From Pyrococcus sp. NA2 (GTDB taxonomy: Archaea; Methanobacteriota_B; Thermococci; Thermococcales; Thermococcaceae), in the NCBI RefSeq assembly GCF_000211475.1, contig NC_015474.1, positions 1,550,001 through 1,614,000 of the forward strand: 64,000 nucleotides of DNA, read 5' to 3'. Shown in pieces: positions 1 to 64,000 of this stretch. The position numbers and the translations under genes are program-made. Numbering within the stretch: the first letter of the stretch is position 1; each line of letters starts with the position of its first letter. Under the pieces are notes generated by a model. That model did no database searches and had not been told where the DNA came from. It saw only the letters and a list, made by a program, of their open reading frames with translations.

Positions 1-127
1 GGAACCAGTGTCCTATTGGTATTTCCTCATAATTTATGTTATGTAATCTCTTTATGTCTTCCAAATAGTTTAGTATTTTTTCATGAGTTTCTTTCTCATA
101 ATACGGGGCATAATACCTTAAGTGCAT
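1..127 (-). CDS. Partial protein of unknown function (N-terminus only)
   Basis: A reading frame opens with ATG at 125-127 on the minus strand and runs off the left edge after 42 codons without a stop. The protein begins MHLRYYAPYYEKETHEKILN, rich in Tyr, His and Lys. A GGGGATC stretch 4-10 bases before the ATG is a plausible ribosome binding site. I do not recognise the family; the reading is supported only by the open frame and the RBS. Confidence 0.5.
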   Translation of the reverse strand, partial: MHLRYYAPYYEKETHEKILNYLEDIKRLHNINYEEIPIGHWF

Positions 128-237
128 TTAGTGATCCCCAAAGAATTCTACCTAAATCAAAAATTTAAAAATTGAAACTCAGGAATAATTAATAAAATAT
201 TAAAAACTTTAATAAACATTTGTGCAAATCAGTTATC

Positions 238-1077
238 ATGATGCCTAAGGCATTTTTAGAGTTAGGTGCTGAGATAATCCTATGCTCAGAGGGATGTAAA
301 GGTATAAAGAATTCCAAGGAGGAAGGTATCATTCCAAGAGTTCTAATCCTTTCTACACTTCAAGGCAAGCCTTCCAGAGAAAAAGCAAAAATTGGTATTT
401 TTGGAATAAATCCAGGACCTCACTTACCATTTGAAAGGCTTTACTATAGAGACATTCTAAAGAAACATGGATTATTGACAGCAGAATATAACAAAAGTAA
501 CGCCATCAAAGCTTTTAAAGAAATCCATGATATATGGGTCTCAGAATTTATTAGGAACTACCGTAACTATCCTTCCCACTATAGATACTTTGCAAACATA
601 TTGGAACTTATAAAGAAGGCAAAAGATTGTTTTAATTTACGTGAGGAGGATACAATTCTGTTAGGAGAATTAGTGTACTGTGAGAGTAAGAATGTTAGGG
701 TTCCACTACCTACAGAAACCTTACAAAAGTGTATAGAGAAGTTTTTGGGGCGTGTACTTGATTTTATAGAAGGGGACTTAATTTTATGTTTGGGGTGGGA
801 ATCCTATGAGATCATGAAAAAGCTAACCAAAAAGAGGAAAATACATGAGAAAATTTTTCCCGACATAGCTGAAAAGCTGAAAAACAAAAAGATACTTGGA
901 TTATACCATCCTACTGGAAGTCCTAAGTTTTATTCATACTTTAAGGATAATAAAAAGCCTGTAACTGAAAGATCTCTAAATCCTGAGCTTTGTGAAACAA
1001 TAAAGGACTTCCTAAAGAGTAGCAAAAGATATGGGTTTATAAAAAAAGAAAACAATGCTTTAAAAATAGTAGAATAG
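238..1077 (+). CDS. Uracil-DNA glycosylase superfamily-like protein
   Basis: The 279-residue protein has a GIFGINPGPH motif near residue 55, which matches the water-activating loop (G-x-N-P-G) of the UDG superfamily, and a GLYHPTGSP motif near residue 228, which matches the second catalytic loop (H-P-S/T-G/P-S). These are the two hallmarks of family 4/5/6 and MUG-type glycosylases that remove uracil or other damaged bases. The iron-sulfur cysteines typical of archaeal family 4 are not evident, so substrate is uncertain. I prefer ATG 238 over an upstream TTG at 220. The frame is longer than typical family 4 enzymes (about 200 residues). DNA is AT-rich compared with the next genes. Confidence 0.55.
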   Translation: MMPKAFLELGAEIILCSEGCKGIKNSKEEGIIPRVLILSTLQGKPSREKAKIGIFGINPGPHLPFERLYYRDILKKHGLLTAEYNKSNAIKAFKEIHDIWVSEFIRNYRNYPSHYRYFANILELIKKAKDCFNLREEDTILLGELVYCESKNVRVPLPTETLQKCIEKFLGRVLDFIEGDLILCLGWESYEIMKKLTKKRKIHEKIFPDIAEKLKNKKILGLYHPTGSPKFYSYFKDNKKPVTERSLNPELCETIKDFLKSSKRYGFIKKENNALKIVE

Positions 1078-1283
1078 AGGTTGCATTTTCAGAATTTACA
1101 AAAATTACTTAATTTAATCTTTTAGTATTTTTGTTTCTCTTTCTCTTAGTGTGTTCTTCTATCAAATCTCCTTCCCCTGCAATATTAACAAAGGCCTTAA
1201 ATGAATCTTTGCCTAAGTGCGAGATTATTTCTTGTACTTTGGAGAGCATTAAGTGTATAGTTTATATTTTCCACACTCTGCTA

Positions 1284-1574
<291 letters not shown>

Positions 1575-1718
1575 CTAAGGGAACATAAACAAGAATAAAA
1601 ATGTTTCTAAAGTCGATCAAATTAGGAATAATTATTATATTTTAATAGCTTCTGTTATAGTGATATTCTCGAAAATTTTATAAAATTTATAGTAGCATAA
1701 TTTAAATGGTGATTATAT

Positions 1719-1796
1719 ATGCATGAAAGAAAACAAAAGTATTATGGTGTAGGATTGTGGGTAATAGTTTTATTTGTAATAATGTATGCCAGATAA
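1719..1796 (+). CDS. Possible 25-residue membrane peptide or frameshifted N-terminus
   Basis: ATG 1719 follows a good ribosome binding site (GGTGAT at 1709-1714) and encodes MHERKQKYYGVGLWVIVLFV then five more residues. It has a basic head and one hydrophobic segment. It could be a genuine small membrane protein heading the ABC operon, or the broken N-terminus of the next gene. The same DNA in another frame (1786-1845) also looks coding but stops at TAA 1846. Confidence 0.35.
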   Translation: MHERKQKYYGVGLWVIVLFVIMYAR

Positions 1797-1841
1797 TCCT
1801 ACAGATCCAGCGCTTCCAACTACGATGAGAGGTGATTTCGC

Positions 1842-2109
1842 GTGGTAAGATCTAAAAAACTATTTTTTTGCTCTGGCCTTGGTTTCGGCAATACCCTTAG
1901 CTCTTTCATTTTCTATTTTAGTTAGTTATTTGTTGGCAATCTTCATTTTGACTACAAATAAAGTACCACCTGGGCAGGGCATTCTATTTAACGCAATAAA
2001 TGAGCCGTATTATGTCTCAGTAAAGGTAACTCCAATAACAGGAGTCCTATGCTATCTTTTGGGCTTTGTAAGCTCAATAAGAATCCTTAGAAGATTTAGG
2101 AGGGAATGA
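1842..2109 (+). pseudogene. Small membrane protein of the ABC operon, start region frameshifted
   Basis: The open frame from TTG 1879 gives a 76-residue protein with two membrane segments and a basic tail (RILRRFRRE), but it has no ribosome binding site. A GTG at 1842 has a strong one (GAGGTGAT, 1829-1836) and encodes MVRSKKLFF before entering a wrong frame. Removing one base in the T7 run (1863-1869) or A6 run (1854-1859) joins the two into a clean signal-anchor protein, MVRSKKLFFALALVSAIPLA and onward. The gene overlaps the next by ATGA, so it belongs to the same operon. It may be frameshifted in vivo, a sequencing error, or start at TTG 1879. Confidence 0.5.
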
Positions 2110-3254
2110 AAGTGAGGATAGCGGAAATATTAAGGTATCACATCCTGATATTTATGAAAAATTCCAATTATCTTGCTGGGATGATCTCTCTTATACCTTT
2201 AATAATCCTCTTAAAAGACAAGATTATCGAAGATGTTATTGTCTTTGTCTTGTTGGGAGCAATTCCACTTCTCTTTTCAAATTCATTTGATCCTAAGAAA
2301 ATTGGAGCGATCCTTAAATATAGACCCGACGCTGATCCCATTGTGCTATTTGTATCGATAGTTATAAGCCTTCCTTTCATCCTTTGTTGCTCCTATCTTT
2401 ATCCAGGTTTTTTGCTCTCCAATATTATTGCATTTACCACTTTATCCATACTTCCATTGTCTATTTCATCTAAAATTAGGTGTATAACCACAATTCTTGG
2501 TCTCTTAGCAATTAGTGGAAGAAAGATGACTCTGATAGGTTACATCATTCTTGTAATTGCATACTTGGTAGCCTCTGTTCTAAAAGATAAGCTGATAAGA
2601 GTTTATCTAGTTAGAAACATCTATATTTCCACCCTTTCCTTTGAAATTAGGGGAATCGCTATTATTCTCTCTGTAATTTTCACACTTATAGCCCAGTACT
2701 TGAGAATGCAAGGGGTAAAATTTGGTTGTGGAGTTGGAGCATTTAAAGCTTTGTATCCATTATCTATTGTGTCAGATGAACAAAAATTCGATATTACATG
2801 GAGGATTGGAAGTACGCTGGTTACTATGTGCATAATAGCCCCCATGATTTGGCCTTTATTCCTGGTTGGTGATAGTTATGTTGATTCTTATATAGCCTAT
2901 CTCCACTATCTAAAACCAGAGAGCTATTTAAGAAGACTAATAAAGGAAATTCTACTCTTCTTGATTTCGCTAATTGTTCCGTTGACATTTTATTCCTTGG
3001 CAATTCTTGAAAGGGAGTATTTAGGGACACTATATATCTTGTTTTTCATGTTAGCGATAGGGCGAATTGTATTATCAATAACATTGCCAAGTTTTGAAAG
3101 AAACAGCTTCCTATTTCTGTATCTAATTATCCTGGGTGCTCCATTTATTATAAGGAAAATTATTCCTATGTGGATAATTCCCTTGTTAATTCTTATCTCT
3201 CCACTTGCATATTTTGTGAGGATAAAGCTAGAAAGGGTGATAAGAAATGTCTAG
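2106..3254 (+). CDS. Polytopic membrane protein, probable ABC transporter permease
   Basis: A 382-residue protein with about ten hydrophobic segments and short charged loops. It starts in an ATGA overlap with the preceding gene and ends 8 bases inside the next, so translation is coupled. No family motif is recognisable, but its position between small membrane proteins and an ABC ATPase makes it the likely membrane subunit of an ABC-2-like exporter. The substrate is unknown. No periplasmic binding protein is present, which fits export and not import. Confidence 0.6.
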   Translation: MKVRIAEILRYHILIFMKNSNYLAGMISLIPLIILLKDKIIEDVIVFVLLGAIPLLFSNSFDPKKIGAILKYRPDADPIVLFVSIVISLPFILCCSYLYPGFLLSNIIAFTTLSILPLSISSKIRCITTILGLLAISGRKMTLIGYIILVIAYLVASVLKDKLIRVYLVRNIYISTLSFEIRGIAIILSVIFTLIAQYLRMQGVKFGCGVGAFKALYPLSIVSDEQKFDITWRIGSTLVTMCIIAPMIWPLFLVGDSYVDSYIAYLHYLKPESYLRRLIKEILLFLISLIVPLTFYSLAILEREYLGTLYILFFMLAIGRIVLSITLPSFERNSFLFLYLIILGAPFIIRKIIPMWIIPLLILISPLAYFVRIKLERVIRNV

Positions 3255-3576
3255 GCAATTCTTAAATTTCGTAAAAATGGTAAGCATATATGTAGGATTT
3301 CTTGTGGCTCTAGTACTTTGGATTGGTTTTCTTATAGGTAAAATAACAGGAGAATTCACTAATTGCTATATGAAATCTATAGTGAAAAATGTAGTGTTGC
3401 CACTAGTTGGAGCGGTATATGTTCATGAAGTTCTTCAATATCTCCCCCTAATGGCACCTGTAAAAGTAACTATGGATTTCAAGAAATTAATGTTTGTGTG
3501 GGAACCAACAGTGGAAGTTAGTTCAACTAGAAAGTTGTGTGGCTGGATTCTTGGATTCTGGGAGGGATGGGAATGA
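3247..3576 (+). CDS. Small membrane protein of the ABC operon
   Basis: A 109-residue protein with one clear N-terminal membrane segment (about residues 10-30), a second weaker one near residues 48-62, and an extracellular-looking remainder. It overlaps the upstream permease by 8 bases and the downstream ATPase by ATGA. Its last codons contain the GGAGGG ribosome binding site for the ATPase. I do not recognise it. It probably forms part of the same transporter. Confidence 0.6.
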   Translation: MSRQFLNFVKMVSIYVGFLVALVLWIGFLIGKITGEFTNCYMKSIVKNVVLPLVGAVYVHEVLQYLPLMAPVKVTMDFKKLMFVWEPTVEVSSTRKLCGWILGFWEGWE

Positions 3577-4193
3577 AACTTGAGATTAGAGATCTTAGTG
3601 TTGGTTATGATAAACCAGTTCTCGAAAGAATAACAATGACCATAGAGAAAGGTAATGTCGTGAACTTCCACGGTCCAAATGGGATAGGAAAAACCACACT
3701 TTTAAAAACAATATCAACATATTTGAAACCCCTCAAGGGAGAAATAATTTACAATGGAGTCCCTATAACAAAAGTTAAGGGCAAAATATTTTTCCTTCCC
3801 GAAGAAATAATCGTGCCCAGGAAAATAAGTGTTGAGGATTATTTAAAAGCAGTGGCCAGTCTTTATGGAGTTAAAGTTAATAAAAATGAAATTATGGATG
3901 CACTTGAATCCGTGGAGGTCTTGGATTTAAAGAAGAAGCTGGGAGAGCTTTCCCAGGGAACAATTAGAAGGGTTCAATTGGCATCCACCTTGTTAGTGAA
4001 TGCCGAGATTTATGTTCTTGACGATCCAGTTGTTGCCATTGATGAGGACTCAAAACATAAAGTCCTAAAGTCTATCCTCGAAATTCTCAAAGAGAAGGGC
4101 ATTGTTATCATCTCCTCAAGAGAAGAGCTCTCCTATTGTGATGTAAATGAGGATCTTCATAAGTACTCAACAAAAATTAGAAAAAGGGATTAA
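3573..4193 (+). CDS. ABC transporter ATPase with degenerate catalytic residues
   Basis: A 206-residue ATPase. ATG 3573 is chosen because it makes an ATGA overlap and follows GGAGGG (3561-3566); the frame is open further upstream. Walker A is GPNGIGKTT near residue 37, the signature is LSQGT, and Walker B reads YVLDDPVVAID. The usual catalytic Glu after Walker B is Asp, the Q-loop Gln is not found (FFLPEEI), and the switch His is absent (IISSREELS). Such changes slow or abolish hydrolysis in known ABC proteins, so this subunit may need a partner ATPase or work mainly by binding ATP. Its 3' end overlaps that of hydA by 4 bases, tail to tail. Confidence 0.85.
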   Translation: MKLEIRDLSVGYDKPVLERITMTIEKGNVVNFHGPNGIGKTTLLKTISTYLKPLKGEIIYNGVPITKVKGKIFFLPEEIIVPRKISVEDYLKAVASLYGVKVNKNEIMDALESVEVLDLKKKLGELSQGTIRRVQLASTLLVNAEIYVLDDPVVAIDEDSKHKVLKSILEILKEKGIVIISSREELSYCDVNEDLHKYSTKIRKRD

Positions 4194-5476
4194 AGTTTAA
4201 CCACGTGGACTGAGCAAGATATGCATGGATCATAAGCCCTAACAACCATCTCTGCCAATAGCTTTAGCCTCTCCGGATCATCGTTGTAGTGCTTTTCGGC
4301 CATCATTCTTACATGTTCTTCCATCATCGCCAAGTTGAATGCTGTGGGTGTTATTATGTCGGCATAGGCAACCCTTCCATTCTCAACTTTAAGGGCATAG
4401 ACTAAGATCCCTCTTGGGGCCTCAGTCGTTGATACGCCGAAGCCGTCTTTTATCTCAACTTCATCCCTAGCTCTTATTGGCCACTTAGCGAGAGCCTCGT
4501 CGAGCAGATCTATTGCCCTCTCCATGAAGTAAACTATTTCAAGGGCCTGTGCTAAATTATTTGCGAATGGATTTGTTCCTTTTAAGAGGTCTCTATTTGC
4601 CTCATAAAGATCCCTGGCCTTACCGTACAGGAGATCCGCATTGTTAACAATCCTGGATATGGCTCCGACCATGAAGGGCTTGCCTTTGTAATGGCTGTGC
4701 TTTGCGAAGCTGTGCTCAACGACGAATTCCTTTATGTACTCCTTGTACTTCTCACTTGGGAATTCCTCCCCATCGTTTGCCTTTATGTAATCTCCGTAAA
4801 TTCCATAGGCATCTCCTCTGGGCTTCACGGCCAGATGGGTTATTGATCCCTCAACTTCGCTGTACTGCTCAAGCTTTGCGAATAACTCAAAAGTATACTC
4901 GGCAAGGGGCAGGGCTTCCTTAAGCTTGGCTTTCATTTTCTCAAGGACACTCCTCTCGGGAAGCTTTCCGAATCCGCCTAAAACCGCGTTCTCCTGATGT
5001 ATAGCTCTCGACCCTAGAACGTCCATCATCCAGGAACCAAGGTTCTTCAACTTAAGGGCTATCTCTATCTCCTTCTTGTATTCATCCACCATCTTAAGTG
5101 GGCTTGAATAACCCATGTAGTCGGGAAGAACTAGGAGATATAGGTGAAGAGCATGGCTCTCTATCATGTCTCCGATGTATAGTACTTCTCTGAGGGCCTG
5201 TATCTCCTCCCTCGGGGTGAAGCCTATGGCCTTTTCAGCAGCTTCTAAAGCTGTTAGCTTATGTGCAGCCGAGCAGAAAGAGCATATCCTTGGATAAATT
5301 GCCAAAGCCTCATCAAGCTTCTTTCCCAATGTTATGGCCTCAAAGAACCTTGGCCCTTCAATTATGTTCAGCTTAACCTCTTTAACGCCTTCATCCCCAA
5401 CTATTATCTCAACCCCTCCCTTCCCCTCAACCCTAGCTATGTGATCAACCGTGATCGGGATGTAGAGGTTCTTCAT
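4190..5476 (-). CDS. hydA: NiFe sulfhydrogenase I alpha (catalytic large) subunit
   Basis: The 428-residue protein carries the nickel-iron site: [10 protein letters not shown] (Cys65, Cys68) near the N-terminus and DPCISCSVH (Cys418, Cys421) at the C-terminus. After His424 only VVKL remains, the short tail that a maturation protease removes in the Pyrococcus enzyme. It is the last gene of the operon hydB-hydG-hydD-hydA, sharing ATGA with hydD, with GGAGGTG before its ATG. The enzyme is a soluble heterotetramer that interconverts H2/H+ with NADP(H) and can reduce sulfur to H2S. All four nickel-ligating Cys are intact. Confidence 0.97.
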
Positions 5477-6264
5477 TCTTTCACCTCCTGGAATATCTTC
5501 TCAACCATCTTCTCTATCCTCTCGTCGTGACCATTGAACATCTTCATCCTCTCGATTATCTCCTCCTTACTCAGCCCTTTCTCCTTGAACACTCTGGCCA
5601 AAGAATCGAACCATGCAACGTCGTAACCTATGGCTCCTCTGCAACCTATGCACGCTATTCCAAAGCTCGGACATCTCGCATCGCATCCGGCCCTAGTTAC
5701 GGGCCCTAAGCAGGGCTCGCCTTTCTCCAAGAGAACGCATGGATTGCCTTTAAGCCTACACTCTAGACAAACTGGATAATCTATATCCTCTGGCCATGAA
5801 CCAATTAGGAACGTTCCAAGAGCGTACAAGAAGTCCCTCTTCTCTGGGGGACATCCGTATATGTTGTAGTCAACCTTTATGTACTTTGAAACTGGTTCAG
5901 CCTTCTTTGGCTGGAACTTGACCTTTGCATCACCGTAAACCTTCTTCCACAGCTCCTCTAATGATCTATCGCTCCAGCTTTGAACACCCCCCTGAACTGC
6001 ACAAGCTCCCACAGCGACAACTATCTTGGCATTCTCCCTAATCCTCTTCACGAGCTCAACTTCCTCCTCCGTTGAAACGCTACCCTCTATGAACGCTATA
6101 TCAACTGGCTCATCCTCGTAACTATCTCTTTCAATCATGTACCAGCACACTATCTCTGCATTTGGGATGAGCTTTAACAACTCGTCCATCATTGCAAACT
6201 GGAGCTGACAGCCATAGCAACTTGTCAAGGCGTAAAAGCCAATTCTAATTTTCTTCTTTTCCAT
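5473..6264 (-). CDS. hydD: NiFe sulfhydrogenase I delta (small, iron-sulfur) subunit
   Basis: A 263-residue small subunit that wires electrons from the gamma/beta flavin-FeS module to the NiFe site. The proximal-cluster motif SCYGCQ (Cys16, Cys19) is present, as are GACAVQGG near residue 94 and further cysteine groups ([26 protein letters not shown]) that fit three 4Fe-4S clusters. There is no twin-arginine signal, consistent with a cytosolic enzyme. The ribosome binding site GAGGTGAT precedes ATG 6264. Length matches the Pyrococcus family. Confidence 0.96.
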
Positions 6265-6275
6265 GTTCTATCACC

Positions 6276-7154
6276 TCAATCAAGTAGGCCTGGCGTTGAT
6301 ACGATATCAAAGTAGGTGAACACGGGACCGTCTTTGCATATGTACTTCCAACTCGTGCTCGTTCCAACATTACAATGACCGCACTTTCCAATTCCACACT
6401 TCATCCTTCTCTCAAGTGTAACATAGATGTTCTCCGGGCGATAACCGTAGTTTATGAGGGACTCAAAGACCGCCTTGTACATCCTCGGTGGTCCACAGAT
6501 TGCCACAGCTGTATTCTTCGGATTGGTGTTGGCCTCAACTATGAACTGTTGAGGCCTACCCTTTAGGCCTGGCCAGTTTGGATCTCTAGTTACGCTCTGA
6601 ATGATTTTCACGTTTTCAGCTTCAGCTAAATCCTTCATTGCCTCAAGTTCCTTGTAGAATAGCAGATCCTTCCCGTAACGAGCGGTGTTGATGAATGTTA
6701 TATTTCCGTACTTCCATCTGTTATCCATTGCATATAGGAAGACGCTTCTAAGCGGAGCCGCTCCAAGGCCAGCCGCTATTAAGAGGAGGTCCATACCCTC
6801 CCACTCGTCAACAGGAAAACCGTTTCCATATGGCCCTCTAACTAGAACTGTATCTCCGGGTTTTAGTCTGTGAACTACCGTTGTAACTCTTCCTGCCCTT
6901 CTTATGCAGAGCTCAAAGAATCCTCTTCTCATTGGAGATGAGCAGATGCTTATCGGGACTTCACCAACTCCAGGAATTGTTAGCTGAACGAATTGTCCTG
7001 GCTTGAACGTCCATGTCTCTGCAAGCTTTGGATCTTCAAATCTAAAGAGGAACAGTTTCTCCTTTTCCGTTAAATCGTAAACCTTGAGAACCTTGACCCT
7101 ATGCAACGCATATGGATTATCATTCGGCATCATAACATCCTTGGGGAGGGTCAT
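6276..7154 (-). CDS. hydG: Sulfhydrogenase I gamma subunit, FAD/NAD(P)-binding reductase
   Basis: A 292-residue ferredoxin-NADP reductase-type protein, homologous to anaerobic sulfite reductase subunit B. It has the FAD-binding signature (PISICSSP near residue 75), a nucleotide-binding region ([13 protein letters not shown], then CGPPRMY), and a C-terminal 2Fe-2S site (Cys253, Cys258, Cys261, Cys273). It passes electrons between NADP(H) and the iron-sulfur chain. It overlaps hydB by 4 bases and lies 11 bases ahead of hydD. Confidence 0.95.
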
Positions 7155-8254
7155 TCCTCCTCACCCCTAATCTTTGGAGAATATGCAAATCCCCTCTTTG
7201 GAATCTCCTCACTAACCGTTGGAGGACACTTCTGCTCCTCAAATCCGAGGATTACTCTGAGGTTCCTAATGAAGCTAATTCCAGCTGGACAGAATGCTGT
7301 GCAACGGCCACAACCGACACAAAAGCTTAAGCCGAGCTTCTCGTTATAGGAATTCTTACAGAGGTATCTGTTCAAGAACCTAGCCTTCTTCGTGGGTCTG
7401 AAATTGTGACCCCCAGCAACCAAACCATGGCTCCTAAACTGGCAGGAATCCCACCTTCTCTCCCTATATCCAGTCATCCCATCTAGGTTCACTATATCTT
7501 GAACTTCGTAACAGCGACATGTTGGACATGTTGTATTGCATATCCCACAGGCTAAGCATTTGTCAGCCTCTTCATCCCACAGGGGATGCTCCATTTCAAG
7601 CTCAAGGAGATATCTTAAGTCTCCCCAGTCCTCGTGGTATTTAAAGGCCTGCTGTCTTCTCTTCTCAAACTCTCTGAAGGCACAGATGTCCTTATCTGTT
7701 ACCTTCTCAAAGAGTTTTATGTTCTTATCAACTATCCTATGTCCTATGGGCGTTCCAACTCTAACCAACCAACCATCTGGAAGCTCATGCAGGAATAGAT
7801 CGAAACCATCATCCGCAAAGTCCGTATCTCTTAGGTTGCAGAAGCAGTACTCGTCTGGCATGCAGCTTATTCCAATGATTATCCCTTTCTCTCTCCTAAC
7901 CTTATAATATTTGTCAGGCAACTCATCTAGATAAACGGTGTCAAGGATCTTCAGCCCATAGATATCGCAAGCGTGAACTCCGAAGAGGACGAAGGGCTCG
8001 ACGTCCTCTATAACTTCTCTGTATTCTGGTTTTGATATGTCGAACTCGAACATCTTCTCCCTAGGCTTAAAGAAGAACTTCTTCGGAGGCATTATCGTTC
8101 TTGTGTAGTGAAACTCAACTTTCCTCACGTCATCTATTTCTCTGAAGTCGTAGAATTTTTCAGAAATCTTCACGGGAGCGTAAAGTTTCCCCCACTCTTT
8201 CAAACGCTCCAGGAATTCGTAGGTATTCTCCTTTGGCAACTTCACATACCTCAA
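7151..8254 (-). CDS. hydB: Sulfhydrogenase I beta subunit, two-cluster ferredoxin-like
   Basis: First gene of the hydrogenase operon, 367 residues, related to anaerobic sulfite reductase subunit A. Two 4Fe-4S motifs are visible: [14 protein letters not shown] near residue 230 and [12 protein letters not shown] near residue 312. It is thought to carry the sulfur-reducing electron branch with hydG. The start is TTG 8254, placed by a GGAGGTG ribosome binding site 7 bases upstream and by the family N-terminus [14 protein letters not shown]. The upstream promoter has a SurR-type site. Confidence 0.95.
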
Positions 8255-8272
8255 CTATCCCACCTCCATTGG

Positions 8273-8379
8273 TGAACATGATCATGCAAAATGTTCATTT
8301 TTGTTCCTCAGTTTAAAGTTGGACGCTTGAATAAAAAAGCGTTTTTAAACCCGAAAATTGAAAACCAAAGGTTAAGAAC
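8273..8379 (-). promoter_or_regulatory. Sulfhydrogenase promoter with extended SurR motif and inverted repeat
   Basis: Read on the minus strand, GTTCTTAACCTTTGGTT lies at 8379-8363 and fits exactly the published SurR consensus GTTn3AACn5GTT, the redox-responsive activator of hydrogenase genes when sulfur is absent. About 15 bases downstream is a TATA-like TTTAAAAAC (8349-8341). Nearer the gene, TGAACAT (8273-8279) and ATGTTCA (8291-8297) form a perfect 7-bp inverted repeat with an 11-base spacer in the leader. The first element is activator-like by position; a role for the second is inference. Confidence 0.7.
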
Positions 8380-8399
8380 TCCGTAGATCTTCGAAATCT

Positions 8400-8891
8400 A
8401 GACTTCAATGCACAAAATAAGATAGTGCAGCATTCCTTAATACATTTAAGCTTTCAAGTCGTACCTTAAGAAGGTTAACGTACTTGAACTTTTATCTGAG
8501 CTCGTCTCCTTTAATACAGTGCCGAGGAATTAAACTCCTAGGGCAAAGTTCATTAAGGAATAGGAAAGGATGAATACTATACGGAGAAATTGAAAAGGGT
8601 AAATTAAAACTTCCCTTCTCATTCACGCTAACAATAAAAGAAAACAAGGCCTGCAGAAGAGCAATGGCCATGCACATGCCTAACATGCTAGCTTAACGAA
8701 ATCTTCCTCTCAATGGCGGGAGGACACGATTGAGTGACCTAGGCAAGAGCCACCTGAATTTTTGTGAGAGTTATTTGGAGAAATTGATTTAGAGGAGATT
8801 GACCGAGTGGAGTTCGTGAGAAAGTAGAAAAACCCACTTTTCTTGGCGTGATTTAGGGAGTTCAGAATCTTCTAGTCTTGAGGTCTTTCGG
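8400..8891. other. Intergenic stretch with traces of decayed coding sequence
   Basis: No intact gene is supported. Short runs look coding but are broken: on the plus strand about 8780-8827 reads EIDLEEIDRVEFVRK and stops at TAG, while shifting one base continues as VEKPTFLGVI and stops. A 64-codon open frame on the minus strand at 8492-8686 has no ribosome binding site or recognisable product and is not called. Confidence 0.4.
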
Positions 8892-8999
8892 CTAAACCTC
8901 TTCAGCTTCTTCGGCTTTTGCTATTTCTGAGAAGAATATGTTGTAGGGTTTATGATCGGGCATTGTGATCCTTGCGTATAGGTATGCCCACACTTTATA
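8892..8999 (-). pseudogene. C-terminal fragment of a decayed gene, unknown family
   Basis: On the minus strand the DNA reads YKVWAYLYARITMPDHKPYN and then IFFSEIAKAEEAEEV before TAG at 8892-8894. Composition is protein-like and helical, but no start or upstream body exists, because the ferritin-like gene and its promoter occupy the upstream DNA. Its 5' part overlaps the TATA box (8994-9000) of that gene. Identity is unknown. Confidence 0.35.
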
Positions 9000-9036
9000 A
9001 GAAAATTGTACTGAAATTAATGAGAGGGTGATGCAA

Positions 9037-9552
9037 ATGGACATTGAGTCAGCACTCTCACTTGAAAACATGAAGGAATTCTCAATTGAAGAACTTCTTG
9101 GAATGGCAATTAAGGCCGAAATAGGAGCAGTGGAGTTTTATAAAAGCTTAGCAGAGAAAATAGAAGTGAGGGCACTAAAAGAGAGAATAAGAGCGTTAGC
9201 TGAAGAAGAAAAGAAGCACGAGCTTCTACTTAGAGAGATGTATCGCTCAATGTTTGGAGAGAAGGAAATTAAATTCCCAAGAGAGCATATAGGGCCAGAG
9301 CTAAAACCTGTGGAGAGGGAACTTAGAGACATTAAAGATGTCATAGAACTAATAAGATGGGCAATGACAGCTGAAAAAATGGCCTCAGAGTTCTATAAGA
9401 AACTTGGGGAAATTGTAGATTCAGAAGAGAAGAAGAGGTTAACGAGATACCTAAGTAATATGGAAAAGGGGCATTATTATATGCTAAGGGCCGAGTATGA
9501 GTTACTTCTTGATTGGTCTATGTACAGTCAAATGATGCACGTTGGTCCTTAG
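9037..9552 (+). CDS. Ferritin-like diiron protein (rubrerythrin family, no rubredoxin domain)
   Basis: A 171-residue four-helix protein with two similar halves. Carboxylate-His motifs fit a diiron site: EIGAVEFY, AEEEKKHELLLREMY, then AEKMASEFYKK and MEKGHYYML. Rubrerythrins of anaerobes reduce peroxide using NAD(P)H-derived electrons; this one lacks the C-terminal rubredoxin cysteines. ATG 9037 is preferred over GTG 9028 because GAGGGTGAT sits just upstream and a TATA box (CTTTATAA, 8993-9000) places the transcript start near 9022. It lies next to the hydrogenase cluster. Ferritin-like proteins are common encapsulin cargo, but no targeting peptide is recognised. Confidence 0.75.
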   Translation: MDIESALSLENMKEFSIEELLGMAIKAEIGAVEFYKSLAEKIEVRALKERIRALAEEEKKHELLLREMYRSMFGEKEIKFPREHIGPELKPVERELRDIKDVIELIRWAMTAEKMASEFYKKLGEIVDSEEKKRLTRYLSNMEKGHYYMLRAEYELLLDWSMYSQMMHVGP

Positions 9553-10997
9553 AGTTCATTTAGATTTATTCTCTCTATTCCCCAAATTTTTGCCACAAAC
9601 TTCAATTCCTTGGTGTAATCACCAGGAACTGCGGAGAGGTGATTGGCTCCCATAATATTGATGAATTCTTCTTTATTCAATGGATTCTTAATGGCTGTAT
9701 GGGGCCATTGCTTGCCCCACTTCAACTTACCCTCAATTTCCTCATCTATCTCCACTCCCTCAGCAAGGAAGTAAATAAGGTAATACTCCCCTCCTTTCCT
9801 TATTAATCTCGCGAAAGTCAACTTCACAGGTGGAGTTCTGTAGGTTAAAGCACCTCCACTTTTTCCCTGGCACTGACCCTGGATCTTTGTCCTTTTAAGG
9901 TTCTCATATGGATCATCACTCAATCCAGCGTAGTACAAGGAAGAGGCACCACAGTTCGCTATAAGAATTATCTCATCGTCGACGTACTTTATATCCCCAA
10001 AGAGTGGAGGCTTACCACTTAGGTAAAATAGCAGGGCAGAGGTTATCGTTCCTTTGATGTCTCCTTCACAGGTTGCAGGTATAACCTGCTTCTCTCCCTC
10101 AGCATCAACATTGAAGGGGAAGAATGCCGGAATCAAGCATGCTGTAACACCATAAATCTCGCTAAGCTCCGGCTGGCATTTAACTGAGACTGCCATAACT
10201 TCATCCTTAAATTCCTTCCAAGAATCCTTAGCAGCCAGGTAAAGAGCTATCTGCTTTTTGAGAACTTCCGTGGTGAGCATCTTTCCATCGTAAACTATCT
10301 CGACATTCGAGTTCAGCCACTCTAAGAACTTTTCAATTCTCTCTCCCTCGTTAGCTAGTATCTCCTCTGCTCTTCTGATAAGCACATATTGATCTAACAT
10401 TATGAAATCCCCGATGAATTGCTTGAGTCTTGGAAGGTCATCCATCAAATGTTCCATTCCTAGGGTATAAGGGGCACCCCAGAGAAGTAGAGAGGCCTTT
10501 GAAAGCTTTGAGACGGCTTCAACAGCTCTGGCCCACGCTTTGACCTTCTCTACATCTCCCTTCACTCTAACATGATTTAGGGCATGTTCATTTATTGCAC
10601 TCTCCCATAGTGAAGCTCCAACCGATGTTATGCAGGTTGTCCCGGCCCAAGCTGGATCATCATCAGCATAGAGAAGCAGGGGCTTGTTCGTCTCTTTCAC
10701 CAATAATGTGACTAAGTTACTTTCCGTCCAATGCCAGAGTCCAACTATGATCCCACTAACTTCCTCGGAATTTATGGTCTTAGCCGCTCGTAGGACGTCT
10801 CCTTTACTATCTATCCCAAAATTTCCTCCATTAACTAGATCTTTCTCTTTTCCCAAACTATTATTAACATCCAGAACCTCAAATCCTTCGTTTTTGAGTT
10901 CACTGATAAGACTTTTATGCTTTTCAAAGATGGCTTTCTCTCTTTCCATGGACAGGGCCGTTTTCCTGGGATCCGTAAATGTAACTACGGCGAGCAT
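9549..10997 (-). CDS. L-fucose/L-arabinose isomerase family-like protein
   Basis: A 482-residue soluble protein that resembles the sugar isomerase superfamily built on the L-fucose isomerase fold: an N-terminal Rossmann-like half (VVTFTDPRKTAL, GIIVGLWHWTESN) and a C-terminal half with conserved acidic and His residues (PATCEGDIKGTITSAL; NCGASSLYYAG; PHTAI). Metal-dependent aldose-ketose isomerisation is the family reaction. The divergent neighbour is a PfkB sugar kinase, and the pair suggests a small sugar-use unit. The specific sugar is not evident. Its stop overlaps the end of the ferritin-like gene by 4 bases. Confidence 0.6.
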   Translation of the reverse strand: MLAVVTFTDPRKTALSMEREKAIFEKHKSLISELKNEGFEVLDVNNSLGKEKDLVNGGNFGIDSKGDVLRAAKTINSEEVSGIIVGLWHWTESNLVTLLVKETNKPLLLYADDDPAWAGTTCITSVGASLWESAINEHALNHVRVKGDVEKVKAWARAVEAVSKLSKASLLLWGAPYTLGMEHLMDDLPRLKQFIGDFIMLDQYVLIRRAEEILANEGERIEKFLEWLNSNVEIVYDGKMLTTEVLKKQIALYLAAKDSWKEFKDEVMAVSVKCQPELSEIYGVTACLIPAFFPFNVDAEGEKQVIPATCEGDIKGTITSALLFYLSGKPPLFGDIKYVDDEIILIANCGASSLYYAGLSDDPYENLKRTKIQGQCQGKSGGALTYRTPPVKLTFARLIRKGGEYYLIYFLAEGVEIDEEIEGKLKWGKQWPHTAIKNPLNKEEFINIMGANHLSAVPGDYTKELKFVAKIWGIERINLNEL

Positions 10998-11057
10998 GTA
11001 GGTATGAGCGCTCTAAAAATTTTAAACTTTGTTCATGTAAATTTAAAGGGATTCAAA

Positions 11058-11972
11058 ATGATGTACACAATTGGAGAGGTTCTAATAGATCTTATAGCGA
11101 GGGAAGAAGGAGATCTAGGTAATGTTAGGGTGTTTGAGAAGCATCCAGGAGGAGCACCGGCAAATGTTGCTGTGGGGCTTTCGAGGCTCGGTATAAGACC
11201 AGCTTTGATAAGTAAAGTTGGGGACGATCCTTTTGGAGACTTCCTCGTTGAAAAGTTAAAGGAAGAAGGTGTTGAAACAAAGTTCATAGTGAAAGATAAA
11301 GAGAGGCATACGGGGGTAGTTTTTGTTCAGCTTATAGGGGCAAAGCCTCAATTTATCCTCTATGATGGGGTTGCCTACTTTAATCTTAAAGAGGAGGACA
11401 TTGATTGGTCTTTTCTTGACAATGCTGAGTTGCTGCATTTTGGAAGTGTTTTATTAGCTAGAGAACCTGCCAGATCTACCCTTTTTAAGATACTTAAAAG
11501 AGCGAGGAACGTCATTGTAAGTTACGATGTCAACATAAGGGAAGATCTATGGAGGGGAAAAGAAGATGAAATGACAGATTACATAAACAAGGCTATTGAC
11601 TTTGCAAATATTGTAAAGGTGAGCGAAGAGGAGTTTAAATACATAAGGGAAGTAGAAGATAAACTCTTGATAATAACAAGGGGAGAAAGGGGATGTACAA
11701 TAATCTGGGAGAATATGAAAGTTGAAGTCCCGACATTTAAGGTTACTCCCGTGGATACGACTGGAGCTGGAGATGCATTTATGGCTGGATTCCTGGCTTC
11801 CCTTAATTACATGGGAAAGCTGGAGAATTTTACATTCTCAAGAGATGAGCTAATAGAAGCAGGAAAATTTGCAAATCTAGTTGCGTCCTTATCAACAACT
11901 AAGAGAGGAGCCTGGAGTGCTCCAACTCTTGAAGAGGTTAAAAAGCATGGAAGTTTCAGCTTTTTACCATAA
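11058..11972 (+). CDS. PfkB-family sugar kinase (fructokinase-like)
   Basis: A 304-residue ribokinase-family enzyme. The N-terminal signature GGAPANVAVGLSRLG (near residue 31) and the C-terminal DTTGAGDAF motif, with the catalytic Asp, are intact. It closely resembles Pyrococcus fructokinase-type proteins such as PH1459, so phosphorylation of fructose or a related ketose is likely. The frame is open upstream to 10917, but homology begins at MMYTIGEVLIDLI, so ATG 11058 or 11061 is the start. It converges on mptE, with 17 bases of 3' overlap. Confidence 0.85.
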   Translation: MMYTIGEVLIDLIAREEGDLGNVRVFEKHPGGAPANVAVGLSRLGIRPALISKVGDDPFGDFLVEKLKEEGVETKFIVKDKERHTGVVFVQLIGAKPQFILYDGVAYFNLKEEDIDWSFLDNAELLHFGSVLLAREPARSTLFKILKRARNVIVSYDVNIREDLWRGKEDEMTDYINKAIDFANIVKVSEEEFKYIREVEDKLLIITRGERGCTIIWENMKVEVPTFKVTPVDTTGAGDAFMAGFLASLNYMGKLENFTFSRDELIEAGKFANLVASLSTTKRGAWSAPTLEEVKKHGSFSFLP

Positions 11973-12666
11973 GCTCTTCAAAGAACTTAACTTCAGCTTT
12001 TCCATTGTTCTTAAGCCATTCCAAGAGCTCTTTGGCAAATTCAAGCTTCTTTCTTTTCTCCTCCCAAGCATCTATATGATCGTTAAGCCATGGTTTGCTC
12101 CACTTTCCAACCTTCCCTGAGAAGTCAAAGCCCACAAGGATTATCTCTTTTGCTCCAAGCTCCTCAGCTAAGAATGCCCCTCTATCCCCATCGGTAAAGC
12201 CACCAAAGTTGTAGATTATGTCTAGAGGTTCAGTTTGACACGTTCCAAGAACGAGAGGAAAGTTCACAACGAGGGGCAGTTTATCGATATTATCCCCATG
12301 GGCATGGACAACCATTACCGCTCTCCTGGAAGCCTCAAGTAGATCCCTTATTCTTCCATCTAAATCTGTTACAACGACATCTGGAAAAATTCCATTCCTT
12401 AATAGTGCTGTAGTTGCTCCATCTGCTGCTATCTTGGTTCCATCTGAGAAATCCCAGCTTTTAAGTTCTTCTTCTAAATTAGGGCCTGCACCGAAAACGT
12501 ACACTTTTTCCATAATTACAGAATTAAGTTCTTCTTTAATTATGTAATTGTCGTTTTCAATAAGTATTGCCCTGAGAATCTCTGCTGCCTCTCTATCCTT
12601 CTCAATGGAATAACCCATCTCCCTAACTATCCTCTCATAAAAGGGTTTCCATTCTTCCCACTTCAT
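11956..12666 (-). CDS. mptE: 6-hydroxymethyl-7,8-dihydropterin pyrophosphokinase, archaeal MptE type
   Basis: A 236-residue DUF115 protein. Visible motifs are VFGAGPNLEEEL near residue 52, AADGATTALL near residue 79, and PDVVVTDLDG near residue 95, which form the nucleotide and metal site of archaeal MptE. The reaction is transfer of pyrophosphate from ATP to 6-hydroxymethyl-dihydropterin, an early step of the archaeal modified folate. An RFAP-synthase-family gene at 29147 acts later in the same pathway. Its ATG lies about 30 bases from the start of a divergently transcribed guide RNA, so their promoters interleave. Confidence 0.85.
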   Translation of the reverse strand: MKWEEWKPFYERIVREMGYSIEKDREAAEILRAILIENDNYIIKEELNSVIMEKVYVFGAGPNLEEELKSWDFSDGTKIAADGATTALLRNGIFPDVVVTDLDGRIRDLLEASRRAVMVVHAHGDNIDKLPLVVNFPLVLGTCQTEPLDIIYNFGGFTDGDRGAFLAEELGAKEIILVGFDFSGKVGKWSKPWLNDHIDAWEEKRKKLEFAKELLEWLKNNGKAEVKFFEELMVKS

Positions 12667-12695
12667 GCTTTTAAATTAGGAGGAGATATTAAAAA

Positions 12696-12757
12696 GTGAA
12701 CCGATGAGGAGCGAGCCCGGCCCTGAGTGATGATGAGAGCTACCACTACTGAGGTTA
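12696..12757 (+). ncRNA. C/D box guide sRNA for 2'-O-methylation
   Basis: The order and spacing fit an archaeal C/D sRNA exactly. C box ATGAGGA (12704-12710, one mismatch to RTGATGA), 12-nt guide GCGAGCCCGGCC, D' box CTGA (12723-12726), 3-nt spacer, C' box ATGATGA (12730-12736), 12-nt guide GAGCTACCACTA, D box CTGA (12749-12752). AACC before the C box pairs with GGTT after the D box to give the terminal stem. A TATA-like CTTTTAAATT at 12667-12676 lies about 25 bases before the predicted 5' end. Both guides place a G as the methylated base. Its 3' end touches the stop codon of the convergent gene at 12755. Confidence 0.85.
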
Positions 12758-13231
12758 TTCAAAGAAAGCTCCCATGCTCTCCGCTTCCTCATCTGTAAGA
12801 CCCTTAACCTTAAACTCTGGCATTTTATCCTTGAGCTCCTCGTATTCTTCCCTGCTTATCTCCCTGGGTTCGCCGTTCTTAATGTGAAAGTAAACTCCAA
12901 CGTCGTTCTTATAAGCCAAAACGAACTCTCCGCTTTCAACGTTATCGAAGTCAACTAAAATTAAGTTCCCGCCTGTAAATGGCTTCTTGCACTTAAATGG
13001 AACGTTTGCAGAATTCAGCATGGCATCTCCAAGAACAAGGTTAGCTTTCATTCCATTTATCTCCGTATAGAATTGCTTACCTTCGAAGTCCCCTTCGATG
13101 ACTATGAGCTTTTTAATTCCCTCAAGCTCTATTACTGGAGCTCCTTTCTTCTTAAGAATGGAAAACAGTTCTTCAATCGTTTCGGCGTTTCTTAGGCTTG
13201 AAACTAACCCTTCTACCTTCACAAGCTTCAC
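12755..13231 (-). CDS. Conserved Thermococcales-type protein of unknown function
   Basis: A 158-residue acidic, soluble protein, alternating strands and helices, without membrane segments or metal motifs. The C-terminal part is rich in Glu and Asp (EISREEYEELKDKMPEF). I do not recognise a family. It ends at the 3' edge of the C/D sRNA and has its own promoter region at 13232-13296, which separates it from the ABC genes. Confidence 0.6.
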   Translation of the reverse strand: MKLVKVEGLVSSLRNAETIEELFSILKKKGAPVIELEGIKKLIVIEGDFEGKQFYTEINGMKANLVLGDAMLNSANVPFKCKKPFTGGNLILVDFDNVESGEFVLAYKNDVGVYFHIKNGEPREISREEYEELKDKMPEFKVKGLTDEEAESMGAFFE

Positions 13232-13296
13232 CTAAAACCCGTCGAAAATTCCCTTTTAAAGTTTTATCCCAATTATGTGAAAGAAAAATAAAGGGA

Positions 13297-14091
13297 CTAC
13301 CTCTCCAGTGCCACTTTAAACCCCTTAAGTCCAATCAACATCCCTACGAACGCAAGAGCTAGAAGGTAAGCTAGGGACACTATCAGCGTTGAATGTTGCA
13401 AGTGTGTACCATAGATAAACGATCTAACGAGGTTGGAAGCGTGCGTCATTGGGTTTATAGAGACTAGTACGCTGAGAACTTTATTGCTGTCGAATACTGT
13501 CTCTGGGTAGAAGACCGTGGAGAGAAACATCATGGGAAGTATAACTATTCCCGAAATTGCAAGTGGAAGATTCGGGTTTTGACTCTTTGAGAGCAGATAT
13601 ATCATAAAGCTTGATAGCATTACTACAAGGGTGGAGTTCACGAATAAGCTACCAATGAACCCAGTTAACGTTATAGAGGCATCCTCCGCAATTATTAAGG
13701 TAAGGAGTGAGAGCACTATCATGGCAATTATCGCTCGAATGCATGCACTAAGGATCTTCGCCATGAACAAAATCGTTCGAGATACTGGAAGCGTAAACAG
13801 CGTCTCTAGTCCGCCGTAGAAGCGGTCCTGAATGAATGTCGTTGCCCCTCTAAAACCTTGGTTTATGCTGACTAACGTTAGCACTCCAGGAAACATGAAG
13901 GCCAGATAGGATATTCTTGTTCCATTAACCTCCAAATCTCCTACGAGCTTTCCCATTAGGGGGCCAAAGAGCAAAACGTATATCATTGGCTCAAAGAGAG
14001 TTCCCAATAGGAACTCTAGGTCTATTCCAATCTTTGTTTCCCTCGAGATAGCCACCTTAAACGAGTTGATTAGATCAATCATCATGGCCAC
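13297..14091 (-). CDS. ABC-2 type transporter permease
   Basis: A 264-residue integral membrane protein with six predicted membrane segments and the ABC-2 layout: an N-terminal cytoplasmic helix, a conserved region LETLFTLPVSRTILFMAKIL between segments 2 and 3, and a long external loop with Pro/Asn before the last two segments. It pairs with the ATPase whose stop overlaps its start (14082-14091). The complex probably exports a drug, lipid or polysaccharide; the substrate cannot be told. Confidence 0.85.
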   Translation of the reverse strand: MAMMIDLINSFKVAISRETKIGIDLEFLLGTLFEPMIYVLLFGPLMGKLVGDLEVNGTRISYLAFMFPGVLTLVSINQGFRGATTFIQDRFYGGLETLFTLPVSRTILFMAKILSACIRAIIAMIVLSLLTLIIAEDASITLTGFIGSLFVNSTLVVMLSSFMIYLLSKSQNPNLPLAISGIVILPMMFLSTVFYPETVFDSNKVLSVLVSINPMTHASNLVRSFIYGTHLQHSTLIVSLAYLLALAFVGMLIGLKGFKVALER

Positions 14092-15032
14092 CTCTCAATT
14101 ATCTCGAGATAGACATCCTCGAAGTTTGCAGTTGCCGTGAAGATATCCCTAATCTTCAACCCCAGGGAATTTATCACCTGAAGAATGCTGTTTATGGAAT
14201 CATCGAGGGACTTGAAATGCACATCGAAGGAATCATCTCCAGCAAGACGCACATCTTTAACATCTTTAACTCCTAGGAGCGCTTCTCTTATTAATTCAAA
14301 GTTCTCTATCGGTTCTTCAAGTACAACCCTAACAGTTTTTCCAAACTTCTTTTTCAATTCTTTGGGAGAACCTTCTGCCACTATCTTTCCCTGGTTCATT
14401 ATGATTACCTTATCCGCCAAGTATTCTATCTCATAGAGATCATGACTCGTTAAGATAACAGTTGTTCCACTATCTTCAAGTTTCTCCTTAATTAGTTCCC
14501 ATGTTTTCCTTTTACTCCTCGGATCGACTCCTGCGGTAGGCTCGTCAAGGAATATTAGTGGAACATCACTTGAAAGAACACAGGCTAATTGAACCCTTCG
14601 CTTTAAGCCTGTGCTTAGTTGGAAAGGTTTCTTGTGGGCGTGCATCTTTAGATCAAAAAGTTCAAGGATTCGTTCGCAGTATTTCTCCGCATCTTTCTTA
14701 TTGAATCCCCTAAACCTGAAATAGTAGGTGATGTAATCTCTAACTGATAAGGAGGGTGTTAGATCAGGTTCCTGGGTCATATAAGCTATCCTTTTTCTGA
14801 CTTCCAATGGATTCTTCACGGTATTTATACCATCGACAAGAATTTCACCATTGTCTGGTTTGTATATCGTTGCTATCATCCTCAAAGTAGTGGTCTTCCC
14901 AGCACCATTAGGGCCTAGAATCCCAAGGACTTCGCCCCTATCAACGCTAAAGCTGATGTTATTAACCGCAACAATTTCGCCTTCGGGAGTGGGAAATTTT
15001 TTGGTCACATTTTTAACTTCAAGTATTGCCAT
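14082..15032 (-). CDS. ABC transporter ATP-binding protein (drug/polymer exporter type)
   Basis: A 316-residue CcmA-like ATPase with Walker A GPNGAGKTT, signature LSTGLKRRVQLA, Walker B LIFLDEPTAGVDP and switch region LTSHDLYE, all intact. A C-terminal regulatory extension follows (about residues 230-316), as in DrrA-type exporters. The frame is open to 15095, but the start at 15032 fits the family N-terminus MAILEVKNVTKKF and follows GGGTGGTCG. First gene of a two-gene operon with the ABC-2 permease. Confidence 0.9.
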   Translation of the reverse strand: MAILEVKNVTKKFPTPEGEIVAVNNISFSVDRGEVLGILGPNGAGKTTTLRMIATIYKPDNGEILVDGINTVKNPLEVRKRIAYMTQEPDLTPSLSVRDYITYYFRFRGFNKKDAEKYCERILELFDLKMHAHKKPFQLSTGLKRRVQLACVLSSDVPLIFLDEPTAGVDPRSKRKTWELIKEKLEDSGTTVILTSHDLYEIEYLADKVIIMNQGKIVAEGSPKELKKKFGKTVRVVLEEPIENFELIREALLGVKDVKDVRLAGDDSFDVHFKSLDDSINSILQVINSLGLKIRDIFTATANFEDVYLEIIERWP

Positions 15033-15257
15033 ATCGACCACCCAAGAATAATTAGGGGCACTTCTTTGGTGCCTCCCTACTTCTTTTATTATCACCCCTA
15101 TGGGTAGTTCACAAATTTTATGTCAAAAATAAAAATAAAAACTTTTTTGAAACTAATGGTTCAAAACTTAACATTAGTCGTTAGCTAATTTTTACCGGTG
15201 GGTATAAGAACAAATCTCAGAGGAGAAGTGCCAAAGAAAGGTCTAGAATCTGAACTT

Positions 15258-16049
15258 TTATAGAAGCTTCATCATGTCCCAAAGTAAATAAGCTCTCATG
15301 ATTTTTTGCCTGAATCTTTCCTCGATTTCCTTTCTAAACTTCTTTAGGGCTTTATCGTTCAAGGGAAACTCTATCCCCTCGTACTTAACATCAACAAGGA
15401 GCAACCCCTCTGGAGGTGCTGGAGGAACTTTCTTACTCTTATTGAATTTCCCTTCTAGCATTTCTTTAACATCCTCCGCACTCAACTTCCCTAAACCACA
15501 GAGCTCGAGAGCTTTGACGATTCTCCTCACCATCTCCCAAAGGAAGCTCTTTGCCTCGATCTCTATGACGAGAATTGGTCCTAGGACTAATACTTCAATT
15601 CTATCTATGCTTCTAATTGTATCCCTCTCGTCAACCTTCGAGAATGCCGAAAAATCGTGAACTCCTAGGAATAGCTGAGAGCACTCCTTAACCCTTTCAA
15701 CATCAAGTCCAATTGATGGCAGGTAGTATCTGTAAACCTTTGACTTAGCCCAAAATCTTGGGTGGAAGTCTGGTGGAACTTCAATAGCCGATAGAATCCA
15801 AACATCTTCAAGCCTAGCATTTAATACCATGGGATTCAAAGCTTTCTCATCTTCCGTTGTTATTGCCACGACATTCCCCAGAGCACTAACTCCCTTATCC
15901 GTTCTCGATGCGCTCTTGAAGTCACTATATTCAATTCCAGAATTATTTAATGCTTTAATTATTTCACCTTCAACTGTCCTTATATTTGGTTGCCTCTGGA
16001 AGCCATGAAACTTAGTTCCATCGTAGGCTATTTTAAGGGCCACCCTCAT
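15258..16049 (-). CDS. truA: tRNA pseudouridine(38-40) synthase TruA
   Basis: A 263-residue TruA-family enzyme that isomerises uridines in the anticodon stem. The N-terminus has KIAYDGTKFHGFQRQP, and the catalytic Asp lies in SASRTDKGVSALGN (near residue 51). A second conserved region, FLWEMVRRIVKALELCGLG, is present near residue 165. The gene stands alone, divergent from the next, with 48 bases between the starts. Confidence 0.95.
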   Translation of the reverse strand: MRVALKIAYDGTKFHGFQRQPNIRTVEGEIIKALNNSGIEYSDFKSASRTDKGVSALGNVVAITTEDEKALNPMVLNARLEDVWILSAIEVPPDFHPRFWAKSKVYRYYLPSIGLDVERVKECSQLFLGVHDFSAFSKVDERDTIRSIDRIEVLVLGPILVIEIEAKSFLWEMVRRIVKALELCGLGKLSAEDVKEMLEGKFNKSKKVPPAPPEGLLLVDVKYEGIEFPLNDKALKKFRKEIEERFRQKIMRAYLLWDMMKLL

Positions 16050-16097
16050 ATTTAAAAATTAGAATTACTCCCTTAATAAACCTCTGGAGGTAGCGAG

Positions 16098-16601
16098 ATG
16101 AGGGGAAGTGTGAGTAAAATTGTGAGATTCGAGGATGAAGAGGAGTTCATTGAAGAGATGCAAGCTGTGTTTGACGTGTTCAGCGAGCTCTCTCAAAGAT
16201 ACGGGGGAGGAAACGTCCTTGAAGGCGTGATCCTCTGGGATACCATAGGAATTAAAGACGGAGAAGATGTGAAGGTTTTCAGGGTAGGAGAGTTCCAGTA
16301 TGTGAGAGGAACGTTGAGCTTAGAGCCTAAAAAGATGTTTACGCTTGAAAGGTACTTTGACGAGCTTGAGAGTAAATGGGACGAATTGAGCGTTGATGAC
16401 ATAAAGTACTTTGTGGACTTAATGAATGAAGCCCTCGGCGAAGAGATAGTGTACTATGAAGCCTACGATCTAGGTCTCGAGAGAGGAGAGGCTTACATAA
16501 TTATAAACCTCCTAGCCCTTGAATATCTTGATCACGTTATTGACGTTGAAGATAGGGATGCCTTTGAATGGGCCCTAAATACATTGATGAAGTATTTATA
16601 G
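16098..16601 (+). CDS. Acidic protein of unknown function
   Basis: A 167-residue strongly acidic protein (many Glu and Asp, start MRGSVSKIVRFEDEEEFIEE) that seems mixed alpha-beta and cytosolic. The ribosome binding site GGAGGT is at 16085-16090. It directly abuts the next gene, whose ribosome binding site overlaps its stop codon, so the two are co-translated. I do not recognise it. The partner looks RNA-binding, so a role near RNA or ribosomes is only a guess. Confidence 0.65.
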   Translation: MRGSVSKIVRFEDEEEFIEEMQAVFDVFSELSQRYGGGNVLEGVILWDTIGIKDGEDVKVFRVGEFQYVRGTLSLEPKKMFTLERYFDELESKWDELSVDDIKYFVDLMNEALGEEIVYYEAYDLGLERGEAYIIINLLALEYLDHVIDVEDRDAFEWALNTLMKYL

Positions 16602-16610
16602 GTGACCAAG

Positions 16611-17000
16611 ATGAATGTGAAGGAAATGCTAATTGAGCAGTATGGCTACGCACCTGAGGGGATGATCCTTAAAGTTAGAGGAAAGAGGATATACGCTTAC
16701 AAAGGCTGTGAGTTTCCTGAAAATGGCCATGAAGGAATTTACATTGGGACCATTGAAAAAGACGGGATAAGACTTACAATAGAGGGAGCATTCATAATAG
16801 GACCAAAGGCCAAGAAAAACGTGATCGTTCTTGACGATGAAAAAGCAAGGAGATGGATGAGAGGAGAGAACGTTCAAGTTAGCTCGGAGAATGAAGGATG
16901 GGTGATAATAAAATGGAGAGAGTTTTGGCTCGGTGGGGGGAAGCTAAAGGATGGAGTATTGATAAACTATGTCCCCAAGGAGAGAAGGTTAAACGTTTAG
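16611..17000 (+). CDS. PUA-like putative RNA-binding protein
   Basis: A 129-residue basic protein. ATG 16611 is chosen because AGGTGA at 16600-16605 precedes it; a GTG at 16602 is in frame. The pattern YKGCEFPENGHEGIYIGTIE, then FIIGPKAKKNVIVLDDEKARRWMRGE and a C-terminal GWVIIKWREFWLGGGKLKDG resembles the compact PUA-type domain found after NOL1/NOP2/Sun rRNA methyltransferase domains, here standing alone. Binding to structured RNA is inferred from that resemblance. Confidence 0.6.
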   Translation: MNVKEMLIEQYGYAPEGMILKVRGKRIYAYKGCEFPENGHEGIYIGTIEKDGIRLTIEGAFIIGPKAKKNVIVLDDEKARRWMRGENVQVSSENEGWVIIKWREFWLGGGKLKDGVLINYVPKERRLNV

Positions 17001-17056
17001 TTTTTAACCAAAAATTCTAAAAATCCTAAAAAACTTCCAATGCAGGAAAACCTTAC

Positions 17057-17770
17057 ATGAAAAGTGAGTTCAAGTATCTGTTAGCCATAATTTTAATATC
17101 ATTTGGCCTCAGTAGTATTAGTTTAACCCTTCTAGGGCTTGTGAATTTTATTCCCCAGTTTCTAACCTTAGCTCTCATTGATTCCGTGAATCCTTGTACG
17201 TTTGTAGTATACACCATATTCTTGATAGCCTTGTCAATTAAGGGATTACCTAAAAGGAGGTTGTATCTCCTGGGTCTCGCATTCATCTTTGCCGTCTACA
17301 TCTCCTATTACACTTTGGGAGTTGGATTGGTTTTAATAACAGGCAAAATACCCATTAAATGGGCAGGATACTTGGCGATCGCCTTTGGAGTGTACACAAT
17401 AGTAACTGGATTGCTAGAAAAATCGAGAACGGTTGGGAAAGGGAAATTAAGGAAGTTGGCATTTTCAACGGAAGCGACAATTGTTGGAGGCCTTCTTTTG
17501 GGCTTTGTAGTTTCAACAACACTCTTACCCTGTTCCATGGGACCCTACGTGGTTTACGCAACTATCGTGTCAAAGATGAAACTCCTAGCGTATTTCCTCT
17601 TGGCCTTGTATAATTTAATCTTTGTCCTTCCCCTATTCATTATCCTTTTCGCCATGGGTAGCTTAAGTGAAAGTAAGGAATTTTCAAGGGCGATGGTTAG
17701 GCATTCAAGGGAGCTCTCGGTAATATCGGGCATCTTACTCGTGGGGCTTGGAGTTTGGATATTGTTTTGA
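17057..17770 (+). CDS. CcdA/DsbD-like thiol-disulfide membrane transporter
   Basis: A 237-residue protein with six membrane segments. Two conserved cysteines sit in the expected places, DSVNPCTF in the first repeat and LLPCSMGPYV in the second, which are the redox pair that carries electrons across the membrane in CcdA-type proteins. Such proteins reduce extracytoplasmic disulfides. The gene lies in front of fmdE and the importer operon, 74 bases upstream, but an AT-rich gap suggests a separate promoter. Confidence 0.85.
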   Translation: MKSEFKYLLAIILISFGLSSISLTLLGLVNFIPQFLTLALIDSVNPCTFVVYTIFLIALSIKGLPKRRLYLLGLAFIFAVYISYYTLGVGLVLITGKIPIKWAGYLAIAFGVYTIVTGLLEKSRTVGKGKLRKLAFSTEATIVGGLLLGFVVSTTLLPCSMGPYVVYATIVSKMKLLAYFLLALYNLIFVLPLFIILFAMGSLSESKEFSRAMVRHSRELSVISGILLVGLGVWILF

Positions 17771-17843
17771 ACTTAAGGTTGGTAACTAGCATTTTTAAAA
17801 ATCGTTAAAAATCGTGTTACTGTTTCTAAAATTGGTGTGAAAA

Positions 17844-18539
17844 ATGAAAGATTTATCTGAAGCTATTAGAGATAGAGATCTTGAAGTGATACTTGAATAC
17901 GCAAAGATGTTCCATGGCCACATATGTCCATACCTTGCCCTTGGAATTAGGGCATCGATAATAGCAATGGAAGAGCTTGGTGTTGAAAGACTTGGATTTG
18001 AGGAAAGCGTTGATGAGGCTATTCTAGCGATAGTTGAAACCAACAGTTGCTTCACTGACGGTGTTCAAGTAACGACTGGGTGCACCTTAGGAAACAATTC
18101 CTTAATATACCTAGATACGGGGAAAACAGCCTTAACATTGGTAAAGAGAGGCAGTTGGGAAGGAGTTAGGGTGTATGTCGATGCTGAAGAACTCAGAAAG
18201 TATTACCCAGAGGGGGCCACTGAGCTCTTCGAGAAAGTTGTGAAAAGAAGAGAGGGAACTCCAGAAGAGAGGAAGAAGCTGGCGAGATTGTGGGAAGAGA
18301 CTGGAAAGAAGTTTCTCAAACTACCTAAGGAAGTTTTCAAGATTAAGAGGGTTAAGATACCTCCAATAGAACAAGCTCCAATATTTGAGAGCGTTAGATG
18401 CAGCGAGTGTGGAGAGCTGGTCATGGCTCCTAAGGTAATCTACCTCGATGGAAGACCACTGTGCAAATCCTGCGCAGGGGAGAAGATCCTAGGGGTCATT
18501 GGAAGGGGGATAGTCGAGATGGAGGGATTTAAGCTATGA
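17844..18539 (+). CDS. FmdE family metal-binding protein with C-terminal zinc ribbon
   Basis: A 231-residue FmdE-type protein. FmdE was named from tungsten or molybdenum formylmethanofuran dehydrogenase, but it also occurs in non-methanogens near metal importers. The N-terminal domain has [15 protein letters not shown] (near residue 26) and [18 protein letters not shown] (near residue 69); conserved Cys and His residues there could bind metal. The C-terminus has a CSECGEL and LCKSC zinc ribbon. It shares ATGA with the binding protein gene, so it is the first cistron of an importer operon. A chaperone or sensor role for the imported metal or cofactor is inference. Confidence 0.85.
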
Positions 18540-19636
18540 AGAAAGTTGTAAGTTTGCTTATCATTCTTCTCCTTGCCTCAAGTCTAGGATGTATTGAAAA
18601 CGAGACATCTGGAATGACGATTAAAGACATGCTTGGAAGAACGGTGAACGTTCCCAGGGAGGTTCATAGGATAATTGCGGTTGGTCCTGGAGCTCTAAGG
18701 ATAATAGTTTACCTTAATGCCTCAGACATGGTCGTTGGAGTTGAAGACTTTGAGAAACGCTACTCCTACGGAAGGCCTTACATAATTGCACATCCAGAGT
18801 TAAGGAATCTCCCATCAATTGGTCCAGGAGGACCAGGGAAATTACCAAATTTAGAGGCGATAATGAAATTAAAGCCAGACGTAATATTCGCAGTTTACAT
18901 TGACAGAAAAACGGCAGATGAAATTCAGGAAAAGACGGGAATTCCAGTTGTGGTGCTCAGCTATGGGGAGCTGGCTAACTTCACTGATGAAGAGTTCTTT
19001 GAATCCCTTAAGTTAGCAGGAAAAATACTTGGAAAAGAGAAGAGGGCTGAGGAAGTGATATCTTTCATAAAATCAGTCGAAGAGGACTTAAGGAAGAGGA
19101 CGAAAGATGTAACACCTAAGAGGGTTTACGTCGGAGGTATAGGTTACAAGGGGGCCCATGGAATTGAGAGCACCAAGGCCGACTATCCACCCTTTACCGT
19201 GGTCAATGCATACAACGTTGCAAGTGAACTTGGAAAAGGTCACAAGTTCATAGATAAGGAGATCCTCTTGAAATGGCAACCTGATTACATCTTCATCGAT
19301 GAAGGAGGTCTAAAGCTAGTTCTCGAAGACTACAAGAAGAATCCTGACTTCTACAAGTCATTAAAGGCTGTAAAAGAGGGAAACGTCTATGGGTTATTAC
19401 CTTACAACTTCTACGCAACCAACATAGGGACTGCAATTGCGGATGCTTACTTCATAGGGAAAGTTCTCTACCCAGAGCGCTTTAAGGACATTGATCCGGA
19501 AAAGAAGGCCGATGAGATATACAGCTTCCTTGTAGGCAAGCCCGTATACAAGGTCCTTGCAGAACAGTTTGGGGGATTTGGAAAGATAGACTTGGAAAAG
19601 GGAGAGGTCAAGTATTCATTACCAACAAACCCGTGA
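18536..19636 (+). CDS. FecB/BtuF-type ABC substrate-binding lipoprotein
   Basis: A 366-residue protein with a lipoprotein signal (hydrophobic stretch then SLGC at residues 16-19) and a Fe/B12-type periplasmic-binding fold: [20 protein letters not shown], then the helix-backbone layout typical of family 8/9 clusters. It would capture iron-siderophore, haem, cobalamin, or a metal-oxyanion complex outside the membrane. Linkage to FmdE favours a metal or metal-cofactor. It overlaps fmdE by 4 bases and is followed after 6 bases by the permease. Confidence 0.9.
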
Positions 19637-19642
19637 TGGGCC

Positions 19643-20674
19643 ATGTACGAGCTCTACGTTAAGAAGAGAATCCTTGCAATGCTCATCCTCTTCCTCCTCA
19701 TAATAATTTTTGGGATATTTGCCCTTACTAAGGGATCTTATCCAATACCCTTGAAATCCGTTGTCCTCTCTCTCCTTGGGAAGGGAAGTAGCACAGATGT
19801 TATGACGATATGGAACATAAGATTGCCGAGAATAGTTGCATCAATAATAGTTGGGGCTTCCCTTGCCTTAAGCGGAGCCGTGATGCAGGGGATTCTGAGG
19901 AATCCTCTCGCCACCCCGTTCACAATGGGTGTTTCACATGGGGCAATGTTTGGGGCCTCACTTGCAATCATGCTTGGAGCAGGCTATTCCGAGAGTTCGG
20001 GAAGAATAATCGTTGATAATCCGTACTCGATAGTTCTCTTTGCTTTCATGGGAGCCATGTTCTCGGTAACGGTAATAGTTAGCATGGCTAAACTTAAGGG
20101 GTTAAGCCCACAGGCCATGATACTTGCCGGAGTTGCAATGAGCTCCCTGTTTGTTGCCCTAACTACATTGATCCAGTACTTTGCAAGTGAACTTCAACTT
20201 GCCGCAATGGTCTATTGGAGCTTTGGAGATCTAGGCAGGCCATATTGGACTGAGAACTTGATAATGTTGGTCTCACTGTTCCTCGTGTTCACATTCTTCC
20301 TTCTTAAAAGATGGGATCTCAATGCGTCTTCGCTTGGAGACGAGCTTGCACTCTCAGTTGGAGTTGAGGTTGAAAGGTTTAGACTTGTCTCTGCCATTCT
20401 CTCAGCCTATCTAACGGCGGTTACGGTAGCATTTGTTGGAGTTATAGGCTTCGTAGGTTTGATAGCCCCCCACATGGTTAGATTGATGTTCGGAGGCGAT
20501 TACAGATTTCTAATTCCGTTATCCTCCCTCCTAGGTGGATTAATACTGCTCATTGCCGACACCTTCGCAAGGGTAGCATTCTCTCCGATGATCCTTCCGG
20601 TTGGTGTTGTTACATCATTCCTGGGGGCTCCGATGTTTTTGTACCTACTCATAAAGATGGAGGGAAGAGAATGA
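19643..20674 (+). CDS. FecCD-family ABC permease
   Basis: A 343-residue membrane protein with about ten membrane segments. Family hallmarks are SGAVMQGILRNPLATPFTMGVSHGA (written in part: GILRNPLATPF near residue 88) and the cytoplasmic coupling region FVGLIAPHMVRLMFGGDYR near residue 272, which contacts the ATPase. One gene encodes the homodimeric channel. Its stop overlaps the ATPase start by ATGA. Confidence 0.93.
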   Translation: MYELYVKKRILAMLILFLLIIIFGIFALTKGSYPIPLKSVVLSLLGKGSSTDVMTIWNIRLPRIVASIIVGASLALSGAVMQGILRNPLATPFTMGVSHGAMFGASLAIMLGAGYSESSGRIIVDNPYSIVLFAFMGAMFSVTVIVSMAKLKGLSPQAMILAGVAMSSLFVALTTLIQYFASELQLAAMVYWSFGDLGRPYWTENLIMLVSLFLVFTFFLLKRWDLNASSLGDELALSVGVEVERFRLVSAILSAYLTAVTVAFVGVIGFVGLIAPHMVRLMFGGDYRFLIPLSSLLGGLILLIADTFARVAFSPMILPVGVVTSFLGAPMFLYLLIKMEGRE

Positions 20675-21423
20675 AAGCTGTAAAAGTTGAAGATCTTGAG
20701 GCTTCGATTAATGGGAGGAAGATATTAAGGGATATCAGTTTTGAAGTTGAGGAAGGAGAGCTGTTCATGATACTTGGCCCAAATGGAGCTGGAAAGAGCA
20801 CTCTCCTAAAGTGCATCTCAGGAATTATCAAGTGTAAAGGAGACATATCAATCCTTGGATCTAAACTGGGGGAATTGAGAAGAGAAGAACTTGCTAGGAT
20901 GATTGCCTACGTTCCTCAAAGGGTTGAACCAAGTTTTCTACGGGTGTTTGAATTTGTCTTGCTTGGAAGAAGGCCATACATGGGATTAACTCCTAGGAAG
21001 AGGGATCTAGCAATCGTTAGGAGAGCTCTCAAAATGCTCGGTATAGAGGAGCTAGAATATAGACCCATGAGAACCCTCAGTGGCGGTGAACTTCAAAAGG
21101 TCGCAATAGCAAGGGCTTTAGCCCAGGAAACGCCAATAATACTCCTAGATGAACCAACGAACAATCTCGATCCAAAAAGTCAAGTTGAAGTAATGAGAAT
21201 AGTGGAAAGGTTAACAAAGCAGGGAAAGACAGTTATTTCGGTTATGCATGATCTCATGTTGGCATTTAAATTTGGAAAGAGGTTCATGTTCCTGAAGGAA
21301 GGAAGAATCGTTGGGATAGTTGGAAAGGAGGAGCTTGAGGAGAGACTGCTTAGGGACACATATGAGGTTGAGATAAAAGTCGCGACGATAGGAAAGGAAT
21401 TAGTTCCAATAGTTAAAGGGTGA
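20671..21423 (+). CDS. FepC/BtuD-type ABC importer ATPase
   Basis: A 250-residue ATPase with Walker A GPNGAGKST, signature LSGGELQKVAIARAL, Walker B IILLDEPTNNLDP and switch VMHDLMLA. It powers uptake by the upstream FecB and FecCD-type components. The operon runs fmdE, binding protein, permease, ATPase with overlaps or tiny gaps. Its last 11 bases overlap the end of the convergent TatD-like gene. Confidence 0.93.
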   Translation: MKAVKVEDLEASINGRKILRDISFEVEEGELFMILGPNGAGKSTLLKCISGIIKCKGDISILGSKLGELRREELARMIAYVPQRVEPSFLRVFEFVLLGRRPYMGLTPRKRDLAIVRRALKMLGIEELEYRPMRTLSGGELQKVAIARALAQETPIILLDEPTNNLDPKSQVEVMRIVERLTKQGKTVISVMHDLMLAFKFGKRFMFLKEGRIVGIVGKEELEERLLRDTYEVEIKVATIGKELVPIVKG

Positions 21424-22258
21424 GCGTTATTCCATACACCTTTTCAGGATTTTCAACGTGTATCTTGTACACATCCTCCTCAGTGAATATTCCCTTTTGC
21501 AGAAATTCTTTTGTTCTTCTAGGGACGGTCTTCGGTCCAAGAACAGCCCCTGGCCTCTTCTTATCATCTATGTAATCGGTCTCCATCATGAACCTGTTCC
21601 CTTGCTTTATCGCTTCCTCTATGTTCTTTCTGCTTGCTATTATGCTCGGAAAGACTCCAACCTCTTCAGCGACCTTAACCAAAGGAGGCGAGAAATGCTT
21701 AACGACCTTATAAGGCTTTATGCCAACCTCCTTAATATAATTTCCAAGTTCTCTGAATTTCTCCTCATCGAAGCTCTCCGTATGTAGCTGAACTGCACAG
21801 TCAGCTTCCTTCGCTAACTCCATCGAGTACTTCATCAGCTCTATGCTCGCCTCCCATATCTCCCTGGGAACCTCATAGTGAGGTCTACCCACTTCTCCTA
21901 TTCCAACGGCCTTGCCCTCAAAACATAGCTTTTGGGCATACTCCAAGGCCTTCGTGACCTCTTTCTTTGCATATTCTAGCCCCTTGTTCCTTGCAAGGTA
22001 GTCAAACTCTGCTGGATGAACGCCAACAATTGCATAGGCTTTAACCTTTGTTTCCTTGTTTATCTTTTCAACAAGCCTTAGATGAAAGTCCATGGCCTTC
22101 ATGAAGTCCTCTGCCTTAATCCCTGGAAATCCATAGTCGTGGGCACTCTTGTAGACTACAATCAAATGAGTTCCTCCAGCCCTTTGAAACTGTTTTACGG
22201 CCTCGAGGAATATGCCATTGTTTGGATCAACATGGAAGTGATTGTCAAGGATTATCAC
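21413..22258 (-). CDS. TatD-related metal-dependent hydrolase (archaeal COG1099 type)
   Basis: A 281-residue amidohydrolase-fold protein. Metal ligands are visible: DNHFHVDP (H-x-H) at residue 5, EVG near residue 124, QLHTES near residue 156, and METDYID near residue 240. TatD-like enzymes are DNA or D-amino-acyl hydrolases; the archaeal COG1099 branch has no settled substrate. It overlaps the start of... no upstream gene on its strand except the EF-Tu-domain gene, whose stop it overlaps by 4 bases, so they are probably co-transcribed. Confidence 0.8.
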   Translation of the reverse strand: MIILDNHFHVDPNNGIFLEAVKQFQRAGGTHLIVVYKSAHDYGFPGIKAEDFMKAMDFHLRLVEKINKETKVKAYAIVGVHPAEFDYLARNKGLEYAKKEVTKALEYAQKLCFEGKAVGIGEVGRPHYEVPREIWEASIELMKYSMELAKEADCAVQLHTESFDEEKFRELGNYIKEVGIKPYKVVKHFSPPLVKVAEEVGVFPSIIASRKNIEEAIKQGNRFMMETDYIDDKKRPGAVLGPKTVPRRTKEFLQKGIFTEEDVYKIHVENPEKVYGITLTL

Positions 22259-22530
22259 AGCAACGTCACCTCCAGGATATCTCCCTCCCTGGTTCCTATA
22301 TCCTTCTCAAGCATTATCGCGATCTTATCCCCAGGGATCGCGAACTCAACTTCCTTGTGCTCCTTCTCAATTTTCATTATTCCAGCGGACTTCCTTCCCT
22401 TCCTCACCTTATAGCCAACCTTGACTATCCCACTTGTTACCTCCCCAACTATTACGGTTCGCATGAGAACCTTGAGCTTTTTCTCAACCTTAATGCTTCC
22501 AACTGGCTTCTCCCCCTTCCTCCAAAACAC
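22255..22530 (-). CDS. Stand-alone EF-Tu domain 2-like beta-barrel protein
   Basis: A 91-residue protein that resembles domain 2 of translational GTPases: GEVTSGIVKVGYKVRKG, then FAIPGDKIAIMLEKDIGTREGDILEV, matching the beta-barrel of EF-Tu. No GTPase domain is attached. GTG 22530 is chosen as the start because GGAGGTGG lies 6 bases upstream and the preceding stop is 1 base away. Such isolated barrels are common in Thermococcales and have no assigned role. It shares an operon with the ABC genes upstream and the TatD-like gene downstream. Confidence 0.7.
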   Translation of the reverse strand: MFWRKGEKPVGSIKVEKKLKVLMRTVIVGEVTSGIVKVGYKVRKGRKSAGIMKIEKEHKEVEFAIPGDKIAIMLEKDIGTREGDILEVTLL

Positions 22531-22531
22531 T

Positions 22532-23980
22532 CTACCACCTCCACACAAGTATTCCAGCTGATAAAACTATTGCATCCACAACAAGATAATTGTAGGGTTC
22601 AGCTAAGAAGAACGTTGGAATGCTGATAATGACGACTGGAATTGCGTTGAGTATTAAAATGAGTATGCCATCGAGGAAGGTGAAGTTTGGCATGTCAACA
22701 TCTTTTATCTTTCTCTTAATGTATCTAATGCTTATCCCAGAGTTTAGAAGTGGGGTGAAGATTAAGGGAGCTAAAAATAATGCCCCTGATCCGTTGAAAA
22801 TTGTTGCCAATGCCAAGATCATAATTTCCATTACCATAGGTATAATTGACATTCCAATCCCTTTAGCCAGGAGGAATTCTCTCTTCGTTATTGGAAGAGT
22901 CCTCAAGGTTTCAAAACCTTCAATCTCAAGCCTGAATATTGCGTCTAATGCGAAAGTTGAAAATATTCCGATAACGCTCATGAGCAACGTGGTTTGCCTC
23001 AATGGAAAGCCCTCTTTGCCAACCATGTATATCCACCAAAGGGAAATGTAAACTGGAGAGAGAAATGCCCCGAGAAGTTGGGTTCTCCTAAATATCATTT
23101 TCATGTCCTTCTCAACGAGGGCAAAGGGGAGCTTCCTCGGTTTTATGGAATATTCAAGCTTAACCTCACCAGTTACTTTCTCCTCCTCAAGGCTCTTCCA
23201 CAATTCCTTTATTCCATAAATGTAAAGTATTCCAAAGGGAACACCATAAATTGTCAACAGGATTAAAGACCTATACGTATCGTACACCGTTGAAGCTGAC
23301 ATTGGAAATGCAATTTCGTATTCGAGAAATATTGGAGCAAGCTTCTCGACGTTCTCAGCAACGAATCTTGTGAGCGCTTGGATAACGAGAAACATTCCGA
23401 TTATCAAGAGAACACCAAATGCCTTCGCTAAATTCTTGATGAGGCTCCCCTTTCCAATTGTAGTACCCCCAAATTTTACCTGAAACAGGAGGGCTAGAGA
23501 ATGTCCCATCAGTATTGCAAGAGTAAGCCATGCCAATCCAAGTATCCTAGGGGTTATCCCACCTAGGAATAAAACTGAAGGTAGGAGTAAGAAGAATCCA
23601 GGGAGGACATCTATGAGGATCAATAGGGAGATTATGAAGCCTAATCTTGGAATTGGGAGGGGTTTAAGAGGTTCAAAGACGCCTCCTGATTTTAGATAAG
23701 CCACCATTAAACTTGTCGTGTAGATGGCATAGATGAATGGGACTATTAGGTTTGAAGCAAAGACTATTCCCCTGAGCTCCCTGGGAACTGAGTATATTGA
23801 TATGCCAATCATAAATCCAAAGAAGAAGTAGGCCAAGCTTGACAATCCGACTGCATACTTAATATCACCTTGCCACTTTAAGCTACTTTCAAACTTCTTC
23901 CTGTCCTTAGTCAGGTTGACATTTTCCCTCAGCATTCTATAATGCAACTCCCTGTAGGTTATCCTTATTATGTCCCACAT
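22532..23980 (-). CDS. Large multi-pass ABC exporter permease
   Basis: A 482-residue membrane protein with about twelve hydrophobic segments arranged in two halves, separated by a cytoplasmic section with EIEGFETLRTLPITKREFLL (near residue 360), a motif seen in ABC-2-type permeases. The ribosome binding site GGAGG lies upstream and overlaps the ATPase stop. It works with the ATPase at 23982-24743. The substrate is unknown. Confidence 0.8.
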   Translation of the reverse strand: MWDIIRITYRELHYRMLRENVNLTKDRKKFESSLKWQGDIKYAVGLSSLAYFFFGFMIGISIYSVPRELRGIVFASNLIVPFIYAIYTTSLMVAYLKSGGVFEPLKPLPIPRLGFIISLLILIDVLPGFFLLLPSVLFLGGITPRILGLAWLTLAILMGHSLALLFQVKFGGTTIGKGSLIKNLAKAFGVLLIIGMFLVIQALTRFVAENVEKLAPIFLEYEIAFPMSASTVYDTYRSLILLTIYGVPFGILYIYGIKELWKSLEEEKVTGEVKLEYSIKPRKLPFALVEKDMKMIFRRTQLLGAFLSPVYISLWWIYMVGKEGFPLRQTTLLMSVIGIFSTFALDAIFRLEIEGFETLRTLPITKREFLLAKGIGMSIIPMVMEIMILALATIFNGSGALFLAPLIFTPLLNSGISIRYIKRKIKDVDMPNFTFLDGILILILNAIPVVIISIPTFFLAEPYNYLVVDAIVLSAGILVWRW

Positions 23981-23981
23981 G

Positions 23982-24743
23982 CTAGAATGCCTCCTTTAGA
24001 GCTGAAACTATTTGATAAACCTCGTCCTTTGCTTGGGTCAGTTTTAGGAATATGTCCTCGAGTTTTTCCTCCTTTGCAAGTTCCCTAAGCTCATCTATTG
24101 TCCCCTCTGCAATTATCCTTCCATCATATATTATCCCAACCCTATCGCAAACAACTTCCGCCAAGGCTAATACATGGGTAGAGAACACTATGCTTCTCCC
24201 CTCCCTTTTAAATTCGAGGAGAAGCTCCCTGAATATTCTCGCACTCTTTGGATCTAGACCATTCATGGCCTCGTCCAGGATTATGACCTTAGGATCATGG
24301 AGAAGAGCTGAAATTATGGATATCTTCTGCTTGGTTCCAAAGCTTAGTGTCCCTATCAACTGGTTCATGTACTTCTCTATCTCAAATGCTTTGACTAGTT
24401 TCTCAACCCTTTCCTTAAGTTCTTCCCTAGGTATTCCCCTTATTCCTCCGACGAAGCTAAAAAATTCAGCTGGAGTTAAGCTTTCATAGAGGGCGGGAGT
24501 CTCTGGAACATAGCCAACTATCTCCTTAACCTTTAACTGATTTACTCTAACGTTTACTCCGTTCACAATTACATTACCCTCGGAGGGTGTTAAAATCCCC
24601 GCAAGAATTTTCATCGTCGTTGATTTTCCACTACCATTTGGTCCTAAGAGCCCATATATCTCCCCATCTTTAACCTCAAAGCTTATTCCTTTAAGTACCT
24701 CCTTTGATCCGAATCTTTTCTTTAGGTCTTTAACTGTTATCAT
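23982..24743 (-). CDS. ABC exporter ATP-binding protein
   Basis: A 253-residue ATPase with Walker A GPNGSGKST, signature TLSFGTKQKISIISALLHDP, Walker B VIILDEAMNGLDP and switch region FSTHVLALAE. Walker B has Glu-Ala where many have Glu-Pro, but the catalytic Glu is kept. It starts an operon with the large permease, the EF-Tu-domain protein and the TatD-like hydrolase. Confidence 0.9.
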   Translation of the reverse strand: MITVKDLKKRFGSKEVLKGISFEVKDGEIYGLLGPNGSGKSTTMKILAGILTPSEGNVIVNGVNVRVNQLKVKEIVGYVPETPALYESLTPAEFFSFVGGIRGIPREELKERVEKLVKAFEIEKYMNQLIGTLSFGTKQKISIISALLHDPKVIILDEAMNGLDPKSARIFRELLLEFKREGRSIVFSTHVLALAEVVCDRVGIIYDGRIIAEGTIDELRELAKEEKLEDIFLKLTQAKDEVYQIVSALKEAF

Positions 24744-24852
24744 AATGCATCACAATCAAAACTCTATTAGGGCTTAATTAATTTTTAGTTTAGAAACATT
24801 TAAATTGTCAATGCTAATTCTAGGGACGTGCTAAAATAAAGGAGGCGGATCA

Positions 24853-25593
24853 ATGAGCTATCTCGGGTTAGCTCTAATGGTCTTTATTCTAAGCGTTATA
24901 TTCTCTATAGGCGGTGTTGGTTCAGCGATAGCCATAGTTCCAGTTATGAGCTGGTTTGGAGTTCCATTGATGATAGCAAAACCAACAGGATTATTCATAA
25001 ACACGTTGTCAATGCTCTCTGCCACGGTAAAGAATCTTAAACATGGAAAGCTTGAGTATCAATTTGGCTTGCCTATTTTGGTAGCTGCCACAATTATGGC
25101 ACCACTCGGGGCTTACGTCAGTAAATTCATCTCAAAGACTTACATATCATTGATCTTCGTAAGTTTCCTCCTCTATTCTGGAACAATGCTAGTATTCTTT
25201 AAACCGAAACAAAGATCAAGAAGTAAGGGACATATAGTTGAAGGTTTAATAATTGGAGGATTAGCTGGCTTTCTTGGAGGTCTACTTGGAGTAGGGGGTG
25301 GAGGGATAATAAGCCCTGCCTTAATAATGTTAGGTTATGAGCCCAAGAAAGTTGCATCAACGACAGCTCTGATAGTTTTCTTCTCATCGTTGAGCGGTTT
25401 TCTGACTTATTCGGGAATGGGAACACTTGATTTAAAGTTACTCCTTCATGTCTCGATATCGGCAATGGCAGGGGGCTGGATTGGAACCCACATAATGCAC
25501 TTCAAGATGAGTTCAGAACAAGTGAAAAAAGTTATAGGGATCATTATTTACCTGATAGCATTTAAAATCCTTTTGAATGTTCTTTTAACCTGA
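24853..25593 (+). CDS. TauE/SafE family anion exporter
   Basis: A 246-residue membrane protein with seven or eight segments and the two family repeats, FSIGGVGSAIAIVP near residue 16 and GGLLGVGGGGIISPALIM near residue 138. Members move sulfite, sulfoacetate or similar anions. The ribosome binding site GGAGGCGGATC is directly upstream. It converges on a ferredoxin gene with a 3-base gap. A role in sulfur handling would fit the organism but is inference. Confidence 0.88.
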   Translation: MSYLGLALMVFILSVIFSIGGVGSAIAIVPVMSWFGVPLMIAKPTGLFINTLSMLSATVKNLKHGKLEYQFGLPILVAATIMAPLGAYVSKFISKTYISLIFVSFLLYSGTMLVFFKPKQRSRSKGHIVEGLIIGGLAGFLGGLLGVGGGGIISPALIMLGYEPKKVASTTALIVFFSSLSGFLTYSGMGTLDLKLLLHVSISAMAGGWIGTHIMHFKMSSEQVKKVIGIIIYLIAFKILLNVLLT

Positions 25594-25596
25594 AAC

Positions 25597-26010
25597 TTAA
25601 TCTGGTGTTGTTGTTATTTCTTTCTCTTTCAGGCGATCCTTTTTGGTAATTTGACTTACTATCTCAAAGGCCTTCTTTGCCACGCGAGCTTTTGCAACCC
25701 ATTTTTTTATGTATTCCTTTGGTGGAAATTCTATAGCACCACAGGGGCAAAGTGTTGCACATGTTGAACAACCTACCATGCAATTATAGGGTCTCGCTAC
25801 TACTGGTTTCCCTTCTTCGGTGTCCCAGTCAAAGACGCGCCTGCCACAGGTGACAAAGCATATGCCACAACCAGCACAAACATTGTAATTTATCTTTGGA
25901 TACCACTCGATTTCTTTCCTATCAACACCCCACCAAGGAATTACACTTAAGTCCTTGACAGGTCTTCCAAGGGCGTCCTTTCCTATAACTGGAGCTTCAA
26001 CATCAGACAT
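25597..26010 (-). CDS. Ferredoxin-like protein with two 4Fe-4S motifs
   Basis: A 137-residue protein. CAGCGICFVTCG near residue 44 and CMVGCSTCATLCPCGAIEF near residue 76 fit two 4Fe-4S clusters, with atypical spacing in the second (an extra Cys). ATG 26010 follows GAGGTGGTG; an upstream in-frame start at 26061 lacks one. An N-terminal segment before the clusters (VEAPVIGKDALGRPVKDL) and a basic C-terminus distinguish it from simple ferredoxins. It is probably an electron carrier; its partner is unknown. Confidence 0.8.
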   Translation of the reverse strand: MSDVEAPVIGKDALGRPVKDLSVIPWWGVDRKEIEWYPKINYNVCAGCGICFVTCGRRVFDWDTEEGKPVVARPYNCMVGCSTCATLCPCGAIEFPPKEYIKKWVAKARVAKKAFEIVSQITKKDRLKEKEITTTPD

Positions 26011-26144
26011 TTCACCACCTCTATTTAAATTGAAGCAAATTTCATTTAAAATTCTTTTCATATATTATGGTTCCTAACGTCTGGTTTGGGACATTTCTGC
26101 CCCTGTTTTCAACATATGAAACTTCTCACATTTGTCCAGCAAAC

Positions 26145-26154
26145 TTTAAAAATT
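26145..26154 (+). promoter_or_regulatory. TATA box for the 26173 / radical SAM transcript
   Basis: TTTAAAAATT lies with its centre 24 bases before ATG 26173, the standard spacing for a leaderless archaeal transcript. About 35 bases upstream is GTTTTCAAC (26105-26113), which fits the short SurR half motif GTTn3AAC but not the extended one, and may be chance. Confidence 0.5.
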
Positions 26155-26172
26155 ATTAGACTAACCTAAAAC

Positions 26173-26421
26173 ATGAAAACATTCAAAATAAAAAATATAT
26201 CGGGTGATTTAAACGTTTCAAAATTTTATTTCCCAACAGATTTCAGTGAAGGCCTATATAATGTAATAAAACGCTTAGAGGAAATCAGTAAGAAGATATG
26301 GAACCGTAAGATAAGGACGAAGGAAGAAACTGTAACACTTAGGTTTTTATTATTTGGGGATCTACATAACAATAAGACGGTGAGGGAAATTGAGAATTCT
26401 CCTAATCCTACCCCCAACTGA
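26173..26421 (+). CDS. Possible small protein ahead of the radical SAM gene
   Basis: An 82-residue frame, AT-rich, beginning MKTFKIKNISGDLNVSKFYF. Support is a TATA box at exact leaderless spacing and an end overlapping the radical SAM start by 32 bases. I recognise no family and the C-terminus (SPNPTPN) looks random, so it could instead be a leader or a decayed gene. Confidence 0.4.
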   Translation: MKTFKIKNISGDLNVSKFYFPTDFSEGLYNVIKRLEEISKKIWNRKIRTKEETVTLRFLLFGDLHNNKTVREIENSPNPTPN

Positions 26422-27787
26422 AAGTGCAATAAAGAGGGTTGTAGGTACGACGGGTCCTCCTTTGGGCCTTGCTTACCTTGCTTCAATGGTTAGGGAGGAA
26501 CATGATGTTAAGATCATAGATGGTATAGCGGAAGACCTAACTTTTTCGGATGTAATGAAACGAATAAAGCGTTATGATCCTGATATTGTGGGAATAACTG
26601 CCACTACCTCCGCTATGTACGACGCTTATACTGTTGCAAAGATTGCCAAGAGAATAAATGAGGATGTTTTTGTAGTTATGGGCGGTCCTCATGTTACTTT
26701 CACTCCAGAGCTCACAATGAAGGAATGTCCCTGCATAGATGCAGTGGTTAGAGGAGAGGGAGAGTTAACGTTTAAGGAACTTGTGGAGGCACTCGAGAAA
26801 AACCGCCCATTAAAGGGAATTCTTGGACTATCTTACCGCAAAGAAAACGGTAAAATAAAGAATGAACCGCCGAGGCCTTTAATTCAAAATATCGACGAAA
26901 TACCAATGCCATCTTACGATCTCTTACCAATGGATAGATATAAGGTTGATGGAACACCTTTCGGCACAATAATGACAAGTAGAGGTTGTCCGTTTAACTG
27001 CGTTTTCTGTTCTTCTTCACTTCAGTTCGGTAAGAGATGGCGTGGTCATAGTGTAGATCGAGTCATTGAAGAACTTTCAATACTTCGCAATGAATATGGC
27101 AAAAAAGAAATAGAATTCCTTGATGACACATTCACACTTAACAGGAAGAGAGCAATTGACATCGCAATGAGAATAAAGCGTGAAGGTCTAGACATAACAT
27201 GGACAGCCTCTTCAAGGGTTAACACATTCAATGAGAAAATAGCAAAAGCGATGAAAGAAGGAGGTTGCCATACTATTTATTTTGGAATAGAATCAGGCTC
27301 TCAGAGAATACTAGACTTTATTGGAAAGGGGATAACTCCCAAACAGTCAATTGATGCTGTTAAAACCGCTAAAAAAGCTGGATTAAGAACTTTAGGATCA
27401 TTTATAATAGGATTCCCAGATGAAACGAGAGAAGAAGTTGAAACTACGATAAGATTTGCCAAAAAGGTTGGAGTTGACTTTGCTCAGTTTACAATAGCAA
27501 CTCCTTATCCTGGAACAAGACTCTGGGCATATGCCGTGGAGCACAACCTCTTATTAACAAGGAATTGGAGGAAATACACAACGATTGATCCTGTTATGAA
27601 GCTAAAGCACTTTACTCCAGAGCAAATATCAAGACTTCTAAGGAAGGCTTACCTGTCATTTTATCTTCGCCCAAAAGTCCTCATAAGGGATTTAATTGAA
27701 AGGCATGGCTTCATTCTCAAAAGGGCTATAAGAGGGATTTTAAACATCTACTATGATACAAAAAGAAGAAATGCTTTCTTGCAATGA
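26390..27787 (+). CDS. B12-binding-domain radical SAM protein
   Basis: A 465-residue protein with an N-terminal Rossmann domain like cobalamin-binding domains (ILPPTESAIKRVVGTTGPPLG; VVMGGPHVTFTPE) and a radical SAM barrel with SRGCPFNCVFCSS (C-x3-C-x2-C) near residue 200. The His ligand motif D-x-H-x-x-G of true B12 domains is not found, so cobalamin may bind base-off without His or not at all. Further conserved parts are GIESGSQRILDFIGKG and TPYPGTRLW. Members do methylations and ring rearrangements of lipids and cofactors; the substrate here is unknown. TTG 26390 is the only start after an in-frame stop, with GGTGAGGG upstream. Confidence 0.85.
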   Translation: MRILLILPPTESAIKRVVGTTGPPLGLAYLASMVREEHDVKIIDGIAEDLTFSDVMKRIKRYDPDIVGITATTSAMYDAYTVAKIAKRINEDVFVVMGGPHVTFTPELTMKECPCIDAVVRGEGELTFKELVEALEKNRPLKGILGLSYRKENGKIKNEPPRPLIQNIDEIPMPSYDLLPMDRYKVDGTPFGTIMTSRGCPFNCVFCSSSLQFGKRWRGHSVDRVIEELSILRNEYGKKEIEFLDDTFTLNRKRAIDIAMRIKREGLDITWTASSRVNTFNEKIAKAMKEGGCHTIYFGIESGSQRILDFIGKGITPKQSIDAVKTAKKAGLRTLGSFIIGFPDETREEVETTIRFAKKVGVDFAQFTIATPYPGTRLWAYAVEHNLLLTRNWRKYTTIDPVMKLKHFTPEQISRLLRKAYLSFYLRPKVLIRDLIERHGFILKRAIRGILNIYYDTKRRNAFLQ

Positions 27788-27925
27788 ACAAACCACAACG
27801 AAAAAAGTCTATACTTTTTATTTACCTGCTCCGTCCTCGCTAACCTTTCAGCGAGACTTTTATCTTAAATGCTGAATTTGTTAAAGCCTTGGATTAGTTT
27901 TAAAAATTAAACCTCTCAAAAATAG
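27788..27925. other. Intergenic region with a hairpin
   Basis: CTCGCT (27836-27841) and AGCGAG (27850-27855) form a perfect 6-bp stem with an 8-base loop, followed by a T-rich run. It lies between the ends of two convergent genes, so a transcript-end structure is the simplest reading. Confidence 0.4.
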
Positions 27926-28345
27926 CTAAGTTTCTTCTGGTCTAATTATCTTAACTTCCCCTTTTATTTTCTCCTTTCCAACTGTGTTAAATACTGTTCC
28001 ATACTTTTCCGCTAATTCCTTTACGCGAAGAATCTTTTTCTCTGGTTCATTTGTAAGTATAGTTATTCTGTATGTTATCTCTTTTAACTCAGGTTCATCT
28101 TTTGTCCTCCAACCTTTGACCTCAACTTTAAAGCCTTTAACGTTTAGACGCATCTTTTTAATTAATCGTCCCCAGTTGACTATTAGACAACCCCCTATTG
28201 CTGAAAGTAGATACTCGGTTGGATTTGGACCAGTATTGTGACCATCAGTGTTAGTATCAATATTAAATGTAAACTCTCTTACCCTAACCTTGCTTCCTAC
28301 GTTTCCATCCCATTCAAGCTCAGCCTTATATTCAAGTCTTTCCAT
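27926..28345 (-). CDS. OsmC/Ohr family protein lacking the second cysteine
   Basis: A 139-residue OsmC-fold protein. The first conserved Cys is present in SAIGGCLIVNWGRL near residue 50. The second, normally in a C-P-V/I motif, is replaced in KYGTVFNTVG, so the thiol-peroxidase mechanism of classical OsmC cannot operate as usual. ATG 28345 follows GGGTGGTT; the frame is open to 28357. It stands alone. A changed or non-enzymatic function is inference. Confidence 0.8.
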   Translation of the reverse strand: MERLEYKAELEWDGNVGSKVRVREFTFNIDTNTDGHNTGPNPTEYLLSAIGGCLIVNWGRLIKKMRLNVKGFKVEVKGWRTKDEPELKEITYRITILTNEPEKKILRVKELAEKYGTVFNTVGKEKIKGEVKIIRPEET

Positions 28346-28427
28346 AGAACCACCCAAAGATAATCTATAAAGATATTTATAAATACCTTATCCTAAACCT
28401 AAGAATGTACATACATAACAATGAGTT

Positions 28428-29150
28428 TTATTTGTTAATAATCCTTTGCAGTGTTAATAGCTTTTCCCTTAGCCATTCAGGAGCTGAATCTACCTTTGTC
28501 CCTCCAATGAGGGGCCAGAGTATTGAATCTATGTGCAAGGGAGGAACTCCAGATTTCCTGGCAATCTTCTGCCAAAACACCTGGGGCTTCTCTCTAGTTA
28601 ACCTGCTAGTTACCTTGATTATCCTTACATCTTCAGGTATAGGAATCTCCATTGGATATGGTCTAAACTCAGAGAAGGCTATCCTAGCGGAGTATCCAAA
28701 CATCTTCACGGCAAATACGATAGTTTTTGATCTCTTGTCAACATTTAGAGTCCTAGCTATTAGATTCCAAAAGGTGATCATGTCGTCATAATAACCCCTT
28801 AATTCATCCAATGTTAAGGAATTCAAGAAGTGCTCAATTTTCTTTATCCTAGAGAGTTTTTGCTGAACTAATCTTCTATTGAACCTCGATCTTGGAAGAA
28901 ATTTAGAGTATGCGTCGTATATTCCCTGGACTCTCACTTTGGAAAAGTACTTAGCAAATTCCCACCACCAGCCTTCTCCCTTCCCCGTCAGCTGGTAGCT
29001 CACTAGAGAATTAGCAATGACGAGCTTAATGAACATCTCTGTATCTATACTTGAGCTTAAGTACTTCAGGGCCTTAAACTGCTCGTCTACATTCTCTTCC
29101 ATGTACCTGGCTCCTTCGATTCCTATTTCCCTTATTATCTCCGCTATCAT
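28428..29150 (-). CDS. 8-oxoguanine DNA glycosylase/AP lyase, AGOG family
   Basis: A 240-residue helix-hairpin-helix glycosylase of the archaeal GO glycosylase type, which removes 8-oxoguanine and nicks the abasic site. The catalytic Lys lies in [16 protein letters not shown] and the catalytic Asp in [15 protein letters not shown]. Length and the C-terminal region [15 protein letters not shown] fit the family. It overlaps the upstream GHMP gene by 4 bases, so repair and pterin genes share an mRNA. Confidence 0.92.
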
Positions 29151-30112
29151 TTCACACCACTTATCAACCTCTCAAGGAATAGATTCTCTCCAACTATTTC
29201 AGCTCCCCTGTTCCTAGGAAGGCCTAATTCGATCTTCGCTTTAATGCCATGATCATCCAGGAAATCAAGAAGTTTAACTCTGACAGAATTAAAGTCCTCC
29301 CTTCTTATAACTCCATAGACAGTCGGTCCCCAACTGCTTTGACCCGCTCCATAGGTTATCTCCTTAAGCTCTTCTACTATTAGTGCTATATCCTCCCTAT
29401 AAGTCCCTCCCTGGAAGGAACTGAAGTGTTTCCCAACGAGTTCCTGTATTTCTGTTAAGAACCTTCCAAATCCCACTATATCTCTTTCAACGAGGGCTGG
29501 AACTAAGCCAAAAAGAAGCTTATAAGAAATCTCCTTTGCAACTTCAACACTGCCAAAGTTTGATGACATTATCCCCTCTTCCTCATCTTCACTTAACCCT
29601 CTCTTGAGCTCGGGTATAACGAGTATAAAGGCCCATTCTTCTGGAAATTCGTGTCTAATTACTAGCGGAGGAATCCCCTCTTTTATTCCTCCATCGACAA
29701 CAAAGCCTCCATGTTTGAAGACGTAAAGTCCAGCACCACTCTCTTTAGCTCTTCCCAGGGACATTGCAATTTCCTCTATACTTACCTCCTTCTTTGAAAT
29801 CTTCAAAATTGCAGAAGCAAGAGCAAGCGTTAGCTGTGTTGTCGATCCAAGTCCCACATGTCTTGGAATGCTCTTCCTCACCTCTATGCAGTACTCAAAT
29901 CCAGTCTCATATTTAATATTTAATTCTTTGATTACTTTCTCTATGACCTTTCTGTCCTCCTCATTGGCTTCTATGCTTAAAGAACCAGCTGGAGTCACCT
30001 TTATCTCATATCCCCCTTCAAGTGCAACCCCTATGCTACCGAATTTCCGTCCTAGACTTCCAGTTGGATCAACTATTCCGAGATGTAACCTTTTTGGTGT
30101 TCTAACTATCAT
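29147..30112 (-). CDS. Beta-ribofuranosylaminobenzene 5'-phosphate synthase family (GHMP)
   Basis: A 321-residue GHMP-kinase-fold protein. It starts [20 protein letters not shown] and has the glycine-rich loop [20 protein letters not shown] near residue 88. RFAP synthase condenses 4-hydroxybenzoate or p-aminobenzoate with phosphoribosyl pyrophosphate in modified-folate synthesis, and mptE in this window supplies the pterin half. Sequence similarity within GHMP proteins makes the exact reaction a likely, not certain, assignment. First gene of an operon with AGOG. Confidence 0.8.
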
Positions 30113-30151
30113 CTTTAATCCCTAAGAAAGTTGAGAAGAAATAATTAAAGT

Positions 30152-30358
30152 TTAGGGCCAAGGAGCCCAGGGTCTTGGGTACCTGATGAATTTCCAAATT
30201 AGGTACACTATTACTAAAGCTATAACATAGGGAGCTGCCACTAGGAACAGCTTTAGGAGGAGGTACAAGATTATCAATATGAAGACTAAGTCAATTAGGC
30301 TCCAGGCGGGAAATCTTCGATAACCCCTGCCATAACCTCTTCCCATTCCCCTCGGCAT
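30152..30358 (-). CDS. Small membrane protein with Gly/Arg/Tyr-rich head
   Basis: A 68-residue protein: MPRGMGRGYGRGYRRFPAWS, then two adjacent hydrophobic segments and a Pro/Trp tail. It has a TATA-like TTTTTTAAAC about 25 bases before its ATG. Its G-R-G-Y head resembles in composition the G-R-G-W tail of the NifX-like protein 43 bases upstream, so the two may act together. I do not recognise a family. Confidence 0.7.
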   Translation of the reverse strand: MPRGMGRGYGRGYRRFPAWSLIDLVFILIILYLLLKLFLVAAPYVIALVIVYLIWKFIRYPRPWAPWP

Positions 30359-30401
30359 GACGATCTACTTCCAAAAATTGTTTAAAAAATTTTTGAAAAA
30401 G

Positions 30402-30983
30402 TCACCACCACCAACCATAGAGCCACCTAAGTGTTCTTCTGCTTGGCATTCCAGTCCATGGACAATAGCCAAGCCTTGCTCCCCAACCTCTACCTCCTCT
30501 TCCCCATCCTCTGCCCCAGCCTCTTCCCCAACCTCTTCCCCAGCCCCATCCCGGGGCCCAGTAGTAGGTTGGTGGATATGCGGGCCTATAAACTGCCGGA
30601 GCTGGCTGAACTGGGACTGCCGGATACTGGACTGGCGTTGGTTGTGTCTGTTGAGCTGATCCACTGATAACACTTTTCACTGCGTCCTCAACCTTTGTTC
30701 CTGGGGCTACCGTGTAAAGCTTTATTCCGGCAGCTTGGATGGCACCCATGGCATTTGGCCCAACCTGCGGGGCAACTATTGTATCGACCCCCTCATTTAT
30801 GAGCATTTGCACGGCCATTGGACCTGCACCACCAGCCGCAGTTGAGGCTGGGTTTTGGATAACCTTAACGTTCTTTATTTCCCCATTTTCAACGTCGACT
30901 ATAGCAAAGGCAGGAGCTCTTGCAAATACTGGAGCAACTGTATCTTCCAAACCTCCACCATTGGTTGGAACTGCGATCCTCAT
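30402..30983 (-). CDS. NifX/NifB-C family protein with Pro- and Gly/Trp/Arg-rich tail
   Basis: A 193-residue protein. Residues 1-110 form a dinitrogenase iron-molybdenum cofactor-type domain (MRIAVPTNGGGLEDTVAPVF; GAGPMAVQMLINEGVDTIVA; APGTKVEDAV), a fold that binds metal-sulfur clusters. A Pro/Val/Tyr linker leads to four tandem G-R-G-W units and a tail ending in WLYGWWW. Such a repeat tail is not part of the domain. ATG 30983 follows GAGGTGGTG. No nitrogenase genes are present, so a nitrogenase role is excluded here; metal-cluster handling is inference. The divergent neighbour has the same domain. Confidence 0.8.
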   Translation of the reverse strand: MRIAVPTNGGGLEDTVAPVFARAPAFAIVDVENGEIKNVKVIQNPASTAAGGAGPMAVQMLINEGVDTIVAPQVGPNAMGAIQAAGIKLYTVAPGTKVEDAVKSVISGSAQQTQPTPVQYPAVPVQPAPAVYRPAYPPTYYWAPGWGWGRGWGRGWGRGWGRGGRGWGARLGYCPWTGMPSRRTLRWLYGWWW

Positions 30984-31002
30984 ATTCACCACCTCAAAAT
31001 TT

Positions 31003-31016
31003 TGTGCATATGCACA
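31003..31016. promoter_or_regulatory. 14-bp palindrome between divergent NifX-like genes
   Basis: TGTGCATATGCACA is a perfect palindrome, 20 bases from the start at 30983 and 72 bases from the start at 31088. It lies between TATA-like elements for the two directions (CTTTAAATA on the minus strand, near 31026-31018; TTTATAAAA near 31048-31056 on the plus strand). The half-site TTGTGCAT recurs at 46773-46780 in front of a third NifX-like gene. An operator role is inference. Confidence 0.5.
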
Positions 31017-31087
31017 GATATTTAAAGTTTTCGGCTAGCCTAATTCTTTATAAAATGGTTCAAATAAAAGGAATCCGGGTGATGGTT

Positions 31088-31495
31088 ATGAGGTGCCTAA
31101 AAGTTGCATTTGGTATGGAGAACGATGAAATGCTAATAGATGCACATTACGGTGATTCAGAATTCTTCGCGATATATGAGATCTGCGAGGATGGAAGCTA
31201 CAGACTTTTGGAAAAGAGGCATAACAGGGCTAAGGATATGGAAGAGGAAGATGAGGGTCATGGAGATCCAAGAAAGTTCAGAGCAGTTGTAAGCCAGCTT
31301 TTGGACGTAGACGTTCTGGCAGCGTTTAGAATGGGTCCAAACTTCCTGAGAATACGAGATAATACGAATAAGGTTGCATTCTTCACAAGAACCAGGGATC
31401 TAAAGCTAGCAATCCAAAGGGTAATCGAGAATTTCAATGATCTGTGGAACCAGGTTCAAGAGAAGAAAGCCAAAAAGCCTCCAATAGAGGAGTGA
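31088..31495 (+). CDS. NifX-like dinitrogenase cofactor-family protein
   Basis: A 135-residue protein. It begins MRCLKVAFGMENDEMLIDAHYGDSEF, the usual N-terminal strand and loop of the family, and has RNRAKDMEEEDEGHGDP-like acidic insertion and a C-terminal basic extension (KKAKKPPIEE). ATG 31088 follows GGGTGAT; the frame is open far upstream. It is divergent from another member of the family across the palindrome and is followed after 2 bases by a methyltransferase. Confidence 0.75.
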   Translation: MRCLKVAFGMENDEMLIDAHYGDSEFFAIYEICEDGSYRLLEKRHNRAKDMEEEDEGHGDPRKFRAVVSQLLDVDVLAAFRMGPNFLRIRDNTNKVAFFTRTRDLKLAIQRVIENFNDLWNQVQEKKAKKPPIEE

Positions 31496-31497
31496 AT

Positions 31498-31926
31498 ATG
31501 AAGTTTTGGGGGATTGAGCCCAAGATAACGCTTTTCGTTGCCCCTTACGCCACTTTAGTCCTTTCCCTAAATCTTAGCCAAAATCCTAAATTTCCACGTC
31601 TCGGTCTCTTCCTAATGGGCATTGGGATAGTCCTATGGCTCATCTGTTACTTCCAGGTTTCAAGGGCTTATTTTGAGGGGACATTGGCTAAAGAGGGATG
31701 TTATTCAAGAATTAGACATCCAATATATTCAATTTGGGGCTTTTTAATTATCCCTGGATTCTCCCTTGTTATAGGGGGTTTTATGCTAATATTGCCGATA
31801 ATCTATTGGCTTGCTGTTTTCATCTTCATAAAGGAAGAGGAGAAAGCTTTAGAGGAAAAATTTGGAGAAGAATGGAGGGAATATGCCAAGAAAACTGGAA
31901 GATTTTTGCCACTTAAACTTCGATGA
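31498..31926 (+). CDS. Isoprenylcysteine carboxyl methyltransferase-like membrane protein
   Basis: A 142-residue protein with four membrane segments and the ICMT/PEMT signature: RIRHPIYSIWGFLIIPGF near residue 77 and EEEKALEEKFGEEWREYAKK near residue 117. These bind S-adenosylmethionine at the membrane surface. Family substrates are prenyl-cysteine or phospholipids; in archaea the substrate is unknown. GAGGAGTG precedes ATG 31498. It is co-transcribed with the NifX-like gene. Confidence 0.8.
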   Translation: MKFWGIEPKITLFVAPYATLVLSLNLSQNPKFPRLGLFLMGIGIVLWLICYFQVSRAYFEGTLAKEGCYSRIRHPIYSIWGFLIIPGFSLVIGGFMLILPIIYWLAVFIFIKEEEKALEEKFGEEWREYAKKTGRFLPLKLR

Positions 31927-32650
31927 CGTACTTTTGATTCCCCTTTTCAAATCCCTTAAAGCTACCAAGCTTTAACCCTAGCAGGGCCCTACTAATATCG
32001 TGAACCTTCATCGAGGCTAAATGTGTGACTCTGGTTTCCTTCAGAAACTCGGGAAGAAGTTGACCCGTAGGGCCTGTTAGCACAAAGAGTTCTGCTCTTT
32101 TAGCCCTGTCCAGGAGCATATCTATCGTGCCGTTAACCAGAGAGGAAGCACTCGCTATTACGACATCCATCTCTGGTAGGAGGTGATATTCTAGGGCATC
32201 GCTATAAGTGTCCCTATCCCATAGTTTTGCGTTCCTCTCAAAAACAAAGACCTCAAAACCCCTAGCTCTTAGAGCTTTTGAAAGAGGGGGCATGTTGCCT
32301 ATTAGGGCAACCTTCTCGACATTTCCAGGGATAACATCAAGAACGTCAACGAACTCAGCATTGCTTAGATCAATGTAATACTGAGACACAGCATTTATGG
32401 CCGCTATTCCAAGGGTTCTCTCTATGATGTTAATGCTATCGGCCTTCTCTATGAACGTCTCAAGGGATGGTTCCTCAATTGAGTTAACGTATCTCTGAAT
32501 CTCCTCTGGCATCGTCATGGCAACTCCAAGTGCTCTTCCTTCAGGACCCTCAACGAGAACCCAAGTGTAGGGAAGTGCAAATCCAAAGTCAACTAAGCTA
32601 AGTTCACCCACAAGCTTTAGTGCCCTCTTTTTAATATCACTTAGGAGCAT
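31913..32650 (-). CDS. DUF364/DUF4213 family protein, putative metal chelation
   Basis: A 245-residue protein with an N-terminal DUF4213-like part and a C-terminal Rossmann-like DUF364 part (VEKVALIGNMPPLSKALRARG; VVIASASSLVNGTIDMLLDRA; VLTGPTGQLLPEFL). The family is annotated as putative heavy-metal chelation because of fold and context. A TATA element (32665-32673) 15-25 bases upstream of ATG 32650 suggests a leaderless mRNA; the longer frame to 32746 is unlikely. Neighbouring NifX-like proteins are consistent with a metal role, which remains inference. Confidence 0.8.
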   Translation of the reverse strand: MLLSDIKKRALKLVGELSLVDFGFALPYTWVLVEGPEGRALGVAMTMPEEIQRYVNSIEEPSLETFIEKADSINIIERTLGIAAINAVSQYYIDLSNAEFVDVLDVIPGNVEKVALIGNMPPLSKALRARGFEVFVFERNAKLWDRDTYSDALEYHLLPEMDVVIASASSLVNGTIDMLLDRAKRAELFVLTGPTGQLLPEFLKETRVTHLASMKVHDISRALLGLKLGSFKGFEKGNQKYVIEV

Positions 32651-32705
32651 GCTCTTAGATTTGACTTTATAAGTTAAAGCTTTTGAAGTTAGAGAGGGGA
32701 GTGAG

Positions 32706-33860
32706 ATGATTAGTGAGGAGAACGTTAAGTTGGCGGAGGAGCTCATAAGAAAGGGTTACAATGAAAAAAAGATAAAGTCATTACTTAAATTACCAGAAGA
32801 AGAGTTTAAGTTAGCTCTCGAAGTTGCTAGAGCTAGGATAAAGGCAAAAGAGAAGTTCTCGAGGAGCGATCTATGGTTCGACATGGAGGGCCTGAGATAC
32901 GCTACACACGAGATTGTGGCCGATTACAGGGGTAGGAGGCTCAAGGAACAAGGTGTTAAAAGCATAGCCGATGTGTCTTGTGGCGTTGGAATTCAATTGA
33001 TATTCTTTGCTAAGCACGGAATAAGGGCGATTGGAGTCGACATAGATCCCCTAAAGATAGAGTTTGCAAAAAGAAACGCCGAGAAATACGGGGTCAACGT
33101 GGAATTCCTAGTTGGAGACTCGCTAAGTGAGGAGATAGTAGAGAAGATCGATGCCGACGTCATATTTTCAGATCCTGCGAGACCTCCAAACGTTCCAGAG
33201 AGAAACCTTGAAGACCTCCTTCCGAGCCCCTTAAAGGTCTATGAAGCTTATAAGAAGAAAACGGACAGTTTCATATTTGATCTACCTCCTCAAATTAGAA
33301 GGGAGAAAGTTCCCTGGAGAGGAGAATTTGAATATATAGATCTCTTCGGTCACGTGAACAGATTAACGTTCTACACTGAGCCTCTAGCAAAGGCCGAAAG
33401 AAGTGCAGTTATCCTACCTCAAGGAGCAAGACTCGAGAGTGATCCTAATCTGGAGAACATAGTTGAGGAGGTAAGGGAACCCGAGAGATACCTCTATGAG
33501 ATTCCTCAGTCTATAGACTATGCGGATTTGATAAATGAACTCTTCCACAAGGTCAAGGGCGAGATGAAGCTCTTACTTAGAGAAAAGAGGAGGATATTAG
33601 CCACAAGTAATGAAGAGATAAAGAGCGAGTACTTCAAGAGGAGTTACATCGTAATAAAGGTCATGCCCTTCCATCCAGTAAGGATAAATGATTTCCTAAG
33701 GAAGGAGAACTATGGAAGAGCAACCCTAAGGATGAGCGTTAGCGAGGAGGAGTACTGGAGGATAAGGAGAAAAATCGAGTCTGGGCTTAAGGGAGAGAAG
33801 AGGGCGTTTGTGTTTAAGGTTGGAGACTTAGCCGTTATTGCTGAGGAGGTTCCACAGTAA
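32706..33860 (+). CDS. Class I SAM-dependent methyltransferase, THUMP-like family
   Basis: A 384-residue protein. After an N-terminal helical domain comes a SAM-binding core: IADVSCGVGIQLIFFAK (motif I, near residue 85), IGVDIDPLKIEFAK, and DVIFSDPARPPNVPE (motif IV). A C-terminal domain follows, of the type called THUMP-like. The target is probably RNA, by analogy with related proteins, but is not shown here. GAGGGGAGTGAG precedes its ATG. It is divergent from the DUF364 gene and converges on zpr1 with 26 bases of overlap. Confidence 0.82.
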   Translation: MISEENVKLAEELIRKGYNEKKIKSLLKLPEEEFKLALEVARARIKAKEKFSRSDLWFDMEGLRYATHEIVADYRGRRLKEQGVKSIADVSCGVGIQLIFFAKHGIRAIGVDIDPLKIEFAKRNAEKYGVNVEFLVGDSLSEEIVEKIDADVIFSDPARPPNVPERNLEDLLPSPLKVYEAYKKKTDSFIFDLPPQIRREKVPWRGEFEYIDLFGHVNRLTFYTEPLAKAERSAVILPQGARLESDPNLENIVEEVREPERYLYEIPQSIDYADLINELFHKVKGEMKLLLREKRRILATSNEEIKSEYFKRSYIVIKVMPFHPVRINDFLRKENYGRATLRMSVSEEEYWRIRRKIESGLKGEKRAFVFKVGDLAVIAEEVPQ

Positions 33861-34461
33861 CGTAAGGTCCAGTACTTAGACTCTTTATCTCTTCCTCGGT
33901 GAGCTTTCTGCTCTTAACTTTCTCTCCAATAAGGGCACTATTGCCAAAGGGATCCATTATTCTAACGGTTAAGGGCTTTTTGCCTTCTTTGACTTCCTCT
34001 ATGTACTTTAACAGTTCGTCTATTCTCTTTACTGCTTCTTCATCATTTTCCTCCTTTTTAAAGTTCCTCGCCATCAATAAAACCTCTTTAACTCTCTCCA
34101 GAACTCCCTCTATGTTGCTCACGAACCCTTCAGCTGCAGGCCCAGGTTCTATCTTTATTCCAAGTTCCTCGAGCTCTATCGTCCCACTTTTGCTCCTCAC
34201 AACTCTTATGAAGAGATCCCTCTCGTTTTCGACCTTGACCTCATAAACCCTGGGCTCCCTTTCCTCTAGAACCATGACATCTGCACTTCGAAATCCACAC
34301 TTCTCACAGATAACCGTTGACTCCATGACCTCCCCAAAATATGGTATCCTGTGGATGAACTGAAGAGCCTTAAGGGTTCCCTTACCACCGCACACTGGAC
34401 AATCTCCGAGCCTTATCTCCTGTATCTTTTCAGGCTTTAACTCATCCTCCACCGAGCTCAC
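33835..34461 (-). CDS. ZPR1-family zinc finger protein
   Basis: A 208-residue archaeal ZPR1, one zinc finger plus one beta-domain (eukaryotic ZPR1 has two copies). The C4 finger is CPVCGGKG with CEKCGFRSAD near residues 21-58, followed by RVVRSKSGTIELEELGI and IEPGPAAEGFVSNIEGVL. Eukaryotic ZPR1 binds elongation factor 1A; an archaeal role in aEF1A folding is likely by homology. It is divergent from the debranching-enzyme gene. Confidence 0.9.
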   Translation of the reverse strand: MSSVEDELKPEKIQEIRLGDCPVCGGKGTLKALQFIHRIPYFGEVMESTVICEKCGFRSADVMVLEEREPRVYEVKVENERDLFIRVVRSKSGTIELEELGIKIEPGPAAEGFVSNIEGVLERVKEVLLMARNFKKEENDEEAVKRIDELLKYIEEVKEGKKPLTVRIMDPFGNSALIGEKVKSRKLTEEEIKSLSTGPYVTVEPPQQ

Positions 34462-34493
34462 CCTCCCTCACCTACAGCTCATCTTTTATAAAG

Positions 34494-36328
<1,835 letters not shown>

Positions 36329-36372
36329 TTCAGCTGGCTTGCTATTCATCATCACCCATTAGGTGACTAGTC

Positions 36373-36780
36373 ATGAGGGAGTACATAATAGTTAAGGTTA
36401 AGGAGGATGGAAAGATAGAAGTGCCATTAGAATATGCCTATGAGATAGGTCTCGTTAAGGGAGCATACTTCCTCTTAGAGATAGACACTGACTTAAAAGA
36501 GATACACATGGAGAGAGTCGCTCTTCCAGGGAAACAGCTTGTTGAGCTCGAACTGGTTGTCATTGATAGGCCAGGCGTTCTTGCGAAGATAAGTGGGATT
36601 CTTGGCAGACATAGGATAAACATACTCTTCAATGAAAGCGAAGAGCTTGAATCCCTTGGGATGGCTGCAATTGTTGCCATAGTCGATGTTAGCAATTCAG
36701 ATTTATCACTTGATGAGCTTAGAGAAATTCTAGAGAGAGTTGAAGAAGTTAAGGAAGTGAAGATCATTGAGATACAGTAG
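36373..36780 (+). CDS. ACT domain protein with AbrB-like N-terminus
   Basis: A 135-residue protein. Residues 1-50 ([20 protein letters not shown]) resemble an AbrB/MazE-like beta-barrel, and residues 55-135 form an ACT domain ([20 protein letters not shown]), which usually binds an amino acid. The combination suggests a small ligand-responsive regulator. AGGTGAC precedes its ATG. Its 3' end overlaps that of the DIP synthase gene by 17 bases. The ligand is unknown; the nearby threonine operon makes an aspartate-family amino acid a reasonable guess. Confidence 0.72.
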
Positions 36781-38029
36781 TCTTGACAAGATAAATTGTT
36801 ATAGCAACCCTTAGCGTGCTCCAAATTGCAAGTAATAGGAACAGGGGCTTTATCCAACCCAAAAGGGCGAACACCATTGTTATGAAGATCCTCTCATCCC
36901 TCTTCCCTGGAACCTTCCTTAGAGTCGGTATAACCTTATATGCGTCTGCACAGTAAGCTCCCTTGAATCTTTCAGTCGAGTAGCTCACCATTGCCGAGGA
37001 GAACATTGCTATTCCGGCTATAACCCACCATATCTGTTCTCTAATTGAAACGTATGCCAAAGTTAGCAAGAACGAGAAGTCAACATATCTATCAAGTATG
37101 GAATCAAAGAATCCTCCAAATTTGCTCGTTTGCATTCTAGCCCTCGCTATTTCTCCATCGACTCCATCGAGAATTGATGATAATTGATAAAGTATCCCAG
37201 CAAGAGGTACACTTACTAAATTTACTAGGGCTGAGAAGAGGCCAAACAGAAAAGTTATTACCGTCATCTGGTCAGGTGTAATCTTGTCTACAAGAAGAGC
37301 CGATATCCTTGTCGAAATCTTTCTGTTCAGATATCTACTCACGAAACCGTCCCCTACTCCTTTAACGGAGGTGTAAACTATTAGCCTCTTGGCCTTCCTC
37401 AAATCCTCGGGCGTATCAACGTCCATCCAGAAAAGGCCATCCACGAAGGTCACCCTAAGCTTCGCCTCCTTAACAACATCCCTTAACTCAACAACATCCT
37501 TCTCCCTTGCAAGCCTTTCGGTGACCTGGAATATAGAATCATCCAGAACGAAGAATCCAGTATCTAGAGCATCCCAATTCCTGATCTCTTTCCCTATTTC
37601 AACAACTCTTCCATCTCTAACAACAACTTTTGTTGCCTCCTCTATATCTACGAACTTTGGCCTTCTATCCGCTATCAACCCTTCCCCCTTAACGGCAATC
37701 TCGTAGAATTTCTCTTCGTAAACATGATCGCTCATCACGAGCACAAACTTGCCCTTCACATGATCCTTGGCCATGTGCAAAGAATACCCGTTCCCTCTCT
37801 CTGGATTTGGGTTCACAACTACCTTTGCATTAAATCCGTGGGCATTTACGAAGTCCCTGTAAAGTTGCTCGTATCTCTCGTTTGTGACTATTATGAACTC
37901 TGATATGCCAAATTTCATCAGATTCTTCATCGTTCTATAGATAAGTTCCCTTCCCGCTACTTTGATTAATCCTTTTGGTTTCTCACCCATTCTTGTCCCA
38001 TAACCTGCTGCCAATATTACAGCCCTCAC
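36764..38029 (-). CDS. Bifunctional CTP:inositol-1-phosphate cytidylyltransferase / di-myo-inositol phosphate phosphate synthase
   Basis: A 421-residue fusion. Residues 1-225 form a nucleotidyltransferase ([20 protein letters not shown]) that makes CDP-inositol; residues 240-421 form a CDP-alcohol phosphatidyltransferase with the motif [19 protein letters not shown] followed by [11 protein letters not shown] and several membrane segments. Together they make phosphorylated di-myo-inositol phosphate, the precursor of a solute accumulated above the optimum growth temperature. Its start overlaps pgk by 4 bases, so it shares the pgk transcript. A separate phosphatase would finish DIP and is not in this window. 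Confidence 0.95.
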
Positions 38030-39258
38030 CTCACCACCTCCTTGAACTTTTCATAGCTTATTTGAAGGGCCTTGATGACTGGAAGCTCTTCGCCAGCAAA
38101 GAAAGTTAGCATGGCTCCCCCACCTGTGGAAACATGACTTATCCCCTCGATTCCATACTTTTGAATGCTCGCTATGGAATGGCCTCCACCAAGGACGCTG
38201 AAGGCATTGCTCTCGGCTATTGCTTTGAACACTTCCACGGTTCCAAAGGCAAACTCCTCCCTCTCAAATACCCCCATAGGTCCATTGGCGACTACAACCT
38301 TTGCCTTCATGATGATCTCCCTATACTTCTCAACCGTTCTACTCCCTATATCCATTATCTGGTAGTTATTTAGAAGTTCCCTTCTTTCACTCAGCAGATC
38401 AACTTCAACCCTTTCACCCTCGTAGTCCACAGCAAAGTCGGCAGGGGTTCTTATGTATGGGTAGAATTCGTCTAATATCTTTTCAGCATGCTTCACGTGC
38501 TCAAGCAGTCCCTTCTTCTTCATGAACTCGATATTCTTCTTTCCTAAATCGAAGCCCTTTGCCAGGGTGAAGACGTTTGCGACCAATCCTCCCGTTAAGA
38601 TTATGTCAGCCCTTCCCTTCTTGAGCACGTTCTCTGCAACCTTTAAGGAATCATCAACCTTTGCCCCTCCCAGGACATAGACCTTTGGCTCCTCCTTGCT
38701 GTAGTATGCCTTCATCAGAGCCTCTATCTCTTTTTCCATTAGAAACCCCATTATCATTGGTTTAATCCTTGCAAAGCCAACCAAGGACGGTTGACTTCTA
38801 TGAGCGGCTGCAAATGCATCATTCACAACATAATCTATAACCTCAGAAAGCTTTCTCACAAAAAATGTCTTTTCACATTCCTCTATCGGTTTATTTTTGA
38901 CTTCTTCGGCTGAAAACCTCAGATTCTCCAAGATTATCACTTCACCGGGCTTCATGCTCCTGATCTTATCCCTTGCATACTTACCGAATATGTCCTCAAC
39001 GTATTCAACGTGCTGATTCAAAAGCCCTGAGAGTATCCTTGCATGCTCTTCCGTCGTTGAATAGTCATCACTATAGGGCTTTCCTTGATGTGTTCCAATT
39101 ACGACTTTGGCCCCATTTTCTACTAGGAATTCTATAGTTGGCAGTACAGCTCTGAATCTTGCATCACTGATTATCTTACCGTCCTTCATTGGTGAATTTA
39201 AATCAACCCTTAGAAAAACGGTCTTATTGTGAAAGTTAAATTCCTCCAACCTAAACAT
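38026..39258 (-). CDS. pgk: 3-phosphoglycerate kinase
   Basis: A 410-residue archaeal phosphoglycerate kinase. The N-terminus [15 protein letters not shown] and the region GTHQGKP bind phosphoglycerate; [16 protein letters not shown] and the C-terminal [13 protein letters not shown] and [17 protein letters not shown] bind nucleotide. In Pyrococcus glycolysis is largely bypassed here by GAPOR, so the enzyme serves mainly gluconeogenesis. It heads a two-gene unit with the DIP synthase gene, and starts 46 bases after asd ends. Confidence 0.96.
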
Positions 39259-39304
39259 CTCACCACCGAGATTTGAATAAAAGGAGAAAGTTAAGAAAGT
39301 TTTG

Positions 39305-40312
39305 CTAGATTATGCCAAGTTTATATGCCAGCTCCGCGTTCAACACGGAACCTCCCGCAGCTCCTCTCACCAGGTTATGCCCAAGGGTCACGTACTTTAT
39401 TCCCTCGCTAGTCCTCTCAAGCCTTCCAACTGTAACGGTCAAGCCTTTTCCTCTGTCCCTATGCAATCTTGGCTGAGGAATTTCAGTGTAAACTATGGGT
39501 TTCTCGTAGGAGGGCAATTTTAGATCTTTTAATGGATCAAAATTTTCAAACGCTTCTCTTATGCTCTTGACATCTGGATTCTCCAACTCAACGAAGACCG
39601 CTTCAGTGTGTCCATGTATAACTGGAACTCTTGTTGCTATTGCAATGACATCGAAAGATGCAAGCTCAATTTTGTCTCCCTTTAACTCTCCCATGATCTT
39701 TCTGCTCTCATTTTCTATCTTCCATTCCTCTCCGCTTATGAATGGAATCACGTTGTCTTGAATTGCATACGCTGAAAGTCCAGAGAATCCAGCTCCACTT
39801 ATCGCCTGCATTGTTGCTACTCTGACCTTCTTGATTCCAAAATCCCTGAGAGGTGCAAGCGAGAGGGTTAGTATGGCTGTTGAACAGTTAGGATTGGTGA
39901 CTATGAAGCCTTTCCATCCTCTTCTTTTTCTCTGGACTTCTATTAGTCTGAGATGTTCTTTATTGACCTCAGGAACGAGTATTGGTACATCCTCATCATA
40001 ACGATGGGCCCTAGCATTTGTGAATACTGGAATGTCCCTTGCGAGCTTTTCCTCCACTTCTCTTGATATCGAAGCTGGAAGGGCATTGAAAACAAGATCA
40101 ACTCCTGGATTCTCCAGGAATTCCTCAAGGCTTATTACATAATAATCCCTGAATTCCTCTGGGGAATCTTCAACTATCTCTCCATACTTCTTTCCAGCTG
40201 ATCTTTCAGACGCTACCAATTTTTCGACTTTGAACCATGGATGCTCCTCCAACAGCTTTACAAATGTTCTACCTACTAAACCCGTTGCACCTAAGACTGC
40301 AGCTCTCTTCAT
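39305..40312 (-). CDS. asd: Aspartate-semialdehyde dehydrogenase
   Basis: A 335-residue enzyme of the archaeal/fungal type. It has GATGLVGRTFVKLL for NADP near residue 8 and the catalytic Cys in VTNPNCSTAIL near residue 148, with a conserved His in VIHGHTEAVFVE. It reduces aspartyl phosphate to the semialdehyde. It is the last gene of the threonine operon, sharing ATGA with thrC. Confidence 0.95.
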   Translation of the reverse strand: MKRAAVLGATGLVGRTFVKLLEEHPWFKVEKLVASERSAGKKYGEIVEDSPEEFRDYYVISLEEFLENPGVDLVFNALPASISREVEEKLARDIPVFTNARAHRYDEDVPILVPEVNKEHLRLIEVQRKRRGWKGFIVTNPNCSTAILTLSLAPLRDFGIKKVRVATMQAISGAGFSGLSAYAIQDNVIPFISGEEWKIENESRKIMGELKGDKIELASFDVIAIATRVPVIHGHTEAVFVELENPDVKSIREAFENFDPLKDLKLPSYEKPIVYTEIPQPRLHRDRGKGLTVTVGRLERTSEGIKYVTLGHNLVRGAAGGSVLNAELAYKLGII

Positions 40313-41493
40313 TCCATCACCCTCCTAAATGCCTCTAGTGTCGGTTCTATAGGTTCGGGCAACTTGAAATTCCTAAGAACAACATCAGGATCCTTAAGCC
40401 CATGACCTGTTGTTATCAAAACGAAGCTTTCATCCTTGTTGACCTTGCCCTCACTTAACAGCTTAATTAGCCCAGCAAGGGAAGCTGCAGAGGCAGGTTC
40501 AACGAAGAGACCCTCCTTTGAAGCAAGCATTCTCTGAGCCTTTAATATCTCCTCATCACTAACAACCTCAAACATGCCGCCTGATTCTTCAACTGCCCTC
40601 CATGCCTTCTCCCAGTTTGCAGGATTTCCAATCCTTATTGCCGTTGCAACGGTTTCTGGGTTCTTTTCGGGCCTAAATTCTCTTCTCTCTTTCCAAGCTT
40701 TAGCTAGAGGTGATGCCCCCTTAGCCTGTATGCCTATCATTCTGGGCAACTTATCTATAACTCCAGCCTCATGCAGTTCCTTGAATCCCTTCCATATTGC
40801 CGATATGTTTCCGGCATTTCCAACTGGCAGGACTATATTGTCGGGAACCTTCTGTAGTTGATCATAGATTTCGTAGGCTATTGTTTTCTGTCCCTCTAGT
40901 CTGAATGGATTTATTGAATTCAGCATGTATATCCCAAGTTCCCTGCTTGCTTCAATTACCACGCGAAGTGCATCGTCGAAGTTCCCCTTTATTGGAATTA
41001 CCTTCGCTCCATATATTATAGCTTGGGCAAGTTTCCCTAGAGCTATCTTCCCGCTTGGCACAAGGACGTATGCTCCTATCCCTGCCTTAGCCGCATACGC
41101 TGCCAAAGATGCCGAGGTGTTTCCAGTTGATGCACAAACAACTCTCTTCATCCCAAGCTCAAGTGCCTTTGAAACTCCAACAGTCATTCCTCTATCCTTG
41201 AATGAACCAGTAGGATTTGCACCCTCATTCTTGGCGTATAGCTCCTTCACCCCAAGGATCTTTTCCAGATTATTTAACCTGTATAGGGGAGTTCCTCCCT
41301 CGTTCAGAGAAACCCTCTTCTTTACAGGTAGCCAGCTCTCGTATTTCCACAACGTAATGTTATTTCCATCAAATATCTTTGTATCTACCTTATCAAGGTC
41401 TATGACAACCTCCAGCAATCCTCCACATTCACACCTGTACCTTATTTCATCCTCTGGATATTCCCTTCCACATCTTATGCATCTCAATACCAT
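40309..41493 (-). CDS. thrC: Threonine synthase
   Basis: A 394-residue PLP enzyme. An N-terminal zinc ribbon (CIRCGREYPEDEIRYRCECG) precedes the fold-type II core; the PLP lysine lies in NPTGSFKDRGMT and the phosphate cup in VGNAGNISAI. It converts O-phosphohomoserine to threonine. The start at 41493, and not 41523, fits the ribbon and follows AAGGGGTG. Its first codons overlap the end of thrB by 10 bases. Confidence 0.95.
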   Translation of the reverse strand: MVLRCIRCGREYPEDEIRYRCECGGLLEVVIDLDKVDTKIFDGNNITLWKYESWLPVKKRVSLNEGGTPLYRLNNLEKILGVKELYAKNEGANPTGSFKDRGMTVGVSKALELGMKRVVCASTGNTSASLAAYAAKAGIGAYVLVPSGKIALGKLAQAIIYGAKVIPIKGNFDDALRVVIEASRELGIYMLNSINPFRLEGQKTIAYEIYDQLQKVPDNIVLPVGNAGNISAIWKGFKELHEAGVIDKLPRMIGIQAKGASPLAKAWKERREFRPEKNPETVATAIRIGNPANWEKAWRAVEESGGMFEVVSDEEILKAQRMLASKEGLFVEPASAASLAGLIKLLSEGKVNKDESFVLITTGHGLKDPDVVLRNFKLPEPIEPTLEAFRRVME

Positions 41494-42368
41494 TTTGCAC
41501 CCCTTCCCGTTTTTGTTACCCAAAATTCAGCTTTTATCCCGAGTTCCTCAAACCTTTCCTTCATCGCTCTTCCAATGTCTCTTAAGTTCTCCCCCACCGC
41601 AAATAAACTTGGGCCAGATCCAGAGATCGTGACTCCATATGCCCCGGCTTCAAGCCCCGCCTTTCTAACCTCGTCAAACCACGGCATTAGTCTCTTTCTA
41701 TACGGAAGGGCCAAGTTGTCGTCAAGTAATCTGCCAACGGTCTCTATGTCTCCCTCTTTTAGAGCAAGAACGAGACTGGATGCCATCGCCAAATTCTTTA
41801 CTGCATCTTTCAATGGCACCTTTTCCGGCACGACCTTTCTTGCTTCTCTTGTAGGGACTTCAACTTCTGGAAGAACAACGACGACCTTCAGCTCAACATC
41901 GATTCTATGAACCCTCAGGGGTTTAAGCGACTCCAATATGTTGAAACCTCCATAATATGAGGGAACAACGTTATCTCCGTGAGGACTTCCAGATGCAGCC
42001 CTCTCACCTTCAAGTGCCGCCATTATTATGAGCTCATCGTTATCCACTCCAAGCACCCTCGCAGCCGCAAGTGCTCCTGCAACTGAAGAGGCTCCAGAGC
42101 TACCAAGCCCGCTTTTTGGCCTTATTCCCTTCTTCAGTTTTATACTAACTCCCCCCTCTTCACCAACCATTCTGAATAGTGCTTTAGCTGAGACTATCGC
42201 GACGTTGCTATCATCCCTGGGCACGTCATGGCCTTCAACCTCTATCTCAAAGCTGTCACTCTCCTTAACCACGACCTCATCTCCAGGCTCTTCAATGGCC
42301 ATTCCAAACACGTCAAATCCTGGCCCAAAGTTCGCTATTGTTGCTGGTGCGTAAATTCTCTTCTTCAC
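41484..42368 (-). CDS. thrB: Homoserine kinase
   Basis: A 294-residue GHMP kinase. Motifs are YAPATIANFGPGFDVFG at residue 6, the ATP loop PKSGLGSSGASSVAGALAA near residue 86, and GVTISGSGPSLFAV near residue 248. It phosphorylates homoserine for ThrC. GTG 42368 follows GGAGGTGGTAG and lies inside the 3' end of the upstream aspartokinase (56-base overlap), an unusually long overlap. Confidence 0.95.
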   Translation of the reverse strand: MKKRIYAPATIANFGPGFDVFGMAIEEPGDEVVVKESDSFEIEVEGHDVPRDDSNVAIVSAKALFRMVGEEGGVSIKLKKGIRPKSGLGSSGASSVAGALAAARVLGVDNDELIIMAALEGERAASGSPHGDNVVPSYYGGFNILESLKPLRVHRIDVELKVVVVLPEVEVPTREARKVVPEKVPLKDAVKNLAMASSLVLALKEGDIETVGRLLDDNLALPYRKRLMPWFDEVRKAGLEAGAYGVTISGSGPSLFAVGENLRDIGRAMKERFEELGIKAEFWVTKTGRGAKWY

Positions 42369-43371
42369 GTTCTACCACCTCCCTGTGAATCTCCCTAATC
42401 GTTTCGAGAAGATCCTCCTTTGCAACAACTACCTTGACAAAACCCTCTCTTTTCTCCTCAATTTCGAATCCCGAAAGATCAATATCCTTCCCGACTACGA
42501 AGATCTCGGCAAAATCTCCCCTTACTTTATGGACTATAATTGGGAAATTGCTTCTAGCATTTAGAACGATTGTCCCAAACTTCCAGTCCTTTGTCTTTCC
42601 GAATATTATTGGGATGTCCCCTGCCACAGGGTCAACTGCCTTCCAGTGTAGGGCTTTCATTCCAAGCTTTGCCGCCACCTTTATCTCTTCATAGGATAGG
42701 TATGGTATTAGGCGGGCGCTTGGGACTAGCTTTGGATCCGCAGTAAAGATACCCTCAACATCACTCATTATCAGAACGCACCTGGAGTTGAGGATCCTGG
42801 CTAAAGCCGTGGCCGAGTAATCACTCCCTCCCCTCCCAAATGTTGCCCTGAAACCATTTAAATTACCATAGAACCCTGGAATGACGGGAATTACTCCGCT
42901 TTTTATTAGCCTTATTAGTTTTCCGGCTCTCCTTCTGCTCTTTTCAATATTGATGTACGCATCTCCAAATTCACCTTCCGCCATGAGGAATTCCAAAGGA
43001 TCAACAACCTTGCTTTTTAGTCCAAGGAGTTCCAGACCTTCGGCAAATATCTTTGCTGATATCCTTTCGCCAAGGGATACTATCTCATCCTTTAACGCTC
43101 TAGGAGGCAAATATTTCCTGAAGTCTATGTTCACCTTAGTGTCCAGGCCATGGAAGCTCAAGAATTCCTCGTGTATTCTCTCTACCCTGAACAATGCCTC
43201 TTTATCACCATCGGCAAATCTTATCAGTTCGTCTGTAACTCCTTTCAATGCAGAAACGACAACCACTATAGGTCTTTTCTCGGAAAGGTACTTTACAAGT
43301 TCCAGAGCTTCCTCAAAAGCATATCTAACAGAACTACCACCAAATTTAACAACCGATAGTTTGTAAACCAC
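42313..43371 (-). CDS. Aspartokinase, first of two tandem paralogues
   Basis: A 352-residue aspartokinase with KFGGSSV at the N-terminus and the nucleotide/aspartate regions GRGGSDYSATALA and SDVEGIFTADPKLVPSARLI. It has room for only one short C-terminal regulatory region, whereas most aspartokinases are about 450 residues with two ACT domains. Allosteric control may therefore differ. An 81-base stretch (42692-42772) is identical to part of the upstream paralogue. It is in the middle of the threonine operon. Confidence 0.93.
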   Translation of the reverse strand: MVYKLSVVKFGGSSVRYAFEEALELVKYLSEKRPIVVVVSALKGVTDELIRFADGDKEALFRVERIHEEFLSFHGLDTKVNIDFRKYLPPRALKDEIVSLGERISAKIFAEGLELLGLKSKVVDPLEFLMAEGEFGDAYINIEKSRRRAGKLIRLIKSGVIPVIPGFYGNLNGFRATFGRGGSDYSATALARILNSRCVLIMSDVEGIFTADPKLVPSARLIPYLSYEEIKVAAKLGMKALHWKAVDPVAGDIPIIFGKTKDWKFGTIVLNARSNFPIIVHKVRGDFAEIFVVGKDIDLSGFEIEEKREGFVKVVVAKEDLLETIREIHREVVEREEENLRTSNNSELWARI

Positions 43372-43411
43372 CCATTTTAGTTCACCTCGTTGCCAAAGAG
43401 TTTTCGGAAGA

Positions 43412-44509
43412 TTAATAAAATTTTCTGCTAAAGCTTTGGTTAAATGTCATATGTTCAAAACCTTTTCTAACTTTATGTCTATTTATCCCAACATGTTTCC
43501 TGGATTCCTGGAGCATTGACAACACGTCCCCAAAGATTACCTTGTGAAGTTCTCTGATTATCCTCATCCCCTCGTCCCTTGGAACGTCATAGAGTCTCCA
43601 AAATGGTCCTTCGTCTATGATTCTATACCCTAGTTCCTCTTCGACGTTTATAAGTAGTAACCCATCTTTGTAAGTCATCAGTGGCATTCTCGATGTTCTA
43701 TCGCTAATTACTGTTCCCATCCTCCAATTGTTCGTTTTACCAAATAGCATGAGAATCCTCTCTTCCTTTGCAAGCTCTGCAGCTTTCCATTGAATTGCCT
43801 TCATTCCATGCTTAGCCGCAACTAAGGCTTCCTCGTAGGATAGGTATGGTATTAGGCGGGCGCTTGGGACTAGCTTTGGATCCGCAGTAAAGATACCCTC
43901 AACATCACTCATTATCGCAACTAGCTCTGAGTTTAATATAACTCCAAGGGCCACGGCAGAGTAATCGCTTCCTCCCCTTCCCAGCGTTATCCTGTATCCA
44001 TCCATACCTCCTATGAATCCAGGAACAACTGGAATCTTTCCAGTATCTATGATCTCGCGAATTATCTTCGCATTTCTCTTGCTCTTCTTTATATCTATGA
44101 AACCGTCACCAAACTTACCATAAGCAGAAAACAGCTCCCAGGGATAGATTACTTGACCATCAACAGCCTCAGCAAAGATCGTTGCTGAAAGAAGCTCTCC
44201 AATGCTGAGAATATGATCCTTAAGAGCCTCCCTAGGAATTGGAGGAGGATTGAAAAGTTCTCGAAGATAGGGGGAGAGTATCTTGGGATCAATTCCGTTG
44301 GCCCTAGCAAATCTTACATAGCTCTCGGCGACTTCGATTGCATACTTGGTGTTGAACGTCTCGGCATACTTAATCAACGTATCCGTAACTCCCTTTAATG
44401 CAGAGACAACTACAGCCACTTCTTTCTCTTCGAATATGGATTTGGTTAGCGATACTGCCTCATTAAAGTCATTCTTAACTGAACTCCCTCCAAATTTTAG
44501 CACTATCAT
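43412..44509 (-). CDS. Aspartokinase, second tandem paralogue
   Basis: A 365-residue aspartokinase and the first gene of the threonine operon. KFGGSSV, GRGGSDYSAVALG and SDVEGIFTADPKLVPSARLI are intact, so it appears active. The C-terminal part differs from its paralogue and ends in a basic tail (SRKHVGINRHKVRKGFE). The two may be separate isozymes or alpha and beta subunits of one enzyme; the sequence does not decide. Homoserine dehydrogenase is absent from this window, so that step is encoded elsewhere. Confidence 0.92.
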   Translation of the reverse strand: MIVLKFGGSSVKNDFNEAVSLTKSIFEEKEVAVVVSALKGVTDTLIKYAETFNTKYAIEVAESYVRFARANGIDPKILSPYLRELFNPPPIPREALKDHILSIGELLSATIFAEAVDGQVIYPWELFSAYGKFGDGFIDIKKSKRNAKIIREIIDTGKIPVVPGFIGGMDGYRITLGRGGSDYSAVALGVILNSELVAIMSDVEGIFTADPKLVPSARLIPYLSYEEALVAAKHGMKAIQWKAAELAKEERILMLFGKTNNWRMGTVISDRTSRMPLMTYKDGLLLINVEEELGYRIIDEGPFWRLYDVPRDEGMRIIRELHKVIFGDVLSMLQESRKHVGINRHKVRKGFEHMTFNQSFSRKFY

Positions 44510-44699
44510 TTCCTCTCACCTCACGTTCTCTCCCTGGGCGTTTTCTTTTTATATAATTTTCGACATATTTTTAGGATTTTAATATTCCCAATAAGAATAA
44601 AACTTTTGATAGTAATATGAATATTTAATCAAAGGAATATTGAACAAAATTGGCCAGAAATACTTAAGAATATATTCATATGAAACTTATTTGATAAAA

Positions 44700-45410
44700 A
44701 TGCTCTGTCTAAGGAACGTTAGTTACACAAGGGAGAGAGTGAAAATCCTCCAAGAAATAAATATGACATTTAAAGAGGGCATAAGTTACTCAATACTGGG
44801 CCCAAATGGAGCTGGCAAGTCCACCATAGCAAGAATTATCATTGGCGAGCTAAAGCCTACATCAGGGCAAGTTCTCCTCGATGGGAGGGATATAACTAAC
44901 CTCACAATAACTGAAAGAGCAAAACTTGGAATAAGCATGGCATGGCAAGAACCAGCGTATTATGAAGGGATAAGAATTAAGGAATACCTGATCCTAGGTG
45001 GGAAACTGAAAATTAAAGAAGAAGAGATACGGAGGGCTCTTGAGTTAGTTGGTCTTCCCTATGAGCTCTACGCTGATAGAATTCTTGATAAAACACTCAG
45101 CGGTGGCGAAAGAAAGAGGATTGAGCTCGCTTCTTTGTTACTTCTCAAGCCAAGGTATGCAATTTTAGATGAGCCAGATTCTGGGTTAGATATAACAGCT
45201 CGTGAGCTCATTGAAAACATCTTAGAGTCGTTTAAAAAGACTGGAACAACAGTCATCTTAATCACACACCACGAAGAAATAGCGGAGAAAACAGACTTTG
45301 CTTACTTCGTTTGCGCTGGCAGGCTTATTAAGAAGGGCTTCTCATGGGAAGTTGTTGAATACTATAAAAAGGCCTGTGAGAGATGCTTCTTGATGGAGGG
45401 GTTTTCATGA
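44700..45410 (+). CDS. sufC: Iron-sulfur cluster assembly ATPase SufC
   Basis: A 236-residue ABC-type ATPase: Walker A GPNGAGKST, the SufC-specific QEPAYYEGI region, signature LSGGERKRIELASLLLLKP, Walker B YAILDEPDSGLDI and switch ITHHEEIA. SufC drives the SufBD scaffold on which Fe-S clusters are built. ATG 44700 fits the family N-terminus MLCLRNVSY; the frame opens at 44640. Its stop overlaps the next start by ATGA. Confidence 0.93.
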   Translation: MLCLRNVSYTRERVKILQEINMTFKEGISYSILGPNGAGKSTIARIIIGELKPTSGQVLLDGRDITNLTITERAKLGISMAWQEPAYYEGIRIKEYLILGGKLKIKEEEIRRALELVGLPYELYADRILDKTLSGGERKRIELASLLLLKPRYAILDEPDSGLDITARELIENILESFKKTGTTVILITHHEEIAEKTDFAYFVCAGRLIKKGFSWEVVEYYKKACERCFLMEGFS

Positions 45411-46351
45411 CAATAAAACTTGTGAAGGAGTATGAGGCACTTCTCAAAATTTACGAGCGTGAGGGGCTCAACAAATCGCTTTTTGATAATCGAGTTGCAG
45501 CTATAATAATCAGCGGAGACAGAATAATTGGCCTTAATAATATTCCTGGTGTTAAGATAGAAGGTAAGGAAACAGAAAATGGTGTTGAAGCAAAAGTTAT
45601 AATTGAGGACAATGTTGAACTTCCCTTTCCAGTTCATCTTTGCACAGGTTATCTAAAAAGTGATGGCTACCAGAGAACCATCTTTAATATAATCATTGGA
45701 AAAAACTCAAAGGTAAAGTTTACTTCTCATTGCATCTTCCCCTATGCAAAAAACTTCACTCATGAAGCGATGTCAAAGATAACAGTAGGGGAGGGTTCTA
45801 CCGTAATATATGAGGATGAGCATATACATGGTGAAGGTGTTAAGATGATAAGCAGAACTGAAGTAGAAGTTAAGAGTGGAGGTCGCTATACAGGTAAATT
45901 TTCCCTTCTCAAACATCGAGCAAGGGAAGTTAAGCTCGAGACGATAGTAAAACTTAGTAATAAGGCGATAGCAGAGTTAACATCAAAGATCAAGGCAGTG
46001 AAAGATGACATCGTTGAAATAAGGGAAGTACTCTGGCTTGAGGGAGCATATTCTCGTGGTGAAATCAAGAGCACAGTGGTGGCATTTGATAACTCGAAAG
46101 TAAACGTCATGAATGAAGCCTATGGAGTAGGGGATTATGCTAAAGGTCACATTGAATGTCATGAAATCGTGAAAGGAAAGGCAGATGTTCAGACGGTTCC
46201 CTTGTTGAGGGTAAGAAATGAAAAAGTTGAACTGACACATGAAGCATCCATAGGAAGGATAAACGAATTCCAACTAATCCAGCTGATGGCAAAGGGATTA
46301 AGTGAGGAAGAAGCAACAGACTTTATCATTAAAGGTCTCCTGAGGGATTAA
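45407..46351 (+). CDS. SufB/SufD-family scaffold protein
   Basis: A 314-residue protein with the repetitive beta-helix core of SufB/SufD (VTHEAMSKITVGEGSTVIYEDEH-like stretch near residue 120; HEASIGRINEFQLIQLMAKG near residue 282). It is shorter than bacterial SufB (about 480) and a single gene presumably makes a homodimer with SufC. The start ATG 45407 follows GGAGGGG and overlaps sufC. No SufS or SufU is adjacent. Confidence 0.9.
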   Translation: MTIKLVKEYEALLKIYEREGLNKSLFDNRVAAIIISGDRIIGLNNIPGVKIEGKETENGVEAKVIIEDNVELPFPVHLCTGYLKSDGYQRTIFNIIIGKNSKVKFTSHCIFPYAKNFTHEAMSKITVGEGSTVIYEDEHIHGEGVKMISRTEVEVKSGGRYTGKFSLLKHRAREVKLETIVKLSNKAIAELTSKIKAVKDDIVEIREVLWLEGAYSRGEIKSTVVAFDNSKVNVMNEAYGVGDYAKGHIECHEIVKGKADVQTVPLLRVRNEKVELTHEASIGRINEFQLIQLMAKGLSEEEATDFIIKGLLRD

Positions 46352-46359
46352 TACACTTC

Positions 46360-46731
46360 TCACATCTCATGCTCTTTCTTTATTTTCTCTCTCCACTTTG
46401 GATCAATTTCAAGAACCTGATCTATAAAGGCTCTAACAACGTCTTTAATGGATCCATATACACCCGTTATTACCTGAATTCCAAGCTCGGTGAAGTAACT
46501 AATGGCTTTCCTACCCATACCATATGCAAGCACAACATCTCCCCCGTGTTCTTTTACAAAATTTGGTAGATCTCCAGGTTCATGCTCTTCAAAGGGAACT
46601 TCTATAACCTCAAAACCTTTTATTTCATTATCATCAACGTCCACGAAAACAAAGTACCTAGCCTTTCCAAAGTGCATACTTACTTTACTCTCCAATCCTC
46701 TATCATCCTCAGCTGGAATTGCGAGCCTCAT
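46360..46731 (-). CDS. NifX-like dinitrogenase cofactor-family protein
   Basis: A 123-residue protein starting MRLAIPAEDDRGLESKVSMHFG and containing VVLAYGMGRKAISYFTELGI, the standard features of the NifB-C/NifX fold that binds iron-sulfur-type cofactors. ATG 46731 follows GGTGG; earlier in-frame ATGs at 46743 and 46749 are less likely. It converges on the SufBD gene. Third member of this family in the window. A metal-cluster carrier role is inference. Confidence 0.8.
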   Translation of the reverse strand: MRLAIPAEDDRGLESKVSMHFGKARYFVFVDVDDNEIKGFEVIEVPFEEHEPGDLPNFVKEHGGDVVLAYGMGRKAISYFTELGIQVITGVYGSIKDVVRAFIDQVLEIDPKWREKIKKEHEM

Positions 46732-46848
46732 TGATGCCACCATTCTCATGAACAGATTTTCAAATATAAATCTTGTGCATCACTGACATTAGAGGACAAG
46801 GGATTATCCTTCAAGATCCAAAAGAAAAAGTATAGTAAAGATAAAAGA

Positions 46849-47499
46849 TCACTCGAGCTTCTTGTAGCAGAACCACCAGTCGTAGCACTCAATTTCTCCT
46901 CTAGCCTTAGCCTCTTCCCTCTGCTTCTTCTCCTCAACGGTTGAAGCTGGTGGGATTATTACCTTGTCACCAATCAGCTCGTTGTTTGGCCACTTGTGTG
47001 GAAGTGCAACTCCCTTCTCAGTACTTATCTTGAGGGCCTTTACGAGCCTTAGTATCTCATCCCAGTCCCTACCGACTTCAGCTGGGTAGTAAACGATGGC
47101 CCTTATAATACCCTTGTCATCAACGACGAAGACCGCTCTAGCTGTTATCGTTGAACCGCTTGGAATCATGCCAAGCTTATCAGCAAGCTCTCCCCTATCA
47201 TCTGCTATAATTGGGAACTCAATCTCGACACCGAGGTTCTCCTTTATCCACTCCATCCACTTAATGTGGGCAAATACTTGATCAACGCTTAGCCCTATGG
47301 GCTCAACGCCCAGCTTCCTGAACTCCTCAAGCCTCTTTTGCATTCCATAGAATTCAGTCGTACAAACTGGTGTGAAGTCAGCCGGGTGGCTGAAGAGGAT
47401 GAACCACTTTCCTTGCTTTGTAAAGTGGTCCGGCAACTTAATTACTCCGTGGGTTGTCTTTACCTCAACTTCTGGGAACTTTTCTCCTATCACTACCAT
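46849..47499 (-). CDS. Peroxiredoxin (archaeal thioredoxin peroxidase, Prx6 type)
   Basis: A 216-residue peroxiredoxin. The peroxidatic Cys lies in [17 protein letters not shown] near residue 46, and the C-terminal [10 protein letters not shown] supplies two further cysteines for disulfide cycling. It is virtually the Pyrococcus protein known from structure work (PH1217-like), a ring-forming decamer that reduces hydrogen peroxide. AAGGAGGAGATC precedes its ATG. It stands alone. Confidence 0.95.
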
Positions 47500-47585
47500 T
47501 TCGATCTCCTCCTTAATTTTGTTCTCAATATGAACTAATGAAGTTCGAACTTATAAGTTTTTCGGTTATGTTAATTTCCAAATTG

Positions 47586-47759
47586 ATGCGAAAGGATGCC
47601 GAAGAACTTGCCAAGATCCTCTATAAGCTGTACATCAACGATAGGGTTCTAGCTAAGATTCGTCTCAAAAAGATTGAAAGTAAAGTCAAGAGCAAGATTA
47701 TGATTTATGAAAAGAGAGAAAAACTAGGCCTTTCAAGGTTCACCAACTCTAAAGGCTAG
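47586..47759 (+). CDS. Small basic helical protein of unknown function
   Basis: A 57-residue Lys- and Arg-rich protein starting MRKDAEELAKILYKLYINDR, predicted mostly helical. A TATA box (TTATAAG, 47551-47557) lies about 30 bases before ATG 47586, consistent with a near-leaderless mRNA; ATG 47568 and 47538 are in frame but too close to the TATA. No family recognised. Nucleic acid binding would fit its charge but is a guess. Confidence 0.5.
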   Translation: MRKDAEELAKILYKLYINDRVLAKIRLKKIESKVKSKIMIYEKREKLGLSRFTNSKG

Positions 47760-47856
47760 GAGATGCCTGGAAGGGCGAGGAGGATGTCAGCATTAGTTAT
47801 ATCTGTTAACATGGTTAGTTAGGAAGTTTCCATGATCTTAAATAGGACATAAAACC

Positions 47857-48144
47857 ATGATGTGGCTAAAACACCCTTTCATGATTATAGAGTTTTTGGT
47901 TTTGATCTTTGACTTAGATTGCGCTATGCCTACTTCCTTCATGGCTTTTTCACACTTTGTGGCTCTTTAGTTGCCTTAGGTTTGGCGGGGGTTATGGCAA
48001 GAGTCTACAGATATTTAGTAGGGAGAGATACAAATGTTAAAATGTCAAAAAGCTTAGAATTACAGCCTTGAGTGGAGTATGGCTATATATTGTCCTTGAT
48101 TCGTTCCTCTACACGGATATAAACCCTCTCTTTCCTATGATCTG
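47857..48144 (+). pseudogene. Decayed membrane protein, YdjM/DUF457 metal-dependent hydrolase-like
   Basis: Three frames must be joined to read this gene. ATG 47857 gives a segment ending FDLDCAMPTSF, a shifted frame continues HGFFTLCGSLVALGLAGVMA and RVYRYLVGRDTNVKMSKSL, and a third gives ALSGVWLYIVLDSFLYTDIN then PLFP. Asp/His placement and hydrophobic pattern resemble membrane-bound YdjM-type hydrolases. At least two frameshifts show that it is inactive. The region 47760-47856 holds nothing else recognisable. Confidence 0.5.
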
Positions 48145-48220
48145 AAATCCGTCTTACAGAGTATTTTCAAGTTTCACTGTTTATTTGTTGTGTTCACTTT
48201 CATTTCTAATAAGCACTCTC

Positions 48221-49300
48221 CTAATCTTCATGAGAAGGTGGAGAGCTTAGTAGACTCTTAAGCCTGTCAATTCTCTCTTCAATTGAGGGATGTCTGTGAA
48301 GGATATTAAACCACTTTGGAGTTCTCCGTGGTATCTTTTCCCTTTCGCTTATCTTCTCAAGTGCCCTTATCATTGCCTCAGCACCAACTAGATTTGCCGC
48401 GAACTCATCTGCCTCAAATTCATGTTGGAAGGTCATCCTCATGTATCTGTAAAGCATGCCAAGTATCAAAATTGCAAAAGATGCTATGATTAAGGCTATC
48501 TCGACAAATGAAGAAGCATGTATTGATTCAAGAATGAAAGGTAGAAGGGATAGTGGGGCAATTGAAAGGATAACCACTCCATAGTCTTTAAGCAAATGTT
48601 TCTTTTTAATATGCCCAAGTTCGTGAGCAATAACTGCAAGTATCTCATCTTTATCAAGGTTTTCAAGCAAACCCTCCGTTATAAATACCGTTTTTCCCTT
48701 GGCTCCAGTAACGAGTGCAGCAAGTCCTTCATCTTGGATAACGTATATCTCCTCAACTTCAACATTAATACGCCTGCAGAGGTTTTCAATTGTTTCCCTC
48801 AACTCATTCTGAAGTGGTTTACCCTTTCCAATCCTTCTGAGGATAACTGCAGTTCCTTCAGCGACAACCAGGAAAAGAATAGCGTAAATTGGAAGCCTTA
48901 GTTTCCACGGAAAGAGCTCTGGAATTACAATGAAGACCGACGCAACTATGACAATGAAGCAAAATACCAAGATTAATGTCAGAATTGTTCCAGGCTTCTT
49001 TAACCTTTCCTCTTCAAGGAAAGCCACTAATATTAGGGTTGAGATAGAAATCGACAATATAACTGGAAGGAAGAGTAAAAGCATGTCAAGAGGGCTCACA
49101 AATTTACTCACAAAATCAAAAAATCCCAGGAATCCAGAGACACTAAATATGACTGCACAGAGTATAATGCTGACTATGTACACTTTTTCAAGCCTGATTA
49201 CCATCTCTTGCTTCTCACTTCTCCGAATTCTCCTCCCTTCAATGAAAACCATTAATGGAGGTATTATAATTGATATTACTAGTAGTACTTTCCACATCAT
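48221..49300 (-). CDS. M48-family membrane zinc metalloprotease (HtpX-like)
   Basis: A 359-residue protein with about six membrane segments and the zinc site HELGHIKKKH near residue 228, plus a downstream Glu in HEFEADEFAANLVG. These are the marks of M48 peptidases, which degrade misfolded membrane proteins facing the cytoplasm. The N-terminus has four or five membrane segments, one more pair than typical HtpX. C-terminal RHPSIEERIDRLKSL is conserved. No operon partner. Confidence 0.88.
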   Translation of the reverse strand: MMWKVLLVISIIIPPLMVFIEGRRIRRSEKQEMVIRLEKVYIVSIILCAVIFSVSGFLGFFDFVSKFVSPLDMLLLFLPVILSISISTLILVAFLEEERLKKPGTILTLILVFCFIVIVASVFIVIPELFPWKLRLPIYAILFLVVAEGTAVILRRIGKGKPLQNELRETIENLCRRINVEVEEIYVIQDEGLAALVTGAKGKTVFITEGLLENLDKDEILAVIAHELGHIKKKHLLKDYGVVILSIAPLSLLPFILESIHASSFVEIALIIASFAILILGMLYRYMRMTFQHEFEADEFAANLVGAEAMIRALEKISEREKIPRRTPKWFNILHRHPSIEERIDRLKSLLSSPPSHED

Positions 49301-49499
49301 TCAAAGATGAATAAACCATCTGCTTAAAAGTGTTTCGATAGTGACACTTTTCAATGAATGAAGAACCTCTATGCTCTCAGCAGAAAGCCCAAAAGGTGCA
49401 AATATGGGTTCATTATCATGCATTGGAGCATAAAAGAACTTAAATTCACTGTACTATTCTAGCGAGGATCCGAGGGAAATCATGGCCGGGAATCTAGAA

Positions 49500-49920
49500 A
49501 GTGGGCAACGTCACCGAAAACATGACTGCCCAGCTCCTCAATGTAGTGAGAGCAAAGAAGACAATGGTGGGGATCCCAATAATGAAAGCCCCAGGAGAGG
49601 TTCAACGTTGCAATGCCTCCTCCTACCAGCCTTCATAACATAGAAGCTGCCGTCAATGAGCGGTTCCATGAATCATTACATTTATGCTTTTGCTTCCCTG
49701 GGGTTCTCGTTTTGGAGTTTGTAGTGCTGGTGGTGAAGTCTGGCATCGGGACGTTCTTGCTGTTTGGAATTTGTATTTGAGGGCTCTCCAGAGTGATGGG
49801 GCTCTGCCCCGAGCTCTGGAGGGCTTTTCGTAGATGGGAGGCCCGTGCCCCTACCGCCCACACAAAACACTACAAAACAAAGCGGTAGGGAGAAACGGCT
49901 TCCATGAATTAACAGAGATT
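49500..49920 (+). pseudogene. TnpB (IS200/IS605 OrfB) remnant with 3' hairpin
   Basis: From 49720 the DNA reads CSAGGEVWHRDVLAVWNLYL followed by RALQSDG, the C-terminal Zn-finger and R-D motif of TnpB nucleases with one Cys lost, then a stop at 49831. Upstream, LLNVVRAKKTMVGIPIM (about 49540-49590) resembles the preceding helix and strand but is in a disrupted context. The hairpin CTCCAGAG/CTCTGGAG (49786-49821) with an inner GGGGC/GCCCC is at the end of the frame, where an element end or guide RNA scaffold would be. No TnpA or intact ends are seen. The rest of 49301-49982 has no gene. Confidence 0.6.
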
Positions 49921-49982
49921 TAGCAACAGCCAGAGGCCCCTATGACGAAAGTAAATTTTGGACTCACGCCTTGGTTCAGGAG

Positions 49983-50624
49983 TTACTCTACCTCGATAAG
50001 CACCGGACACTCTCCTTTTCCCATGCTGTACACTCTACCCTCCCATTTTTTATTTCCATCAGTATAAACAACCTTTATCCATCCTCTCTCAAGCCCTTTC
50101 CGGTGTTCTGCCATGATGGCTGACCGAGTAATCTCAACTTCTTCACCATTTCCAGAAGATAATAGAATTATCAGAGTGTTATTTTCAAATTTTAGCTCTC
50201 TGAATCTGTATCCTCTTGGAATCCTGATCTTTGCAATCTCGGTCAAGTTGTAGGGACTAACGACATAGTGCATTCCCTTGATGTTATCCCCTTTGTCGAA
50301 ACTCATGATGTAATCTCTGCAAGGTGGATACAAAGGGGTTCCATTAACATCGATCACAACGGTTGCGTTCTCAAGGTCGAGGTTGCAGAGAAAGCACCGA
50401 ATTTTGAACTTTTCAAAGTGCCCTCTGAGGCTCTCAGAGCCCTTGAGGACGTGGAACTTCAGAGTTATTTGATCATCTTTTACGTAGTAGCCATCGGCCT
50501 CGAGTTCTCCAGGATAATAAATGGTCACATAAATCTTGGCCGTTTTCACTGCTCGGGAAAATACAAAAGCTCCGAAAAATAGTAAAAGGAGAAAGAAAAC
50601 AGCTATTATTGAGCGCTTAACCAT
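49983..50624 (-). CDS. Membrane-anchored extracellular protein of unknown function
   Basis: A 213-residue protein with an N-terminal anchor (MVKRSIIAVFFLLLLFFGAF) and a beta-rich outer domain. A cysteine pair is in IRCFLCNLD and another Cys in YPPCRDY. ATG 50624 follows GGAGGTTGC and lies 8 bases inside the upstream protease-like gene. No family recognised. The pair probably forms an operon, so it may be a partner or inhibitor of the protease-like protein. Confidence 0.65.
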   Translation of the reverse strand: MVKRSIIAVFFLLLLFFGAFVFSRAVKTAKIYVTIYYPGELEADGYYVKDDQITLKFHVLKGSESLRGHFEKFKIRCFLCNLDLENATVVIDVNGTPLYPPCRDYIMSFDKGDNIKGMHYVVSPYNLTEIAKIRIPRGYRFRELKFENNTLIILLSSGNGEEVEITRSAIMAEHRKGLERGWIKVVYTDGNKKWEGRVYSMGKGECPVLIEVE

Positions 50625-51012
50625 TGTATGCAACCTCCATATTTCCCAGCTCACGGAATATTCCGTCAATTTCACTGAAACCTGTGATTGTTGTCCCTTC
50701 CACTCCGCCGAAGTGAATTTCCACTATCCTTGTACTCGGAGTATAGTACGGCTTCACGAACACCGGTGCCCCACTATCTCCTCCTGTATGCTCCATTCCT
50801 ATGACTTCGGAAGTATCTGTAATTAAAATGTTTCCTTCTAGCACTGAAACCTTATTTGTTTTCATAACATGGCCACAAGTTGTTTCTCTTGTTCCTATTC
50901 CAAATTTGCACACATATAGTCCAACTACACTTATTGTGGTTCCTTCAACTTCCAATCCAGAATAGATTTGCAGATCTATTCCTCTTCCAGAAACTTTTAC
51001 TAACAAACGCAT
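50617..51012 (-). CDS. Half of a chymotrypsin-like serine protease (streptogrisin-like C-terminal barrel)
   Basis: A 131-residue protein starting MRLLVKVSGRGIDLQIY with HTGGDSGAPVFVKP, the Ser-containing motif of S1 proteases, and cysteines in VGLYVCKFGIGTRETTCGHV that match the disulfide of the second barrel of streptogrisins. The first barrel, with the catalytic His and Asp, is absent, and no sequence for it is seen upstream. It is either a truncated relic or a protein that has lost proteolysis. No signal peptide is evident. A TATA-like TTCTTAAATAG about 25-45 bases upstream gives it a promoter. Confidence 0.55.
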   Translation of the reverse strand: MRLLVKVSGRGIDLQIYSGLEVEGTTISVVGLYVCKFGIGTRETTCGHVMKTNKVSVLEGNILITDTSEVIGMEHTGGDSGAPVFVKPYYTPSTRIVEIHFGGVEGTTITGFSEIDGIFRELGNMEVAYNG

Positions 51013-51227
51013 TGATGCCACCACATGGGTTCCCATAATATTGTGTACAATTCAAACTATTTAAGAATTTCTATATTACATGAGTAAAATCATTCAAAAA
51101 AAAGTAACTTGTAGCACTATCTCTAGAAATAGCTGATATTAGAGCAAAATAACTTTGGGAGTAATTTAAGGTGCTGGGAAGTTTACAATAATTAGGACAA
51201 GACGCCAGGTAGGAAGCCCTACTTAAA

Positions 51228-52409
51228 TTACTCCCTTTTGACCGTGTATAACTTAACAAAACACACATACAACAGAGCTATTCCTGCATATGCCAACCCA
51301 GTCGCAAGGAGAGAAGCAGTTAAAATCGCTATCCCGTTTTCAATCCCCCATGCAAAAGCCAACTGCGACACTGGAATGACGAGTGTTGCCATGGCATCAA
51401 AGATTCCCCTTGTCGTCCCGAGGCTCTCTAAAGGGATAAACTTCTGCATAAGGCTGTCGAAGGAGACGTTTAACATCTCCCCGCCAAAGCCGAGCAAAAA
51501 GACCGCAGGTAGAAGTGCCGCAACTTTGGGAAGACCAACGAGGACGAGAGAAAAACTCTGAAGGAGCATGCCAGCTAGGAGTGGCCTTTTGATACCCAGT
51601 TTCCTTCTGTGGGCAAAGTAGGTTATTCCCAAAGCGGCTACTAAACTCCCCACCGTCGTCAGCGACTGAAGTAAGCCGTATATCACCTCTCCCTTTTCCA
51701 GGGCCCTAAGCGATGAGAAGACGAATATCCTGAAGGAGCCAAGGGCGAAGTTGAAGAGGAGCACAGAAGTAAGGATTCCAATTACGAGCTTTTTGTTTAG
51801 ACCCATGGGCCTCTCTTCCACTACCTTGCTAGTCCTTTCACTCTTTACCTCAACGTTCAGATACGGAACCAGCGTGAGCGCTCCGAGAAGAAGGAATAGT
51901 GCATCAAGGAGCATGGCCTTTATCCCAAAACGATAGGCCAAGAAGCCGGCCAGCGGAAAAGCGAAGAGGGAAGTGGCATTTCCAGCAGTTGCGAGCTTTG
52001 CATTGAGCTTTTGAAGCTCAGATCCTTCAAAAGTCATGGAAGCTATTAGCGTAAAGCCGAAATATCTATGGAGAATGTCAAGGGCTGAGATCAGTGAAAT
52101 TAAAAGGTAAAAGGCCCAAATATTTGAGGCGAATCTTATTATCATTAGAGCAAGGAAAGACTGAACGAACAATGCGAGAAAAGCAAGTCTAACTTTTTTC
52201 TCAGTCTTGTCAAGGAAGCTACCCATCAACGGAGGGAATACAACCCAAGGGAGCATTGAAGAGAATGAGTAACCGGCAACACTTAGGAGGGAGCTTGTTT
52301 GGTTAAGGAGATGCCAAGGTAGGGCTATGCTCTCTATTGCATCTCCGGTTACCCTGAGCACGGTTGTGAGAAGCAAAAGGGTATAGAGTTTAGATTTCAT
52401 TGAAGTCAC
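51228..52409 (-). CDS. Major facilitator superfamily transporter
   Basis: A 393-residue protein with twelve hydrophobic segments and MFS-like loop motif (PPLMGSFLDKTEKKVRL near residue 57; AHRRKLGIKRPLLAGML near residue 266). It resembles enterobactin or drug-efflux branches. Cargo is unknown. It ends near a region with no gene (51037-51227) and is upstream of membrane-protein fragments. Confidence 0.85.
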   Translation of the reverse strand: MTSMKSKLYTLLLLTTVLRVTGDAIESIALPWHLLNQTSSLLSVAGYSFSSMLPWVVFPPLMGSFLDKTEKKVRLAFLALFVQSFLALMIIRFASNIWAFYLLISLISALDILHRYFGFTLIASMTFEGSELQKLNAKLATAGNATSLFAFPLAGFLAYRFGIKAMLLDALFLLLGALTLVPYLNVEVKSERTSKVVEERPMGLNKKLVIGILTSVLLFNFALGSFRIFVFSSLRALEKGEVIYGLLQSLTTVGSLVAALGITYFAHRRKLGIKRPLLAGMLLQSFSLVLVGLPKVAALLPAVFLLGFGGEMLNVSFDSLMQKFIPLESLGTTRGIFDAMATLVIPVSQLAFAWGIENGIAILTASLLATGLAYAGIALLYVCFVKLYTVKRE

Positions 52410-52598
52410 CCTTTACCTTGTTTCTTTTGCTTCCTGCTTCAGCATCGATATCGAAGATAGTTCAGCAATTAAAAATTTTCCATAGCTGGGAGAAAGAATA
52501 GCAAGCTTTAAGTAAATTCCATGAAGTTTGAATTTTTCTTTTGAAAGCCTCGCCCTTTAGGGTGGGATCTTTGGCAATCTCATGAATTTGAACATCTC

Positions 52599-52935
52599 TT
52601 ATCGATTCTTCCTCCTTTTTAATTCCTCCTTGACCCTTATGAGTGTGTTTGCGTAAATTAAGATGAGTGTCACAACAAACAGTACGGAAGCCCATTACTA
52701 TGAGGAGCATTATAAAGAATCCGAGAATCATGAAAAGCGCTGCTCTTGGAGTATTCCAGCTGGTATCTCCTTTTTTCATTAGGTAGGCATCTGTAATCGC
52801 AAGCAATAAAAGAACAACCAATACAGAGCGCCTTCTTCTTCTAATTTCCTCAGCTGATTTCTGAGTTAATCCAAATCCAAAAATCGCAAAAAGAAATAAA
52901 TAGGGATAGGCACTCGAAGAATTTCTCCTCTTCAT
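52599..52935 (-). pseudogene. Small membrane protein, frameshifted in a G run
   Basis: The open frame 52462-52935 begins MKRRNSSSAYPYLFLFAIFG and has three hydrophobic segments, but after FFIMLLIVM it enters a non-membrane sequence with clustered Cys and His. Removing one G from the GGG at 52691-52693 continues instead as ASVLFVVTLILIYANTLIRV and KEELKRRKNR, then stops at 52599. This reading is a coherent four-segment membrane protein. Function unknown. Confidence 0.5.
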
Positions 52936-52971
52936 CAGAACGAAGTTCGAAGAGCTTCTAGCTCCCTCCCT

Positions 52972-53316
52972 TCACCAAATCTGACTTCTCTTTTCCTTTG
53001 CTTTCATTTTGATGGAGAGATATGTGAAAATTACTGCAAGAGCAAAGAGCAAGTAAACATTCCCTATGACATGAATAGTCGCTTCCATGAAGATAACACC
53101 AAAAATGACCAGTAGTTTGGTTCTAATATAAGGTCTTTCGGAAGAGGGTGTTAACTTATAAAGAACCGAGACAATAACCATTATGAGTAATGAGTTACTC
53201 CATGCAGAATACATTTCTTCTGGATGAGAAAGTTTGTACCATCCATCAAAAAACAAGAGAGAATAAATAAAAGAAAAACCGAGGAAGTCATTTAAACTTT
53301 CCCCTTTAATTGTCAT
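52972..53316 (-). CDS. Small multi-pass membrane protein of unknown function
   Basis: A 114-residue protein with four hydrophobic segments (FIYSLLFFDG; LLIMVIVSVLYKL; LLVIFGVIFMEATIHVIG; LLFALAVIFTYLSI) and a basic C-terminus. It lies 36 bases after the frameshifted membrane gene on the same strand and 19 bases before the secreted protein gene ends, so the three may form one unit. No family recognised. Confidence 0.55.
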   Translation of the reverse strand: MTIKGESLNDFLGFSFIYSLLFFDGWYKLSHPEEMYSAWSNSLLIMVIVSVLYKLTPSSERPYIRTKLLVIFGVIFMEATIHVIGNVYLLFALAVIFTYLSIKMKAKEKRSQIW

Positions 53317-53335
53317 GGCTAAACCTCCTCAATGC

Positions 53336-54278
53336 CTAATCTCTGGGAAGCTGAATATAGACATCTATCGGCTCCGTTGTCCATAGGCCTTCATGGCCAA
53401 GTAACTCCTTAATAGTTTTATCTACTGCAAAGGAAACCATACCTGAAGCAACTGTTCCGGCTAATGGATGCTTAACTAGTAATGTAGCTCCCATTCCTAC
53501 TGCTGTGCCAGAAATAGTGGCAATCGTGTTTATTAGCTGAGTATTGCCATATGTGTGGGTATAGATCATATGTGCGCTTATCCCGCCACCTTGGCCGTAA
53601 ATATCGTCGTGAATGCGGTATACCACGTGAATAACACCTTTCTTAATACTGTCACCAACTTTAAATATCATTCTGTGTTCAATCGTCCCTTCTTTTTGAT
53701 TGAGTGCTTGGACTTCATAAGCAAGAGCAACATCGTGATTCCCTGGTATCATTCCCCACTCTAATTCGTATCCCCAAGCATCTACAAAATCAACAAGCAC
53801 TTTATAGTAACTCTCCCCACTTATTCTTTGTCCTATAACGTTAGTTATTGATATCTCATCCACATCTCCTCGATCCCAGTAATCCTCCACTAAATCCCAC
53901 GTCCAGTAATAGCTTATGTACACTGTTTTAGAGGCCGGGTATATTATATACTCAATTTCAAGAGTTAGATCCCTCTTAGAAACCCAACTCTGTATTGAGA
54001 CGTCAGAATTAAGCTTTTCCTGGGTTGTTCTGATAGGTTTATTGAATCTTTGATGAATCTTTTCTTCCCCTAACTTAACAAATCCATACTGTGATAGCAA
54101 TCTGTTTGCTTCTCTTATTTTTCCACTAGCTTTAAGTCGAGAATACTGTTCTATAACTTTCTTTTGCGTCTTTATAGAAAGTACATTTTTACTCTCACTT
54201 TGCACCTTAGTTGCACTTACTGCATCTACTACTGTCATACTCAACACCTAACATAAGACCTAGTAATTTTTTCCACAT
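53336..54278 (-). pseudogene. Secreted protein of unknown function, frameshift in signal peptide
   Basis: The 303-residue frame 53336-54247 starts inside what looks like a signal peptide (SMTVVDAVSA). Just upstream, ATG 54278 follows GGAGGT and encodes MWKKLLGLML in another frame. Removing one G at 54247-54248 gives MWKKLLGLMLVLSMTVVDAV then SA, a textbook signal peptide with an AVSA cleavage site. The mature part is Tyr/Trp-rich beta structure with a hydrophobic C-terminal third. It resembles in style the divergent gene at 54615 and the decayed gene at 57840, a possible family. Confidence 0.55.
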
Positions 54279-54614
54279 TCAAGGGGGACCTCCATGGAGT
54301 TTTACAATGACATGTAACACTTTAATTTTTATAAATTCTTTGTATATGCTTAGTAACTTTTAGTAGGATAGTTATGTTTATGATTTGAGAAGTATGATTT
54401 AAGAATATTAGAGTTTAAAATAGATAATGCACTACAAAACTGTTTCACAATTCAAAGGATCATTTATCTTTTTATTTTGATTTTGACCTTTATTGTCAAA
54501 AATATCCACAAAATAAAGTTGAATGATATTGTTGTTATTAATAAACTAGACACTATTCATGCAAAAAATTTTATGAATCTTTGTAGTTTTAACATGATAA
54601 GAGGTGGCCTTATA

Positions 54615-55653
54615 GTGCGGAAAAAATTGTTTAGTCTGATATTAGGATTGTTAATTTTTAAGACGGCATTGGGCATGGTAAGTGCCTCGAGCGGTGTTCA
54701 AAACTATCTCAACGCAACGGTCTTTGATCGTGCAGAGTTAGAGCTAATGCAGAAAGAACGTTTTGATCCAAAGGTGCAGCAATATTATAGAATCATCAAG
54801 CTTATGGAGCTAAATGGTATTGACACGAGAGACTTTTTATTAATGTTAGAAAAGAGGATTCGGGAAACCCACGAGTTTATGATCATAGATAAAGCAATAG
54901 CACTGGCCAAGCAGTATTATCAAGAGAAAACGGGTAAAAGAATTAATGATAATGCTTTGAATGTTCTCAGGGAAGAAGAATTCATTAGGCCTATGAGCTC
55001 AACAGAGATCGATGAAATTTATGATATTTATGATCCCTCCATGAAAATATATGTTCAGACACTCACCAAACTAAAGTTTGACATTTTAGACGCTCAATAT
55101 GTTGGAATGGCTACATATGTACGTATAAAAGGTGACTATGTTGGTAAACCAACTCCAAAAGGGAATGGGATAATACCTGAGCACTATGATTACACTTGGA
55201 TATCTTATCATTCCCCTGAAGATGAGAAAAACTGGGTTTTAAGTGACTTAAACCAGAAATATGGGATAACTGAAGATATGGTGGAACTGATCCATATAAA
55301 ATATTTCGTTAATGCAAAGGCTAAAAAGGCTTATTATGAAGGACAAACCGTGGGTATCAATATGGGTACAATTGTTTTGCCAATAACTCCTACTAGGGTT
55401 AAGGCACAGTATCCCAATAGCCATACATATGAATATGCCTGGATCGAACTCTGGAGTGAGGCTAATTATTACCCAGATTTAGGAACATGGAAAAATTGTA
55501 GGGTATCCTAATGATCTAGACGGAGGAGCAAGAAGGATTAAAAATAATGGGAAGGTACATACAAGTGCAGGATTTGCAATGATGGGGTATAGTAGGTACC
55601 CATTATTATCGTTTAGAGAATTTGGGGAGGATCACAAACGGGTATATCACTAA
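54615..55653 (+). pseudogene. Secreted protein of unknown function, frameshifted near the C-terminus
   Basis: GTG 54615 follows GAGGTGG and encodes MRKKLFSLILGLLIFKTALG, a clear signal peptide; the upstream part of the frame is not coding. The first frame ends at 55511 shortly after LGTWKNC. Deleting one A in the A5 run near 55488-55492 continues as KIVGYPNDLDGGARRIKNNG through SAGFAMMGYSRYPLLSFREF to a stop at 55653, adding about 50 sensible residues. The mature protein is rich in Tyr, Asp and Lys and probably extracellular. I do not recognise a family. Confidence 0.6.
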
Positions 55654-55720
55654 GGATTTACTCTACTATATTACATCAGCAACAAATTCAGAGATAATGT
55701 ACCATCTGGGGGGACATGAT

Positions 55721-56974
55721 TTGAGAAAGCCTAAATACTTAGTAATTGGGATTATTGCCTTGACATGTGTTTTTGCATGCCTGTTGTATTCTTTTTTCCA
55801 TCATAATGATGAAATAATAATTGAGCCGAGCAACGAGAGTAGAGTAGAAACGCCTAGCGAGAGTGTTAAAGTAGAATATCCTCAAATCTCAGTCAAACAG
55901 AAAGAGAAGTACATGGTCATAGAATACGTTTTTGATAAAATATACAGGATAAAAGTCATATCTAACGGAGTTATAGTTCGCTCCGAAAGTGGGATATACT
56001 TCATAGCAGAGAATGGAGAAGTCAGAAAATATAATCTTGACTATGGAGACGTAAAGGGCGTGATCGATAGATATTTGGTAGCGAAGAAAAACTCTAAAGT
56101 TGTAGTGATGGACGAGGGTAACGTAGTTTGGTCAAAGTCTCTAGAACCTGGTAGCTCAGTTGCCGTCGGAAAAAGCTTTATCGTTATAGTAGAACCTTAC
56201 TACGACACCTATAACGAGTTGAATGTTAACGTAACGTTCTACTTCCCTAAAAGTGACAAAAAACTCAAGTACAGTTTTAAAACTGGTGGTCAGATGCTAG
56301 TGGAACCGAAGTTTGTCGTTGCTGGAGAGTACACAATAATTGGGGTTCCATACCCATGGTATGAGTGGGTCTTAATCTATTTCAAAAACGGAACCCTTCT
56401 GTGGAGAAAATCAATTGGCAGAAAGTGTGCTGGTGGAGCAAGCATTTCCGATGCATACGTTGAATTCAACCTTTCGATTAAGGGAGATGGTTACGGTTAT
56501 ACAATCTCAAAGGACGGCCATGCTATTAACTACTTCAACGCATCTGAATTTAAAGGAATGTGCCTTTCCCCCAACAATGCAGTTGGAATTGAAGTCCTTA
56601 ACGCTTGTATAGCTTTGAAAATGGAGGGAGAGGGGGTTTATTTCTACAAATGGGAAGACAACGATGCAAATAGATTTACATTCAAAGCGAACTTCACTAA
56701 AAGTACACTCTCATCAGATGGTCATCTTCTAGCAATATACGATGACCATGCTTCAGTTTTCAACTGCTCTGGAGAGGTTTTCAGAATTGGTGGATTCTAC
56801 AAAAGGGCATATTCACTTGATCACGGCTTTGTTCTAATAAATGGAACTCACATCTATTTACCATTCAGAAATTTGAGCATCAAGGTAGGAGATTTAAAGA
56901 TAGTTGGAACCTTTAGAGATAGTATAGTTGGAGTTAAAGACGATAAAGTCGTCATCATAAAAATGCTGAAATAA
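55721..56974 (+). CDS. Membrane-anchored beta-propeller-like extracellular protein
   Basis: A 417-residue protein with an N-terminal anchor (KYLVIGIIALTCVFACLLYS) and repeated four-strand blades containing short phrases such as GIYFIAENGEVRKYNL, VVVMDEGNVVWSKSL, FKNGTLLWRKSI and DGHLLAIYDD, the style of PQQ/WD-type propellers. TTG 55721 follows GGGGGGA at 55709; ATG 55697 is an alternative. Similar in plan to the protein at 62564. Probably displayed on the cell surface. Ligand unknown. Confidence 0.65.
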   Translation: MRKPKYLVIGIIALTCVFACLLYSFFHHNDEIIIEPSNESRVETPSESVKVEYPQISVKQKEKYMVIEYVFDKIYRIKVISNGVIVRSESGIYFIAENGEVRKYNLDYGDVKGVIDRYLVAKKNSKVVVMDEGNVVWSKSLEPGSSVAVGKSFIVIVEPYYDTYNELNVNVTFYFPKSDKKLKYSFKTGGQMLVEPKFVVAGEYTIIGVPYPWYEWVLIYFKNGTLLWRKSIGRKCAGGASISDAYVEFNLSIKGDGYGYTISKDGHAINYFNASEFKGMCLSPNNAVGIEVLNACIALKMEGEGVYFYKWEDNDANRFTFKANFTKSTLSSDGHLLAIYDDHASVFNCSGEVFRIGGFYKRAYSLDHGFVLINGTHIYLPFRNLSIKVGDLKIVGTFRDSIVGVKDDKVVIIKMLK

Positions 56975-57027
56975 GTTTGTTGCTGTTAATAAACTTTTTA
57001 GGAAGTTAAAAGAGAAAAATCCTTAGG

Positions 57028-57519
57028 GTGTTAAAAATTATTCCCCAATCCCACCTTAAAGTTCTCCGTAAGCTGTATGAGCGGTTAAAAAATAGCGATG
57101 TAAATTGGGTTGTCACTGGGAGTCTTGGCTTTGCGCTCCAGGGAGTTTCCGTTGAGCCTCATGACATTGATATTCAGACTGATAAGGATGGAGCCTACGA
57201 AATCGAGAAGCTTTTTTCTGAGTTCGTAATTGAGCCCGTGAGATTTAAGGAGAGCGAGAGAATCCGCTCGCACTTTGGAGTACTCATGATTGATGGAATT
57301 AAAGTCGAGATAATGGGGGATATACAGAAGAAAGTCAACAATGAATGGGAGCCACCCGTTGACGTAAGCAAATACAAACGCTTTGTGGAGATTGAAGGGA
57401 TGAAGATTCCCGTTTTGGATTTAGAGTATGAGTACCAGGCCTACCTCAAACTTGGCAGAGTTGAGAAAGCGGAGATGCTGAAGAGGTTTTTGAAAGAGAA
57501 GGGAAAAGAGAAACCTTAA
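57028..57519 (+). CDS. MNT-type nucleotidyltransferase domain protein
   Basis: A 163-residue protein with GSLGFALQGVSVEPHDIDIQ (G-S-x-x-x-G and D-x-D) near residue 31 and a third acidic position in VEIMGD, the catalytic set of minimal nucleotidyltransferases. In prokaryotes such proteins often act with HEPN or AbiEii-type toxins. No HEPN gene is next to it. The GTG start at 57028 has no strong ribosome binding site. Confidence 0.75.
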   Translation: MLKIIPQSHLKVLRKLYERLKNSDVNWVVTGSLGFALQGVSVEPHDIDIQTDKDGAYEIEKLFSEFVIEPVRFKESERIRSHFGVLMIDGIKVEIMGDIQKKVNNEWEPPVDVSKYKRFVEIEGMKIPVLDLEYEYQAYLKLGRVEKAEMLKRFLKEKGKEKP

Positions 57520-57840
57520 ATGCATTGAATCATCTTGCCACCCTTTACATTATTATTTGGCCAGGTATTCTCATCCTCAATGACAACGAGTATTGCAGCC
57601 CTGTCGTTGCTTGCTTTTTAGAACAACTACTACTTTTAATCCATCGTACACCGCGCGTTTGCTCTGTTTTAGGCGTGCTACAATTTTACGACTCAATAAT
57701 TGTCCATGGATATACAGTTACGTGGAACATTTGGAGACCTAACGTAAAAGTTTCCTTTTGCAATGTGATCCAAGCTTAAATAATATATGTACTCGCTTCC
57801 TTTGGAAAGATCAGCAGAAAATATCGCTGAGGGTTCTACC
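57520..57840. other. No intact gene; possible coding debris on the minus strand
   Basis: The 84-codon plus-strand frame at 57525-57779 has no support. On the minus strand, segments such as RAVYDGLKVVVVLKSKQ are protein-like but are cut by stops and shifts, so the stretch is probably the remains of a gene. Confidence 0.3.
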
Positions 57841-58600
57841 GTGAACTTGCTCCCCATGCGATATCCAAGCCTATCTGTTCCTCATACAATTCATGGACAA
57901 CGTCCAATTTGCTCTCATAATCACTAGTGTAATCGTAGTACCACTTTATATAATAACCCGCACTGGTCTCGTAGCTAACGGTAGCAGTTGCCGAACCCCT
58001 ATTTGTATCCTCAACTGTAAAAATGTGTAACTATAGATGGTTGTTGGTCCACCATTATTTTTAGGGCACCAATCTTCTATTTGTTGCTTTGAGGATTATT
58101 GGTATCTATTGTTTCCAAGTCTTTTACCGTAACGTTAGACGTTGTTGACCCTCCCTGCTGAGCGATATGTATTAAATACTAATACTGTCCCGAAGTTGTG
58201 GTTACATAGCTGTAATCTGGTTTGAATTCGAGATATGAATATTGTCCTAAGTATATCAAGGTACTTCTTTTCCATGAGATACTTCCAAGGCTTAGTTTTG
58301 CAGATCGATATTTGGACCTTCGACAATATAACAAGCAGTGTAGTATCTATTCTCGTTGGTAGGCCTAATTACAATGCCAATAAAGCGGATATCTGATGTG
58401 TTGACTTTGTTAAAATCGATCACAACGCCGAATTTAGTATGTAAAGCATCTATCAATCTCTGAGCGTTTTTTGGAGCTTCCTTTCTATAAAAAATAACTT
58501 TGTAAGCACGTCGTAGGTTTAGTTGATGTGGATAATGTCATGCTTGAAGTACTTCCTAAAACTAGCAAACTAAGAAGTCTTCTTATCTTTGTACCTCCTT
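57835..58600 (-). pseudogene. Decayed secreted-protein gene
   Basis: Reading the minus strand, GGAGGT at the 5' end is followed by ATA in the start position and RRLLSLLVLGSTSSM, a signal-peptide-like stretch. Later, in a second frame, AYKVIFYRKEAPKNAQRLID then FGVVIDFNKVNTSDIRFIGI; in a third, LGQYSYLEFKPDYSYVTTTS; and at the end FTVEDTNRGSATATVSYETS then YYIKWYYDYTSDYESKLDVV. At least four frame changes or stops and a lost start codon make it a clear pseudogene. Style resembles the secreted proteins at 53336 and 54615. Confidence 0.7.
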
Positions 58601-58658
58601 ATACTATACGTACACCACCAGGAAGATCGGGAGAAATACCCTCATTCTGACCACCTTT

Positions 58659-59702
58659 TTAGTTGTCCTTTACTTGGTGTAACTTCTTTAGAACCAACGG
58701 TGTGATCATTAAGAGAAGCAAAGTGCCGATACCACATGCCTCCTTTTTGTTTGACTCTGTTTGATTTGAGTTTGTGCTCTGCTTTTGAGATTTTTCCATT
58801 GGAGGAGTGCCATCCAACTTACATACTGGGAACCTTCCCCCACACTCCGAAAGTTCTTGCATATCCGTGCTCATGTCAAGATGTCTTAGATTCTCTCCGT
58901 CATAGAAGAATATAAGTGGCAACTCCAAAAGGGGACTGCCTTTCCCAATCTTAATTTCTCCTGGATAGTAGATGAGAATTCCTCCACCGAGGGACAGTGC
59001 ATGCAGAGTGGAGAGAGCTTTGGGCATTTCATTGTTGTTGAGAAAACTTAAGAAGTATCTCTCGAGCTCAGTCACTGGGATCTTGTAAGTTGAATTTGCA
59101 AACGTGAGAAAGCCGCCCTGAAGTTTTCCTCTAATACCTACCAGGCTTCTTCTGGTATTCCCAGTGAAGAAGTAGTTTAAAATAGGATTTTCTTTACAGT
59201 TTGATATTATCGTGCCGTTCTGAAGCTCCACTCTTGTGCAGTTCCACACGAGGTTAGCACATTCATCAAGGCGATACACCTTCATTTCGATTTTTTTGGC
59301 GGTGATCGTCAACTTCCGGGCTTCACCGTTGATAATCAATGTAATATTTTTGTAGGGAATAATTTCCTCTCTGTGCTGCAGAATGTAAAAAGTTCCATTA
59401 ATCTCGGCCACTACTGAGGGCTCGCCCAGTAGATGGTTACTTTTTCCTAAAAACAGTAGGTTGTTTCCATTGAAAAGATAGTAAAGGTCGTACTCCCCAT
59501 CGGGCATGTTACGCCTGAGTGTTTCTTCCCCAGCGATCCTCTCGCATATCCATTCAGAATGGTGGACAACAATAAACGCGTACCCGTTACCGGGTAAGAT
59601 TGAGGTTATTGAGTAGGTTTCATAAGGCTCACAACTCCCACCAGACACTAATGGAAATACAAGTAGCAAAACTAGAAAAGAAATTTTAAACTGCCTATAC
59701 AT
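58659..59702 (-). CDS. Surface protein with CGP-CTERM-like sorting tail (CGIG variant)
   Basis: A 347-residue protein with a signal peptide (MYRQFKISFLVLLLVFPLVS), a beta-rich body with scattered cysteines, a Ser/Thr/Asn/Gln-rich linker near residues 300-320, and a C-terminal ACGIGTLLLLMITPLVLKKL with basic end. This layout matches the Thermococcales CGP-CTERM surface-anchoring signal, except that Cys-Gly-Pro is Cys-Gly-Ile. It starts 2 bases after the upstream DUF4855-like gene ends, so the two are one operon. Confidence 0.7.
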   Translation of the reverse strand: MYRQFKISFLVLLLVFPLVSGGSCEPYETYSITSILPGNGYAFIVVHHSEWICERIAGEETLRRNMPDGEYDLYYLFNGNNLLFLGKSNHLLGEPSVVAEINGTFYILQHREEIIPYKNITLIINGEARKLTITAKKIEMKVYRLDECANLVWNCTRVELQNGTIISNCKENPILNYFFTGNTRRSLVGIRGKLQGGFLTFANSTYKIPVTELERYFLSFLNNNEMPKALSTLHALSLGGGILIYYPGEIKIGKGSPLLELPLIFFYDGENLRHLDMSTDMQELSECGGRFPVCKLDGTPPMEKSQKQSTNSNQTESNKKEACGIGTLLLLMITPLVLKKLHQVKDN

Positions 59703-59704
59703 AC

Positions 59705-60679
59705 TTATCCCCCCAACCTTCTAGTAAATCCTTCCATTTCACTAACGACATTCAGGTCAATGCTGAAATAGTATGCCCTGTTCGGATATAAACTTCCCAG
59801 GATATCCTTCTGCACCTTAATATAATAGTGGTATGCTACAGTTTTAGCTTCAGTTGTATATTGGCCTAGGCATCTTGAACTGAATGATGTTGGGGCACAA
59901 TATTCAATAAGGGATATTCTAAAGTTTTCTTCTAGGTGCGTGTGACTGATATAGTAAAAGAGCAAACTCTGATCGGCTTCCATTTCTATGTAGATGTTGA
60001 ACGCATCGTTCTTATTCTTTAGATTTTCAAGTTTTGTTAGCCACTCCTTAAAAACCTCATACGTGTAAGGTATGTAGTCGTTAGTCTCCCTTGCAATAGC
60101 ACCTCGTTGGTAATAATTTGGTTGTACAAAAATGTAGTCAAAAAGCCTTGAGAGGCTGAAAATATTAGTTCTTTCCAGTACCAATGTGCAGGCTGAAGGT
60201 ATCCACATAAACTTCTTGTTTAAGTTTCTCACATAAGTTGATATCTCTTCAATGTCTTCCTCATATACTGTCCCATCCCTCACTTGCCATGCATCCTTCA
60301 GGCTCCAGTAAAAACCCTTTAAATTTCCTCCAATCGAGTTTAAAACTTCATCAATCCACCCTTTCCAGTAGGACACTCCCCTGATACCCTTGCTGGAAAT
60401 GTTTGTGTGGTTTAATACAGGAATAAAAGCGAAGTAGTTAATGAAACCCTCAAAGTGCTTGTTTAGCCAGCTTTCAAACTTGTTTCCATCGTAATACCCC
60501 TCATTATATGAATATCCTCTCTGAGGAGTATTTCGACCTTCTCCGCTATCAAGTATCACTGCATAATCAAATCCCAACTTTTTGAAACCATCAACAGTTG
60601 AAGAGATTCCCTGCCAATTCTTGTCCCTTCTCTTTTCTGACCCATTCCATCTAATCCACCACAGTCCAAAGTTTGCCAC
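59705..60679 (-). CDS. DUF4855-like protein, TIM-barrel glycosidase-type
   Basis: A 324-residue protein without a signal peptide. GFYWSLKDAWQ near residue 137, KKFMWIPSACTLVL near residue 168 and FDYIFVQPNYYQRG near residue 200 resemble DUF4855 proteins, which look like glycoside hydrolases. Many Trp and Tyr residues and Glu in YIEMEADQSLLFY fit a carbohydrate site. Function is inferred only. It is upstream of the CGP-CTERM-like surface protein, which may anchor or assist it. Confidence 0.5.
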   Translation of the reverse strand: MANFGLWWIRWNGSEKRRDKNWQGISSTVDGFKKLGFDYAVILDSGEGRNTPQRGYSYNEGYYDGNKFESWLNKHFEGFINYFAFIPVLNHTNISSKGIRGVSYWKGWIDEVLNSIGGNLKGFYWSLKDAWQVRDGTVYEEDIEEISTYVRNLNKKFMWIPSACTLVLERTNIFSLSRLFDYIFVQPNYYQRGAIARETNDYIPYTYEVFKEWLTKLENLKNKNDAFNIYIEMEADQSLLFYYISHTHLEENFRISLIEYCAPTSFSSRCLGQYTTEAKTVAYHYYIKVQKDILGSLYPNRAYYFSIDLNVVSEMEGFTRRLGG

Positions 60680-60836
60680 ATGGTATCACCATTAGCAGAT
60701 TAACTACTCTACTTTATTATTAAATCTACTTTATAAAAATTTTTGCTCATTTGGATGTTTTGGTTGATATTAGTTATGCGGATTACTTTCATTTGTTATT
60801 TAGAATTAATGCTGGAAAGTCTAGATAATCCTGTAA

Positions 60837-60986
60837 TTACCTGAAACTAGTATCATGACACTTCTTTAGGTAAGTCCTCAAGAAACCATGCTTGTTTTCA
60901 CGAGTATTAACGTGAACTTCACCACGCTCAAACTCCCTCTTATGAGGTCTGGTAACACCTCTCAAACTCTCCTTCAGAGAAATCAT
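60837..60986 (-). mobile_element. DDE transposase C-terminal remnant (ISXO2/IS1595-like)
   Basis: A 49-codon frame reads KREFERGEVHVNTRENKHGF then LRTYLKKC before TAA at 60837. The phrase G-E-V-H-V-N-T-x-E-N followed by LRTYLKK is characteristic of the region around the last catalytic Glu in ISXO2-like/IS1595-type transposases. A neighbouring frame upstream (KVFTNYDFSEGEFER, about 60960-61010) suggests a frameshift. No ends are recognised; 60680-60836 and 61010-61280 hold no gene I can support. Confidence 0.55.
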
Positions 60987-61280
60987 AATTAGTAAAAACT
61001 TTCAGCCGCTTGAGCTTTTAGAAAGTCCCTCAGACCCTTAAAGACAGGAAAGGGAACCTGTTTTTCGAACCATGAGAGTCACCTCCGTTAAAGTGTAAGT
61101 GTGCTAGTATTGCAAAGGTTATTTGTTGACTATTGGGTAAATCTCAAATTTTATGAGTAGGATTTCATTCTAAAAGTCCACCACGACCACCAATCAATCA
61201 AAAAATTTTAGACTTATACTTCTAACGACCTGATGAGAAGCTAGGAAAAATACCAAATTAATAAATTTAGAAGGCAATAT

Positions 61281-62033
61281 TCAAACTTTCTGTGCGACCA
61301 CTATTATGCGTGGCGTTTTTAGTGAGAGTTCCTTCCCATCAAAGCTCCCATAAACTTTTTCTATCTTAAAACCAGCTCTTTTGAGCATTTCACTCAGCTC
61401 AGTATACGTGTAAATTCTTAAGGAATACTCAACAACTCTTCTTTGGTTATTCCTAATGATCATTCTTCTGACGTGCATTCTTCCTGTAAGGACGTCAAAG
61501 CTCGACATGTCAATCATAAAATCTTCACCCTTCTCAAGCACGGAGCATGGAGAGAGGTTTCTAACCACGAAATCTCTGTTTGGAACATCGAGACAGAAGA
61601 GCCCACCTGGCTTTAAGGCTTTGTAAACATTTTGTAGCACCTTAAAATTCTCCTTATCACTGAAATATCCAAATGAAGTGTAGAGGAGCAAAACTATGTC
61701 GAATTCTTCTTCGAAGTTTATTTCTCTCATGTCTCCTTTCATGAACTTAACGTTCACTCCTTTCTTTTCTGCTTTCTTTCTTGCGATCTCAAGGAAGCCG
61801 TCTATTATGTCAATGCCAACCACCTCATGCCCTAGCTCCCCCAACTTTATTGCATGTCTCCCAAAGCCGCAAGCCAAGTCTAAAATCCGCTTTGGCTCCC
61901 TCAATTCAAGAACTTTTACCAGAAACTCAACTTCCTTTTGCGTTCTCTCCTCGGTCAGCTTTTCGGAGTAGAAGTACATATAGTCGTCAACGTTGAAGAC
62001 TTCTTCAATGTTGAAGTCTGACAACTTCCTCAC
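61281..62033 (-). CDS. Class I SAM-dependent methyltransferase
   Basis: A 250-residue enzyme with motif I ILDLACGFGRHAIKLGELGH near residue 50, the SAM acidic loop VVGIDIIDGFLE, motif IV DIVLLLYTSFGYFSD and motif post-II PGGLFCLDVPNR. It resembles small-molecule methyltransferases of Pyrococcus. Substrate unknown. It stands alone between remnants, so it may be a resident gene of the island. Confidence 0.85.
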   Translation of the reverse strand: MRKLSDFNIEEVFNVDDYMYFYSEKLTEERTQKEVEFLVKVLELREPKRILDLACGFGRHAIKLGELGHEVVGIDIIDGFLEIARKKAEKKGVNVKFMKGDMREINFEEEFDIVLLLYTSFGYFSDKENFKVLQNVYKALKPGGLFCLDVPNRDFVVRNLSPCSVLEKGEDFMIDMSSFDVLTGRMHVRRMIIRNNQRRVVEYSLRIYTYTELSEMLKRAGFKIEKVYGSFDGKELSLKTPRIIVVAQKV

Positions 62034-62044
62034 CTTTTGTCACT

Positions 62045-62305
62045 TTGATGAAAACTATCTTATTAAGTATTTTGACCATAGCACCCTATGAGCAAACTGA
62101 TATTTATGTATGTGGGAATGGAAAAAGAGAGTACTGGGAACATGCATACAAGGTTGAGGAGCTAATACTCAAGGTTTCTGAGTATCCTATAAGCATGAAA
62201 GATGCTTTGCAGCTGGTAGATAAGGAATCATTGGCTTATCCCCTTCCCCTCTACCTTCTACCTTATTATGAAAGCATGCCTCTGCTGTCCAGTTCCCTTC
62301 TCTAA
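62045..62305 (+). CDS. Doubtful 86-residue protein
   Basis: The frame begins MMKTILLSILTIAPYEQTDI and continues with GKREYWEHAYKVEELIL, protein-like in composition, with a weakly CARF/Csx1-like opening. There is no ribosome binding site and the C-terminus (LLSSSLL) looks random. It is probably a remnant; no CRISPR array or cas gene lies in the window. Confidence 0.3.
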   Translation: MMKTILLSILTIAPYEQTDIYVCGNGKREYWEHAYKVEELILKVSEYPISMKDALQLVDKESLAYPLPLYLLPYYESMPLLSSSLL

Positions 62306-62369
62306 TGGAATCGCATATTCACCAAAGATCAGACTTTCTAGATCCCTAAAGTATCGTTTGGTATAAAAG

Positions 62370-62513
62370 CTATGTTTCCTGTTCTCTTAAGTTCAACTGA
62401 TTTAAATTTGCGGGGAGTTCCAGCTCATGCTTTTTAACTTCAGAAATTCCAATTCTATGAAACTCAACAATGACATCTTCAAGACTCACATGTACTATGT
62501 AACTAAGACACAT
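62370..62513 (-). pseudogene. Decayed gene fragment, unknown family
   Basis: ATG 62513 opens a 47-codon frame (MCLSYIVHVSLEDVIVEFHR, then IGISEVKKHELELPANL), and coding resemblance continues in another frame as VELKRTGNIAFIPNDTLGI before a stop near 62345. A TATA-like CTTTAAATG sits at the start. The shift and stops indicate a broken gene. Rest of 62306-62563 shows nothing else. Confidence 0.35.
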
Positions 62514-62563
62514 TTAAAGTTTTTGTACTATCCAAATGATACAAAAATAAAACTTAGAAAAAC

Positions 62564-63976
62564 TCATTCTACAACTTTAATTTCCCAAATTTCAATTCTG
62601 CCATTCTCGTTTAAGTCCTTCCAGTTGAGAAGTGTTAATGTCTTCGGCTTCTTCTCCTTATAATACAGAAGACAAGCTTTGGTTCCATACCTATGAGTTC
62701 CAACTATGAAAACCCTACCATTCTTTGGTTGAATTAGACAGTAGTCCTCTTTCTTCCAAATGCTTCTATAGGTAACTCCATTGAATCCCATTGTATCCCG
62801 TGTAAAGCTTGCATTAACGAACTTAGCTGCAGCCTTCCCGAGGATTATTTGGAACTCAGGAACCTCATTCGAGAAAACTTCCCCGGCTATGTTCTCGTCA
62901 ACATCAGTAACGGTTACGAATGGCTCAAAGGTGAAGAAGTACACTTTCTGAGGGCTTGCAATTATAGTGTTCAAACCATATAGGGCAACTCGTCTGGCTT
63001 TAATGTTTCTACTCCCAAAGAGTCCAGACTTTGAAATGAAATATATTCTACTTGGTGTAATGGCTACAGCCAAACGATTCGACGCTTCTAAGTCTGTAAC
63101 ATTTTCTTCCAATGTGAAATTTCTGACAAGCGTGCCATCTAAAGAATAAACCTCAATCCTATCGTCTATGCCAACAAGGATATCATCCCCAAGGAACCTC
63201 ACCTTCGCATATACCGGAGATATGTGAGTATCATAGAGACATTCATGAATCTTGCCTTCCCTAAACTCTAGGTCTCTCGCCCACAATACTTTTGTGTTTT
63301 CCATCAAACGTAAGGAACCATTCATGAGCAGGATTACGAGGAAGTTTTCGTGGACATCGAAACTCTTTGGATAGTTACATACTGGAAATTTTAGATTGAG
63401 TTTTTTGCCGTCCACAAACTTCTGGATAACGTTAACACCTTTAACATAGATTGAGTCACTTCTCATCAATATTTTTGAGGGATATACTGAGAGGTTTGTT
63501 GAGAACGATACTCCATCTCTCTCAAGGACATAAAGCTTTGAGTATCCAATTGGTTCAAGATCAACAAGAGCTATTCGTTCACCTCCCTTCGTGATTAACC
63601 ACCAAGCGAGATCTTTTATCCTGAGTGTGTAGCTCTTTGAGGAGTTATCTCGTAAATTCACCCAGAGAACATGAAAAACTTTCACTCCAATACCATTTAC
63701 TATCTCAGTAGAATTTTCCTCAATTATCACGAGATGTCCTTTGAGAATTCCGACCCATAGTGGAGCTGGTTTCTTTAATATTATGTTTCCAGCTTTATCG
63801 AACACGTAAAGGGTATCATTGGATACTATCACCACGAAGTCTTCAGAAACGTCGACATGTTCTGCTTGTATCTTTAAGCTCCATAGGGGATGTATCGTCT
63901 CATCCACTGCAAGCACTTCAGAAAATAGACTAAACACGAGAATTAAAAAAGAGATAAGTCTAAAGATCTCTTTCAT
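62564..63976 (-). CDS. Secreted beta-propeller-like protein with C-terminal calcium-type loop
   Basis: A 470-residue protein with signal peptide (MKEIFRLISFLILVFSLFSE), then blades with phrases such as DTLYVFDKAGNIILKKPA, DRIEVYSLDGTLVRNFTL and SRIYFISKSGLFGSRN, typical of PQQ/WD-like propellers. The end DLNENGRIEIWEIKVVE has a D-x-N-x-N-G-x-I loop like dockerin or EF-hand calcium sites. AGGAGGT lies just before its ATG. Same general plan as the protein at 55721. Role at the cell surface unknown. Confidence 0.7.
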   Translation of the reverse strand: MKEIFRLISFLILVFSLFSEVLAVDETIHPLWSLKIQAEHVDVSEDFVVIVSNDTLYVFDKAGNIILKKPAPLWVGILKGHLVIIEENSTEIVNGIGVKVFHVLWVNLRDNSSKSYTLRIKDLAWWLITKGGERIALVDLEPIGYSKLYVLERDGVSFSTNLSVYPSKILMRSDSIYVKGVNVIQKFVDGKKLNLKFPVCNYPKSFDVHENFLVILLMNGSLRLMENTKVLWARDLEFREGKIHECLYDTHISPVYAKVRFLGDDILVGIDDRIEVYSLDGTLVRNFTLEENVTDLEASNRLAVAITPSRIYFISKSGLFGSRNIKARRVALYGLNTIIASPQKVYFFTFEPFVTVTDVDENIAGEVFSNEVPEFQIILGKAAAKFVNASFTRDTMGFNGVTYRSIWKKEDYCLIQPKNGRVFIVGTHRYGTKACLLYYKEKKPKTLTLLNWKDLNENGRIEIWEIKVVE

Positions 63977-64000
63977 ATTACCTCCTCTCCTTTAATTTTT

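Follow-up and report, generated by a model that had tools for sequence, protein, structure and literature searches.

An sR47-family C/D box guide RNA of Pyrococcus sp. NA2 with a predicted 16S rRNA target and an ambiguous D' guide

Archaeal C/D box guide RNAs carry the C, D', C' and D boxes in this order, and the stretches of about 10-12 nt preceding D' and D serve as guides. The assembly of L7Ae, Nop5 and fibrillarin on such RNAs, as well as methylation opposite guide position -5, are established for the family. Examples of dual guides whose targets lie close together are known, and archaeal orphan guides are frequent (PMC7994747). A transcriptome study of Thermococcus kodakarensis reports 16 predicted snoRNAs that run antisense over a gene's 3' end (PMC4247193), and for P. 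furiosus a RiboMeth-seq dataset has reportedly been placed in GEO (PMC7758197). Among the families collected in Rfam the closest to the locus presented here is sR47 (RF01131), for which our literature search returned no relevant paper.

In this work, we are presenting an analysis of a small RNA locus in a window of 64,000 nucleotides of the Pyrococcus sp. NA2 genome (contig NC_015474.1, positions 1,550,001 to 1,614,000), where a C/D box sRNA had been proposed from the raw sequence. The RNA matches RF01131 with 69.5 bits (gathering score, 40 bits), which for the window corresponds to E = 1.1e-13. All four boxes follow in the canonical order and are conserved in 25 homologues, both guides are 12 nt long, and a terminal stem allows k-turn closure (Table 1). 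The original prediction was therefore right in calling a C/D box sRNA, and its box order, two 12-nt guides, 3-nt D'-C' spacer, terminal stem and single mismatch in the C box (ATGAGGA instead of RTGATGA) are all borne out. By its sequence the RNA is an ordinary C/D box guide RNA of the heat-loving Pyrococcus archaea and is already catalogued. With high confidence we take it for sR47, whose D guide would address local G505 of 16S rRNA and whose D' guide would address a GCCGGGC site in initiator tRNA-Met (G29), 16S rRNA (local G542) or 23S rRNA (local 751). Two k-turn or k-loop motifs would be bound by L7Ae, Nop5 and fibrillarin would assemble on the RNA, and fibrillarin would 2'-O-methylate the target base opposite position -5. 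Since both guides carry C at this position, the methylated base would be G, in agreement with what had been predicted.

Table 1. Features of the sR47 locus and its neighbours (window coordinates)
Feature	Position	Strand	Basis
sR47 C/D box guide RNA including terminal stem	12699..12756	+	RF01131 12700-12754, 69.5 bits; stem covariation
Terminal stem, 5' arm AACC	12699..12702	+	pairs with GGTT 12753-12756; compensatory changes, 24 distinct homologues
C box ATGAGGA	12704..12710	+	sequence and alignment
D' guide GCGAGCCCGGCC, 12 nt	12711..12722	+	alignment, 25 homologues
D' box CTGA	12723..12726	+	sequence and alignment
D'-C' spacer, 3 nt	12727-12729	+	sequence
C' box ATGATGA	12730..12736	+	sequence and alignment
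D guide GAGCTACCACTA, 12 nt; predicted target 16S local G505	12737..12748	+	pairing comparison
D box CTGA	12749..12752	+	sequence and alignment
Terminal stem, 3' arm GGTT; overlaps the convergent gene's stop codon	12753..12756	+	sequence; covariation
TATA-like box CTTTTAAATTA	12668..12678	+	about 25 nt upstream of the expected 5' end; sequence
Divergent MptE-like 6-hydroxymethylpterin diphosphokinase gene	11956..12666	-	Pfam PF01973, 87.1 bits
Convergent 158-aa protein gene	12755..13231	-	in Pyrococcus its stop codon (12755-12757) touches or overlaps the sRNA

Matches to RF01131 above the cut-off were found in 9/9 Pyrococcus-group genomes searched, and our own sequence model, built from nine orthologues, matched in 60 of 81 Thermococcaceae genomes, the weakest of which may be other C/D RNAs. 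In an alignment of 25 of the best homologues the four boxes and the guide cores are conserved, while the D'-C' spacer and position -1 of both guides vary. The C box reads ATGATGA in many Thermococcus homologues. An alternative register of this box (12701-12707) was rejected, because it would turn into a bulge the invariant CC that base-pairs with the GG following the D box. Compensatory changes are present in the terminal stem across Thermococcaceae: among 24 distinct homologues three pairs are changed on both sides and 11 further pair types occur, a number reached in none of 500 shuffles. In total, 78% of cells are paired, as compared with 30-57% when the arms are slid, and the outer pairs appear as A-U, G-C, C-G, U-A and G-U.

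It could be argued that the resemblance to C/D RNAs is accidental or that the sequence belongs to the 3' UTR of the gene convergent to it, whose stop codon it overlaps, and its single-strand folding energy is ordinary (z = 0.33); unremarkable folding energy is, however, expected of C/D RNAs. The Rfam score together with the homologues in all nine genomes of the genus and the covarying stem speak against chance, and the RNA is kept in genomes lacking the neighbouring genes at the locus. Such conservation outside the local gene context refutes this explanation, which we consider extremely improbable.

The original prediction also assumed perfect 12-mer targets, and here it did not hold. In the whole genome (1.86 Mb, single contig), neither 12-mer was found in rRNA or tRNA with up to one mismatch: GGCCGGGCTCGC occurs only at the sR47 locus, and TAGTGGTAGCTC only there and at one place outside the 16S, 23S and tRNA loci found. 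Actual guide-target duplexes are about 9-11 bp long and involve neither position -1 nor the distal nucleotides of the guide. Targets were therefore scanned by the N-plus-five rule, with contiguous pairing around -5; normally, guide positions -2 to about -11 take part and the base opposite -5 is methylated. For neither guide did SRP RNA, RNase P RNA or 5S rRNA offer a better site.

Among the 16S, 23S, tRNA, SRP RNA, RNase P RNA and 5S sequences of this genome, the best site for the D guide is 16S local G505, located in GAGUGGUGGCC, which from an ungapped comparison with the E. coli 16S sequence we take to be about E. coli G550. In the own genome the duplex comprises 9 bp including one G:U, a score reached by 14/60 shuffled guides and thus not significant, so that the assignment rests on the relatives. 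The guide pairs with this site, with a base pair at -5, in 16/16 species rows compared, the site sequence having been read in 23 genomes. A P. yayanosii-like genome (G008) and two Thermococcus-like ones (G044, G053) have different letters in the D guide, yet form 11 perfect bp with the same site; its score was attained by 0/60 shuffles for G008 and 1/60 for G044. When all 16S, 23S and tRNA sequences of the NA2 genome served as the pool, G505 was ranked first for 8/9 guide variants. The D guide is thus predicted to direct methylation of 16S rRNA at local G505; this target is well supported and stands as the strongest functional prediction of our study.

Assignment of the D' guide is less straightforward. 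Its core GCCCGGC is invariant in 25/25 homologues, and we infer that it pairs with a GCCGGGC-containing site, for which initiator tRNA-Met G29, 16S local G542 and 23S local 751 compete. A 9-bp match to a guide this rich in G+C is not rare by chance, as judged from shuffled guides. Position -9 is G in most other genera, which fits 16S G542 (8 bp) or 23S 751 (8-12 bp).

Guidance to 16S local G542, presumably about E. coli G587, would make the RNA a conventional dual guide with its two targets 37 nt apart, an arrangement for which there is precedent (PMC7994747). Eight contiguous G-C pairs are formed in most Thermococcus and related homologues, whereas in Pyrococcus seven pairs are followed by an A.C mismatch at -9 and then 2-3 more pairs; this mismatch recurs in every Pyrococcus row and pairing at other sites is longer, so we put G542 forward tentatively.

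We have somewhat less than even confidence that the guide either has become an orphan or is directed to 23S local 751 (AGCCGGGCCUCGA). Against the NA2 23S sequence 12 perfect bp were computed for the guide of relative G017 and 9 bp for that of G023, but pairing of the Pyrococcus guide requires a bulged C after 7 bp. The frequency of orphan guides in archaea (PMC7994747) favours the orphan variant; a fully orphan guide is nevertheless disfavoured by the invariant core.

As for initiator tRNA-Met G29, which would turn sR47 into a mixed rRNA/tRNA guide in Pyrococcus, a perfect duplex of 9 bp joins the segment GAGCCCGGC (-10 to -2) to GCCGGGCUC of this tRNA in the Pyrococcus rows of the comparison, where this is the top-ranked D' site, and pairing extends to 10 bp in G008, in which -11 has changed to U. 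A 2'-O-methylation at G29 is reported for the initiator tRNA-Met of Sulfolobus acidocaldarius, while for that of P. furiosus the main-text passages of the same paper mention m7G10 and Cm34 and not G29 (PMC7668247). Moreover, shuffled guides equal the score in 9-20 of 60 trials and the G at -9 in most Thermococcus and related homologues weakens the duplex. We regard this target as rather doubtful, and a shift of the Pyrococcus D' guide from an rRNA site to G29 as unlikely. Should such a shift be true, sR47 would link the modification of 16S rRNA and of initiator tRNA, at a position methylated in the distant Sulfolobus.

Near 16S local 583, compared at the loci L060 and L114-L135, the Pyrococcus sequence reads GGGGCTCGCTGG, as opposed to GGGGCTTGCTGG in the other genera read. 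Nine base pairs can form between the Pyrococcus D' guide AGCGAGCCC and the Pyrococcus version of this site, but so placed that -5 falls on the edge of the duplex, and the match is possibly a coincidence.

The original prediction also placed a TATA box at the right distance and a divergent mptE gene beside the RNA; both were recovered, the gene as a match to the MptE-like Pfam family. The TATA-like box is a candidate promoter element of sR47, although it is not clearly conserved upstream of orthologues. An AT-rich stretch, ATATTAAAAAG (12687-12697), could be the minus-strand TATA box of the MptE-like gene, in which case the promoters of sR47 and of this gene would overlap, facing each other. 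On the other side, the 158-aa protein matched no NCBIfam or Pfam family. Its gene ends at, or no more than a few bases from, the D-box end of the sRNA in 9/9 Pyrococcus genomes, and MptE lies inside the fetched flank in 8/9 of them; neither gene was found within the flanks of the homologues fetched from other genera. The tight contact with the stop codon was thus correctly noticed and even overlaps the terminal stem, but it is not unusual, being conserved in Pyrococcus and reported for Thermococcales (PMC4247193). The sR47 orthologue of one relative (G003) has a CRISPR array of ten repeats (Rfam CRISPR-DR6; L070 2385-3015, minus strand) at a distance of about 0.8 kb, on the side of the MptE-like gene. 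The window holds a second C/D box sRNA at 36302-36356 (minus strand), which matches Rfam sR3 (RF01133) with 50 bits (gathering score, 41).

In most of the complete Pyrococcus genomes RF01131 matches at one further locus, whose guides are different, hence the family lumps two paralogues. In NA2 the second locus lies at G000:C1:826934-826987 (L075 1501-1555, minus strand) and with 61.7 bits also exceeds the cut-off, so that in Rfam the name sR47 covers both groups. The guides of the paralogue fit 23S rRNA sites, and its probable targets are local 571/583 or 1907/1949; the two paralogues probably modify different sites.

A reading of the raw sequence was sufficient to recognise a C/D box sRNA, and what is new here is confined to the improved assignment of the D guide's target, the ambiguous target of the D' guide and the two paralogues within RF01131. 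Compared with known systems, the RNA shares its box framework with sR28 (RF01136), but reaches only 30.7 bits against a gathering score of 39, and likewise stays under the gathering scores of the other archaeal C/D box families of the same framework. The consensus guides of RF01131 are as similar to the paralogue as to the locus described here, while the match to sR47 is full-length (1-55 of 55), with the same box order and spacing.
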